DNA of 44,368 nt from contig CANQZA010000009.1 in the NCBI GenBank assembly GCA_947628175.1, positions 1-44,368 of the forward strand, read 5' to 3'. The translations under genes and the position numbers were made by a program. Positions 1 through 44,368 of the stretch are shown in pieces. The stretch is from an uncultured Clostridia bacterium. Its GTDB lineage: Bacteria; Bacillota; Clostridia; Oscillospirales; Acutalibacteraceae. Position 1 is the stretch's first letter. The number at the start of each line of letters is the position of its first letter. The notes beneath the pieces were generated by a model. That model had not been told where the DNA came from. It worked only from the letters and a program-made list of their open reading frames with translations, and did not search any database.

Positions 1-67
1 TTATTTGATTCGCATAATACGATTTGCCACTGCAAATCTTACCGCATATTGCAACGACTTTTGCCAT
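1..67 (-). CDS. N-terminus of a P-loop ATP-binding protein, cut by the window edge
   Basis: Only the first 22 codons are present; the gene continues past base 1. The ATG is at 67-65, preceded on the minus strand by AGTAGGTGTGAAC, which contains an acceptable ribosome binding site. The visible peptide starts MAKVVAICGKICSGKS, giving a Walker A motif (GKICSGKS, residues 9-16) within the first 16 residues, as in small kinases and AAA-type nucleotide-binding proteins. The substrate cannot be inferred from so little sequence. It is probably not co-transcribed with the deaminase upstream, because about 205 bases separate them. Confidence 0.6.
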   Translation of the reverse strand, partial: MAKVVAICGKICSGKSYYANQI

Positions 68-235
68 GTTCACACCTACTTTACAAATCCAAAACACCCT
101 GCAAGTTTATCACACATTTCTTTTCGTGTGTCCTGTTCACTATCATCACGAACGAATGTAAAAAATCCACTTTAGCATATTCATTATAATGTTTCTCACT
201 ATTAATTAGCCATTTTCAACCCTTGAACTTACTTC

Positions 236-275
236 TTTTATGCAAATGTGCGTTATTTTATGCAAATGTGCGTTA
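236..275. repeat. Perfect 20-bp tandem duplication at the 3' end of the cytidine deaminase gene
   Basis: TTTTATGCAAATGTGCGTTA occurs at 236-255 and again at 256-275 without a mismatch. The copy at 256-275 contains the TAA stop of the minus-strand deaminase gene (273-275), so the other copy lies just outside the reading frame. It looks like a simple slippage duplication. The rest of the gap (68-235) is AT-rich and shows no clear gene. Confidence 0.85.
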
Positions 276-659
276 CGAATATGAACAAGGCATCAAATCC
301 TTTAGTTTAACTACCGTTCCCTTGTTATCTAAAAGAATCTCAATATCCGATGAACATTTTAACTGCATCATAAACTCACGGCATGCGCCGCAGGGAGGCA
401 AAACCTTACCTTTTTTATTGACTGCTGCTACCAATTTAATATCAAATTCGCCGTTTGTAATCATTGTGGAAATTGCATTTCTCTCGGCACACATACCAAG
501 GGAACAATCCGTATCAATACAAACACCGGTATACATATTACCTTTTTTCGTAATAACGGCGGCACCCACACCGCCCGAACACATCTGTTCACTGATTTTC
601 TTTGGATTTACAACAGCTCTTGCGGCATCATATGCCGCTTTCCAAGTATCGCCTAACAT
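273..659 (-). CDS. Cytidine deaminase family protein
   Basis: This 128-aa protein has the zinc-dependent cytidine deaminase signature: CAERNA near residue 57 supplies a zinc ligand and the catalytic glutamate, and PCGACREF near residue 88 supplies the other two cysteine ligands. Length matches the small homotetrameric Cdd type, which deaminates cytidine or deoxycytidine to uridine in pyrimidine salvage. A blasticidin-S-deaminase-like role is possible, since those enzymes share the fold and size. The start at 659 has an AAGGAG site (AAGGAGAAAGAGC then ATG). It lies 27 bases after the DUF2461 gene and is probably the last gene of the GNAT-DUF2461-deaminase operon. I withhold the symbol cdd because substrate specificity is not certain. 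Confidence 0.85.
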   Translation of the reverse strand: MLGDTWKAAYDAARAVVNPKKISEQMCSGGVGAAVITKKGNMYTGVCIDTDCSLGMCAERNAISTMITNGEFDIKLVAAVNKKGKVLPPCGACREFMMQLKCSSDIEILLDNKGTVVKLKDLMPCSYS

Positions 660-686
660 GCTCTTTCTCCTTCAATACCGTAAAAA

Positions 687-1349
687 TTATTTTTCTAACA
701 ACTGAATAAATTCCCTTAAATCAAGAAATGCGTCAAACAGTTCCCGTGCAAGAGCATTGCTGAAAACGCTTTTTCCTACAGGTTTTGTTTTCGCTATTTC
801 AAAGCACTTTCTGTTGAGCAGTTCTTTTGCCAAACATTTGGGAATATTCGGGAAATGATCCTTTTTATACCTCTCACCTGTTATTTCAAATCCCTTATTA
901 ATAAGATTATCGGCAAGCTCGGAAAATCGCTCATAATTCACTGCGATTTTTTTACGAAAAATATCCATGCCCTCAGCCGTGGGTTTGTATATTTTAAAAC
1001 CGTAGCCGTAAGCCTCACTGCCCATATCAAAAAACAGACCGATTCTATTTGTTTTCGTCCCCGCTTTTCTGAAACGCAGATAGGTATATTCTTTTAGAGG
1101 AGCAGTCGGAGAAAAGCGCCTGTCCCTAAACGGCGATGCAATACATCTTGCGGGTCTTGTCTCAAAATCAATATTAAAGCTATCGGTCGCGCACAGCAAA
1201 TCGAGATACAACAGATTCATAGGTTCTGTAATGAGTGTTTTATATTTTGCAAGATTTTCACTCTGTTTATCAACAGTGTTGCAAAACTGCAGAGAGAACA
1301 AAAAGCGCATTGCCTCACTGCTGAAGCCTTTGAATTGATAATGGATAAT
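687..1349 (-). CDS. DUF2461 family protein with a probable ATT start codon
   Basis: The protein resembles the DUF2461 (TIGR02453) family of unknown function: an N-terminal FKGFS..AMRFLF segment, a central RDRRFSPTAPLKEYTYLRF region and a GYGFKIYKP strand. The first ATG (1308-1310) would cut off the FKGFS motif, which is normally at the extreme N-terminus. Upstream in frame there is no ATG, GTG or TTG before a stop at 1383-1385. There is an AAGGAG site overlapping the stop of the preceding gene, followed after 6 bases by ATC ATT ATC, so I place the start at ATT (1347-1349), giving about 220 aa. An alternative is translation from 1310 of a shortened 207-aa product. It is tightly coupled to the upstream GNAT gene. 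Confidence 0.7.
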   Translation of the reverse strand: MIHYQFKGFSSEAMRFLFSLQFCNTVDKQSENLAKYKTLITEPMNLLYLDLLCATDSFNIDFETRPARCIASPFRDRRFSPTAPLKEYTYLRFRKAGTKTNRIGLFFDMGSEAYGYGFKIYKPTAEGMDIFRKKIAVNYERFSELADNLINKGFEITGERYKKDHFPNIPKCLAKELLNRKCFEIAKTKPVGKSVFSNALARELFDAFLDLREFIQLLEK

Positions 1350-1359
1350 GATACACTCC

Positions 1360-1962
1360 TTACCGTAATGTTTTACGCAGAACTAAACGGTACTTTGTTT
1401 CGGCAACAGACTCAAAGCCAAATTTTTTATACAAACCGAAAGGACCGACATAATTATAATACATATCGGTTTCTTCCTTGTTCGGATATGCTTCAACACA
1501 GTCGTATCCGTCTTTTTCCGCATCATCTATCACTCTTTGGAGCAAAGCAGCAGAAACACCCTTTCCTCTTTGATCGGGCGCAACGGTGAAGCAAAAAACC
1601 GACTTTATTTTTTCTTTCGTTTTTCTGTCAATTTCTTTATTTGCTATATGATTTTTCCAGCCGTAGCAATGGAGACAGTCGTTTCTGTTGTTCGCGTTGC
1701 ACCAGCCGATTACATTGCCGTTCATATAGGCGAGATAGCCCTGCATATATCCGTTGTTTATGTAACCGACAGCGGCCTTTTTTCTCACCAGAGGATCACC
1801 GAAATTCTTAAATTTCGCCGTTAAATTATTGTTAGCGGCACAGTAATTAATGCAATAGCACCTGTCCCATTTTTTATTATCAGTGTGGGCAACATTTTCA
1901 AAAAAGTACAGGAAATCCTCAAGCCTTTCAGGCGTTAATTTGTATATTTCTAAATTATCCAT
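1360..1962 (-). CDS. GNAT family N-acetyltransferase
   Basis: This 200-aa protein has the acetyl-CoA pyrophosphate-binding loop of the GNAT fold, VAPDQRGKGVSAALLQRVI, near residues 128-146, followed by a typical C-terminal strand and FGLYKKFGFE segment. The N-terminal half has a cysteine-rich WDRCYCINYC stretch and LCHCYGW-like residues seen in a subgroup of uncharacterised Firmicutes GNATs. The acceptor substrate is unknown. It is first in the minus-strand operon with the DUF2461 and deaminase genes. Its TAA stop is embedded in the AAGGAG site of the next gene. An AAGGGA site precedes the ATG at 1962. Confidence 0.85.
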   Translation of the reverse strand: MDNLEIYKLTPERLEDFLYFFENVAHTDNKKWDRCYCINYCAANNNLTAKFKNFGDPLVRKKAAVGYINNGYMQGYLAYMNGNVIGWCNANNRNDCLHCYGWKNHIANKEIDRKTKEKIKSVFCFTVAPDQRGKGVSAALLQRVIDDAEKDGYDCVEAYPNKEETDMYYNYVGPFGLYKKFGFESVAETKYRLVLRKTLR

Positions 1963-2036
1963 AATTACATTCCCTTAAAATCTGACGCAATCAAATGATG
2001 TAAACAAGTTTTTGTATTTAAAATTTACCTATATAA

Positions 2037-2065
2037 ATATTAACAGCAAATGATTAAAATGTAAA
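2037..2065 (-). promoter_or_regulatory. Promoter of the GNAT-DUF2461-deaminase operon
   Basis: On the minus strand TTTACA (2065-2060), a 17-base spacer and TAATAT (2042-2037) form a good vegetative sigma-A promoter, about 70 bases upstream of the GNAT start at 1962. Confidence 0.6.
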
Positions 2066-2185
2066 GGCAAAACATCAGCCGCCCCCGCATAAGAACGCAC
2101 CGTACCAAAAACAGAACGCATAAGTGACAGTTGTTTACTTTTTCGCCGAAAAATGATATTTATATTATAAAGGAGCAATGAGATT

Positions 2186-2953
2186 ATGATGGACGGTTAT
2201 TACATAGACAATGTTCAAATAAACAAAAAATATCTTGACGAGGTAAAAGATTCCTATTTAATGGATGTGCCTTCTGTCAGATTTCTGCTTGATTCAAACG
2301 AGTTGAAATTCAATAACAGCGTGACATTTATAATCGGAGAAAACGGTACCGGTAAATCCACACTGCTTGAGGCAATAGCGATTGCATACGGCTTTAACCC
2401 TGAAGGCGGAACAATAAATATGTCCTTTTCCACCCATAATTCACACTCTGATTTATACAAATGCCTTATGGTAGGCAAATCAAAAAAAGCAAGTGACGGC
2501 TTTTTCCTCAGGGCGGAGGGATTTTATAATGTTGCCAGCAATATAGACAAGCTTGACAGCGAGGATATACCGTTTGCTCCGCCGTTAAAATTAAGCTACG
2601 GAGGCAAATCACTGCACGAACAGTCACACGGTGAGAGTTTTCTTGCAACCGTTCAAAACAGATTTTCCCCAAACGGTCTGTACATTCTTGACGAGCCTGA
2701 GGCGGCGCTTTCTCCCATGAAGCTTTTAACTCTTCTTGTACAAATCAGAAATCTGGCGAACCAGAACGCTCAGTTTATCATTTCAACCCATTCGCCCATT
2801 TTAATGGCCTATCCCAATGCTAAAATATATGAAATCAATCAAGACGGAATCCATACCGCCCATTACAAAGAAACACAGCATTATCAGGTTACAAAATCCT
2901 TTCTGGATAATCCCGAAAGGACATTCAGATATCTTTTTGAAGATGAATCCTAA
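2186..2953 (+). CDS. AAA family ATPase, ABC-type head domain
   Basis: This 255-aa stand-alone ATPase has Walker A GENGTGKST near residue 52, an ABC-signature-like SHGES near residue 148, Walker B YILDEPEAALS near residue 170, and a switch histidine in ISTHSP near residue 202. This is the layout of AAA_21/AAA_15-type predicted ATPases related to SMC and ABC heads, without membrane segments. Function is unknown; relatives occur alone or beside nucleases in defence modules, but no partner gene is visible here. The start uses ATG at 2186 (or 2189) after AAAGGAG at 2169-2175. It is monocistronic and converges on the minus-strand GNAT gene at 3146, with a long hairpin between them. Confidence 0.85.
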   Translation: MMDGYYIDNVQINKKYLDEVKDSYLMDVPSVRFLLDSNELKFNNSVTFIIGENGTGKSTLLEAIAIAYGFNPEGGTINMSFSTHNSHSDLYKCLMVGKSKKASDGFFLRAEGFYNVASNIDKLDSEDIPFAPPLKLSYGGKSLHEQSHGESFLATVQNRFSPNGLYILDEPEAALSPMKLLTLLVQIRNLANQNAQFIISTHSPILMAYPNAKIYEINQDGIHTAHYKETQHYQVTKSFLDNPERTFRYLFEDES

Positions 2954-2962
2954 AAATAATAA

Positions 2963-3005
2963 AATGCACCATATAGCTTTTAACATAAAAGTGATACGGT
3001 GCATT
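2963..3005. terminator. Bidirectional intrinsic terminator between convergent genes
   Basis: AATGCACC (2963-2970) pairs with GGTGCATT (2998-3005), and an inner CTTTT/AAAAG stem extends the hairpin. The minus strand leaves the stem into a T-rich tail (TTTTATTATTTTTA). The plus-strand tail is weaker. It sits between the convergent ATPase and GNAT genes. Confidence 0.7.
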
Positions 3006-3145
3006 GATTTTACAGGCATTTTGGATACAGGTTATATTCATGGCAACAGCCTTTGTCTTTTTCCTGTTTTCCCAAAGCATATTATCGCCATTTTTGTATT
3101 GAAACAGTCTTTTTTAAGGATGCAATTTCTTTTCATTGCGTTAAA

Positions 3146-3781
3146 TCATTCATGGTCATCTCCTGTAATTTCGGCTTCGGATACATATTCAAAATCATGT
3201 AACCGTTTGTGGTCAGTAAGCGTTTTGATAATACACCAGCCGTTTCGGCTGGTGATTGCATTTTCGGGCACAGGTAAAAAGCCTAAATCCAGATATAGTT
3301 TAACCGCGAGCCATGTTGTTGTTTGCGTAGGAATTTTTGCGTGTGTATATCCTAATGATTTCATTACATTTAAAGTATGGGAAATAAGAGGTTTGGACAG
3401 TCCTATCCCCTGATATTCTCTTTTAACGCAAACCCAATGCAACCAGCCTGAACCTGATTTGTCTTTACCGTTACTATCATAAAAAGCCGTTGCGGTGGCA
3501 ACTTTTTCGCCTGCGTTATTGACAACAAAAACCATTCTGTTGAGCAATTCGTCCTCTTTGTCGTAATAATATCTGTTCCAAGCATTTAAACCCTCTTCGT
3601 AGGAGGAAAATTCTTTTGCACTTTTTTCAAGTTCAATCCAGACATCTCTGTCACCGACTTTGTAAAATTCAAAATGGAATCCGTCAGGCAAAGCATACTC
3701 TTTTATAAAATCAAGTTCTCTTTCCAGCAATAATTCATAATATTTAATTCTTGCGTCATGATTATCAAACATTATAGTCAT
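3146..3781 (-). CDS. GNAT family N-acetyltransferase
   Basis: This 211-aa protein has a GNAT acetyl-CoA-binding segment, WVCVKREYQGIGLSKPLI, near residues 117-134, preceded by a strand with TATAFYD and followed by a C-terminal half with TTTWLAVKLYLDLGF. The acceptor is unknown. Its start overlaps the end of the upstream kinase-like gene by 17 bases, so the two are co-transcribed and translationally coupled. Initiation at the fourth codon (ATG at 3772) is also possible. It is not closely similar to the GNAT gene at 1360-1962. Confidence 0.8.
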   Translation of the reverse strand: MTIMFDNHDARIKYYELLLERELDFIKEYALPDGFHFEFYKVGDRDVWIELEKSAKEFSSYEEGLNAWNRYYYDKEDELLNRMVFVVNNAGEKVATATAFYDSNGKDKSGSGWLHWVCVKREYQGIGLSKPLISHTLNVMKSLGYTHAKIPTQTTTWLAVKLYLDLGFLPVPENAITSRNGWCIIKTLTDHKRLHDFEYVSEAEITGDDHE

Positions 3782-4361
3782 TCCATTCTTTTACTAATTC
3801 TTTTATAGATTGATGCCTTTTATTTCTGTCATCACTGGTTGCTTTAGCTGCGACCGCAAATAATTCCCTGTTCAATATCCAGCTTTCAATGTCTCTTTTA
3901 TAATCGCCAAACAGTGCAAACGCCATTGCGCCTAAAGTATACACATTTGTGATTTCATCAAGCACCGCGCCCCATTCAAATTCTTCGGGCGACATAAAAG
4001 CAGAGCTTCCCCACATTCTGCCCATACACTCTCCATTCGCCCATTTGAAAATCATCGCAAAACCGCTGCTGATTTCTTTTGAGCCGATATATTCAATGAG
4101 ATTTTTATGTCTCAGAGTGTCATAAACCGAAACGGTTGCTTTTAATCTGTTTACTGCATCAATTGTTTTTCCGCTATACTCGGCAGTTTTTGCGCCTGCA
4201 AATTTGACAAAATACCTTTCACCGTTTTTCTCTGTACCAAAGCAAATATTTCCGCTGTCCTGGTCGTCAAATACTTTAAAAATTTTTCCGTATTCACCAA
4301 GAAAGCTGAAATCATACGGTTCTTTTATTTTAAATTTTAAAGAGTCCATTTTCTGTATCAT
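3765..4361 (-). CDS. Protein-kinase-like protein lacking the catalytic segment
   Basis: The 198-aa product has the N-lobe of a serine/threonine-kinase-like fold: YFVKFAGAKT with the VAVK-type lysine at residue 53, and LRHKNLIEYIG at 83-93. Then comes a hinge-like FAMIFKWANGECMG (101-114), then immediately RMWGSSAFMSPEEF (115-128), which corresponds to the activation-segment APE region, and a C-lobe ITNVYTLGAMAFALFG with SDDRNKRHQSI. The HRD-like catalytic loop and DFG metal site, usually about 70 residues between hinge and APE, are missing. As I recall, intact relatives carry a MGRMY/MGRMW-type sequence on both sides of that segment, so an in-frame deletion between short repeats is likely. 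The protein may be a pseudokinase or a decaying gene. The start at 4361 follows AAAGGGCGCTT. Confidence 0.65.
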   Translation of the reverse strand: MIQKMDSLKFKIKEPYDFSFLGEYGKIFKVFDDQDSGNICFGTEKNGERYFVKFAGAKTAEYSGKTIDAVNRLKATVSVYDTLRHKNLIEYIGSKEISSGFAMIFKWANGECMGRMWGSSAFMSPEEFEWGAVLDEITNVYTLGAMAFALFGDYKRDIESWILNRELFAVAAKATSDDRNKRHQSIKELVKEWNDYNV

Positions 4362-4425
4362 AAGCGCCCTTTCATCAACGATCCGTTTTGATAGCCGTGA
4401 TTACTTTAACCGTCTTATTAAATGC

Positions 4426-4454
4426 ATTATATCAGCTTTTGTTATTTTTAACAA
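4426..4454 (-). promoter_or_regulatory. Promoter of the kinase-like/GNAT operon
   Basis: Minus strand TTGTTA (4454-4449), 17 bases, TATAAT (4431-4426), 65 bases before the start at 4361. The -10 is a perfect match; the -35 matches at four of six positions. Confidence 0.55.
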
Positions 4455-4521
4455 CCGGCGTCGGCAAATCATGAGTCAAAGCAAAAAAACAGATTTCCAA
4501 TAGATTTATCGACATTCAAAA

Positions 4522-4550
4522 TAGACAATTTATTTTAGCTATGGTATAAT
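4522..4550 (+). promoter_or_regulatory. Promoter of the ribosome-GTPase/NYN fusion gene
   Basis: TAGACA (4522-4527), a 17-base spacer ending in TGG, and TATAAT (4545-4550) form a strong extended -10 promoter. Transcription should start near 4557, leaving a leader under 30 bases. There is no room for the attenuating leader peptide found upstream of classical tet(M). Confidence 0.7.
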
Positions 4551-4583
4551 GTATAAAATTTTTTTGCACAGCGTGGTGAAAGC

Positions 4584-7169
4584 ATGAAAAAAATTGTTAT
4601 CGGAATTCTGGCGCATGTCGATTCAGGCAAGACCACTCTTTCGGAGGCTCTTCTGTATCAATCCGGCAATATAAACAAACTCGGTCGGGTTGATCACAGG
4701 AATTCATTTTTAGATACATTTTCTCTTGAACGCGACCGCGGAATAACAATTTTTTCAAAACAGGCAATCTTAAAATATAAGGATACGGAATTCACTTTGC
4801 TTGACACACCCGGTCATGTGGATTTTTCGGCAGAAACAGAAAGAACGCTTCAGGTTCTTGACTATGCTGTTTTAGTCATAAGCGCAACAGACGGTATTCA
4901 AAGTCACACCCGCACTTTATGGAAGTTGCTTTCAAAATACAGTGTACCCTGCTTTATTTTTGTAAACAAAATGGATTTAGACGGTGCCGATAAAGAGTCT
5001 GTATTAACACAACTCAAATCAAACTTCAGCGACGGCTGTGTTGATTTTGACTGCACGGACACATCAGATTTTTACGAAAGTATTGCACTTTGCGACGAGA
5101 GTCTTTTGAATCAATATTATGAAAAGGAAGAACTGAAAAAAGAGGATATTATCGCCTGCATTAAAGACAGAAAAATTTTTCCCTGTCTGTTTGGCTCAGC
5201 ACTGAAGTTATCAGGTGTAAATGAATTTCTCAACTGTCTGCACAGCTACACACAAATGCCCGATTACGGCAGAGAGTTTGCGGGGAAGGTATACAAAATT
5301 TCAGAAGACAAGGGACAGCGCCTTACCTTTTTAAAAGTTACAGGCGGAAGTATTAAAGTCAAAGAAATACTCCGGGCAAACAAAAATCAAAATTCGGAAA
5401 AAATAAATCAGATAAGGATATACTCCGGCGACAGATTTCGTTGCGTTGACGAGGCATCCGCAGGCACGGTATGCGCTGTAACAGGCATCACCTTTACCCG
5501 TCCGGGAGACGGTCTCGGAACGGAAAAAAGCACAGGACTGCCTGTACTGGAACCTGTTCTTACTTACAGATTAATACTGCCTCAAAGCGTTGATGCTCAC
5601 ACTGCGCTTAAAAAAATGAGAATTCTTGAGAGTGAGGACCCGCAGCTTAAAGTTGTGTGGAACGAACGGCTGAAAGAAATACAGGTTCAGCTTATGGGCG
5701 ATATCCAGCTTGAAATTCTTCAATCCATTTTTAAAGAGCGTTTTGGTATCAGCATATCCTTTTCAAAAGGTAATATAATATATAAGGAAACGATAGCAGA
5801 CACTGTTGAGGGTGTCGGTCATTTTGAGCCGCTTCGTCATTACGCGGAGGTTCATTTGCTGATGAAGCCGGGAAAAAGGGACAGCGGAATTCTGTTTAAT
5901 ACGCAATGTTCTGAGGATTTGCTTGACAAAAACTGGCAGAGACTCATATTAACTCACCTGTATGAAAAAACGCACATAGGTATCTTGACAGGCTCACCTT
6001 TAACGGATATGGAAATCACACTCGTCTCGGGAAAATCGCATCCAAAGCATACCGAAGGCGGAGATTTCAGACAGGCAACCTACAGAGCTGTAAGGCAGGG
6101 ACTGCGCTCGGCAGAGTGCATACTGCTTGAACCCGTTTATGAATTTACTTTAGAGGTTCCCAATGAAAATGTCGGCAGGGCAATGTCTGATATACAACGA
6201 ATGTCGGGCAGTTTTCATCCGCCTGAAACGGTCGGTGATTGTTCGGTCATCAGCGGTACCGCACCTGTTTCGGAAATGTATGATTATTCCAAAGATGTTA
6301 TGCAGTATACACACGGAAACGGCAAGCTTATGTGCACATTAAAAGGATACGAGTCATGCCATAACGCCGAGGAGGTTATTGCAGACATCGGGTACGACTG
6401 TGACGCGGATATTGATAATCCCTGCGACTCTGTATTTTGTTCACACGGCGCAGGATATACTGTAAAGTGGAATGAAGTAAAAAGCCATATGCATCTGCCG
6501 AGTGCACTATCTGTTCCCAAAAAGGAATATACACACAGCAGTATCCAAAAAACAGTTTCCAATTACAAAAATAAAAACAATCTTTTTGCTCTCGACAAAG
6601 AGCTTATGCAGATTTTTGAACAGACCTATGGCCCAATAAAAAGCAGAAATAACAATATAAATCAGAATCATTTTACTTTTACACAAAATACGGAAAATAA
6701 AAAATACAAGGGCGTGCGACCGTCAAGATATGAAGGCGGGGAATATCTTCTGGTTGACGGATATAATGTAATTTTTTCATGGGACAAGCTAAGGCAACTC
6801 GCACAAAACAATATTGACGGTGCAAGAAATACACTGGTTAATATTTTATGTAATTATCAGGGATACAAAAAATGTGAAGTCATTCTTGTATTTGATGCGT
6901 ATAAAGTGAAGGGCAGCACCATAGAGGTAGAAAAGGTGAACAACATTCATATTGTTTACACAAAAGAGGCTGAAACCGCCGATATGTATATTGAAAAAGT
7001 GTCCCACAGGCTGGCGAAAAATCATAAGGTAAGAGTGGTCACATCTGACGCACTTGAACAGCTTATAATATTGGGAAACGGTGCGCTGCGCGTATCATCA
7101 AAAGAATTTCTTTACGAGGTACAGCAGGCTGAAAAAGAAATAAAAGACATTATTTCTAAAATATTTTAA
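4584..7169 (+). CDS. Tet(M)/EF-G-like ribosome-binding GTPase fused to a C-terminal Rae1/YacP-like NYN nuclease domain
   Basis: The 861-aa product starts with a translation-factor GTPase: G1 AHVDSGKT (10-17), G2 RGIT (52-55), G3 DTPGHVDF (74-81), G4 NKMD (128-131), G5 GSAL (204-207). EF-G-like domains II-V follow to about residue 650, with the Tet(M)-family ending IGYDCDADIDNP...CSHGAGYTVKW. After a polar linker (about 655-715) comes an NYN/PIN-like domain (718-861): LLVDGYNVIF with D725, LVFDAY with D771, ETADMYIEK with D800 and VVTSDALEQ with D822. This resembles Bacillus subtilis Rae1 (YacP), an endoribonuclease that cleaves mRNA in the ribosomal A site. The inferred job is GTPase-directed binding of the ribosome with cleavage of its mRNA, in rescue or quality control; tetracycline protection is an alternative. 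The gene is monocistronic. Confidence 0.85.
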   Translation: MKKIVIGILAHVDSGKTTLSEALLYQSGNINKLGRVDHRNSFLDTFSLERDRGITIFSKQAILKYKDTEFTLLDTPGHVDFSAETERTLQVLDYAVLVISATDGIQSHTRTLWKLLSKYSVPCFIFVNKMDLDGADKESVLTQLKSNFSDGCVDFDCTDTSDFYESIALCDESLLNQYYEKEELKKEDIIACIKDRKIFPCLFGSALKLSGVNEFLNCLHSYTQMPDYGREFAGKVYKISEDKGQRLTFLKVTGGSIKVKEILRANKNQNSEKINQIRIYSGDRFRCVDEASAGTVCAVTGITFTRPGDGLGTEKSTGLPVLEPVLTYRLILPQSVDAHTALKKMRILESEDPQLKVVWNERLKEIQVQLMGDIQLEILQSIFKERFGISISFSKGNIIYKETIADTVEGVGHFEPLRHYAEVHLLMKPGKRDSGILFNTQCSEDLLDKNWQRLILTHLYEKTHIGILTGSPLTDMEITLVSGKSHPKHTEGGDFRQATYRAVRQGLRSAECILLEPVYEFTLEVPNENVGRAMSDIQRMSGSFHPPETVGDCSVISGTAPVSEMYDYSKDVMQYTHGNGKLMCTLKGYESCHNAEEVIADIGYDCDADIDNPCDSVFCSHGAGYTVKWNEVKSHMHLPSALSVPKKEYTHSSIQKTVSNYKNKNNLFALDKELMQIFEQTYGPIKSRNNNINQNHFTFTQNTENKKYKGVRPSRYEGGEYLLVDGYNVIFSWDKLRQLAQNNIDGARNTLVNILCNYQGYKKCEVILVFDAYKVKGSTIEVEKVNNIHIVYTKEAETADMYIEKVSHRLAKNHKVRVVTSDALEQLIILGNGALRVSSKEFLYEVQQAEKEIKDIISKIF

Positions 7170-7176
7170 TCATAAA

Positions 7177-7214
7177 AGAGTCGGGGTGCGGACGAAAATC
7201 CGAACTCCGACTCT
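7177..7214 (+). terminator. Terminator after the GTPase/NYN fusion gene
   Basis: AGAGTCGGGGTGCGGA (7177-7192) pairs with TCCGAACTCCGACTCT (7199-7214) with one mismatch and one wobble, 7 bases after the stop. The T-tract that follows is weak (AAGTATTTT). Confidence 0.7.
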
Positions 7215-7289
7215 AAGTATTTTCAAACAGGTGATAAATTCCTCAACTGTTTGAAAGATTCATAGATTACTGCAAAACGAATGAATTAT

Positions 7290-7320
7290 AAATGCGTCCG
7301 GCGCAATACCGAACGCATTT
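7290..7320. terminator. Hairpin downstream of trpS
   Basis: AAATGCGTCCGG pairs with CCGAACGCATTT (one mismatch) around a 7-base loop. It lies between the plus-strand fusion gene and the end of minus-strand trpS. Neither side has a strong T-run, so its efficiency is uncertain. Confidence 0.5.
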
Positions 7321-7379
7321 CTTGCATGTTAATATTTTTTTGGCTGATATTTGAGATTCATTTCATGAAACGGTGATAT

Positions 7380-8393
7380 TTACTTGGCAAGAAAGCCTAT
7401 TTTTTTCATTGCCTTATCAAGCGTTCTCTGTGCCATTCTGTCAGCTAAATCCGCGCCCTTTGTCCACTGTTGCTGAAGATATGCTTTATCATTCATATAC
7501 GCATGATATCTTTTCTGAACAGGCTCAAGTTCAGCAACAACAGCCTCACCGACTGCCTTTTTAAAATCGCCGTAACCTCTTCCTGCGAATTCAGATTCAA
7601 TCGTTTCAAAGCTTTTGCCCGTAACAGCAGAATAAATGGTCATCAGATTATTGATTCCCTCCTTGCCCGGTGCATAATGAACACTCATTTCGCTGTCAGT
7701 AACGGCAGACTTAAATTTATTCATAATAACGCTCGGTTCATCGGTAAGATATACCGTACCTTTAGGATTGGGATCGGACTTACTCATTTTTTTATCCGGA
7801 TCCGCAAGGCTCATCACTCTGGCTCCTGCCTTGGGGATATATGCATCGGGAACCGTAAACACATTTGGATAAATTCCGTTAAATCGCTGTGCAATATCTC
7901 TTGCAATTTCAAGATGCTGTTTCTGGTCAGCGCCGACAGGCACAACATCAGCCTGGTAAAGCAGAATATCCGCCGCCATAAGACACGGATATGTAAACAG
8001 TCCTGCATTTACATTATCACTGTGTTGCTGTGATTTATCCTTAAACTGCGTCATTCTGTTAAGCTCACCGAACATTGTATAGCAGCCAAGAATCCAGCCG
8101 AGCTGAGAATGAGCAGGAACATGTGACTGAATAAAGAGTATGCTTTTATCGGGATCAATGCCTATTGCAAGCAGGTAAGCATAAAGTTGCATTGTCAGCT
8201 GTCTCAGCTTTTTAGGCTCCTGCCTGACAGTGATGGAATGTAAATCGGCAATCCCGAAAATTGTATCAAAATCATTCTGAAATTGGGGCCATCCCTTCAT
8301 CGCTCCGAGATAGTTGCCCAAGGTGGGAACAGATGTGGGCTGAATGAAGGAAAGACTCCTTTTTCGCTTTTGATTTTTTATTTCTTCAGGCAT
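7380..8393 (-). CDS. trpS: Tryptophan--tRNA ligase
   Basis: This class Ic cytosolic synthetase charges tRNA-Trp with tryptophan using ATP. The 337-aa length is normal. The HIGH-like motif is PTLGNYLGA (23-31) and the KMSKS loop is KKMSKS (201-206). GADQKQHLEIARDIA (154-168) is the conserved tryptophan/ATP pocket region. It follows the aminotransferase gene by 25 bases on the minus strand and is probably co-transcribed. No T-box leader is visible directly upstream, so any tryptophan control would have to act at the operon head. Confidence 0.95.
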   Translation of the reverse strand: MPEEIKNQKRKRSLSFIQPTSVPTLGNYLGAMKGWPQFQNDFDTIFGIADLHSITVRQEPKKLRQLTMQLYAYLLAIGIDPDKSILFIQSHVPAHSQLGWILGCYTMFGELNRMTQFKDKSQQHSDNVNAGLFTYPCLMAADILLYQADVVPVGADQKQHLEIARDIAQRFNGIYPNVFTVPDAYIPKAGARVMSLADPDKKMSKSDPNPKGTVYLTDEPSVIMNKFKSAVTDSEMSVHYAPGKEGINNLMTIYSAVTGKSFETIESEFAGRGYGDFKKAVGEAVVAELEPVQKRYHAYMNDKAYLQQQWTKGADLADRMAQRTLDKAMKKIGFLAK

Positions 8394-8418
8394 ATAGTAT
8401 CATCTCCATTGAATATCA

Positions 8419-9609
8419 TTATTTTCCGTATTGTGCCGCAACCTCGCCGAGCGCCTTAATTCCGTTTACAATTCCTTCATCTGACGGTGTAGAGAAATTC
8501 AGGCGGATATACTGAGTTGAGTCATTATCATTCATAAGAAATGCGTTGCCCGGCACAACGGCAACTTTTTTTTCAACTGCCTTTTGAACGAACGCAAGCA
8601 TATCAACAGAATCGGGAAGCCGACACCATATAAAAAGTCCGCCCTCGGGTCTTACATATTCAACAAAATCTCCAAGCTCCCTATCAATACATTTGCACAT
8701 CAAATCAAGTTTTTTGCGGTAGATACCCTGTATTTTTTTAATATGGGCATCAACATCATAATGTTTAAACCACTCGTCAACGATCATCTGATTCAGGCAG
8801 GAGGTATGAACATCGGTTGCCTGTTTTCCCACAGTCATTTTTGCAAGCAGTTCCTGCGGGGCAATGCAGTATGCGACACGCAATCCGGGTGACAGAATTT
8901 TTGAAAACGAACCTGCATATATAACAATACCATCGTCATCCATTGATTTGATTGTAGGAAGCGCGTCACCTTCCACACGCAAATCGCCGTAAGGATTATC
9001 CTCAAGAATAATTACGCCGTACTGCTTTGCAAGGGAGTAAAGACGCTCTCTTTTTGTCAGAGACATTGTAGCCCCCGACGGGTTCTGAAAATTGGGAATT
9101 GTATAAATAAACTTAGCGTTTGGCGTTGTTTTAAGAACTTCCTCCAGCACTTCAACATTCATTCCGTCCGCTTCGACAGGAACTCCTTTGAGTCTGCAAC
9201 CATATGAACGAAAACAGTTAAGAGAACCTATGAAAGACGGCTCCTCACAGATAACAACATCACCCTCGTTGCACAGCACCTTTGTTGTAAGATCCATAAC
9301 CTGCGTTGCGCCGGATACGATTATGCAGTTATCAAAATCCCTGCCTATATTCTCATGCTTTTTAATCCACGAGATAATGGTTTCACGAAGAGACTGATAG
9401 CCCTCAGACACTCCGTATTGCAGCGCGTCAATCGGTCTTTTTTCAAGAATATCCGCCGCAATGACACGCACCTCGTCAACAGGAAATGCATCAGGAGCAG
9501 GATTGCCTGCTGCCAAAGGAATTATTGACGGGTCAGATGTTGCTTTAAGTATCTCTCTAATAGCGCTCGGCTGAAGAGACGAGATTTTGTTTGAAAATGT
9601 GTATTTCAT
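8419..9609 (-). CDS. PLP-dependent class I/II aminotransferase, LysN/MocR-like subgroup
   Basis: This 396-aa fold-type I aminotransferase has the cofactor lysine in SFSKILSPGLRVAY (K237), the NPSG motif at 176-179, an LEDNPYGDL aspartate (about D204) for the pyridine nitrogen, and a C-terminal YIRLNFSTPSDEGI with the substrate-carboxylate arginine. The subgroup includes 2-aminoadipate, valine-pyruvate and aromatic aminotransferases; the substrate cannot be fixed from sequence alone. The winged-helix domain of true MocR regulators is absent. Pairing with trpS makes an aromatic or branched-chain substrate conceivable. The start at 9609 has no consensus ribosome binding site. Instead it lies 4 bases after a repeated leader block. 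Confidence 0.85.
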   Translation of the reverse strand: MKYTFSNKISSLQPSAIREILKATSDPSIIPLAAGNPAPDAFPVDEVRVIAADILEKRPIDALQYGVSEGYQSLRETIISWIKKHENIGRDFDNCIIVSGATQVMDLTTKVLCNEGDVVICEEPSFIGSLNCFRSYGCRLKGVPVEADGMNVEVLEEVLKTTPNAKFIYTIPNFQNPSGATMSLTKRERLYSLAKQYGVIILEDNPYGDLRVEGDALPTIKSMDDDGIVIYAGSFSKILSPGLRVAYCIAPQELLAKMTVGKQATDVHTSCLNQMIVDEWFKHYDVDAHIKKIQGIYRKKLDLMCKCIDRELGDFVEYVRPEGGLFIWCRLPDSVDMLAFVQKAVEKKVAVVPGNAFLMNDNDSTQYIRLNFSTPSDEGIVNGIKALGEVAAQYGK

Positions 9610-9613
9610 TCTA

Positions 9614-9641
9614 ATTCACATAGCCTTTCCGAATACAAATA
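9614..9641 (-). promoter_or_regulatory. Repeated 28-bp leader block, copy A (aminotransferase)
   Basis: Minus strand reads TATTTGTATTCGGAAAGG followed by CTATGTGAAT, ending 4 bases before the aminotransferase ATG. It matches the glyA copy at 25 of 28 positions. Unlike copies B and C, the region upstream has no loop complementary to the block, although a small ATATC/GATAT hairpin occurs in about the right place. The remaining intergenic region to 9768 shows no gene. Confidence 0.6.
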
Positions 9642-9768
9642 GTTTAATTCATATACACCCATATCGCAGATATTACAAGGCGTATAATGTTGATAATTTA
9701 CTGAAGTACTGCCGAATCATAACTTTTAGATGTTTACGGGAGCAATGCTGTTCTTGATGCCCGAAAGC

Positions 9769-10878
9769 TTACTGCATCTGCATCAAAATAAATTTTGCGA
9801 GTATCTGAGTGTTATTATTTTTCGTATTTTCAATATATTTTGATTTGAAAGCAAAAAGCATATTAAAATCATATTTATCGGATTCCATTGCCCTGCAAAG
9901 TTCCTGCGCATTTTCAAAAACGGCAGACGGCATTTCCGCCTTTATATCGATATTGATTCCTCTTTCAACAGAATACTCCCTGTAATCAGGTACAAAGAAG
10001 TAAAGCGGCTTCATCAAAACGCTTGCTTCAAACGCGCAGGCAGAATAATCGGTGATTACAATATCGGCAATCTTCATTAAATCAATGGTTGAATAGTTGC
10101 CGTTGTAAAAGAAATCGTTATCCCTTTTCACCTTTGAAAACAAGGGATGTGTACTGACAATCAGATGATAATTTTCTATTTGAGCAAATTCGACCTTCAG
10201 TTGCTGTGCAACATACGGCTCCCTATCGCGGAAGGTTGGTAAATACAGAGCAATTTTTTTATCACTCAATGCAGGATTTTCTCTGAAAAAACGCTCTGAT
10301 ACTCCGTTATCGCTCAGTATCTCATCTACTCTCGGCAAGGAGCAGATTTTCATTCTGTCCGCATTGTAACCGAATGCTTCCATATAGAATCTGGCGGCAG
10401 CCCTGCTCGGAGCAAGAATATAATCGTAATTTTTATGCATACACATCGCATTACTGATTTTCTCACTTCTGCCCTCTTTTGCTCCGACGCTCTGAAGTCC
10501 GAATTTTTTTATTGCTCCGAGCGCATGCCACATCTGTACCACTTTAAGGCTCTTTTTATGTTTAAGACAGGAAACAGCAATTGAATAGGTATCCAGAATG
10601 GCCACCCGTGAGGTTGCAAGATAATACATATCGCCTATAATGGAAAAACAATACTTTACCTGAGCCGCCAGACTGTCCGGTATCATTTTAAGGCGGAACA
10701 CCTGCTCAATATCAGGATTTTCTTTTTTAATTTCAAGTTCAAGGAGCTTCATGTCCATACTTTTATCATTGCTCTGGCGTGATAAATAGACAATTCTGTT
10801 GCGTGCTTTAAACAGCTTCATCGGAGCATAAAGGATTTTCAATCCCAATTTCAATACGCAAATAAGTATGATTTTCAT
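9769..10878 (-). CDS. CDP-glycerol:glycerophosphate glycerophosphotransferase family protein (TagB/TagF-like)
   Basis: This 369-aa protein has the features of the teichoic-acid polymerase family (glyphos_transf): a hydrophobic/basic N-terminus for peripheral membrane association, VVQMWHALGAIKKFG with a histidine of the HG-type active site near residue 118, KIALYLPTFRD near 208, and ITDYSACAFEASVLMKPLYFF near 277, which binds CDP-alcohol. Relatives build polyglycerol-phosphate or polyribitol-phosphate wall polymers or decorate capsule. It begins 3 bases after the glyA stop and has no obvious Shine-Dalgarno sequence (ACGAATAAACT before ATG), so translation may depend on glyA. At 369 aa it is shorter than TagF, like TagB-type primases. 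Confidence 0.85.
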   Translation of the reverse strand: MKIILICVLKLGLKILYAPMKLFKARNRIVYLSRQSNDKSMDMKLLELEIKKENPDIEQVFRLKMIPDSLAAQVKYCFSIIGDMYYLATSRVAILDTYSIAVSCLKHKKSLKVVQMWHALGAIKKFGLQSVGAKEGRSEKISNAMCMHKNYDYILAPSRAAARFYMEAFGYNADRMKICSLPRVDEILSDNGVSERFFRENPALSDKKIALYLPTFRDREPYVAQQLKVEFAQIENYHLIVSTHPLFSKVKRDNDFFYNGNYSTIDLMKIADIVITDYSACAFEASVLMKPLYFFVPDYREYSVERGINIDIKAEMPSAVFENAQELCRAMESDKYDFNMLFAFKSKYIENTKNNNTQILAKFILMQMQ

Positions 10879-10881
10879 AGT

Positions 10882-12135
10882 TTATTCGTAAAGAGGATAT
10901 TTGGCGCATATATCCGCAACACCGTTTTTGATATATTCCTTATTATTATCAAAATCGGTAACACAAAGACAAATATATTCCGCAATTTTATCCATATCAT
11001 CCGTATTGAGTCCCCTTGTTGTGGCAGCAGGTGTACCGATACGAACGCCTGAGGTAACAAACGGTGAAAGAGGTTCGTTTGGAACTGTATTTTTATTAAG
11101 AGTGATATGAACAGCATCCAGTCGGTTTTCAAGCTCCTTACCTGTTACACCTGTACCCCTGAGGTCAAGAAGGCAAAGATGATTATCAGTACCTCCCGAA
11201 ACAAGATTGAGTCCTCTGTCGGTAAGTCCCTTTGCAAGTGCCTTAGCATTATCAACAACCCTCTGCTGATATTCCTTAAACTGCGGCTTCAGCGCCTCTC
11301 CGAAACAAACTGCCTTGCCCGCAATCACATGCATAAGAGGACCGCCCTGTGTACCGGGGAACACAGCAGAATTGAGTTTCTTTGCAAGATATTCATTATT
11401 GCAGAGGATAAGACCACCTCTCGGCCCGCGGAGCGTTTTATGCGTAGTCGTTGTAACAACATCGGCATAAGGTATCGGCGACTGATGAAGCCCTGCGGCA
11501 ACAAGACCCGCAATATGAGCCATATCCACCATAAACATCGCACCGTTTGCGTGCGAGATATCTGCCATTGTTTTGAAATCAATTTCTCTTGGATATGCCG
11601 ACGCACCTGCAACAACAAGCTTAGGCTTTACCTTATTGACCTGTTTTGCAAATTCCTTGAGGTCAATAAAACCGTTATCGTCAACACCGTAGGAAACAAA
11701 ATTAAAATATTTACCGCTTATATTGGCAGGTGAGCCGTGAGTAAGATGACCGCCGTTGTCAAGGCTCATTCCCATAACGGTATCGCCCGGCTGAAGCAAA
11801 GCAAGGTAAACGGCAGTATTTGCCTGCGCGCCTGAATGAGGCTGCACATTTGCAAAATTACAGCCGAAAAGCTCACAGGCTCTTTTGATTGCGATTTCCT
11901 CAACGATGTCAACATACTGACAGCCGCCGTAATATCTTTTTGAGGGAAGTCCCTCTGCGTATTTATTTGTAAGAACAGAACCCATAGCTGCCATAACCTG
12001 AGGAGAAACTAAATTCTCCGAGGCAATAAGCTCGATATTTTCCCTCTGTCTTTTAAGCTCAAGAGCCATTGCGTCTGCAACTTCACTGTCAGTCTGAGCA
12101 ACCTTTGCGATTGAATCGTAATAATCGGAATACAT
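10882..12135 (-). CDS. glyA: Serine hydroxymethyltransferase
   Basis: GlyA interconverts serine and glycine with tetrahydrofolate as one-carbon acceptor, feeding purine, thymidylate and methionine synthesis. The 417-aa protein starts [11 protein letters not shown] at 12135. An in-frame extension to 12180 exists but would be encoded by the leader element. Conserved features include [11 protein letters not shown] (34-44), YYGGCQYVD (68-76) and the PLP lysine in [11 protein letters not shown] (K233). It is the first gene of a two-gene minus-strand operon. A promoter at 12315-12343 and the pseudoknot-like leader at 12139-12204 precede it. There is no classical AGGAGG, so initiation may be tied to that leader. 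Confidence 0.95.
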
Positions 12136-12138
12136 ATA

Positions 12139-12204
12139 ATTCACACAGCCTTTCCGGCTACAAATAAAATATAAAATCACTATCCCCTGTGTAGCCGGAC
12201 AGGG
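12139..12204 (-). promoter_or_regulatory. Repeated leader block, copy B (glyA), with a hairpin and potential pseudoknot
   Basis: Minus strand, 5' to 3': CCCTGT (12204-12199), loop CCGGCTAC (12198-12191), ACAGGG (12190-12185), an AT-rich 23-base linker, then GTAGCCGG (12161-12154), AAAGGCTGTGTGAAT, 3 bases, ATG. All eight loop bases are complementary to the downstream GTAGCCGG, so either an H-type pseudoknot or a longer alternative hairpin can form. An AGCC/GGCT hairpin with GGAAA loop can also form right before the start. It is not a riboswitch class I recognise; glycine, THF and ZTP types do not fit. Confidence 0.6.
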
Positions 12205-12314
12205 TGTGACTGAATTCAGACACGCTCAAAAGGGCACTTTGCCTGATATGAGACAAACTGCTTAATCAGCATGATTTTCAACTGATAAGCATAAATCCAA
12301 ATTTAAACAGATAT

Positions 12315-12343
12315 ATAATAACATAATCAGATAAAATATACAA
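12315..12343 (-). promoter_or_regulatory. Probable glyA promoter
   Basis: Minus strand TTGTAT (12343-12338), 17 bases, TATTAT (12320-12315). This gives a leader of roughly 170 bases that includes copy B of the repeated block. The rest of the glyA-yebC gap holds no gene. Confidence 0.45.
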
Positions 12344-12357
12344 CAATATTTTTATAC

Positions 12358-12386
12358 TTGAAAGGTACAGGAATATGTGATAAAAT
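12358..12386 (+). promoter_or_regulatory. yebC promoter
   Basis: TTGAAA (12358-12363), 17 bases, TAAAAT (12381-12386), about 43 bases before the yebC start. Confidence 0.6.
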
Positions 12387-12428
12387 CTTAGGAGCATGAT
12401 AATACAAGATTAAGGATTGGTGATTAAT

Positions 12429-13175
12429 GTGAGCGGACATAATAAGTGGAGCACCATTAAGAGAAAAAAGGGTGCAAACGACGCAGCAAGAGCAAAGGTA
12501 TTTACAAAAATCGGAAGAGAACTTGCCGTTGCGGTTAAAAACGGAGGACCTGATCCCAATGTAAACGCAAAGCTCAAGGATGTTATTGCAAAGGCTAAGC
12601 AAAACAATGTTCCCAATGACAATATAGAGCGAATGCTGAAAAAAGCGGCCGGTGATACAGACAGTGCGAATTTTGAGGAGATAGTATACGAGGGATACGG
12701 TCCGTCGGGCGTTGCAGTTGTTGTAGAAGCGCTGACTGACAACAGAAACAGAACTGCCTCCGAAGTACGCCACTATTTTGACAAGGCAGGCGGAAATATG
12801 GGCACGCCGGGATCTGTTACCTTTATGTTCGGCAGAGAGGGAGTCATCCTCATAGAAAAAGAAGATGTTGACGACGACCAGCTTATGATGGACGCGCTTG
12901 AGGCAGGAGCAACCGATTTTCTTACAGACGATGAAGATGTTTTTGAAATCAGAACCCAAGCAAATGATGTCGGCGTAATTCGCGATGAGCTTGAGGCAAA
13001 GGGATATTCTATCCTATCCTCGCAACCCGCTTATATTCCTCAGACATACACACGCCTTGAGTCTGAGGAGGATATGAAGGCTATGTCAAAAATGATTGAT
13101 ATGTTTGAGGAAAACGAGGATGTTCAAAACATATGGCATAACTGGGAAAATGAGGACGAGGCCGATTTTGACTAA
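12429..13175 (+). CDS. yebC: YebC/PmpR (TACO1) family DNA- or ribosome-associated regulatory protein
   Basis: The 248-aa protein starts MSGHNKWSTIKRKKGAND, the invariant family N-terminus, and continues with KNGGPDPNVNAKLKD, NVPNDNIERMLKKA and YEGYGPSG. Relatives are described as transcription regulators in bacteria and as a translation activator (TACO1) in mitochondria; some recent bacterial work links the family to translation of polyproline stretches. The GTG start at 12429 follows GGTGATTAAT, the same GGTGAT-type site used elsewhere in the window; an upstream TTG at 12417 is in frame but less likely. It is monocistronic, with its own promoter and terminator, and divergent from glyA. Confidence 0.93.
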   Translation: MSGHNKWSTIKRKKGANDAARAKVFTKIGRELAVAVKNGGPDPNVNAKLKDVIAKAKQNNVPNDNIERMLKKAAGDTDSANFEEIVYEGYGPSGVAVVVEALTDNRNRTASEVRHYFDKAGGNMGTPGSVTFMFGREGVILIEKEDVDDDQLMMDALEAGATDFLTDDEDVFEIRTQANDVGVIRDELEAKGYSILSSQPAYIPQTYTRLESEEDMKAMSKMIDMFEENEDVQNIWHNWENEDEADFD

Positions 13176-13201
13176 TTTTGACTAATACTATAAAAACTTT
13201 T

Positions 13202-13228
13202 ATGGACGCATTTAACAAATGCGTCCAT
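13202..13228 (+). terminator. Terminator after yebC
   Basis: ATGGACGCATTT (13202-13213), loop AAC, and AAATGCGTCCAT (13217-13228): a perfect 12-bp stem followed by TATTTTC. Confidence 0.85.
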
Positions 13229-13257
13229 TATTTTCATCTGTTATCGTACATTTGTTC

Positions 13258-13286
13258 TTTACACAACAATTTTTGTATGCTATACT
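13258..13286 (+). promoter_or_regulatory. Promoter of the VOC / flavin-binding-like / DinB-like cluster
   Basis: TTTACA (13258-13263), a 17-base spacer ending TGC, and TATACT (13281-13286): an extended -10 promoter. A leader of about 110 bases follows and can form a GGAAAAC (13314-13320) / GTTTTCC (13342-13348) stem. Confidence 0.65.
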
Positions 13287-13402
13287 ATTCATGATATTAA
13301 AGGAAAGTGTCTTGGAAAACGATTCGCAAACAGATAAATAGGTTTTCCGATCGCACGAAAATATGACATTGACAACGACTGATTTGGATGGGAAGGTATA
13401 AT

Positions 13403-13771
13403 ATGAATAATGAAACATTGCTCGGAAATGTAATGATAGACTGTGATGATGAAATAAAGCTTCAAAAGTTTTACAGTGAGCTTTTAGGATGGAAAAGATG
13501 CGAACTTTTCTCAAGACCTGCAATTTGCAGTTCAAATGGAATTGTATTTCTTTTCATAGAGGAAGCGGAATATGTTCCCCCTGTCTGGCCCGAAGAACAC
13601 GGCAAGCAACAAAAGCAAATGCACTTTGATTTTCAGGTTGATAATCTGGATAACGCAGTAAAAAAAGCCGAAAAACTCGGCGCCGTAAAAGCAAAAGAGC
13701 AGTTTGGTAAAAATCAATTTATAACCATGATAGATCCGGCAGGTCATCCGTTCTGCCTGTGTAAGAAATAA
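13403..13771 (+). CDS. VOC (glyoxalase/bleomycin-resistance fold) family protein
   Basis: This 122-aa protein has the paired beta-alpha-beta-beta-beta modules of the vicinal-oxygen-chelate superfamily: DDEIKLQKFYSELLGW (residues 13-28), MHFDFQVDNLDNAVKKAEKLGA near 76-97, and MIDPAGHPFCLCKK at the end. The metal-ligand-like histidine in MHFDF and the acidic/histidine end motif are typical, but VOC substrates vary widely (dioxygenases, glyoxalases, antibiotic binders), so no reaction is assigned. The ATG at 13403 has GGAAGG 6 bases upstream. It is the first gene of a three-gene plus-strand cluster. Confidence 0.8.
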   Translation: MNNETLLGNVMIDCDDEIKLQKFYSELLGWKRCELFSRPAICSSNGIVFLFIEEAEYVPPVWPEEHGKQQKQMHFDFQVDNLDNAVKKAEKLGAVKAKEQFGKNQFITMIDPAGHPFCLCKK

Positions 13772-13779
13772 CAGACAAT

Positions 13780-14274
13780 ATGAATGAATTTCAAAATAGA
13801 CTCGAAGATTCGGTTTATACCAATATTGGTAATCACGCGGCAATGGTATTATCGACTGCTCTCAACAATAAGGTGACATCAAGAACGGTGAGCATAATTG
13901 TAATTGACGGTAATTTTTATTTTCAAACCAACAGTACTTTCAGAAAATGTAAACAAATGAAAGAGAATCCGGCAGTTTCACTGTGCATTAATAATATTCA
14001 GATAGAAGGTCTGTGCTATGAAGCAGGAAAACCGGGAGACAACAAAGAATTCTGCCGTCTTTATAAAAAATTTTTTTCTAAAGCATATGATTTGTACACG
14101 CTGTCGGCTGATGAAATTTTATATATAATAAAGCCTTATTTTATTCAAAAATGGATATATGATAACGGCACGCCATTTATGGAAAAATTTGATTTCAGGT
14201 TAAAGAAATATGAAAAATCAGAATACATTATCAATAAATCAGAAAACAACAATCAGATGTGTATGGGAGCATAA
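13780..14274 (+). CDS. Pyridoxamine 5'-phosphate oxidase-like (flavin-binding split barrel) protein
   Basis: The 164-aa product fits the small PNPOx-like split-barrel family: SRTVSIIVIDGNFYFQTNSTFRKCKQMKENPAVSL at about 39-73 contains the strand pair and basic residues that usually bind FMN phosphate, and IQIEGLCYEAGKP follows. Such proteins are often general-stress or F420/FMN oxidoreductases and rarely true PdxH. It starts 8 bases after the VOC gene. Its last 65 bases overlap the next gene in another frame, and the tail after FRLKKYE (KSEYIINKS and beyond) looks like an extension, perhaps from loss of an earlier stop. Confidence 0.75.
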   Translation: MNEFQNRLEDSVYTNIGNHAAMVLSTALNNKVTSRTVSIIVIDGNFYFQTNSTFRKCKQMKENPAVSLCINNIQIEGLCYEAGKPGDNKEFCRLYKKFFSKAYDLYTLSADEILYIIKPYFIQKWIYDNGTPFMEKFDFRLKKYEKSEYIINKSENNNQMCMGA

Positions 14275-14926
14275 CGGCAACGATACCCTTTTGCATGCCG
14301 AAAATTTTATAGGAGCGTTTACAAGGGGAAAAAATTTAGAAGTAGCACTGCGTAAAATGAATGATGAAATCATTTCATATCTCAACTGGTGCAAAAGACC
14401 TGTACCCGAAATTCTGATACCTGAAATTGTTGATGAAAAACAGTCGGATTTGTGTATAGCCGACGCAGACACCGATGTAATATTTCAAACGGAAAGAAAA
14501 CCTATTACCAAAGCAGAATACTTGTACCAAAAGGAATTGGCGCTGAAATCGGCTGAAGATTTTTACCATCTTTATAACGCTATCCCCGATAAGAGAAAAA
14601 CCTGCCTTGCCAAAAGAAAGACTTTTTACGGGCAAATACCGACCACGGCGGAAGAAATGTATGAGCACACAAAAAATGTGAATTCATACTATTGGGGAGA
14701 AATAGGTGTTGATACAGATAACAGCGGTACAATTCTTGAATCTCGAAAAAGAGGATTTGAACTGCTGGAAAGCATCGATAACTACCTTGATAACACAATT
14801 TATACCGGCAGATTCAATGAGGAGTGGTCCCTCAGAAAAGTAATAAGAAGATTTATCTGGCATGACAGAATTCACGCAAAAGCAATGTACTCCATGGCTT
14901 TAAAAACATTTAAACAGTGGCCTTAA
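14210..14926 (+). CDS. DinB-like putative metalloprotein with a HicB-like N-terminus
   Basis: This 238-aa protein of unknown function seems to have two parts. Residues 16-62 (CVWEHNGNDTLL...GAFTRG...ALRKMNDEIISYLNW) resemble the HicB-antitoxin-like strand-helix unit. Residues 145-238 have YWGEIGV, EEWSLRKVIRRFIWHDRIHAKAM and a C-terminal helix, recalling four-helix DinB/YfiT-type metal-binding proteins (His in WHDRIH). It begins inside the preceding gene (65-base overlap). No closer in-frame start codon exists before the conserved CVWEH segment, and the ribosome binding site is weak (TTAAAGAAAT). The last gene of the cluster, it converges on the ribosomal operon. Confidence 0.65.
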   Translation: MKNQNTLSINQKTTIRCVWEHNGNDTLLHAENFIGAFTRGKNLEVALRKMNDEIISYLNWCKRPVPEILIPEIVDEKQSDLCIADADTDVIFQTERKPITKAEYLYQKELALKSAEDFYHLYNAIPDKRKTCLAKRKTFYGQIPTTAEEMYEHTKNVNSYYWGEIGVDTDNSGTILESRKRGFELLESIDNYLDNTIYTGRFNEEWSLRKVIRRFIWHDRIHAKAMYSMALKTFKQWP

Positions 14927-15020
14927 AATATCCTGAAAAGGAAGCGTATCATATAATAATTAAAAGGTTCACCGGCATTCGTTATCATCTCAAATCATGC
15001 GCGATTATGGAGAAACATAA

Positions 15021-15051
15021 AAAAGACGGGCAACCTCAACTGCCCGTCTTT
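15021..15051 (-). terminator. Terminator of the S10-spc-alpha operon (also serves the DinB-like gene)
   Basis: AAAGACGGGCA (15022-15032) pairs with TGCCCGTCTTT (15041-15051). On the minus strand the stem is followed by TTTTTTATG, a textbook intrinsic terminator about 22 bases after rplQ; the plus strand has a weaker tail. Confidence 0.9.
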
Positions 15052-15073
15052 ATCTATTCATACTGGTATTATC

Positions 15074-15415
15074 TTAAACAAGCTCTATGATGCACATTTC
15101 TGCTGCGTCACCACGGCGAGGTCCTGTTTTGACAATACGACAATAACCGCCGTTTCTGTCTGCATACTTAGGAGCAACTTCATCAAAAAGCTTTTTAACA
15201 ACATCTTCCTTTGTTACATAGGAAAGAACCTGTCTTTTTGAATGGAGTGTGTTGTTCTTGCCGAGAGTGATCATTTTCTCTGTCATGGCACGAACTTCCT
15301 TTGCTCTTGTAACGGTAGTTTCAATTTTGCCGTTTTCTAAAAGATAAGTAACCATACCTCTGAGCATAGCCCTTCTGTGATCAGTCGGACGACCCAGCTT
15401 TCTGCTACCTGGCAT
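15074..15415 (-). CDS. rplQ: 50S ribosomal protein L17
   Basis: L17 (113 aa) packs against 23S rRNA near the peptide exit tunnel. The recognisable pattern is [20 protein letters not shown] at the N-terminus, then [11 protein letters not shown] near 34-44 and a [17 protein letters not shown] end. It is the last gene of the super-operon, 14 bases after rpoA, with GGAGGG before its ATG, and is followed by the operon terminator. Confidence 0.97.
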
Positions 15416-15429
15416 TGAAATTCCCTCCT

Positions 15430-16386
15430 TTAGTCCTCTTCCTTACTAAGTCCAAAACCGAGTGTAGCAAGCTTTGCTACAACCTCATCAAGGGACTTGC
15501 GTCCAAGGTTTCTGACTTTCATCATATCTTCTTCCGATTTGCCGATCAAATCTTCTACTGTGTTAATGCCTGCCCTCTTGAGACAGTTGAATGAACGAAC
15601 CGAAAGATCAAGCTCTTCAATAGTCATTTCAAGAACTTTCTCTTTGCCGTCATCGTCCTTCTCAACCATAATGTCCTGATTTCCGATTTCCTCAGAAAGA
15701 TCAACAAAGAGCATAAGATGGTCATTGAGAATCTTAGCAGCAAGCGAAGCCGCCTCGTCTGCCGGAATAGTACCGTCAGTCTCAATGTCGAGAATGAGCT
15801 TGTCAAGGTCAGTCTGCTGACCTACACGGGTGTTTTCAACAGTGTAATTCACCTTTAAAACAGGCGTATAAATTGAGTCTATGGCTATTGTGCCGATAGG
15901 CAAATCCATAAGCTGTTTATTGCGGTCGCATGGAACATAGCCTCTTCCGTTATCAGCTGTAAGCTCCATCACTACACTTGCACCTTCATCAAGATATGCG
16001 ATATGAAGGTCGGGATTAAGAATTTCAACATCAGCGTCGTGCTTGATATCACCGGCTGTAATTTCGCCCTCTCCCGAAACATCAACATAAAGAGTTTTAG
16101 GATTTTCGTCATGAATTTTGAGGATTACATTTTTAAGATTAAGAACAATCTCGGTAACATCTTCCTTGACATGAGGAATGGTTGAAAATTCGTGTAAAAC
16201 ACCATCAATCTTTACGGAAGTGATAGCATAGCCCGGAAGTGACGAGAGAAGCACTCTTCTCATACTGTTTCCGAGAGTGGTGCCGAATCCTCTCTCAAGA
16301 GGTTCAACGACAAACCTGCCGGTGCTGCGGCTTCCGATAGTAGACACATCTACAATCTCGATTTTAGGCTTATCAATTTCGATCAT
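15430..16386 (-). CDS. rpoA: DNA-directed RNA polymerase subunit alpha
   Basis: The 318-aa protein has the alpha N-terminal dimerisation domain ([20 protein letters not shown], residues about 26-45, and [10 protein letters not shown]) and the helix-hairpin-helix C-terminal domain ([21 protein letters not shown] near 258-278 and [11 protein letters not shown] near 293-303) that contacts UP-element DNA and activators. Length and both domains are normal. Position between rpsD and rplQ is the standard alpha-operon arrangement. AGGAGG precedes the start at 16386. Confidence 0.98.
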
Positions 16387-16448
16387 TTAAAAGCCTCCTA
16401 AAATATTGTTGTATTTTGTTTTCGCTAAATAACAGCAGCAAAATGCTG

Positions 16449-17075
16449 TTACTTAGAGTAGAACTCAACGATTAAGTGCTCTTCAACAGGAGTTGCTATT
16501 TCTTCTCTTTCAGGGAGCTTAACAATCTTTGCCTGCATAGCATCCTTGTCAACATCAACCCACTGCGGAACAGGACGGGATGCGTTGGACTCAACAAGGG
16601 TTTTGAACTCATCTGTAGTCTTGCTTGTCTCTTTAACAGCAACAACATCGCCTGCTTTAAGGAGATATGACGGGATATCCACCTTTTTACCGTTAACAGT
16701 GAAATGAGCGTGATTTACAAGCTGACGAGCCTGTGCTCTTGAGCTTGCAAAGCCGACTGTATAAACAACATTGTCCAAGCGGCTCTCGCAAATCTGGAGC
16801 AGGTTTGAACCCGTAACGCCTGATTTACGCTCAGCCATGAGGAAATATTTGTGGAACTGTCCCTCTGCAATACCGTAATAACGGCGTGCAGACTGTTTTG
16901 CACGAAGCTGAAGACCATATTCAGAAGTCTTCTTTCTGTTCTGACCATGCTGGCCAGGTGCATATGAACGGCGTTCAACTGCACATTTGCTTGTATAACA
17001 TCTGTCACCTTTAAGGAAAAGCTTTTTACCCTCACGGCGGCAGAGCTTACAAGCGGGTCCTGTATATCTTGCCAT
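16449..17075 (-). CDS. rpsD: 30S ribosomal protein S4, zinc-binding form
   Basis: S4 (208 aa) is a primary 16S rRNA binder and a translational fidelity protein. The N-terminus keeps four zinc-ligand cysteines (CKLC at 9-12 and CYTSKC at 26-31), marking the C+ form. The S4 RNA-binding motif is at about 95-155 ([13 protein letters not shown]... and [15 protein letters not shown]). I start at ATG 17075 (MARYTGP) because GGAGGT lies at the right distance; an in-frame TTG at 17081 falls too close to that site. The 62-base gap before rpoA holds no obvious structure. Confidence 0.97.
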
Positions 17076-17099
17076 ATTCAAGTAACCTCCAAGTTTTTA

Positions 17100-17495
17100 C
17101 TATACGCGGCGTCTTTTCGGCGGACGGCAGCCATTGTGCGGAATAGGAGTAACATCTTTAATAAGACTTACATCCAGACCTGCTGTCTGAAGAGCTCTGA
17201 TTGCTGATTCGCGGCCTGAACCAGGTCCCTTTACATACACTTCAACATATTTCATACCATGCTCCATTGCGGCCTTTGCAGCAGCCTCTGCTGCGGTTGC
17301 AGCAGCAAAAGGAGTTGATTTTCTTGAACCGTGGAAGCCCATTTCACCTGCCGAAGCCCATGAAACTGCATTTCCGTTTGTGTCTGTAATCGTAACAATA
17401 GTATTGTTGAAGGTTGATTGAATATGGGCAGCACCACGCTCAATATTTTTCTTCTCACGGCGTTTGCGTGAGCCTGTGGTCTTTTTAGTAGCCAT
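17100..17495 (-). CDS. rpsK: 30S ribosomal protein S11
   Basis: S11 (131 aa) forms part of the platform near the mRNA exit and Shine-Dalgarno region. Diagnostic segments are [18 protein letters not shown] (21-38), [11 protein letters not shown] and [15 protein letters not shown] (89-103), and the end [13 protein letters not shown]. It sits between rpsM and rpsD, with AGGAGG before its ATG. Confidence 0.98.
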
Positions 17496-17511
17496 ACTTG
17501 TTTCCTCCTAC

Positions 17512-17880
17512 TTATTTCTTCTTATTGGCTATGGTCTTTTTAGGACCTTTGCGTGTGCGAGCATTGTTCTTTGAAGTCTGACCTCTTACAGGGAGACCCT
17601 TTCTGTGCCTTACGCCACGATAGCAGCCAATTTCTATAAGTCTTTTGATATCAAAAGCAACATCTCTGCGAAGGTCACCCTCAACAGTAAGATGGTTCGT
17701 TATATAGTCACTGAGCTTTTTAACATCATCTTCTGATAAATCTCTGCAGCGGGTATCAGGATTGATTCCTGTTGCTTCGATAACTTTGGTAGCAGTTGTG
17801 CGGCCGATACCATAGATATAAGTAAGGCCGATTTCTACTCTTTTGTCATTAGGTAAGTCAACACCTGAAATTCGTGCCAT
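17512..17880 (-). CDS. rpsM: 30S ribosomal protein S13
   Basis: S13 (122 aa) lies in the 30S head and makes intersubunit bridges and P-site tRNA contacts. It starts [20 protein letters not shown] and contains [23 protein letters not shown] (92-107) and a lysine-rich tail. It follows rpmJ by 32 bases and precedes rpsK by 16 bases. Confidence 0.98.
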
Positions 17881-17912
17881 TCTTTGTTTACCTCCGAATT
17901 ATTAATTCAGGA

Positions 17913-18026
17913 TTAGCCCTGACGCTGTTTGTGCTTTGGATTTTCACAGATAACCATGACTTTTCCATTGCGCTTAATTACTTTGCATTTTTCGCAAATT
18001 TTCTTTACAGAAGGTCTAACTTTCAT
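17913..18026 (-). CDS. rpmJ: 50S ribosomal protein L36, zinc-ribbon form
   Basis: The 37-codon frame reads [20 protein letters not shown] and ends [12 protein letters not shown]. The C-x2-C (11, 14), C27 and H32 set is the zinc-binding L36 form. Its position between infA and rpsM is the standard bacterial alpha-operon order, and an AGGAGG site lies upstream. Confidence 0.95.
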
Positions 18027-18046
18027 TTTGAATATCCTCCTAAATA

Positions 18047-18265
18047 TTACTTTGAGCGCCAAATTATACGACCTTTTGTAAGATCATACGGTGACATCTC
18101 AATCGTTACCTTATCACCGGGAAGAATACGAATATTATTCATTCTGAGTTTTCCGCTGATGTGGGCTGTAATGATGTGGTCATTCTGAAGTGTTACTTTA
18201 AAAGTTGTGTTAGGTAAAACTTCAACCACTGTACCCTCAACTTCTATCATATCTGACTTTGACAT
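18047..18265 (-). CDS. infA: Translation initiation factor IF-1
   Basis: IF-1 (72 aa) blocks the ribosomal A site during initiation. The single OB-fold domain is complete: [14 protein letters not shown] (6-19), [28 protein letters not shown] (34-52) and LTKGRIIWR. It lies between map and rpmJ. A 95-base gap separates it from map and contains only a short ATTAC-GCC-GTAAT hairpin; the KOW-domain gene sometimes found here in Firmicutes is absent. Confidence 0.97.
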
Positions 18266-18360
18266 CTTATACCTCGCTGAATAAATTAATATAATTACGA
18301 TTGATGCGTTAGTTTAACTGGAATCACATTACGGCGTAATCGCCAGCAATTGATTATGCT

Positions 18361-19110
18361 TCAGATTTTTGTCATTATGACAGGACCGTTTGAAGTGATA
18401 GCGACAGTATGCTCAAAGTGAGCCGATAACTTGCCATCGCTTGTTTTAACGGTCCATCCGTCCGGAAGCTGTTTAACCTTATAGGTTCCCAGATTTATCA
18501 TTGGTTCAATTGCCAATGTCATTCCGGGTAACAGTCTGATACCACGACCTGCGTGACCGAAGTTTGGTACGCTTGGTTCTTCATGAAGTTTTGTTCCGAC
18601 GCCATGACCTACATAATCACGAACAACGCCGAATCCACGCTCCTCACAGTAGACCTGAACTGCGTTTGATATATCACCGATTCTGTTGCCCGGTACTGCC
18701 TGCTCAATGCCTTTGTAAAGACTTTCGCGGGTAGTATCAATCAGCCGCTTTGCCTCGGGAGAGCAAGTCCCTGCAGCAAATGTGGCAGCATTGTCGCCGT
18801 TATATCCGTTTTTAGCAGCACCTAAGTCAATGCTTACAATATCTCCCTCGCGGATAATGCGATCCGCTTTGGGAATACCGTGGATAACTTCATCGTTTAT
18901 GGATATACATGCAGTAGCAGGAAATCCACCGTAATTCAGAAAATTAGGAGTTGCACCGTGTTTTTTTATAAACTTATATGCAATTTCATCTATTTCCCGG
19001 GTAGATACACCGGGCTTTACAGCTTCACCTGCTACCATTAATGCTTCAGCCGAAATCTGGCATGCTTCTTTCATCAATTCAAGCTCTCGGCTGCTTTTAA
19101 GCACTATCAT
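18361..19110 (-). CDS. map: Methionine aminopeptidase, type I
   Basis: This enzyme removes the initiator methionine from new proteins. The 249-aa chain has the pita-bread fold ligands: SIDLGAA and NGDNAATFAAG supply the two aspartates (near 97 and 108), GHGVGTKLHEEP the histidine (near 171), and LAIEPMINLG (near 204) and FEHTVAIT (near 235) the glutamates. ATG at 19110 is chosen because TTGGAGGATTAG directly precedes it; that site overlaps the adk stop, so map is coupled to adk. Confidence 0.96.
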   Translation of the reverse strand: MIVLKSSRELELMKEACQISAEALMVAGEAVKPGVSTREIDEIAYKFIKKHGATPNFLNYGGFPATACISINDEVIHGIPKADRIIREGDIVSIDLGAAKNGYNGDNAATFAAGTCSPEAKRLIDTTRESLYKGIEQAVPGNRIGDISNAVQVYCEERGFGVVRDYVGHGVGTKLHEEPSVPNFGHAGRGIRLLPGMTLAIEPMINLGTYKVKQLPDGWTVKTSDGKLSAHFEHTVAITSNGPVIMTKI

Positions 19111-19111
19111 G

Positions 19112-19744
19112 CTAATCCTCCAATGCGGCAAAGACGAGTGCTGTTGTGTCCGCAACCTCTTCCTGACCCTCTACAACAACAAGTTTACCAAGCTTGCCGT
19201 AAAAGTCTTTGAGAGGCTCTGTGAGCTGGTGATATTCAGCCAGCCTTGCCTGAACGGTTTCAGGAGCGTCGTCCTTACGCTGTATAAGCTCGCCGCCGCA
19301 TGCATCACATATGCCGTCCACTGCCGGTTTCTTATAATCAATGTGATAAGAATTAGCGCACTTGGAACATACGCGGCGACCGCTCAATCTTTTTGTTATT
19401 GCTTCATCGCTTACCTCAATATCAAGAACCTTGTCAATGACGATTCCCATATTTTCAAGCGCCTGTGCCTGTGGAATCGTTCTTGGAAATCCATCGAGAA
19501 TAAAGCCGTTTTCGCAATCTTTTTCTTTAAGTCTGTCCTTGATAATACCGATAACAACCTCATCGGGAACAAGCTGGCCTGCATCCATATAGGATTTTGC
19601 TTTCAAACCCATATCTGTACCCTCTTTAAGAGCGGCACGGATTATATTTCCTGTTGAGATTGCAGGAATACCGAATTTCTCAACAATCTTTTCTGCCTGA
19701 GTACCTTTGCCGGCACCCGGAGCTCCGAGAAGAATAAGTTTCAT
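19112..19744 (-). CDS. adk: Adenylate kinase, zinc-containing LID form
   Basis: Adk converts AMP and ATP to two ADP. The 210-aa protein has the P-loop GAPGAGKGTQA (7-17), AMP-site residues STGNIIR (30-36), and GFPRTIPQA (85-93). The long LID domain carries four cysteines, CSKC (130-133) and CDAC (150-153), that bind structural zinc. It lies between secY and map in the spc region, as in most Firmicutes. The map ribosome binding site overlaps its end. Confidence 0.97.
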   Translation of the reverse strand: MKLILLGAPGAGKGTQAEKIVEKFGIPAISTGNIIRAALKEGTDMGLKAKSYMDAGQLVPDEVVIGIIKDRLKEKDCENGFILDGFPRTIPQAQALENMGIVIDKVLDIEVSDEAITKRLSGRRVCSKCANSYHIDYKKPAVDGICDACGGELIQRKDDAPETVQARLAEYHQLTEPLKDFYGKLGKLVVVEGQEEVADTTALVFAALED

Positions 19745-19763
19745 ATTTTAACTCCTAATATAG

Positions 19764-21116
19764 TTAGTCAAGGAAGCCTTTGTAATGGCGCATCATCATC
19801 TGTGACTCAAGCTGGCGAACCGTCTCAAGAGCTACGCCGCACATAATGATGAGTGATGTACCGCCAAGAGATATGGTCATTCCGCCTGTGTCGTCGGAAG
19901 CACCCTCAAGCGGCGGTATTGCCGCATCACAGATAAGAGAATAAACAATCGGGAACAAAGCGATAACCGAGAGCATAAGTGCACCGATAAGTGTAAGCCT
20001 CGAAAGAACTCTTAAAATATAGTCTGATGTCGGCTTGCCGGGACGAATACCCGGTATTGCACCGTTATTCTTACGAAGATTATTTGCCATTTCTATAGGA
20101 TTGTACTGAATGGTGCTATAGAAATAAGCAAAGAATATAATCATTAAAAAGTACATTCCTGCGTACCACCAGGAATCACCCTGGAAAGCATTAAAGAATT
20201 TTTCCCAAAAAGTTCCCTCATACTTGCTTGATGAAATAAACATCTGAACAGTGGCGGGAAGTGAAAGAATGGATGATGCGAAGATTACAGGCAGTACGCC
20301 GCTCATATTAACCTTGATAGGCATGTGTGTTGACTGTCCGCCCATCATCTTTCTTCCGACAACGCGCTTTGCGTATGAAATAGGAAGTCTTCTTTCAGAA
20401 TTATCCATAAACACAATGTATGCAATCATAAGAAGGAAGCATACACATACAAATGGAACAAGGATTTTATAAACAGTTCTTCCTGTTTTAAGATAGTTGA
20501 ACAACTGTTGAATCAGTGTAGGGAAACGAGATACGATACCGGCAAAAAGAATAATGGAAATACCATTGCCTATACCGCTTATGGTAATCTGCTCACCAAG
20601 CCACATTATAACAGCAGTACCTGCCGTGAGCACAGCGATTATAACGACTGCCTGAAATACTGCGGCAAAGCCTGTAAAAGCTGAACCGTCCGCAGCTGTC
20701 ATAAGATAATTGTTTGAACGAAGGAAGAAGTAATATGCAAGTGACTGAATCAGTCCGAGAGCAACTGTTACAAATCTCGTAATAGAAGCAATCTTTTTTC
20801 TGCCCTCTTCTCCCTCTTTCTGCAATCTCTCAAGTGCAGGAATAGCAACAGCAAGAAGCTGCATAATAATCGATGCATTGATATAGGGTGTGATTGACAT
20901 AGCGAAAATCGTACCGTATGTGAAAGCACTACCTGTCATCAAGCTCAAATAAGTGAGAATTGTATTTCCCTTACCAACATTAATTTCCTCAACAATATTA
21001 AGAAATGGTACCGGAATGACTGAACCTATTCTGAAAACGAGGATTATAAATGCCGTAAACAGAAGTTTTCTGCGTATATCAGGCACTTTCCACGCATTAA
21101 TAAAGGTCTTAATCAT
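19764..21116 (-). CDS. secY: Protein translocase subunit SecY
   Basis: SecY (450 aa) is the channel subunit of the Sec translocon in the cytoplasmic membrane. About ten hydrophobic helices are visible from residue 15 on, with family signatures TPYINASIIMQLL (75-87) and GIRPGKPTSDYI (near 361), and the cytoplasmic loop NPIEMANNLRKNNG before the latter. The TAA of rplO directly abuts its ATG, and GGAGGTGCTTTAA provides the ribosome binding site, so translation is coupled to rplO. Confidence 0.98.
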   Translation of the reverse strand: MIKTFINAWKVPDIRRKLLFTAFIILVFRIGSVIPVPFLNIVEEINVGKGNTILTYLSLMTGSAFTYGTIFAMSITPYINASIIMQLLAVAIPALERLQKEGEEGRKKIASITRFVTVALGLIQSLAYYFFLRSNNYLMTAADGSAFTGFAAVFQAVVIIAVLTAGTAVIMWLGEQITISGIGNGISIILFAGIVSRFPTLIQQLFNYLKTGRTVYKILVPFVCVCFLLMIAYIVFMDNSERRLPISYAKRVVGRKMMGGQSTHMPIKVNMSGVLPVIFASSILSLPATVQMFISSSKYEGTFWEKFFNAFQGDSWWYAGMYFLMIIFFAYFYSTIQYNPIEMANNLRKNNGAIPGIRPGKPTSDYILRVLSRLTLIGALMLSVIALFPIVYSLICDAAIPPLEGASDDTGGMTISLGGTSLIIMCGVALETVRQLESQMMMRHYKGFLD

Positions 21117-21560
21117 TTAAAGCACCTCCACCTTACCGCCTGCAGCTTCAATCTTTGATTTAGCCGCTTCACTGACGGCAGATACCTTTACGGTGAAAGC
21201 CTTTGTGATCTCGCCCTTGCCAAGAATTTTTACTCCGTCAAGTGTTTTTTTGATGAGACCGACAGCTTTCAGACTTTCTGCGTCAACTGTAGCTCCGTCC
21301 TCAAATCTGTCATTGAGAGCAGAGAGATTAACAATCGCATACTGCGTAGCAAAAATATTGTTAAATCCTCTTTTAGGAACTCGTCTTTGAAGCGGCATCT
21401 GACCGCCTTCAAAACCGAAGCGTCTGCTATAGCCTGAACGAGATTTTTGACCTTTCTGACCTTTACCGGAGGTTTTGCCCTGACCGGACGCGGTTCCGCG
21501 GCCTATTCTCTTTACGCTCTTTTTAGAACCCTGGGCAGGAGAAAGTTCATGTAATTTCAT
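21117..21560 (-). CDS. rplO: 50S ribosomal protein L15
   Basis: L15 (147 aa) binds 23S rRNA late in assembly. It begins [14 protein letters not shown] and shows the basic glycine-rich extension [20 protein letters not shown] (18-37), [18 protein letters not shown] (49-66) and a C-terminal globular domain. Its stop abuts the secY start. Confidence 0.97.
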
Positions 21561-21574
21561 ATCTGCACCCCTCC

Positions 21575-21754
21575 TTATTCTTCTACGATTGTTACAAGGT
21601 GCGCAATTTTTGCAATCTTACCTTGTGTCTGTGCGTTGTCCGGCTGTACTGTGATGTTGCCGATTTTACGAAGACCAAGTGAGTGGGCGGTGGCAATCTG
21701 GTCATCTTTGCTGCCAATTAAGCTTTTCGTAAGCTTGATTTTTATATCTGCCAT
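21575..21754 (-). CDS. rpmD: 50S ribosomal protein L30
   Basis: The 59-aa frame begins [20 protein letters not shown] and continues with HSLGLRKIG and [10 protein letters not shown], the typical L30 pattern. Position between rpsE and rplO is conserved. GGAGGGTGGAAC precedes the ATG at 21754. Confidence 0.95.
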
Positions 21755-21767
21755 TGTTCCACCCTCC

Positions 21768-22268
21768 TTAACCTAATATTTCCTTAGTTGACTTGCCGCG
21801 AATCAAAGCAACCTCATCAGCCGTGCGAAGCTTGGACAAGCCGTTTATTGTTGCTCTTACTACATTACAAGGATTGTTTGAACGGATAGCCTTTGTTCTG
21901 ATATCCTTAATGCCTACTGTTTCAACAACAGCACGAACAGGTCCGCCGGCGATAACACCGGTACCTTTCGGGGCAGGCATAAGAAGAACCTCTCCGGCAC
22001 CGAACTTACCCTTAATTTCATGAGGAATTGTTGTTCCTTTAAGAGCAACCTTGATAACATTTTTCTTTGCGTCCTCGATTCCCTTGCGGATTGCATCAGG
22101 AACTTCACCTGATTTTCCGATACCGAAACCTACGAGACCGTTTCCGTCACCAACAACTACAAGTGCGGAAAACTTAAAGATTCTGCCGCCCTTTACAGTC
22201 TTTGATACACGGTTGATCGTTACAACTCTTTCTTCAAGTTCCATTGAAGATACATCAATCTTTGCCAT
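21768..22268 (-). CDS. rpsE: 30S ribosomal protein S5
   Basis: S5 (166 aa) is a fidelity and mRNA-unwinding protein at the mRNA entry. It has the double-stranded RNA-binding-like N-domain ([21 protein letters not shown] at 12-32, [20 protein letters not shown] at 39-58) and the C-domain [17 protein letters not shown] start at [13 protein letters not shown] (22268), which has GGAGGTAAATTTTTT upstream; the frame stays open upstream to 22382 but that stretch belongs to rplR. Confidence 0.97.
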
Positions 22269-22287
22269 AAAAAATTTACCTCCTTCG

Positions 22288-22647
22288 TTAGAACTTAAGT
22301 CCGCCGTCACGGGCACCGTCAGCAACTGCCGCAACACGACCGTGATAAATGTAACCGCCGCGGTCAAATACACATTCCTCAATGCCTTTTGCCTTGGCTC
22401 TGTCTGCTAATGTTTTGCCGACAGCCTTTGCTGCCTCAATATTACCGCCGTACTGAGCGAAATCCTTTTCAACGGATGAAGCCGATGCAATGGTTACACC
22501 CGCAACATCGTCGATTAACTGTACATAGATATTGCTGAGAGAGCGATATACATTAAGTCTTGGACATTCTGCAGTACCGCTGATTTTGCCACGAACTCTC
22601 TTGTGGCGTTTTTGTCTTGCCTTATTGGCATCCTGTCTTGAAACCAT
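22288..22647 (-). CDS. rplR: 50S ribosomal protein L18
   Basis: L18 (119 aa) binds 5S rRNA. It starts [20 protein letters not shown] and has the pattern [18 protein letters not shown] (30-47) and a [20 protein letters not shown] end, as in all bacterial L18. It lies 18 bases after rplF. Confidence 0.97.
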
Positions 22648-22665
22648 AGTATTTCACTCCTTCCC

Positions 22666-23205
22666 TTATTTCTTACCTGTTTTTCCTTCTTTACGACGGA
22701 TATGCTCTTCCGCATACTTGATGCCCTTGCCCTTATAAGGCTCAGGCGGTCTTTTTTCACGAACCTGAGCGGCAAACTGACCTACCTTTTGCTTATCGGC
22801 ACCGCTGATAACAATAGCGTTTGCTGAAGGACATTCAATTTTAATGCCTTCAGGAGCTTCCATTGTAACCTGATGTGAGAAACCGAGGTTCATCACAAGA
22901 GTCTGACCTTGAAGCTGAACACGATAACCTACACCGTTAACCTCAAGATTCTTTTTGAAGCCATCCGTTACACCTGTAACCATATTTGCAACAAGTGAAC
23001 GGGTAAGCCCGTGAAGTGATTTATTCTCTTTTTCATCGTTAGGTCTGCTAACGATAATTTCATTGCCCTGAACACTGATATCCATATTAGGGTGTGCATC
23101 CATTGAAAGAGTGCCGTTAGGACCCTTAACAGTAACAGTGTTAGCGTTAATATCAACATCAACGCCCGCAGGAATAGTAATAGGTTTTAAACCGATACGA
23201 GACAT
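22666..23205 (-). CDS. rplF: 50S ribosomal protein L6
   Basis: L6 (179 aa) binds near the sarcin-ricin loop and the factor-binding site. The start MSRIGLKPITIPAGV at 23205 matches the family; an upstream in-frame extension to 23256 overlaps rpsH and is unlikely. The C-terminal signature is EKRPPEPYKGKGIKYAEEHI (about 150-169). Confidence 0.97.
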   Translation of the reverse strand: MSRIGLKPITIPAGVDVDINANTVTVKGPNGTLSMDAHPNMDISVQGNEIIVSRPNDEKENKSLHGLTRSLVANMVTGVTDGFKKNLEVNGVGYRVQLQGQTLVMNLGFSHQVTMEAPEGIKIECPSANAIVISGADKQKVGQFAAQVREKRPPEPYKGKGIKYAEEHIRRKEGKTGKK

Positions 23206-23221
23206 CCTGAACTGTACCTCC

Positions 23222-23620
23222 TTACCAAATGAATGCCAAAACCTCGCCGCCAACATTTTGCTTGCGAGCTTCTCTGTCTGTCATAACGCCCTTGGATGTT
23301 GAGATGATTGCAACACCGAGTCCCTTCATTACCTTAGGCATCTCTTCAACATTTGAATAAATACGAAGACCTGGCTTTGATACTCTGCGCAGACCTGTTA
23401 TTACCTGACTCTTACCCTCACCATATTTGAGAGTTACACGGATAACGCCCTGCTTGCCGTCTTCAATCAATTTATAATTTTTGATATAACCTTCATCAAC
23501 AAGAATCTGAGCGATTGCCTTCTTCATGTTTGACGCAGGAATATCTACTGTATCGTGCTTTGCTGAATTTGCATTACGAATTCTTGTAAGCATATCAGCG
23601 ATAGGATCTGTAATATGCAT
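23222..23620 (-). CDS. rpsH: 30S ribosomal protein S8
   Basis: S8 (132 aa) binds helix 21 of 16S rRNA. It starts [18 protein letters not shown] and ends with the signature [18 protein letters not shown] (103-120) and [10 protein letters not shown]8 is an spc-operon translational repressor in Escherichia coli; nothing in this sequence shows whether that holds here. Confidence 0.98.
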
Positions 23621-23659
23621 TGATAATTCCTCCTTATTAGATTAGCAATTCTCAGTTTC

Positions 23660-23845
23660 TTACCAAGATGATTTTTTCACGCCAGGGATTTCGCCTTTGT
23701 GGGCGAGCTCTCTGAAGCATATTCTGCATATACCGTACTTACGAAGATAAGCATGAGGTCTACCGCAGATTTTGCATCTGTTGTACTGTCTTGTTGAATA
23801 CTTAGCGGGCTTTGCAGCCTTAACTTTCATAGATGTTTTTGCCAC
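23660..23845 (-). CDS. rpsN: 30S ribosomal protein S14, zinc-binding type
   Basis: The short 61-aa S14 form carries two CxxC pairs, CKIC (24-27) and CRIC (40-43), for a zinc finger, unlike the longer zinc-independent form. It ends [11 protein letters not shown]. It lies between rplE and rpsH. Confidence 0.97.
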
Positions 23846-23857
23846 GATAATCCCTCC

Positions 23858-24400
23858 TTACTCTGAAAACGGAGCGCCCATTAACCTGAGAAGTTCACGA
23901 GCCTCTTCGTCTGTGTTTGCAGTTGTTACCATAATGATGTCCATACCGCGTACGGCATCAATTTTATCATAATCGATTTCAGGGAATATAAGCTGTTCCC
24001 TGACACCCATGGCATAGTTGCCACGACCGTCAAAGGAATTAGGATTGATACCTCTGAAGTCACGAACTCTTGGAAGTGCGAGATTGAAGAATCTTTCAAG
24101 GAATTCATACATTCTGTCACCGCGAAGAGTAACCTTTACACCGATAGGCATACCCTCACGAAGCTTGAAGTTCGCAACAGACTTCTTTGCACGGCAGACA
24201 ACCGGCCTCTGACCTGTAATTGTCTGAAGGTCATTGATGATAGCGTCAACTACCTTTGAATTTTCACGGGCTTCACCGCAACCAACATTGATTACAATCT
24301 TGTCAAGCTTTGGGATTTGCATAACAGACTTGTAACCGAATTTTTTCATCAATGCCGGAGCGATTTCGCTCTTATATGTTTCTTTTAACATAGCAGCCAT
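23858..24400 (-). CDS. rplE: 50S ribosomal protein L5
   Basis: L5 (180 aa) binds 5S rRNA and bridges to the 30S head. Diagnostic parts are [19 protein letters not shown] (32-50), [20 protein letters not shown] (78-97) and [19 protein letters not shown] (118-136). It starts [11 protein letters not shown] at 24400; the internal ATG at the fourth codon is an alternative. Confidence 0.97.
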
Positions 24401-24419
24401 TTGTTATGTCCTCCCTTAC

Positions 24420-24725
24420 TTAAAATTCGTTTGCACATTTCTTGCAAACACGGATTCCGCCCTTTTTGTGACCTACACGGGTAGCCTCACCGCATTTGGG
24501 GCAGACAAGCTGTACCTTTGATGCGTACAAAGCGGATTCAACCTCAATAAGTCCTCCGGGCTCTCCCATCTTGCGAGGCTTAACATGCTTTGTAACCACA
24601 TTAACCTTCTTAACGATAACCTTGCCCTCTTTAGGACTTACGGCGATAACCTCGCCTCTTACGCCCTTTGACTTACCGCTGAGTACCATTACGGTATCAC
24701 CAGATTTTACAAACATTTTACTCAT
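24420..24725 (-). CDS. rplX: 50S ribosomal protein L24 with a C-terminal zinc ribbon
   Basis: L24 (101 aa) is an early assembly initiator. The KOW motif KSGDTVMVLSGKSKGVRGEV lies at 7-26, followed by NVVTKHVKPRKMGEPGGLIE. The C-terminus has two cysteine pairs, CPKCG and CKKC (about 75-98), a zinc-ribbon variant found in many Clostridia. Confidence 0.96.
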   Translation of the reverse strand: MSKMFVKSGDTVMVLSGKSKGVRGEVIAVSPKEGKVIVKKVNVVTKHVKPRKMGEPGGLIEVESALYASKVQLVCPKCGEATRVGHKKGGIRVCKKCANEF

Positions 24726-24740
24726 ATCCTTGCACCTCCA

Positions 24741-25109
24741 TTAAAGCACTTCCGGAGCAAGAGAAAGTATTTTCATATAATCCTTCTCACGCAGCTCACG
24801 GGCTACTGGTCCAAAAATACGGGTGCCACGAGGGGTTTTATCCTCTCTGATAATTACGGCAGCATTTTCGTCAAAACGGATATACTGACCGTCGTCACGA
24901 CGTACACCTTTAGTTGTACGAACGATGACTGCTTTAACAACTTCGCCTTTTTTTACAACACCGCCGGGTGCAGCCTTTTTAACGCTTGCAACGATTACAT
25001 CGCCGATATTGGCATATCTTCTGCCTGAACCGCCGAGTACTCTTATGCAAAGAAGCTCTTTAGCGCCGGTATTGTCAGCTACTTTAAGACGACTTTCCTG
25101 TTGTATCAC
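24741..25109 (-). CDS. rplN: 50S ribosomal protein L14
   Basis: L14 (122 aa) contacts 16S helix 14 in an intersubunit bridge. I place the start at GTG 25109 (reads [17 protein letters not shown]), with GGAGGAAATTGCT upstream and the exact family length. An in-frame ATG at 25142 would add 11 non-conserved residues. The signature is [17 protein letters not shown], and the protein ends [13 protein letters not shown]. Confidence 0.96.
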
Positions 25110-25127
25110 AGCAATTTCCTCCTTCGT

Positions 25128-25158
25128 ACTGCAAAATAACACTTTGCTAAGTTGCAGT
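25128..25158 (-). other. Inverted repeat in the rpsQ-rplN gap
   Basis: ACTGCAA (25128-25134) and TTGCAGT (25152-25158) flank 17 bases in the 99-base gap, the longest spacer in this part of the operon. There is no T-run, so it is not a terminator; it may be an mRNA hairpin upstream of the rplN ribosome binding site. Confidence 0.35.
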
Positions 25159-25208
25159 TATTATTTTTCTTTGACTAAATTATTTAAAAAAGCTGTAAAT
25201 CGTAACGA

Positions 25209-25466
25209 TTATTTAGCCTTCTCAACAATTCTTACCACACGCCATCTCTTATCCTTGCTGTATGGACGGCATTCCATAATAAGAACTTTATCACCCACAC
25301 CGCACTCGTTGTTTTCGTCGTGTGCCTTATACTTAACTGTTCGGTTGACAATTTTGTTGTAAAGCGGATGACGAACCCTGTCTTTAATAGTAACAACAAC
25401 GGTTTTGTCCATCTTGTCGCTGCTTACAACACCGACTCTTGTTTTTCTGAGGTTTCTTTCCATCAT
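25209..25466 (-). CDS. rpsQ: 30S ribosomal protein S17
   Basis: S17 (85 aa) is an OB-fold primary binder of the 16S 5' domain. It reads [20 protein letters not shown], then [19 protein letters not shown] and [20 protein letters not shown]. Two ATGs are adjacent (25466 and 25463) after AGGAGGTAACTGA; either could be used. Confidence 0.96.
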
Positions 25467-25482
25467 TCAGTTACCTCCTTCT

Positions 25483-25686
25483 TTAAGAATTAGCCTTTTC
25501 AAGTTCGATTTCTCTCTCAACAGTTTTAATGCGAGCGATATCCTTCTTGACAGCTTTAATTCTCATAGGGTTGTCGAGCTGGTTGATAGCCTGCTGAAAA
25601 TGAAGGTTGAAGAGCTCTTCTTTGAGCTCTGCAAGCCTTTTTGACCTCTGCTCCGGTGAAAGAGCTTTTATTTCCGATGCTTTCAT
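25483..25686 (-). CDS. rpmC: 50S ribosomal protein L29
   Basis: L29 (67 aa) sits at the polypeptide exit, where trigger factor and SRP dock. It starts [20 protein letters not shown] and includes [20 protein letters not shown]. The ATG at 25686 overlaps the rplP stop as TAATG, indicating coupled translation. Confidence 0.96.
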
Positions 25687-26111
25687 TACTGCTCGCCTCC
25701 CTCTGTTTCTTTCTTTACAAACTTGCACTTTACAGGAAGCTTGTTTGCTGCGAGACGCATAGCCTCGCGTGCTGTTGACTCATCAACACCGCCGAGCTCA
25801 AACATAACCTTACCCGGCTTAACAACGGATACCCAATAGTCAACATTACCTTTACCTTTACCCATACGGGTATCAGCAGGTCTTGCTGTAATAGGCTTAT
25901 CAGGGAAAATTTTAATCCATACCTTACCGCCACGCTTCGTGTAACGAGTCATGGCAATACGGGCTGCTTCGATTTGTGCAGCTGTAATCCAAGCAGGTTC
26001 TGTTGTCTGCAGGCCATACTCACCGTATGTCACCTTGTTACCTCTGCTTGCCACACCGGTCATACGACCTCTGTGCTGCTTTCTGTGCTTTACACGCTTA
26101 GGCAAAAGCAT
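25686..26111 (-). CDS. rplP: 50S ribosomal protein L16
   Basis: L16 (141 aa) organises the A-site tRNA elbow region. It starts [19 protein letters not shown] and has [20 protein letters not shown] (41-60), the RMGKGKG loop near 82 and PVKCKFV at the end. It overlaps rpsC by one base at its start (TAATG), and rpmC likewise at its end. Confidence 0.97.
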
Positions 26112-26797
26112 TATCTTTTTCCCCCTTCCCTGCGGTTTGTTCTTCTCTTGTTTCGGGATTCATGAAGAACTTCGCCCTGGTAAATCCAGGTTTTAACACC
26201 GATGCGTCCGTAAGTTGTCTTTGCCTCTGCAAAACCGTAATCGATGTCTGCACGAAGTGTCTGAAGAGGGATTGTACCCTCCTTATAAGTTTCCGAACGA
26301 GCAATTTCCGCACCGCCGATTCGACCTGAAACCATAATCTTAATACCGCGGGCACCAAGTCTCATTGTGTTTCTTATAGCACCCTTAACGGCTCTTCTGA
26401 AAGATACTCGTCTCTCGAGCTGCTGAGCAATACTCTGCGCAACGAGAGTCGCATTAAGATCCGGTTGCTTTATCTCAACGATATTAATGAAAACCTCATT
26501 GGGGTTTTTACCGAGCTTCTTTGCACAGATAACTTTGAGTTTTTCGATCTCTGCACCCTGCTTGCCAATAACCATACCCGGCTTTGCGCAGTGAATATTG
26601 ATTCTTACTCTTTTGGCGTCTCTTTCAATTTCTACTTTCGGAACACCTGCGCCGTAAAGAGAGTTCAAAAGATAGTTACGAAGATTGTGATCTTCAACAA
26701 GTGTATCAGCGAACTCACCTTTTTTTGCATACCAGCGGGAGTCCCAGTTCTTTATAACACCGATTCTTAAACCGGTCGGATTACATTTCTGTCCCAT
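26111..26797 (-). CDS. rpsC: 30S ribosomal protein S3
   Basis: S3 (228 aa) lines the mRNA entry channel and helps helicase activity. The KH domain has [20 protein letters not shown] (48-67) with the GxxG-type loop, and the C-domain has [20 protein letters not shown] (155-174) and [19 protein letters not shown]. It follows rplV by 17 bases. Confidence 0.98.
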
Positions 26798-26814
26798 TCA
26801 CTTTTCCTCCCTGC

Positions 26815-27153
26815 TTAGTCGTCCATTTCCTTAACGGTAATGGTGATGTGTGATGTTCTCTTGTTAATTCTGTATGCTCTGCCCTGTGCCCTTGCCTGAA
26901 TCCTTTTAAGAGTAGGACCTGCGGTTGCATTGCAGTAGCTGATTATTAATTTAGATGTGTCCATATTGTTATTGTTCTCGGCATTTGCCATAGCTGATTT
27001 AAGAACCTTCATAACAGGCTCACAGGCTGCCTTCGGTGTATACTGAAGAATTGCCATAGCCTTGTCAGCAGGCTGATTTCTGATCAGATCAAGAACAATC
27101 TGTACCTTTCGAGGAGAGATACGGACATAAGTTGCTTTAGCTGTTGCTTCCAT
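26815..27153 (-). CDS. rplV: 50S ribosomal protein L22
   Basis: L22 (112 aa) lines the exit tunnel constriction with L4. It has the pattern YVRISPRKVQIVLDLIRNQP (9-28) and the beta-hairpin ending RIQARAQGRAYRINKRTSHI. It lies between rpsS and rpsC. Confidence 0.97.
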   Translation of the reverse strand: MEATAKATYVRISPRKVQIVLDLIRNQPADKAMAILQYTPKAACEPVMKVLKSAMANAENNNNMDTSKLIISYCNATAGPTLKRIQARAQGRAYRINKRTSHITITVKEMDD

Positions 27154-27170
27154 AATAATTCTCCTTTCAA

Positions 27171-27443
27171 TTACTTAGATGTCTTTGAGCCTGCATGGCC
27201 TCTGAATGTTCTTGTCGGTGCAAATTCACCGAGCTTGTGTCCAACCATATCCTCTGTAACATATACAGGAACATGCTTTCTTCCGTCATGAACAGCAAAG
27301 GTATGTCCTACGAATTCAGGGAAGATTGTCGAACTTCTTGACCAGGTCTTTATAACCTGCTTATCACCTGAAGCATTGAGTGCTTCTACCTTCTTGTAGA
27401 GGCTTTCTTCTACATAAGGTCCTTTTTTAGTACTTCTGCTCAT
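27171..27443 (-). CDS. rpsS: 30S ribosomal protein S19
   Basis: S19 (90 aa) pairs with S13 in the 30S head. It starts [20 protein letters not shown] and has the signature [20 protein letters not shown] (38-57) and [17 protein letters not shown] (67-83). Confidence 0.98.
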
Positions 27444-27465
27444 CTGTTAATCTTCTCCTTTCTTC

Positions 27466-28299
27466 TTATTTACCGTTACGACGGCGAACAATCATCTTAT
27501 TTGATGCTTTCTTCTTATTGCGTGTCTTATAACCAAGAGCAGGCTTGCCCCAAGGTGTACAAGGACCCGGACGGCCGATAGGAGATTTGCCTTCACCACC
27601 GCCGTGAGGGTGGTCATTAGGGTTCATAACAGAACCGCGGACAGTAGGTCTCCATCCCATATTGCGCTTGCGTCCGGCCTTACCGATTTTCACATTGGCA
27701 TGGTCTGCATTTCCTACAACACCGACTGTTGCCATACAATCTTTCGGCACATTACGAAGCTCACCCGAAGGAAGTCTGAGCAACGCATACGCACCCTCAA
27801 GAGCCATAAGCTGAGCGCTGTTTCCCGCCGAGCGGGCAATCTGCGCGCCATTTCCGGGATAAAGCTCAACATTGTGAACGATTGTACCTACAGGCATATC
27901 CTTGAGAGCAAGAGCATTACCGGCAATGATATCGGCATTCGGACCTGAAATAACAGTATCGCCAACTTTAAGTCCCTCAGGAGCCGTGATGTAGCTCTTT
28001 ACACCATCCTCATACTGAATAAGAGCTATATGAGCGCTTCTGTTGGGATCATATTCAATCGTTTTAACGACTGCCGGAATGTCAAATTTGTTTCTCTTAA
28101 AATCAATTACGCGGTACTTTCTTCTGTTTCCGCCGCCGCGGTGACGGACTGTAATTCTTCCGTAAGCGTTACGACCTGATTTCTTATTGAGAGGCTCAAG
28201 AAGAGATTTCTCAGGAGCAACCTTTGAGAGAGAAGAATAATCTGTTACCGACATATTTCTCCTTGAAGGCGTGGTCGGCTTATAATTCTTAATTGCCAT
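27466..28299 (-). CDS. rplB: 50S ribosomal protein L2
   Basis: L2 (277 aa) is a core 23S rRNA binder near the peptidyl transferase centre. It starts [20 protein letters not shown] at 28299 (AAGGAG upstream); an in-frame extension to 28341 is not conserved. The OB-fold part includes [20 protein letters not shown], and the C-terminal signature is [20 protein letters not shown] (about 226-245). Confidence 0.98.
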
Positions 28300-28328
28300 T
28301 ATTATTTCTCCTTTCCGGATAACTTTGC

Positions 28329-28346
28329 GAAAGGATGGCACCTTTC
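28329..28346 (-). other. Hairpin in the rplW-rplB spacer
   Basis: GAAAGG (28329-28334) and CCTTTC (28341-28346) flank a 6-base loop inside the 108-base rplW-rplB gap, one of the longest in the operon. There is no T-run; it may be an mRNA processing or translational control hairpin. Confidence 0.35.
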
Positions 28347-28407
28347 ATACCTCATCATCCGAAATACTGTCTTTGTTGCTTATCCCTATATATATAATAG
28401 GTATAGA

Positions 28408-28704
28408 TTACATCATATCATTGAAGAATTCAATCTCTTTTGAATCCTCTGTAAGTGTTACGATTGCCTTTTTCCATGAAGGTGTATATCCCTCGTGAAC
28501 TCCCTGACGGCGTTTCTGACCGCGGACATTGATTGTATTTACTTTAGCAACCTTTGTTCCCGGGAAAACCGCTTCAACTGCCTTGGCAATCTCAATTTTA
28601 TTTGCATCTTTTGCAACCTTGAAGGTATATTTTTTCATCATAATGCCCATCATGGATTCCTCAGTGATTATAGGCTTAATGATAATATCCTGAGCAGTTT
28701 TCAT
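28408..28704 (-). CDS. rplW: 50S ribosomal protein L23
   Basis: L23 (98 aa) lies at the tunnel exit and is the main trigger-factor contact. Pattern: DIIIKPIITEESMMGIMMKK (5-24), YTFKVAKDANKIEIAKAVEA, and VNTINVRGQKRR. Its ATG overlaps the rplD stop as TAATG. Confidence 0.96.
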   Translation of the reverse strand: MKTAQDIIIKPIITEESMMGIMMKKYTFKVAKDANKIEIAKAVEAVFPGTKVAKVNTINVRGQKRRQGVHEGYTPSWKKAIVTLTEDSKEIEFFNDMM

Positions 28705-29327
28705 TATGCATATACCTCCTCAATTTTCTTTGCGGCATCCTTGAGAACAAGAAATGTATCGCAGTTGAGGATGTCATAAACACAAAGTGTATTTACCGTA
28801 ACAACCTTAACGCCCTCAATATTGCGTGCACTCTTGTAAATTTTTTCGTTGGATCCCTCTGTTACAATAAGAGTTTTCTTGGCTGTCTTAAGCTTGTGAA
28901 GCATATCGACAACTGCCTTTGTTTTGATCTGCTCAAGCTCTACCTTGTTGACAACCATCATTTCACCTGCGGCAACCTTTGAAGAAAGAGCTGACTTCAT
29001 AGCAAGTCTCTTAACTTTCTTATTGAGGTTAACCTTATATTTTCTCGGCTTGGGACCGAGTGCGATACCGCCGTGTGTCCACTGAGGACTTCTTGTTGAA
29101 CCCTGACGGGCACGGCCGGTACCCTTCTGTCTCCAAGGCTTTGCACCGCCTCCGCTTACTTCTGAACGAGTGAGAGTTGACTGTGTGCCCTGACGCTGAT
29201 TAGCAAGATAGCTAACAACTGCAAGATGCATTGCCGATGTATTTGGCTCAATACCGAATACCGAATCGGCAAGTTCTAATTTTGAGGTTTTCTTACCTTC
29301 CTGGTTATAAACCTGAACCTGTGCCAT
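28704..29327 (-). CDS. rplD: 50S ribosomal protein L4
   Basis: L4 (207 aa) lines the exit tunnel and, in gamma-proteobacteria, represses the S10 operon. It has RQGTQSTLTRSEVSGGGAKP (46-65), WRQKGTGRARQGSTRSPQW (67-85) with the conserved extended loop, and a C-terminal Rossmann-like part. It overlaps rplW by one base. Confidence 0.97.
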   Translation of the reverse strand: MAQVQVYNQEGKKTSKLELADSVFGIEPNTSAMHLAVVSYLANQRQGTQSTLTRSEVSGGGAKPWRQKGTGRARQGSTRSPQWTHGGIALGPKPRKYKVNLNKKVKRLAMKSALSSKVAAGEMMVVNKVELEQIKTKAVVDMLHKLKTAKKTLIVTEGSNEKIYKSARNIEGVKVVTVNTLCVYDILNCDTFLVLKDAAKKIEEVYA

Positions 29328-29344
29328 TTTTATCTCTCCTTTCG

Positions 29345-29977
29345 TTAAGCTTTAACCGCGTCTGCGATAACAACAATTCCGCCCTTTGGACCGGGGATTG
29401 CTCCCTTGATTGCAATAAGATTGTTTTCTGCGTCAATCTTTGCAATTTTAAGATTCTGAACTGTTACTGTTTCGTGACCGTAGTGACCTGCCATCTTTTT
29501 GCCCTTAAATACTCTTGAAGGACTTGAACAAGCGCCGAGTGAACCTGCGTGACGATGATTGGGACCTGTACCGTGTGTCATTCTGAGTCTGGAGAAGTTC
29601 CAGCGTTTGATGGCACCGGATGTTCCGTGGCCCTTGCTTGTTCCCCTGACATCAACGAGCTCGCCTGTCTCAAAGATATCCGCCTTGAGAATGTCGCCCA
29701 CCTTGATGTCGGCAATGTTTTCGAGTCTGAACTCTTTAAGTGTTTTCTTCGGAGCAACATCCGCTTTGTCGAAGTGACCTTTCATCGGCTTGTTTACACG
29801 CGACACTTTAACATCGCCGAAACCGACCTGGATTGCTTCGTAGCCGTCGTTGTCCATCGTTTTGATCTGTGTTACCGCACAGGGACCGGCTTCAACTACT
29901 GTTACGGGAATTACTTTTCCGTTTTCGTCAAAAATCTGTGTCATGCCGATCTTTTTGCCGATAAGACCTTTTTTCAT
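29345..29977 (-). CDS. rplC: 50S ribosomal protein L3
   Basis: L3 (210 aa) reaches the peptidyl transferase centre. It starts [20 protein letters not shown] and has the signature [20 protein letters not shown] (128-147), where a glutamine is methylated in some species, and [37 protein letters not shown] precedes its ATG. Confidence 0.97.
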
Positions 29978-30004
29978 GAATTTATTTCCTCCTTTTGGTT
30001 ATTG

Positions 30005-30020
30005 GTTGGGTTTCCCCAAC
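30005..30020 (-). other. GNRA-capped hairpin in the rpsJ-rplC spacer
   Basis: On the minus strand GTTGGG-GAAA-CCCAAC forms a perfect 6-bp stem with a GAAA tetraloop in the 62-base spacer, about 27 bases before the rplC start. It has no T-run and so is probably an mRNA structure and not a terminator. Confidence 0.5.
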
Positions 30021-30039
30021 ATGACCTCAGCCTTGCGGT

Positions 30040-30354
30040 TTAGAGTTTAATCTCTATTTCCACACCGGCTGGGAGCTCAAGACTTGTCAAAGCTTCAACG
30101 GTTTTATTTGAAGGTCTGAGAATGTCGATGAGTCTTTTGTGTGTTCTTTGCTCGAACTGCTCACGGCTGTCCTTATACTTATGAACCGCGCGAAGGATTG
30201 TTATTTTTTCTACTTCTGTAGGAAGGGGAATCGGACCGCTTACCTGAGCGCCTGTTCTCTTTGCGGTTTCAACAATCTTCTCCGCAGCCTGATCCACAAG
30301 ACTGTGATCATAGCCCTTGAGTCTGATTCGAATTTTGACTTTACTTGCTGCCAT
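30040..30354 (-). CDS. rpsJ: 30S ribosomal protein S10 (NusE)
   Basis: S10 (104 aa) is a 30S head protein and, with NusB, a transcription antitermination factor. It starts [20 protein letters not shown] at 30354 after AGGAGGAAATAAA and has [17 protein letters not shown] (36-52) and THKRLIDIL. An in-frame extension to 30495 would translate the leader region and is rejected. It is the first gene of the super-operon. Confidence 0.97.
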
Positions 30355-30661
30355 TTTATTTCCTCCTGAAAAATTATGGTGCGAGCACCCGATAATTTCC
30401 ACGCTTCCGTGTGTTTCTACCCATTCCGTAAATAAAGCCGAATGAAACATCATTCGGGCATACAGGACAAACACACATAAAATCCGCGTTCGCAAGCCGC
30501 TGATTAAGTGGTTACCTATCGGTCATTTTCGCCCGGTTTAAAATCGGACATACTCCGTATGAATTACCGCCTGGGTTATGACGCAACCTCATACATCTTC
30601 GCATATCTGTATGTGAAATACTGCTTCTATATGTAGTTATATAGTATGCTCTTTCACACGC
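30355..30661 (-). promoter_or_regulatory. Long structured leader of the S10 super-operon
   Basis: About 300 bases lie between the promoter and rpsJ, with no gene. Reading the minus strand, hairpins include CATAC-GGA-GTATG, CCGAATGA (30457-30450) pairing with TCATTCGG (30445-30438) and followed by CTTTATTT, and a final AAATTAT..GGTG-CTCG-CACC-ATAATTT hairpin (30398-30370) followed by TTC and the ribosome binding site. The last two resemble intrinsic terminators, so attenuation or autogenous control by a ribosomal protein is plausible. I do not recognise a catalogued leader. Confidence 0.5.
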
Positions 30662-30667
30662 TTGCAT

Positions 30668-30696
30668 ATTATATTATATTAAATATGCATTGTCAA
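30668..30696 (-). promoter_or_regulatory. S10 super-operon promoter, perfect sigma-A consensus
   Basis: Minus strand TTGACA (30696-30691), exactly 17 bases, TATAAT (30673-30668). The -35 is preceded by an A/T-rich tract (30697-30790) with AAAAATTT-type runs that could act as an UP element. This is the strongest promoter in the window. Confidence 0.9.
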
Positions 30697-30797
30697 GAAA
30701 AATTTGCAAATTTTTGAAAAAATTTTTTTATGCTAAAACAACAAATTTCAAATAAAAATTTCGTTAAAACTGCACAAAAAACATTTTAAACAAAGAA

Positions 30798-30837
30798 ATT
30801 GTGATGTGAGCCGATGAATTTCCGCTCACACCACAAT
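30798..30837 (-). terminator. Terminator after spo0A
   Basis: ATTGTGATGTGAGC (30798-30811) pairs with GCTCACACCACAAT (30824-30837) with one mismatch. On the minus strand the stem leads into TTCTTTG. It separates spo0A from the S10 promoter. Bases 30697-30797 hold only the A/T-rich tract. Confidence 0.75.
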
Positions 30838-30853
30838 ATATAGATTCAACTGA

Positions 30854-31621
30854 TTATGCACTTTTAAGGGAAAGTTTCAGTTTATCAGCAATCATTGCAA
30901 TAAATTCCGAATTGGTAGGCTTACCTCTCTGCGACTGAATGGTATAACCAAAATAGGATGAAAGTACATCTACATCACCTCTGTCCCACGCAACCTCGAT
31001 TGCATGGCGAATAGCCCTTTCCACTCTTGAAGAGGTGGTGTTATACATCTTTGCGACAGTCGGATAAAGAAGTTTTGTAACAGAGCCGAGCATCTCACTG
31101 TCATTTACACAAAGGCGTATAGCTGTTCTGAGATACTGATATCCCTTAATATGTGCCGGGACACCTATCTGGCGCATAATGTCTGATATCACTACATCAA
31201 TATCATTATCGGCGGCAGGAGAAAGCCCACGCTTTTTCTTTTCCGTTTTCCAGTTTGAAAGGCGGATAATCCTTTTGGCAACAGAAGCCGGATTAACAGG
31301 CTTTATAAAATAATAATCAGCACCGGCGTTAATCATCTGTTCTTCAAAATCCTGAGAATCAATTGCAGACATAAGAATGATTAAAGGTTTTTCTGAAAGC
31401 GATTCATTAATGTGCTCCATTACATCTATGGCATCCTCATTTGCCATAAATACATCCATTATAACAGCATCAATATGCTGTGATTCAATCACCGAAATAA
31501 CTCTTGAACCGTCTTTTGATGTCAACACAACATCAAAACCTGCATTTTTTAATTCTTTTTGACATTCTTTTCCGAATTTTACTGTATCATCGGCAAGAAG
31601 TACCTTTAAATTGTTTTTCAT
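30854..31621 (-). CDS. spo0A: Sporulation master response regulator Spo0A
   Basis: Spo0A (255 aa) receives phosphate and switches sporulation genes on or off. The receiver domain shows the acidic pair D11/D12, phosphoacceptor D56 in AVIMDVFM and K107 in YFIKPVN. The effector domain runs from about 145 with [20 protein letters not shown] and the recognition region [20 protein letters not shown] 31621 follows AAAGGAGG; an in-frame GTG at 31651 is less likely. It follows spoIVB, as in other spore formers, and has its own promoter at 31652-31680. Confidence 0.97.
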
Positions 31622-31651
31622 TTGAAAAACCTCCTTTTTTATTTCCTCCAC

Positions 31652-31680
31652 ATATTACCATTACTGGAACAAAATTGCAA
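31652..31680 (-). promoter_or_regulatory. spo0A promoter
   Basis: Minus strand TTGCAA (31680-31675), 17 bases, TAATAT (31657-31652). Just upstream, TTGTG repeats and a CACAA arm (about 31686-31715) form imperfect palindromes that could be an operator. No clear TGTCGAA (0A box) is visible. Confidence 0.6.
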
Positions 31681-31759
31681 GAGGTTTTCACAAAATATTG
31701 TGTATTTTTTTCACAATCATTATTTTTCGTTATTATTTTGTATTCAAAAATCAGCTTTT

Positions 31760-32959
31760 TTATATTTTCTCTGACTGTTCAATCATTTTTTCGGCAAAAA
31801 TTCCATATCCTTTTTGCGGATCATCCACTATCACATGCGTTAACGCTCCTATAAGCTTTCCGTTTTGAATAATTGGTGAACCACTCATACCCTGCACGAT
31901 TCCTCCTGTTTTTTTCAGAAGCTTTTCATCTGTTACCTTTATGACAAGATTCTTGTCATTTTTACCTTCTCTGTACGAAACACGGGTTATTTCAACTGTG
32001 TAGAGCTTCGGCGAACCGCTGTCAACAGTGGATAAAATCTGTGCTGGTCCTTTTTCAATTTCCTGAACAGGTGCCACCTCATACATAAGTTTTTTTTCAA
32101 CTGCATTTGTGTATTTTCCGTAAATCCCGCATTGGCTGTTATTTATAAGTGTTCCGATGACGGTATCCGAAAAGTCACAGCAAAGTGAGCCTGTTTCGCC
32201 ATCCGTGCTCTTATAGAGCTTTGTGACAGTCGCTTTGACAGCCTCGCCGTTTAAGATAGGTATAATTTCATTTGTATCAACATCTGTTATAGGATGACCG
32301 AGTGCTGCAATAGTGTTGTTCGATGGATTATAAAATGTTATCGTTCCGATTCCCGCCGTAGAATCTCTAACCCATACGCCCGCCTTGTATCTTCCCTCTG
32401 ATGAAGAATATTCGGGAGTAAGCGTAAATGTCTTATATATTCCGTCTCTTTTTACACGGATTCTGTAATCCATGCCGTTATTATCATTAAGAATATCCTC
32501 CACCTCAGTGGATGAATAAACCTTGGTATTATTGATTTCAATAATGATATCGCCCTTTTCAAGCCCCGCTTTTTTTGCAGGATTTGATTTTCCGTTTTTT
32601 CCGTCAACATCCTTTGTTCCGACAATCATAACACCGTCTGTATAAAGCTTGATTCCGAAGCTTTCACCGCTCACATATACATATTTTGCCTGTTGAGGCG
32701 TAATTTTTGTGTTTTTTACAGGAATAACACCAAAAAGCCTGAGCTCGCCTTCACTCGGAGATACCCTCTGATTATTCTGAAAATCAACCTGAGTCTCCCT
32801 GTTTACATTCATAAAATAAATATTGTCAAAACTGATTTGCTTTGCCGAATAATAATTAATATTTTCAGGCAGAGTAATATTGCCGAAAATGATAAGCCCG
32901 TAAATAACGGCAAGAAGCATTGCAAGCACTGAATCGGCAGTGCGAATTATCTTTTTCAC
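31760..32959 (-). CDS. spoIVB: SpoIVB signalling serine peptidase (S55) with PDZ domain
   Basis: In sporulation SpoIVB is made in the forespore, crosses into the intermembrane space and triggers SpoIVFB cleavage of pro-sigma-K. The protein (399 aa from GTG 32959) has one N-terminal membrane helix (about 10-26), a PDZ domain (about 93-185, AGLEKGDIIIEINNTKV), and the S55 peptidase domain with H222 in AALGHPITD and S361 in GMSGSPI. GGTGAT followed by AAAT selects the GTG at 32959; an upstream in-frame GTG at 32968 overlaps that site. It is directly upstream of spo0A. Confidence 0.95.
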   Translation of the reverse strand: MKKIIRTADSVLAMLLAVIYGLIIFGNITLPENINYYSAKQISFDNIYFMNVNRETQVDFQNNQRVSPSEGELRLFGVIPVKNTKITPQQAKYVYVSGESFGIKLYTDGVMIVGTKDVDGKNGKSNPAKKAGLEKGDIIIEINNTKVYSSTEVEDILNDNNGMDYRIRVKRDGIYKTFTLTPEYSSSEGRYKAGVWVRDSTAGIGTITFYNPSNNTIAALGHPITDVDTNEIIPILNGEAVKATVTKLYKSTDGETGSLCCDFSDTVIGTLINNSQCGIYGKYTNAVEKKLMYEVAPVQEIEKGPAQILSTVDSGSPKLYTVEITRVSYREGKNDKNLVIKVTDEKLLKKTGGIVQGMSGSPIIQNGKLIGALTHVIVDDPQKGYGIFAEKMIEQSEKI

Positions 32960-32991
32960 ATTTATCACCGATTATAGTATGGACAAAAAAT

Positions 32992-33015
32992 AAGGACATC
33001 TGTACCGATGTCCTT
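32992..33015 (-). terminator. Terminator after pfkA
   Basis: AAGGACATC (32992-33000) pairs perfectly with GATGTCCTT (33007-33015). On the minus strand the stem is followed by ATTTTTTG, a strong intrinsic terminator separating pfkA from spoIVB. Confidence 0.9.
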
Positions 33016-33043
33016 AAAAATTTTAAATAATCATCAAATGAAA

Positions 33044-34009
33044 TTAAATAGATACCTCATGCGCAACATTATAGATATTCATATCTATTGTTTTTGTCAT
33101 ATTCAGTGCTTTAAAAATGTCATAGTCCACAACATCTTCCTTCTGGGCCGCAACAACGCGGTTTCCTATGTTTTTCATAAGAAGCTTCACTGCATAGTTG
33201 CCCATTCTTGTTGCCATAACCCTGTCTTTTGCCGTAGGATGTCCGCCGCGCTGCACATGGCCTAAAATTACAGAGCGTGATTCAACGCCTGTTTTTGCCT
33301 GAATTTCCTTTGCGAGAGCATCAACATCAACACCCACACCTTCAGCGACAACAATCAGAAAATGCTTTTTTCCTGTTCTCTGTGTCTTTTCCATTCGCTC
33401 TATAACATGCTTTTCAATATCAAATTCAACCTCGGGGATAAGAATTGCCGTTGCGCCGCAGGCAATACCCGCATTAAGAGCAAGATAACCCGCTCTTCTG
33501 CCCATAACTTCAACCACCGTACATCTGTCGTGGCTTTCACCCGTATCACGAAGCCGGTCCACCATTTCCATAATTGTATTAAGACAGGTATCATACCCTA
33601 TAGTATAATCACAGCAGGCAATATCGTTGTCAATTGTGCCGGGAATACCTACGCACGGAATGCCCCTTTCAGACAAATCTCTTGCGCCGCGGAACGAGCC
33701 GTCGCCTCCTATAACAACGACGCCCTCTATTCCCCACTCCTGACAGGTTCGTATAGCCTTTCTCATACCCTCTTCGGTTGCAAATTCAACCGAACGGGCA
33801 GAGTAAAGGATGGTTCCGCCTCTGTTTATAATATCTGAAACAGAACGAAGATCCATTTCAATGAAATCACCGTTAATCAGTCCGTTATATCCGCGGATAA
33901 CACCGTATACTTTTATGTTGTTTTCGCAGGCTGTACGAACAACTGCGCGAACAGCCGCATTCATTCCCGGCGAATCCCCGCCGCTTGTCAAAACTGCAAT
34001 GGTTTTCAT
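33044..34009 (-). CDS. pfkA: ATP-dependent 6-phosphofructokinase
   Basis: PfkA commits fructose 6-phosphate to glycolysis. The 321-aa length fits the allosteric bacterial type. ATP site GGDSPGMNAAV (11-21) and IGGDGSFRGA (about 101-110) with the glycine typical of ATP use, catalytic GTIDNDI with the aspartate near 127, and MGRRAGYLAL near 169 for F6P. ATG 34009 follows CAGGAGGATTTTGT. It lies after dnaE, as in many Firmicutes, with its own promoter at 34058-34086. Confidence 0.97.
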   Translation of the reverse strand: MKTIAVLTSGGDSPGMNAAVRAVVRTACENNIKVYGVIRGYNGLINGDFIEMDLRSVSDIINRGGTILYSARSVEFATEEGMRKAIRTCQEWGIEGVVVIGGDGSFRGARDLSERGIPCVGIPGTIDNDIACCDYTIGYDTCLNTIMEMVDRLRDTGESHDRCTVVEVMGRRAGYLALNAGIACGATAILIPEVEFDIEKHVIERMEKTQRTGKKHFLIVVAEGVGVDVDALAKEIQAKTGVESRSVILGHVQRGGHPTAKDRVMATRMGNYAVKLLMKNIGNRVVAAQKEDVVDYDIFKALNMTKTIDMNIYNVAHEVSI

Positions 34010-34057
34010 ACAAAATCCTCCTGTATCTTTCAAACGATAACAAAGATAACATATTGT

Positions 34058-34086
34058 ATTTTAATCGTAGTTAAGAAAAATGTCAA
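34058..34086 (-). promoter_or_regulatory. Internal promoter for pfkA
   Basis: Minus strand TTGACA (34086-34081), 17 bases, TAAAAT (34063-34058), within the 132-base dnaE-pfkA gap. It would let glycolytic flux be tuned apart from the upstream hprK-dnaE genes. Confidence 0.8.
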
Positions 34087-34141
34087 GTATTGGCTTAATT
34101 ATTTTCCGATAACACAATATAACAAACCTGTAAAAATAATA

Positions 34142-37100
34142 TTATTGCCTAAATACCACATTTTCCTCCCCAAGTATTCTCTTAAGTTCTTCCAGTTCCG
34201 TCTGGTTGACATCTACAAAATCACTTTTCGGCTGAAGCTCATATTTTCCACTATCAGTATAGTAAAAATACAAAGGTATTGTTCCATCAAATACAGCCGT
34301 TACTCTTTTTGCAAGAACAATTCTTTTATCTTCCCTGCTTTCAAACCTCAAATAAAGCGCTTTTTTACCGCTTTTTTTAGGCATTGCCTGCTCTTTTAAG
34401 GACGCATATTGTCCCGTATTCTTTTCTGACGGCGCATCTGTAACCTCATTTGCCAGAATTTTTGCGTCCTTCTCTTCCTCAAGTGAAAGTGTACCTCTTA
34501 CGGTAATAACGCTGCCCTCATAAAGTAGCCCGCTGCACAGTTCAAGCGTTTTAGGAAATACGACTACTTCTATAGAACCATATAAATCCTCAACCGTCAC
34601 AAATGCCATTGACGCTCCGTTTCTCGTTTTTTTTACGGTTGTATGCGTTACAATCCCGCAGAGTGTCACCAAAGATTTATCCTTATAAATAGCTGTGTCA
34701 GGCTCGTTAGACGCCTCAATCAAATCTATCGTATCAGCATATCCGAGCGCACTGCAAAGCTGTGCGTACTTATCCATAGGATGACCTGACAGATATAAGC
34801 CCGTCATCTCCTTTTCCATTTTGAGAAGCTCTGTTTTAGGAAATTCATCAACATCAGGCATTTTAAAGTCAAGTGAGAGCATATCACCGTCTCCCAAATC
34901 AAAAAAACCGACCTGACCGTACTGCGTATTTCTGCGGTAATCCTCAAGATTGGAAACAATTGCGGGAAGAACCTGAAGCATCTGACGCCTGTTGCCGCCT
35001 AAACCGTCCATTGCGCCGCACCTTATCAGGCTTTCAACCGCTCTGCGGTTAAAATGACCGCCTTGCATACGCCTGCAAAAATCCGTTAAATCACTGAAAC
35101 TTCCTTTCTGCCTTTCAGATATAATTTCATCAATAAATTCACTGCCCGCGTTTTTAATGCCAAGCAGTCCGTAATTTATGACATTCTCGTTTGCCGTAAA
35201 TCCTTTCATGGATTTATTGATATCGGGAGGACCTAATCTGAGTCCTATCCGCTTGCATTCGGCAGTATATCTTGCAATTTTATTTGCCTGACCGAGCACC
35301 GATGTCATAAGCGCGGCCATAAACTGCGCCGGATAATAGCATTTTAAATATGCCGTGCGGTATGCAACAAGTGCATAGCAGGCGGCATGTGATTTATTGA
35401 ACGCATATTTTGCAAAATCCGCCATACGGTCAAAAATCTCATTTGCCGTAACCGAATCAATATTGTTTTTTGAACACCCTTCAATAAAGGTTGTCCGCTC
35501 CTGCTCCATTACCGATGTTTTTTTCTTGCTCATTGCACGGCGCACAATATCCGCTCTTCCGTAGGAATAGCCCGCAAGCTCACGGAAGATTTGCATGACT
35601 TGCTCCTGAAAGACTATACAGCCATAGGTATTTTCAAGAATAGGACGCAGCTTTTCAGTCGCGTATTTTATATTCTTATGGTTATGCGAGTTTTCAACAA
35701 AGGTGTCAATCTGCTTTGCAGGTCCGGGGCGATAAAGGGATGTAGCAGCGATTAAATCCTCAAGCGCAGTCGGCTTAAGATTTGTAAGCATCTGCTTCAT
35801 ACCTGACGATTCAAATTGAAAGATGCCCTCTGTCTGTCCCCTCGCAAACAGCCTGTACACCTTTTCATCTTCAATGGATATTTTATTTATATCTATTCCC
35901 GCTGCCTTGGAAGCATCATCAATAACGGTCAGTGTTCTCAGACCGAGAAAATCAATTTTCAACAGACCGAGTTCTTCAAGCGTCGTCATAACATATTGCG
36001 TTACAGGTATGCCGTCATTTGTGGCAAGCGGAACATATGATGATACGGGATTATGCGTGATAACAACACCCGCCGCGTGGGTGGAGGTGTTTCTCGGCAT
36101 TCCCTCAATCTTGCGGGCGGTTTCAATCAGTTCGTTCACCTGGGGGTTTTCAGCCATAAGAGCAGAAAGCTCTTTCGATTTATTTACCGCCTGCTCAATG
36201 GTTATATGAAAATCGTTTGGCACAAGCTTTGCAACGGAATCGACAGACGCATAGGGCATACCCATGGCTCTGCCGACATCCCGTATTGCCGCACGCGTTG
36301 CAAGCGTACCGAAGGTGACAATTTGGGCAACATGACTGCTTCCGTATTTTTCGGAAACATAATCTATTACCTCTTCTCTTCTCTCATAGCAGAAATCTAT
36401 GTCAAAATCAGGCATCGACACTCTTTCGGGATTGAGAAATCTCTCAAAAATCAGATTATATTTCATAGGATCCAGATCTGTGATCCCCATACAGTACGCC
36501 GCAATGGAACCGGCGCCCGATCCTCGTCCCGGTCCGACAGGTATTTTGTGCTCTTTTGCGTATGAAACAAAGTCCGCAACAATAAGATAATAGTCTGTAT
36601 ACCCCATTTTTTCAACTGTTTCAAGCTCATATTCGAGACGGTCATAGTATGCTTTCGGCGGGTGATGACCATATCTTTTTTTCATTCCGTCACAGCAGAG
36701 CTTTTTAAAATATTCAAAATGGTTTATATTATCAGGCGTCTCGTAATACGGAAGCTTAGTATTGCCGAATTCAAAATCAAAATTACACCGGTCCGCAATC
36801 CGGCCTGTATTGTCAACAGCCTGCGGTACATCGGCAAAAAGCAATCTCATCTCGTCTTCGCTTTTAAGATAAAACTCGTTTGAATGAAATTCAAGACCCG
36901 TGTCCTCGCCTATAATGTGATTTGTGGCGATACAGATAAGCACCTGCTGAATTTTAGAATCCGATTTTTCTATATAATGAACATCATTTGTCGCAGCAAG
37001 CGGTATACCTGTCTCTCTTGAAATGCGTTTTATTCCCTCATTGACAGCTTTCTGCTCAGGCAATCCGTGATCCTGAAGCTCAAGAAAATAGTTTTCATTT

Positions 37101-37594
37101 CCGAAAACACTTCTGTACCACAGAGCAATACGCTTTGCCTTTTCATAATCCCTTTGCAGAAGACTCTGCGGTATTTCACCGGCAAGACAGGCTGAAAGAC
37201 AAATCAGCCCTTCACTGTATTTTTCAAGTATATCATGATCAATTCTCGGCTTAAAATAAAATCCCTCTGTAAAGGATTTTGAAACAAGCTGAATAAGATT
37301 CTTATATCCCGTCTCATTTTCGCAGAGCAGGATAAGATGATTGTAGTCCTTGTCAAGCATCTTTTCCTTATCAAACCTTGTTCTCGGTGCAACATATACC
37401 TCACAGCCGATAATCGGTTTTATTCCCTGCTCCCTGCACGCTTTGTAAAAATCAACGGCTCCGTACATATTGCCGTGGTCGGTAATGGCAAGTGATGTCA
37501 TTCCCAGATTTTTTGCACGCTCAACTAACTGCCTGATACGACATGCGCCGTCAAGCAGTGAATATTCCGTATGTGTGTGCAGATGGGTAAACAT
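34142..37594 (-). CDS. dnaE: DNA polymerase III subunit alpha, DnaE type
   Basis: The 1150-aa replicative polymerase has the N-terminal PHP domain (HLHTHTEYSLLDGA, 4-17), palm motifs GPGRGSGAGSIAAYC and MPDFDIDFCYERR (near 402-414) with the catalytic aspartates, the tandem helix-hairpin-helix region around 830-870, and a C-terminal OB fold (VTLCGIVTHTTVKK near 993). Unlike PolC it lacks an inserted exonuclease domain. Firmicutes usually use DnaE alongside PolC. It starts 35 bases after whiA. Confidence 0.97.
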   Translation of the reverse strand: MFTHLHTHTEYSLLDGACRIRQLVERAKNLGMTSLAITDHGNMYGAVDFYKACREQGIKPIIGCEVYVAPRTRFDKEKMLDKDYNHLILLCENETGYKNLIQLVSKSFTEGFYFKPRIDHDILEKYSEGLICLSACLAGEIPQSLLQRDYEKAKRIALWYRSVFGNENYFLELQDHGLPEQKAVNEGIKRISRETGIPLAATNDVHYIEKSDSKIQQVLICIATNHIIGEDTGLEFHSNEFYLKSEDEMRLLFADVPQAVDNTGRIADRCNFDFEFGNTKLPYYETPDNINHFEYFKKLCCDGMKKRYGHHPPKAYYDRLEYELETVEKMGYTDYYLIVADFVSYAKEHKIPVGPGRGSGAGSIAAYCMGITDLDPMKYNLIFERFLNPERVSMPDFDIDFCYERREEVIDYVSEKYGSSHVAQIVTFGTLATRAAIRDVGRAMGMPYASVDSVAKLVPNDFHITIEQAVNKSKELSALMAENPQVNELIETARKIEGMPRNTSTHAAGVVITHNPVSSYVPLATNDGIPVTQYVMTTLEELGLLKIDFLGLRTLTVIDDASKAAGIDINKISIEDEKVYRLFARGQTEGIFQFESSGMKQMLTNLKPTALEDLIAATSLYRPGPAKQIDTFVENSHNHKNIKYATEKLRPILENTYGCIVFQEQVMQIFRELAGYSYGRADIVRRAMSKKKTSVMEQERTTFIEGCSKNNIDSVTANEIFDRMADFAKYAFNKSHAACYALVAYRTAYLKCYYPAQFMAALMTSVLGQANKIARYTAECKRIGLRLGPPDINKSMKGFTANENVINYGLLGIKNAGSEFIDEIISERQKGSFSDLTDFCRRMQGGHFNRRAVESLIRCGAMDGLGGNRRQMLQVLPAIVSNLEDYRRNTQYGQVGFFDLGDGDMLSLDFKMPDVDEFPKTELLKMEKEMTGLYLSGHPMDKYAQLCSALGYADTIDLIEASNEPDTAIYKDKSLVTLCGIVTHTTVKKTRNGASMAFVTVEDLYGSIEVVVFPKTLELCSGLLYEGSVITVRGTLSLEEEKDAKILANEVTDAPSEKNTGQYASLKEQAMPKKSGKKALYLRFESREDKRIVLAKRVTAVFDGTIPLYFYYTDSGKYELQPKSDFVDVNQTELEELKRILGEENVVFRQ

Positions 37595-37628
37595 AATTGC
37601 GCGTCACTTTCCTTACAAATCAAATATT

Positions 37629-38513
37629 TCAAATATTCTGTGATATTTCAAGTATTTTTTTTAATCTGTGGTTGACTCCGGATCTTGACAAACCGCTCAG
37701 GTTTGCAAGCTCTGACAATGAGGCCTCTGGATTTTCAAGTCTGAGTACCGCCATTTTCCTCAAATCCTCTTTCAGAAAGGACAGTCCCTTTACTTTTAAA
37801 ATCTTTTCAATCGCTTCAATATGGACATAGCTTGCTCTTACCGTCTTTTCAATATTGGCGGTTTCGCAGTTTGCTGTTCTGTTTGCCTTATTTCTGATGT
37901 CCTTAACGATCTCTATATTCATCATCTCAAACATTGCGGAAGATGCTCCCATAAGATAAAGGCAGTCCTCTATTGCTTCGCTGTCCTTAAAATAGATAAT
38001 ATTGTAGCCCTTTCTGTTTGATATTTTAGGAGTCATATCAAACTCTGACAGAAGCGTCGCAAAGCTTTTTGAAAGATTGTGATACGCGACGGAAAATTCA
38101 AGATGATACCCTTTTTCGGGTGAAGAGACGGTTCCGCATGAGAGAAAAGCCCCCGAAACAAAAGCATTCATACACTTCTCACAGTCAAAGTTTGAAAAAT
38201 TAATTCTGAGACTGCCCTTTTCCGTATGACCGAATACTCCGAGAATTTTATCACAGCTTTTTTTTTCATCAATCATTATTGAAAAACTCTTGCCCTTTGG
38301 TGATACTTTTATGCTGCAATCCACATTGCAATACTTTTTTACAAGTTTTTTATAGAGCTTTGCAATATTTTCATTTGCCGTCTGGATTCCGATACCCATT
38401 GATGAAAAGCATTTTCCGAAAATACACATTCCGTAAAGCAGAGCTCTCTCGCAGCAACTGCTTTCATATTCAATTTTAATGAGTTCGTTTTTTACATTCT
38501 TTGAAAAAGACAT
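37629..38513 (-). CDS. whiA: DNA-binding protein WhiA
   Basis: WhiA (294 aa) combines a LAGLIDADG-homing-endonuclease-like fold with a C-terminal helix-turn-helix. It controls sporulation septation in Streptomyces and links growth and division in Bacillus. Here the HTH is LSELANLSGLSRSGVNHRLKKI (about 267-288, in two adjoining helices). The N-terminal part begins MSFSKNVKNELIKIE. It belongs to the conserved rapZ-whiA neighbourhood, 20 bases after rapZ. Confidence 0.95.
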   Translation of the reverse strand: MSFSKNVKNELIKIEYESSCCERALLYGMCIFGKCFSSMGIGIQTANENIAKLYKKLVKKYCNVDCSIKVSPKGKSFSIMIDEKKSCDKILGVFGHTEKGSLRINFSNFDCEKCMNAFVSGAFLSCGTVSSPEKGYHLEFSVAYHNLSKSFATLLSEFDMTPKISNRKGYNIIYFKDSEAIEDCLYLMGASSAMFEMMNIEIVKDIRNKANRTANCETANIEKTVRASYVHIEAIEKILKVKGLSFLKEDLRKMAVLRLENPEASLSELANLSGLSRSGVNHRLKKILEISQNI

Positions 38514-38533
38514 GATTCCCCGGTTATTCCAAT

Positions 38534-39397
38534 TTACTTGCGGTCAATATCCCTGTGACTGACCGTAACATTTTCCCATTTCTTTGAAAAGTGTTCTTTT
38601 AAAGCCTCAGCAAAAGCAACACTTCTGTGATTTCCGCCCGTGCAGCCTATGGCAAAAACAATCTGGCTTTTTCCTTCTTTAATATAAAGAGGGTTGAGAT
38701 AATCAAGAAAATCGACAAGTTTTTCAAACAATTCTCTTGACTGTTCAAAGGAAAAAACATAATCGCTTACTTCTTTATCAAGTCCCGTTTTGTTCTTGAG
38801 TGATTCCACCCAGTAGGGATTCGGCAGACACCTCACATCAATCACAAAATCTGCCTCGCCCGGCACACCGTGTTTAAAGCCGAAAGACATGCAGTGTATA
38901 TTCATGGCATCTCTGTCACTGCTTAGGAGAATCTGCGAAAGCCTGCTGCGAAGCTTTGCATTGTCAATATCCGTTGTATCAATCACATAATCTGCCCTTT
39001 GACGCAGAGGAGAGAGAATTTTTTTCTCATACCTGATTGCCTCCTGAACAGAGCCGTTGAATTTGTCCGAAAAAGGATGTTTTCTGCGCGTGAGCTTATA
39101 TCTCTTTAACGCTTCATTTTCCTTGATATCAAGATAAATGATTTTCACATCATATCCGTATTCCTCCGCATGGGAAACACTTTCAATCAGCTTTTCAAAA
39201 ATATGACTTGAACGCACATCCGTAACCATGACAACCTTATTATACTCATCACCGTTTGCAAGGATACTCACAAAAGTCGCAATAAGCTCCGGGGGCATAT
39301 TATCTATGCAGTAATATCCCACATCCTCCATAAATGCCATTGCGGTCGATTTTCCCGCACCGCTTACTCCGGTTAAAACGATTAATTCCTTTTCCAT
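38534..39397 (-). CDS. rapZ: RNase adapter / nucleotide-binding protein RapZ (YvcJ family)
   Basis: The 287-aa protein has Walker A GVSGAGKST (10-18), MVTDVRSSHIFE in the middle and the C-terminal CTGGNHRSVAFAE binding region. In Escherichia coli RapZ senses glucosamine-6-phosphate and directs RNase E; in Firmicutes YvcJ binds nucleotides and its target is less clear. Its place between murB and whiA is conserved. GGTGAAATAAT precedes the ATG. Confidence 0.95.
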   Translation of the reverse strand: MEKELIVLTGVSGAGKSTAMAFMEDVGYYCIDNMPPELIATFVSILANGDEYNKVVMVTDVRSSHIFEKLIESVSHAEEYGYDVKIIYLDIKENEALKRYKLTRRKHPFSDKFNGSVQEAIRYEKKILSPLRQRADYVIDTTDIDNAKLRSRLSQILLSSDRDAMNIHCMSFGFKHGVPGEADFVIDVRCLPNPYWVESLKNKTGLDKEVSDYVFSFEQSRELFEKLVDFLDYLNPLYIKEGKSQIVFAIGCTGGNHRSVAFAEALKEHFSKKWENVTVSHRDIDRK

Positions 39398-39408
39398 ATT
39401 ATTTCACC

Positions 39409-39432
39409 GTTATTCTGTTATTCTGTTATTCT
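39409..39432. repeat. Three tandem 8-bp repeats in the murB-rapZ gap
   Basis: GTTATTCT occurs three times without mismatch at 39409-39432, immediately after the murB stop, with a degenerate copy reaching into the murB end (GTTACTCT at 39441-39448). It probably arose by slippage. Confidence 0.8.
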
Positions 39433-39433
39433 T

Positions 39434-40333
39434 TTATTTTGTTACTCTGATTTCCATTTCCAGTTCAATGCCCTTTTCACGCAGAACCGTATCATGGCAT
39501 ATCCTGCATAATTCAAGAACATCTTTGCAGGTTGCGCCACCCTTATTTATTACAAATCCTGCATGCTTCGTACTTACCTGCGCTCCTCCGACACTTCTGC
39601 CCTTGAGATTGCAATCCTGAATAAGCGCTCCGGCAAAATATCCCTGCGGTCTTTTAAAAGTCGAGCCTGCCGACGGATATTCAAGAGGCTGCTTTTCCCT
39701 TCGTCTTGAAAGGAGATCGTCCATTTTTTCTTTTATATCTTTTTTATCGCCTTTGGCAAGTTTCAGATACAGTCCCGTTATGATACAGCCGTTATTATAA
39801 TAGGCCGAATGACGGTAAGATAAAGCAAGAGCATCGCCCTCAAGGCTCGCGCTGCGGCCGTTTGAATCTATATGATCGCACTTTATAAGAACATCCTTCA
39901 TTTCACCGCCGTACGCGCCTGCATTCATAAATGCACCGCCGCCGCACGAGCCCGGAATTCCATATGCAAATTCCAGCCCCGTAAGACTATGCTCGTAAGC
40001 AAATCTGCAAAGTTTTATCAAAAGCGCTCCCGCCTGCGCATACACAGTCTCATCATCAATAAGGCGTATTTCGCTCATCCTTTCTCCTATAATCATAACA
40101 CAGGCATCTATTCCTGCATCGTCAACAAGAAGATTTGAGCCGTTACCCATGGGGACAAGACGAATATGATTCTGTTTTGCAGTTTTTACTATCTGAGAAA
40201 TCTGATACTCGTTTTCAGGATAAACGATAAGCCTTGCATTACCGCCTATTTTAAAGGTGGTATGAAGGCTCATGGATTCATTTTCAGCATATTCACAGTT
40301 TATTTCTTTACAAAGCTCAATTAACTGATTCAA
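39434..40333 (-). CDS. murB: UDP-N-acetylenolpyruvoylglucosamine reductase
   Basis: MurB reduces UDP-GlcNAc-enolpyruvate to UDP-MurNAc using FAD and NADPH in peptidoglycan synthesis. The 299-aa type II protein has MGNGSNLLVDDAG (61-73), YGIPGSCGGGAFMNAGAYGG near 123-142, the proton-donor serine in PSAGSTFKRP and a C-terminal glutamate. Start is TTG 40333, preceded by GGTGATAAT. It lies 11 bases after the glucokinase gene. Confidence 0.95.
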   Translation of the reverse strand: MNQLIELCKEINCEYAENESMSLHTTFKIGGNARLIVYPENEYQISQIVKTAKQNHIRLVPMGNGSNLLVDDAGIDACVMIIGERMSEIRLIDDETVYAQAGALLIKLCRFAYEHSLTGLEFAYGIPGSCGGGAFMNAGAYGGEMKDVLIKCDHIDSNGRSASLEGDALALSYRHSAYYNNGCIITGLYLKLAKGDKKDIKEKMDDLLSRRREKQPLEYPSAGSTFKRPQGYFAGALIQDCNLKGRSVGGAQVSTKHAGFVINKGGATCKDVLELCRICHDTVLREKGIELEMEIRVTK

Positions 40334-40344
40334 ATTATCACCGA

Positions 40345-41298
40345 TTATTCCTTAACCTTTCCAAGAATAGCGGCTCCGATGACACCTGCGTCATTGCCCA
40401 GCTCGGCCTTAACTATCTTGGTTTGAATTTTGCTATGTATTGAATATCTTTCTGCCTGAACATATCTGCGCAAAGGCTTTATAAGCGTATCGCCCTCATT
40501 GCATATTCCTCCGCCGACACAGATTATTTCAGGCTGAAGAGCATTTACAATATTTATAAGTCCGCAGGAAACATATTTGATATAGCGCTCGACTACATGA
40601 ATACCCGCAATATCTCCCCTGCGCATTGCGTCAAATGAGGTTTTTCCCGAAACCTTACCCTCCTGTCGGGCAAGCTCGTGCATAACGGAATCGGGATTTT
40701 CCTCCATCGCCTTTTTTGTCTGATTAATAAGAGCAGTAGCAGAAGCATATGCCTCCCAGCATCCCTTTCTTCCGCAGGTACATTGTTCACCGTCGAGTAC
40801 GATGACCATATGACCGCATTCACCGCCCGCAAAATTTACGCCGTTTACAATTTTACCGTCTGCAATAATACCCGAGCCGACACCCGTTCCGAGTGTTACC
40901 GCAACAAAGTTTTTTGCACCGTGCCCGACTCCTGCGTAAGCCTCGCCGAGAGCCGCACAGTTCGCATCATTTTCGACATACACATTATGGATTCCCAGTC
41001 CATCAATTAGAATCTGCCTTGCCGGCACATTATTGAATCCGAGATTATTCGCAAATTCTATTATTCCATCACCGTTTACAGTACCCGGAGTACCAAGACC
41101 GACAGAGTCAATATCATCCGCGGTAAGTCCTGCTTTTTCGATTGCGTCAAGCGTTATTCTTATTATATCATCAAAAATTTCCCGATAGCTTCTCGGACTG
41201 TTGGTTGCCGTTTTTGAGGTCGCAACAATTTCATATTTATCATTTACAACTGCAGAAACAATATTTGTTCCGCCCAGATCAATACCCACAGTAAACAT
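40345..41298 (-). CDS. ROK family glucokinase
   Basis: The 317-aa protein has the ATP site DLGGTN (6-11), the ROK signature GVNFAGGECGHM near 153-164 with the catalytic aspartate in YVENDANCA near 102-110, and the zinc site CTCGRKGCWEAYAS near 174-187. It phosphorylates glucose (GlcK) or a similar hexose. Lying between hprK and murB ties sugar entry to HPr-kinase signalling. The ATG at 41298 has GAGGTATAAAA upstream. Confidence 0.92.
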   Translation of the reverse strand: MFTVGIDLGGTNIVSAVVNDKYEIVATSKTATNSPRSYREIFDDIIRITLDAIEKAGLTADDIDSVGLGTPGTVNGDGIIEFANNLGFNNVPARQILIDGLGIHNVYVENDANCAALGEAYAGVGHGAKNFVAVTLGTGVGSGIIADGKIVNGVNFAGGECGHMVIVLDGEQCTCGRKGCWEAYASATALINQTKKAMEENPDSVMHELARQEGKVSGKTSFDAMRRGDIAGIHVVERYIKYVSCGLINIVNALQPEIICVGGGICNEGDTLIKPLRRYVQAERYSIHSKIQTKIVKAELGNDAGVIGAAILGKVKE

Positions 41299-41319
41299 TT
41301 TTATACCTCACTTATAAAA

Positions 41320-42282
41320 TTAGTTTTTCCAAATTTCAACTTCTTTATCAACGGGCTCAACATTTTCCATACCGAGGCTTGTCATCAAATCCTTGGCCGC
41401 GTTATAGCCCATCTTTTTCTGTCTGTTATTCATGGCCGCGGTTTCAACGATTACCGCCAGATTACGACCGGGAGTAATCGGAACTGTCATAACAGGAATT
41501 TTTACATCAAGAATATTGGCATATTCATTGTCAAGACCGAGCCTGTCATACGCCTTTGTTGAATCCCATGCCTCAAGCTGAATAACCATATCAATCTTTT
41601 CAGACGGTTTGACGGCACCCATACCGAACAGCCTTCTCGCATCAATTATTCCGATTCCGCGAAGCTCTACAAAATGCCTTATATTACTCGGAGAATTGCC
41701 CATGAGTGTCTTGTCACTTATTTTTCTTATCTCAACAGCATCATCTGCAATCAGTCTGTGCCCTCTTTTTATAAGTTCAATGGCAGCCTCACTCTTTCCC
41801 GCTCCGCTTTCCCCCGTTATAAGGACGCCTTCGCCGTAAACCTCAACAAGAACACCGTGGCGAGTAACCCTCGGAGCAAGCTCGGCATTTAGATACGCAA
41901 TAAGGGAGGCGAGAAAAGGGGAGGTCTCATCACCTGTTTTAAGAAGCGGCACCTCATATTTTTTACACGCTTCAATAAAATAGCCGGGTATTTTGAGCCC
42001 TCTTGTAACAACTGCAGCAGCCGGCTTCAAACCAAGCCAGTAACCTAAAGCTCTTTCTCTTTCTCCGTCGCTCATGTTTCTCATAAAACCAAGTTCCGTC
42101 CAACCCAGAATCTGTATTCTGAGAGGATCAAAATAATCGGTATATCCTGTCAAAACAATTCCGGGTCTGTTTATTTCATTTGTTGTAATCAGTATTTCGT
42201 CTGCCGGCTTGGGCAGATATACCGTTTCCAGTTTATGAAAATCAATTATTTTTTCAAGAGGTACAGAATAAACCTTTGACAC
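41320..42282 (-). CDS. hprK: HPr kinase/phosphorylase
   Basis: HprK phosphorylates HPr on Ser46 and reverses it, driving carbon catabolite repression. The 320-aa protein has Walker A GESGAGKS (157-164), a catalytic histidine in RVTRHG (about 141), the IADDAVEI strand (176-183), and the HprK signature GIGIIDARRLFGMGAV (about 209-224). The start is GTG 42282, preceded by 4 bases and then the repeated leader block; there is no classical AGGAGG site. It is first in the hprK-glucokinase-murB-rapZ-whiA-dnaE-pfkA run. Confidence 0.96.
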   Translation of the reverse strand: MSKVYSVPLEKIIDFHKLETVYLPKPADEILITTNEINRPGIVLTGYTDYFDPLRIQILGWTELGFMRNMSDGERERALGYWLGLKPAAAVVTRGLKIPGYFIEACKKYEVPLLKTGDETSPFLASLIAYLNAELAPRVTRHGVLVEVYGEGVLITGESGAGKSEAAIELIKRGHRLIADDAVEIRKISDKTLMGNSPSNIRHFVELRGIGIIDARRLFGMGAVKPSEKIDMVIQLEAWDSTKAYDRLGLDNEYANILDVKIPVMTVPITPGRNLAVIVETAAMNNRQKKMGYNAAKDLMTSLGMENVEPVDKEVEIWKN

Positions 42283-42286
42283 TTTT

Positions 42287-42358
42287 ATTCACACAGCCCT
42301 TCCGTCTACCAATAATTATTTAAAATCAAATACTCCTTGTTGTAGCCGTACAAGGGAG
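42287..42358 (-). promoter_or_regulatory. Repeated leader block, copy C (hprK), with upstream hairpin
   Basis: Minus strand: CCTTGT (42355-42350), loop ACGGCTACA, ACAAGG (42340-42335), an AT-rich linker, then GGTAGACGG (42310-42302), AAGGGCTGTGTGAAT, 4 bases, GTG. The block matches the glyA copy at 25 of 28 positions. The loop keeps GGCTAC, of which CTAC plus two more bases can pair with GTAGACG, so the architecture of copy B is retained with altered stem sequence (CCTTGT/ACAAGG in place of CCCTGT/ACAGGG). Confidence 0.6.
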
Positions 42359-42434
42359 ATAACGGTTAACCTTTTTAAAAACATACATCCATTTGATTTT
42401 TCATGCTATACAATGCAGATAAATATATACTTTT

Positions 42435-42463
42435 ATTATAAATTATATTCCCTTTATAATCAA
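42435..42463 (-). promoter_or_regulatory. hprK operon promoter
   Basis: Minus strand TTGATT (42463-42458), 17 bases, TATAAT (42440-42435). Transcription would begin near 42428, giving a leader of about 145 bases containing copy C of the repeated block. Confidence 0.65.
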
Positions 42464-42505
42464 GAAGATTTTGTAAGATAAGTAAAATAAGTTTTTTACT
42501 CAATA

Positions 42506-42534
42506 TTTACAACATAGCCTTTTTATGGTATAAT
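42506..42534 (+). promoter_or_regulatory. Promoter of the GT4 glycosyltransferase gene
   Basis: TTTACA (42506-42511), a 17-base spacer ending TGG, and TATAAT (42529-42534), an extended -10 promoter 37 bases before the start codon. Confidence 0.7.
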
Positions 42535-42571
42535 TATAGACAACATATCTCTCATTTAAGGTGATTTCTTT

Positions 42572-43756
42572 TTGAAAAAAAAATTAAAGGTCGCAATCGG
42601 AACTGATGCTTTTCCTCCCACAACAGACGGCATCAGCAGCGTTGCGCAGAATTACGCAAACGAAATAAATAATAAAAATCTCGGCGAGGCTGTAGTCATC
42701 ACACCAAAAAATCCGAATCAGCAGGATTATAAATATAATTACGAAATATTCAGGTATAAAAGCTGGTGGCTGCCCTCAACCGAAGGATACAGTATAGGAT
42801 GGCCGTTTAAAGACGAACTTCATCAGGCGATCATTGATATGAATTTTGATATTCTTCACTCGCATGCTCCTCTTGCCACAAGCTATTATTTCAGACGCGT
42901 TGTTGAAAAAAAGCCTATTCCCGTTGTTCTTACATATCATACAAAATACGAGTACGATATTGATAAGCGTATTCCCACAAAACCGCTCAAAGATTTTGCC
43001 TATCATTTTCTTCTCAACAACATAAACGCCGCTGATGAGGTATGGGTAACAAGCAAGGGTTCCGTTGATTCTTTAAGAAAAATAGGATATAACGGGGATT
43101 ATATCGTTATGCCTAACGGCTGCGACCTACCGATAACCGATATTCCTGCACGGCAAATATCTGTTATAAAAAGAAAGCACTGTATACCTGATGATATTCC
43201 TGTTTTTTTATATGCGGGCAGAATGATCTGGTATAAAAATATAAACCTTATAATTGACGCTTGCAAAAAGCTTATGGACGACGGCAAAAATTTTAAACTT
43301 ATCATGCTTGGATTCGGCGCAGATGAAAATGAAATAAAGCGCTATACAAAAAAACAAGGTATATGGGACCGTATTATCTGGACAGGGCATATACTTGACA
43401 GGCAAAAACTTCAGGAGTACTACAGCATTTCCGATATTCTTCTTTTCCCGTCAACATTTGATACCAACGGACTTGTTGTAAGGGAAGCTGCCTCCTGCGC
43501 TACACCGAGTCTGTTAATAAGATATAGCTGTGCTGCCGAAGGTGTTACTGACGGGGAAACAGGCTTTTTATGTATGGAAAGCGCACACAGCATTGCGTCA
43601 ACGCTTTCAAAAATTATGGATAATAAGGAGCTTTTATCATATGTTGGCAAAAATGCCCGCGAAAAGCTCTACATAAGCTGGGAAGATGTCATAAAAAAAG
43701 CCTATGCAAGATACTACAAGGTTATAGATGATTTTAATAAAAAGCATGTTAAATAA
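42572..43756 (+). CDS. Glycosyltransferase family 4 protein
   Basis: This 394-aa GT-B-fold enzyme has the N-terminal GTDAFPPTTDGISS loop (9-22), IDMNFDILHSHAP (about 88-100), VVLTYHTKYEYDI and the C-terminal nucleotide-sugar half with YAGRMIWYKNINLI (about 214-227), GFGADENE and FPSTFDTNGLVVREAASC (near 291-308), where the EX7E-type glutamate region lies. Close families make glycolipids (diglucosyl-diacylglycerol, lipoteichoic-acid anchor) or exopolysaccharide; the exact sugar is unknown. The start is TTG 42572 after AAGGTGATTTCTTT. It is divergent from hprK and monocistronic. Confidence 0.88.
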   Translation: MKKKLKVAIGTDAFPPTTDGISSVAQNYANEINNKNLGEAVVITPKNPNQQDYKYNYEIFRYKSWWLPSTEGYSIGWPFKDELHQAIIDMNFDILHSHAPLATSYYFRRVVEKKPIPVVLTYHTKYEYDIDKRIPTKPLKDFAYHFLLNNINAADEVWVTSKGSVDSLRKIGYNGDYIVMPNGCDLPITDIPARQISVIKRKHCIPDDIPVFLYAGRMIWYKNINLIIDACKKLMDDGKNFKLIMLGFGADENEIKRYTKKQGIWDRIIWTGHILDRQKLQEYYSISDILLFPSTFDTNGLVVREAASCATPSLLIRYSCAAEGVTDGETGFLCMESAHSIASTLSKIMDNKELLSYVGKNAREKLYISWEDVIKKAYARYYKVIDDFNKKHVK

Positions 43757-43769
43757 TATATTCATAGCG

Positions 43770-43796
43770 TATCCTGTGGCTCTGAGCTGCAGGATA
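43770..43796 (+). terminator. Terminator after the glycosyltransferase gene
   Basis: TATCCTG (43770-43776) and CAGGATA (43790-43796) form a 7-bp stem followed by TTATTTTAT, 14 bases after the stop. Confidence 0.7.
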
Positions 43797-43877
43797 TTAT
43801 TTTATAAACAATTACCGAAATTAAATTATGACTACTGTAAATGCTTAAAAATATTTGTATCATAAATGCAGCAAAAA

Positions 43878-43886
43878 CATAGAATA
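43878..43886 (+). promoter_or_regulatory. Possible mother-cell sigma-E/sigma-K -10 element upstream of cotJC
   Basis: CATAGAATA fits CATANNNTA, the -10 pattern of the mother-cell sporulation sigma factors, 28 bases before the cotJC ATG. No convincing -35 partner is visible, and such a short match can arise by chance. Confidence 0.3.
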
Positions 43887-43913
43887 AAGCAAAAAACAAT
43901 TAGGAGTGAAATA

Positions 43914-44165
43914 ATGTTTAGCTATGTAAAAAAGCTGCAATTTCCTGTAAACATAAAGAAATGCGATCCGCAAGCCGCATCAATCATTATAAGTCAGTAT
44001 GGCGGTCCTGATGGTGAGCTCGGCGCTTCTTTGCGCTATTTGTCACAAAGATATTCCATGCCCTATGCCGAGTTAAAAGGTCTGCTTACTGATATAGGTA
44101 GAGAAGCCCCTGAAATGTTCCTTTCAGGGGCTAACGCTTTTTTTGATGCTTTCGCAACCGTATAG
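43914..44165 (+). pseudogene. cotJC: Spore coat protein CotJC (manganese-catalase-like), interrupted after codon 62
   Basis: Residues 1-62 read MFSYVKKLQFPVNIKKCDPQ, then QYGGPDGELGASLRYLSQRY and GLLTDIG, the start of CotJC of the manganese catalase family, with the first metal-ligand glutamate at E35. The family runs to about 190 residues with TEE(L/F)AHLE after LLTDIG; here REAPEMFLSG and a short tail replace it and the frame stops at 44165. The sequence from about 44100 belongs to an integrated element, so the 3' part should lie beyond it outside the window. TTAGGAGTGAAATA precedes the ATG. The usual partners cotJA and cotJB are not upstream. Confidence 0.8.
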
Positions 44166-44368
44166 CTCCATTTCAAAGGAAGTAAATTCAAATACACATC
44201 AATATGGTCTTTATCATTCACAACCATTTTGTCTAAGATGTGCTTGTAAAATTCATCCTCATATTCAACGCCGCCGACAATTTCGTTAATGGCTTCCGTG
44301 ATTTCGTTGATAAGCTGCTGTTGCTGCTTTATCATCGTCTGCTGTTTATCAATGCTGTCGATAACCGA
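44063..44368 (-). CDS. C-terminal part of a large serine recombinase, continuing past the window end
   Basis: The minus-strand frame enters from beyond 44368 and ends at 44063. The visible ~100 residues include an amphipathic coiled-coil-like stretch (MIKQQQQLINEITEAINEIV), EYEDEFYKHILDKMVV and HIDVYLNLLPLKWSY, which I recognise as the usual tail of resolvase/invertase-family large serine recombinases of Firmicutes integrative elements. The catalytic N-terminal domain is outside the window. The last 11 residues (SVSRPFNSA at the end) are encoded by the antisense strand of cotJC, so the frame crosses the attachment site. Confidence 0.75.
   Translation of the reverse strand, partial: SVIDSIDKQQTMIKQQQQLINEITEAINEIVGGVEYEDEFYKHILDKMVVNDKDHIDVYLNLLPLKWSYTVAKASKKALAPERNISGASLPISVSRPFNSA
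44100..44368. mobile_element. End of an integrated element inserted in cotJC
   Basis: The boundary is placed where CotJC similarity ends (codon 62, GGT at 44097-44099). The next six bases, AGAGAA, differ from a possible ACA GAA (Thr-Glu) at only one position, so the exact crossover may lie a few bases further. A terminator hairpin and the recombinase gene follow immediately. The element's other end is not in the window. Confidence 0.7.
44105..44132. terminator. Perfect hairpin at the element edge
   Basis: AGCCCCTGAAA (44105-44115) and TTTCAGGGGCT (44122-44132) form a perfect 11-bp stem with a 6-base loop. On the plus strand it is followed by AACGC and seven Ts, so it would stop transcripts reading from cotJC into the element. 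It lies inside the 3' end of the recombinase frame. Confidence 0.8.

Follow-up and report, generated by a model that had tools for sequence, protein, structure and literature searches.

Introduction

Rae1 (YacP) of Bacillus subtilis (PF05991; 5MQ8, 5MQ9) is described in two reports as a translation-dependent mRNA endonuclease whose gene is co-transcribed with yacO (PMC10100781, PMC6613710), and another names S1025 and yrzI as candidate targets (PMC10632193). An older proposal, cited in Atkinson 2015 (PMC4342817), has NYN_YacP proteins acting in rRNA and tRNA maturation. That paper reports Tet-NYN fusions of ten Clostridiales species, puts them in the Tet subfamily and suggests RNase-based resistance, with no experiment given there. 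Those proteins and the one analysed here have the same architecture; they were classed there as Tet and are set here apart from the protection proteins. The fusion architecture is already known, and the protein studied here is one more member. Added here, from sequence comparison, are the separation of the GTPase from the protection proteins and the mutual exclusion of fused and free YacP. Literature searches of open-licence papers found no experimental work on the fusion.

The window, i.e., the whole 44,368-nucleotide stretch that was analysed (contig CANQZA010000009.1 of assembly GCA_947628175.1, an uncultured Clostridia bacterium), carries the fusion gene at 4584..7169 on the forward strand, the strand of all gene features given below for this locus. 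Unlike Rae1 of B. subtilis, the fused nuclease is tied to a GTPase and is encoded outside the rlmB-yacP-sigH locus, and in the window it is without the C-terminal tail usual in free YacP.

A translation GTPase and a Rae1-type nuclease in one reading frame

The gene encodes 861 aa comprising a translation GTPase and a Rae1/YacP-type NYN nuclease, a combination that the earlier note on this DNA had reported and that both the domain matches and the single frame bear out. The G domain (residues 4-224; 4593..5255) has complete G motifs and is followed by domain II (residues 232-311; 5277..5516; EF-G_D2, 7e-8), domain III (residues 324-393; 5553..5762; EFG_III, 26.7 bits against a cut-off of 27), domain IV (residues 397-510; 5772..6113), which contains GHFEPLRHYAEVH, and domain V (residues 514-594; 6123..6365; EFG_C, 2e-18). 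The tip of domain IV reads HxKHTxGGDFR (residues 486-496; 6039..6071), where tetracycline-protection proteins have YSPVSTPADFR. The GTP-binding motifs and domains II-V that define the EF-G/EF2 family are thus present, domain III lying marginally below its cut-off, and the Foldseek matches of the GTPase were EF-G or EF-2 chains among the matches listed. Domain V leads into a C-terminal extension (residues 595-640; 6366..6503; SVFCxxGxG..V.W.EV...MH) that is predicted to be folded, and then into a linker (residues 641-719; 6504..6740) of mostly low prediction confidence, with a predicted helix at residues 668-682 (6585-6629; motif DKELMQIFEQTY) inside the disordered stretch. The NYN_YacP/Rae1 nuclease domain (residues 722-857; 6747..7154) carries D725, N728, D771, D800 and D822. 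The full-length model reached a pTM of 0.62, so that the placing of the NYN domain relative to the GTPase in it means little. Two neighbouring genes or a sequencing join were considered as the source of the composite and rejected on 118 single-frame proteins, the window protein included.

The GTPase half forms a family apart from tetracycline-protection proteins

The best NCBIfam model for the GTPase half was tet_protect, with 431 bits against a cut-off of 775; the EF-G model gave 300 bits against 659. Two protection proteins of relatives, L062 and L063, passed the tet_protect cut-off with 855 and 832 bits. Domain IV was compared between 42 fusions, found without motif patterns, and L062, L063 and the EF-G that the genome encodes elsewhere (L064). 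The 42 fusions have GHFEPLRHYAEVHL and HxKHTxGGDFR in common, whereas L062 and L063 have YSPVSTPADFR at the tip, and a tip of the YSPVST type is absent from the window protein. H486 aligns with the tip histidine of EF-G, where protection proteins have tyrosine; this histidine of EF-G matters for translocation. The fusion thus shares all five domains and the tip histidine with EF-G but only about 24-28% identity outside the G domain, and it shares the domain order of Tet(M)/Tet(O), being about 30% identical to the protection proteins that relatives encode, but differs from them in the domain IV tip, in the C-terminal extension and in a score below the cut-off. Across the 118 fused rows, 74 of which were collected by two domain IV patterns, K16 of the P-loop is found in 117 and N128 of NKxD in 116 (one row is short at its start). 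C592 at the end of domain V and S616 and G622 of the extension are found in all 118, and C619, W629 and H637 in 115-118.

The same domain IV motifs and extension occur in 18 'translation factor GTPase' sister proteins of 618-724 aa, which end at the extension without linker or nuclease. Such NYN-less sisters occur in Paenibacillus and Ligilactobacillus salivarius too, with looser domain IV tips. Searches of open-licence papers found no function for them, and their existence points to a separate role for the GTPase itself. The score far below the cut-off, together with a different conserved tip that is common to the NYN-less sisters, argues that the fusion GTPase is probably not a tetracycline-protection protein; judged by its sequence, it is its own family. 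TetB(P), about 650 aa long and so of similar size, was considered as a NYN-less relative and rejected at 31% identity over 92%. One sister, at 4968-6902 of L187 (L. salivarius UCC118 pMP118), is named a tetracycline resistance protein; an rpsN (S14) gene and a putative gene for metal homeostasis lie in divergent orientation to it. The NYN-less sisters stop before the linker helix motif DKELMQIFEQTY.

It is very unlikely, in our judgement, that the fusion is a Tet-type ribosomal-protection protein whose added RNase provides a new way of resistance, as suggested in Atkinson 2015, where such proteins are placed in the Tet subfamily (PMC4342817). That tet_protect is the best NCBIfam model speaks for this idea, but its cut-off is far from reached and the tip is unlike that of L062 and L063, so that 'Tet(M)-like', the wording of the earlier note, is not supported as a functional label. 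Protection proteins over the cut-off were found in 23 of 293 genomes, none of them in a fused-length frame, and were about equally frequent with the fusion (7/104) and without it (16/189); five of the 23 have one same score across four families, as if mobile. The window neighbours are of the housekeeping kind (rpoA, secY and ribosomal proteins).

The space before the gene bears on the same question. The best promoter match (4522..4550; TAGACA, a 17-base spacer and TATAAT, with TG before the -10) has 11 of 12 consensus positions and ranks first among 12 sites of the region, for which shuffled sequences gave 8.1 expected. It ends 33 bases 5' of the fusion ATG and would imply a leader of about 25 bases. 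A tet(M)-type leader is longer than this space. A promoter so close to the ATG would leave no room for such a leader and little for an attenuator, which, together with the even distribution of protection proteins, counts against the antibiotic response that the earlier note had considered possible. A drug-resistance role is not supported.

The fusion belongs to a widespread clostridial GTPase family. Among the matches listed, plasmid records often give its NYN-less members a tetracycline resistance name. By its sequence the family is probably not one of tetracycline resistance, which matters for resistome counts.

The nuclease half is a Rae1 on a long linker, often without its tail

The NYN_YacP domain of the window protein scores 169 bits against a curated cut-off of 24.6, in agreement with the NYN similarity expected of residues 718-861. 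The four aspartates that had been read as a Rae1 pattern (D725, D771, D800 and D822) are kept, together with N728, in 118/118 fused and 24/24 free proteins. We take these conserved acidic residues to be the catalytic residues of Rae1. The predicted structure of this half has the Rae1 fold, and by sequence and model together the NYN half is Rae1.

The identity of the nuclease bears on what it might cut. A factor for ribosome rescue or A-site clearing that uses its nuclease on rRNA or tRNA rather than on mRNA appears improbable. It would fit the older proposal of rRNA and tRNA maturation mentioned in Atkinson 2015 (PMC4342817), and a linker of such length could reach several targets; however, the nearest characterised relative, Rae1, is described as a translation-dependent mRNA endonuclease (PMC10100781, PMC6613710), and the conserved residues of the NYN half are those of Rae1.

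The linker could be delimited in 103 of 118 fusions, where it measures 67-155 residues with a median of 79; the others are two proteins lacking DGYN and 13 in which the end of the extension was not recognised. In 71 of these 103 the linker carries a helix motif of the DKELxxIFExTY kind, and it might dock on the ribosome or on the NYN domain. Between the window protein and its relative L003, dN was 0.111 for the GTPase, 0.246 for the linker and 0.101 for the NYN domain, and in six other relatives it was 0.12-0.24, 0.21-0.81 and 0.12-0.18, respectively, the linker again being the fastest; synonymous sites were near or at saturation in these comparisons. Purifying selection on both halves is evident from the sequences.

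The two forms differ at the C-terminus. The residues after the TSD motif number 64-68 in all 24 free YacPs measured, including the free NYN protein L040, and range from 35 to 116 in the fusions, with fewer than 50 in 57/118 and at least 55 in 55/118. The window protein has 39, and its NYN domain stops roughly 25 residues short of the end of free YacP. Correspondingly, 87 of 88 free YacPs match the profile to position 159 or beyond, the free protein of G229 to 146 only. The tail is nearly fixed in free YacP and expendable in many fusions. Its loss, common in fused and near-absent in free nucleases, looks as if the GTPase had taken over the task of the tail. One study lists R166P, in the tail of B. 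subtilis Rae1, among suppressors of efp and takes it as loss of function (PMC6613710).

Fused and free YacP exclude one another across genomes

A census was made of 293 genomes of the class, drawn at >=90% completeness, with an NYN_YacP search and a domain IV/extension profile. NYN_YacP was over its cut-off in 191 genomes and in none of the matches of the other 102. The fusion was found in 104 genomes and free YacP in 88 (87 of them free only), and G303 alone has both. One genome with both forms compares with 31 expected if the two were independent (Fisher 9e-20), a descriptive figure since the genomes are related by descent. The earlier note had raised the question of whether fusion-bearing genomes are without a separate yacP, and 103 of the 104 have none over the cut-off; the single NYN_YacP match in the window's own genome is the fusion. 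The 104 comprise 97 fused-length frames, five that are broken or at contig ends, and G175 and G191, whose fusions are truncated at contig ends and have linker and NYN in the same frame. Frame length together with an NYN match somewhere in the genome served to count the fusions, in place of a reading of each one. The frame lengths of all 88 free YacPs were seen and none has a GTPase match joined; of the 28 of these frames for which lengths are given here, 27 have 160-197 aa and one (G305) has 342 aa.

A first count of four genomes with both forms came down to one, as three of the second matches lie at about 21 bits, below the Pfam cut-off, and cover positions 3-49 only. The sole NYN_YacP match of G280 is also below the cut-off. 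Sub-threshold matches of this kind (21 bits, positions 3-49) are seen in frames of about 160 aa at L183, L184 and L185, from three genomes of one genus.

Fused and free states alternate within families f29, f30, f34 and f54, with no genome having both; these, plus f35 by G228, are the only families that hold both states. The mutual exclusion reflects shared descent in part, and the replacement of free YacP by the fused form is nevertheless well supported by the sequence census. Among 12 relatives of the window's genus, the whole fusion is present in 9 and pieces of it in G010 and G012; none was found in G011, a genome of the same genus that is 96% complete. Together with the 102 of 293 genomes that have no YacP domain over the cut-off, this indicates that the function is dispensable.

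NYN-less sister GTPases were found in 20 of the 293 genomes, 13 beside free YacP and 7 without; G191 is left out of this count, and the 7 include G222 with a fragment of 293 aa. An enrichment of free YacP beside them is not clear at 13/20.

No intact yacP at the old place in fused-only genomes where it can be read

Free YacP loci have rlmB at position -1 in 17/20 and sigH at +1 in 19/20. At fused loci rlmB adjoins in 0/114 and the sigma factor of the free-YacP cluster is near in 2/114, and the rlmB-yacP-sigH locus is not the place of the window fusion. Sixteen genomes were searched for rlmB and sigH, 14 of them with the fusion (G303, with both forms, included). The two genes were together in 7/16, with yacP between them in G225 and G303. 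In the fused-only genomes G066, G037, G139 and G310 the matched sigH and rlmB parts lie about 120-220 bases apart, with no yacP by tblastn; G225, with yacP in this place, is of the same genus as G066. In the fused genome G210 about 590 bases separate the sigH and rlmB frames (L206, 907-1497); no intact yacP is present, and a weak 31-residue resemblance to YacP (E 2.5) is possibly a relic of it. An intact yacP at the old place was thus found in 0/5 fused-only genomes where rlmB and sigH adjoin. In the other nine of the 16, the window's included, rlmB and sigH were apart or sigH was not found.

A single origin is the simplest reading for the fused nuclease

In a tree of 87 NYN rows, 63 fused rows and one free row (L040) were split from 23 of the 24 free rows by a branch of 96/97 support; the bootstrap is rough according to the program, and L170 and L171, without the DGYN spelling, were included. 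The simplest reading of this sequence tree is that the fused nuclease arose once. L040 (5787-6308, in G228) is free, groups with the fused rows and lies outside the yacP operon, and a NYN-less GTPase is encoded elsewhere in G228 (L168, 3987-5936). L040 may be a nuclease set free again; fission proper was not retained, as its position there lacks significance: a tree that unites all fused rows to the exclusion of L040 is not rejected (AU p 0.40).

In the GTPase tree the 18 NYN-less proteins and Paenibacillus form one group (support 100), and the L. salivarius NYN-less protein, with a long branch, falls among the fused rows. These do not form a single clade; the tree implies three changes, weakly supported. 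One architecture per GTPase clade was therefore rejected, the L. salivarius placement and a few fused rows outside the main group being against it.

At L098 (Clostridia bacterium UC5.1-1E11) the GTPase with extension (5867-7885) and the NYN domain (7830-8423) are in two overlapping frames, which may be a natural split or a frame error. Frame breaks of the fusion were also seen in L053, L059, L069, L089 and L116.

A proposed order of action at the ribosome

The reading that we favour, and regard as probable, is that the fusion is the Rae1 of its lineage: an mRNA endonuclease acting on the ribosome, with a flexible linker between it and an EF-G-like GTPase of its own, the latter probably not a drug-protection factor. 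Since the fused form seems to have replaced the free enzyme, the GTPase probably helps the nuclease to work at the ribosome. By analogy we infer ribosome binding, GTPase action, mRNA cleavage, the order of these steps and the substrate.

That the joint serves co-expression only, with the NYN domain doing the ordinary Rae1 job alone and the GTPase a separate ribosome job, seems to us rather unlikely. NYN-less sister GTPases live both beside free YacP and without it, and G228 holds its fused-type NYN free and its GTPase separate, as such an arrangement would allow. On the other hand, proteins from 24 family codes have kept the joint, the linker never being shorter than 67 residues in 103/103 measured fusions, and the tail is lost in 57/118 fused and 0/24 free proteins measured, as though the nuclease depended on the GTPase, G229 being the exception.

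If the fusion is indeed the lineage's Rae1, a sequence of events can be proposed. The fused nuclease would have arisen once, making the free yacP dispensable, and yacP would then have been lost from the rlmB-yacP-sigH locus. The GTPase would enter, at the factor site, a ribosome whose A site is paused or empty, and its unusual domain IV tip may read or clear the A site. Upon GTP hydrolysis domain IV would depart, and the tethered NYN domain could reach the vacated A site and cut the mRNA. The A site is presumed to be used by domain IV of EF-G-type factors and by Rae1 alike. They therefore cannot sit there together, and the two-step order is a guess that meets this constraint; a linker of 67-155 residues permits such a sequential handover. 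The nearest alternative to the handover is a mere tether that raises local concentration. The strongest form of the proposal, a GTP-driven two-step surveillance enzyme in which an undescribed class of GTPase, with HxKHTxGGDFR as a domain IV code of its own, inspects or clears the A site of a paused ribosome before the tethered nuclease cuts the mRNA, and which replaced a diffusible Rae1 and made its tail dispensable, is tentative and somewhat doubtful. If true, its logic would make it the bacterial counterpart of no-go decay, a single chain combining the recognition GTPase with the nuclease.

The fusion bears on how Rae1 reaches the A site of chosen ribosomes: its natural substitution for free Rae1 points to a partner that could bring it there, and through the fusion the delivery question becomes a single-protein experiment.

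Genomic setting and spread

The earlier note expected the architecture to recur in Clostridia, and it does: at least 80 named loci come from Ruminococcus, Oscillospiraceae, Lachnospiraceae and other Clostridia, many from gut or rumen according to record titles, with a single fused frame in 74/80 among the matches listed. The anticipated name, in the form 'translation factor GTPase family protein', belongs to a fused-length member of 862 aa. Of 249 genomes drawn from the phylum, 18 had a match, 16 of them with fused-length frames (judged by length only), some outside the class. The fused joint recurs in 24 family codes.

In the window, the neighbours of the fusion encode acetyltransferases, a Trp/Tyr-type tRNA synthetase, an aminotransferase, a glycerophosphotransferase and serine hydroxymethyltransferase, and a region of ribosomal proteins, secY and rpoA lies farther away. 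Pfam matches in the window include rpoA, secY, ribosomal proteins S3 and L2, Spo0A, SpoIVB peptidase, DNA polymerase III and WhiA. A mobile element or phage setting was rejected, as a single PHROG match, to a phosphofructokinase, was obtained from ten ORFs in 15-34 kb. A conserved partner of the fusion was likewise not retained: the largest neighbour cluster, represented by an ABC-F-like ATPase, touches 13/114 loci and, being single-linkage, may mix ABC proteins; it is near 3/18 NYN-less loci. An ABC-F-like ATPase (ABC_tran_Xtn) adjoins the fusion at L093 (8109-9665) and similar loci. In the window itself, an AAA_21-type ATPase frame (2186-2953) overlaps a frame without a Pfam match (2817-3413), and the two are perhaps one broken gene.
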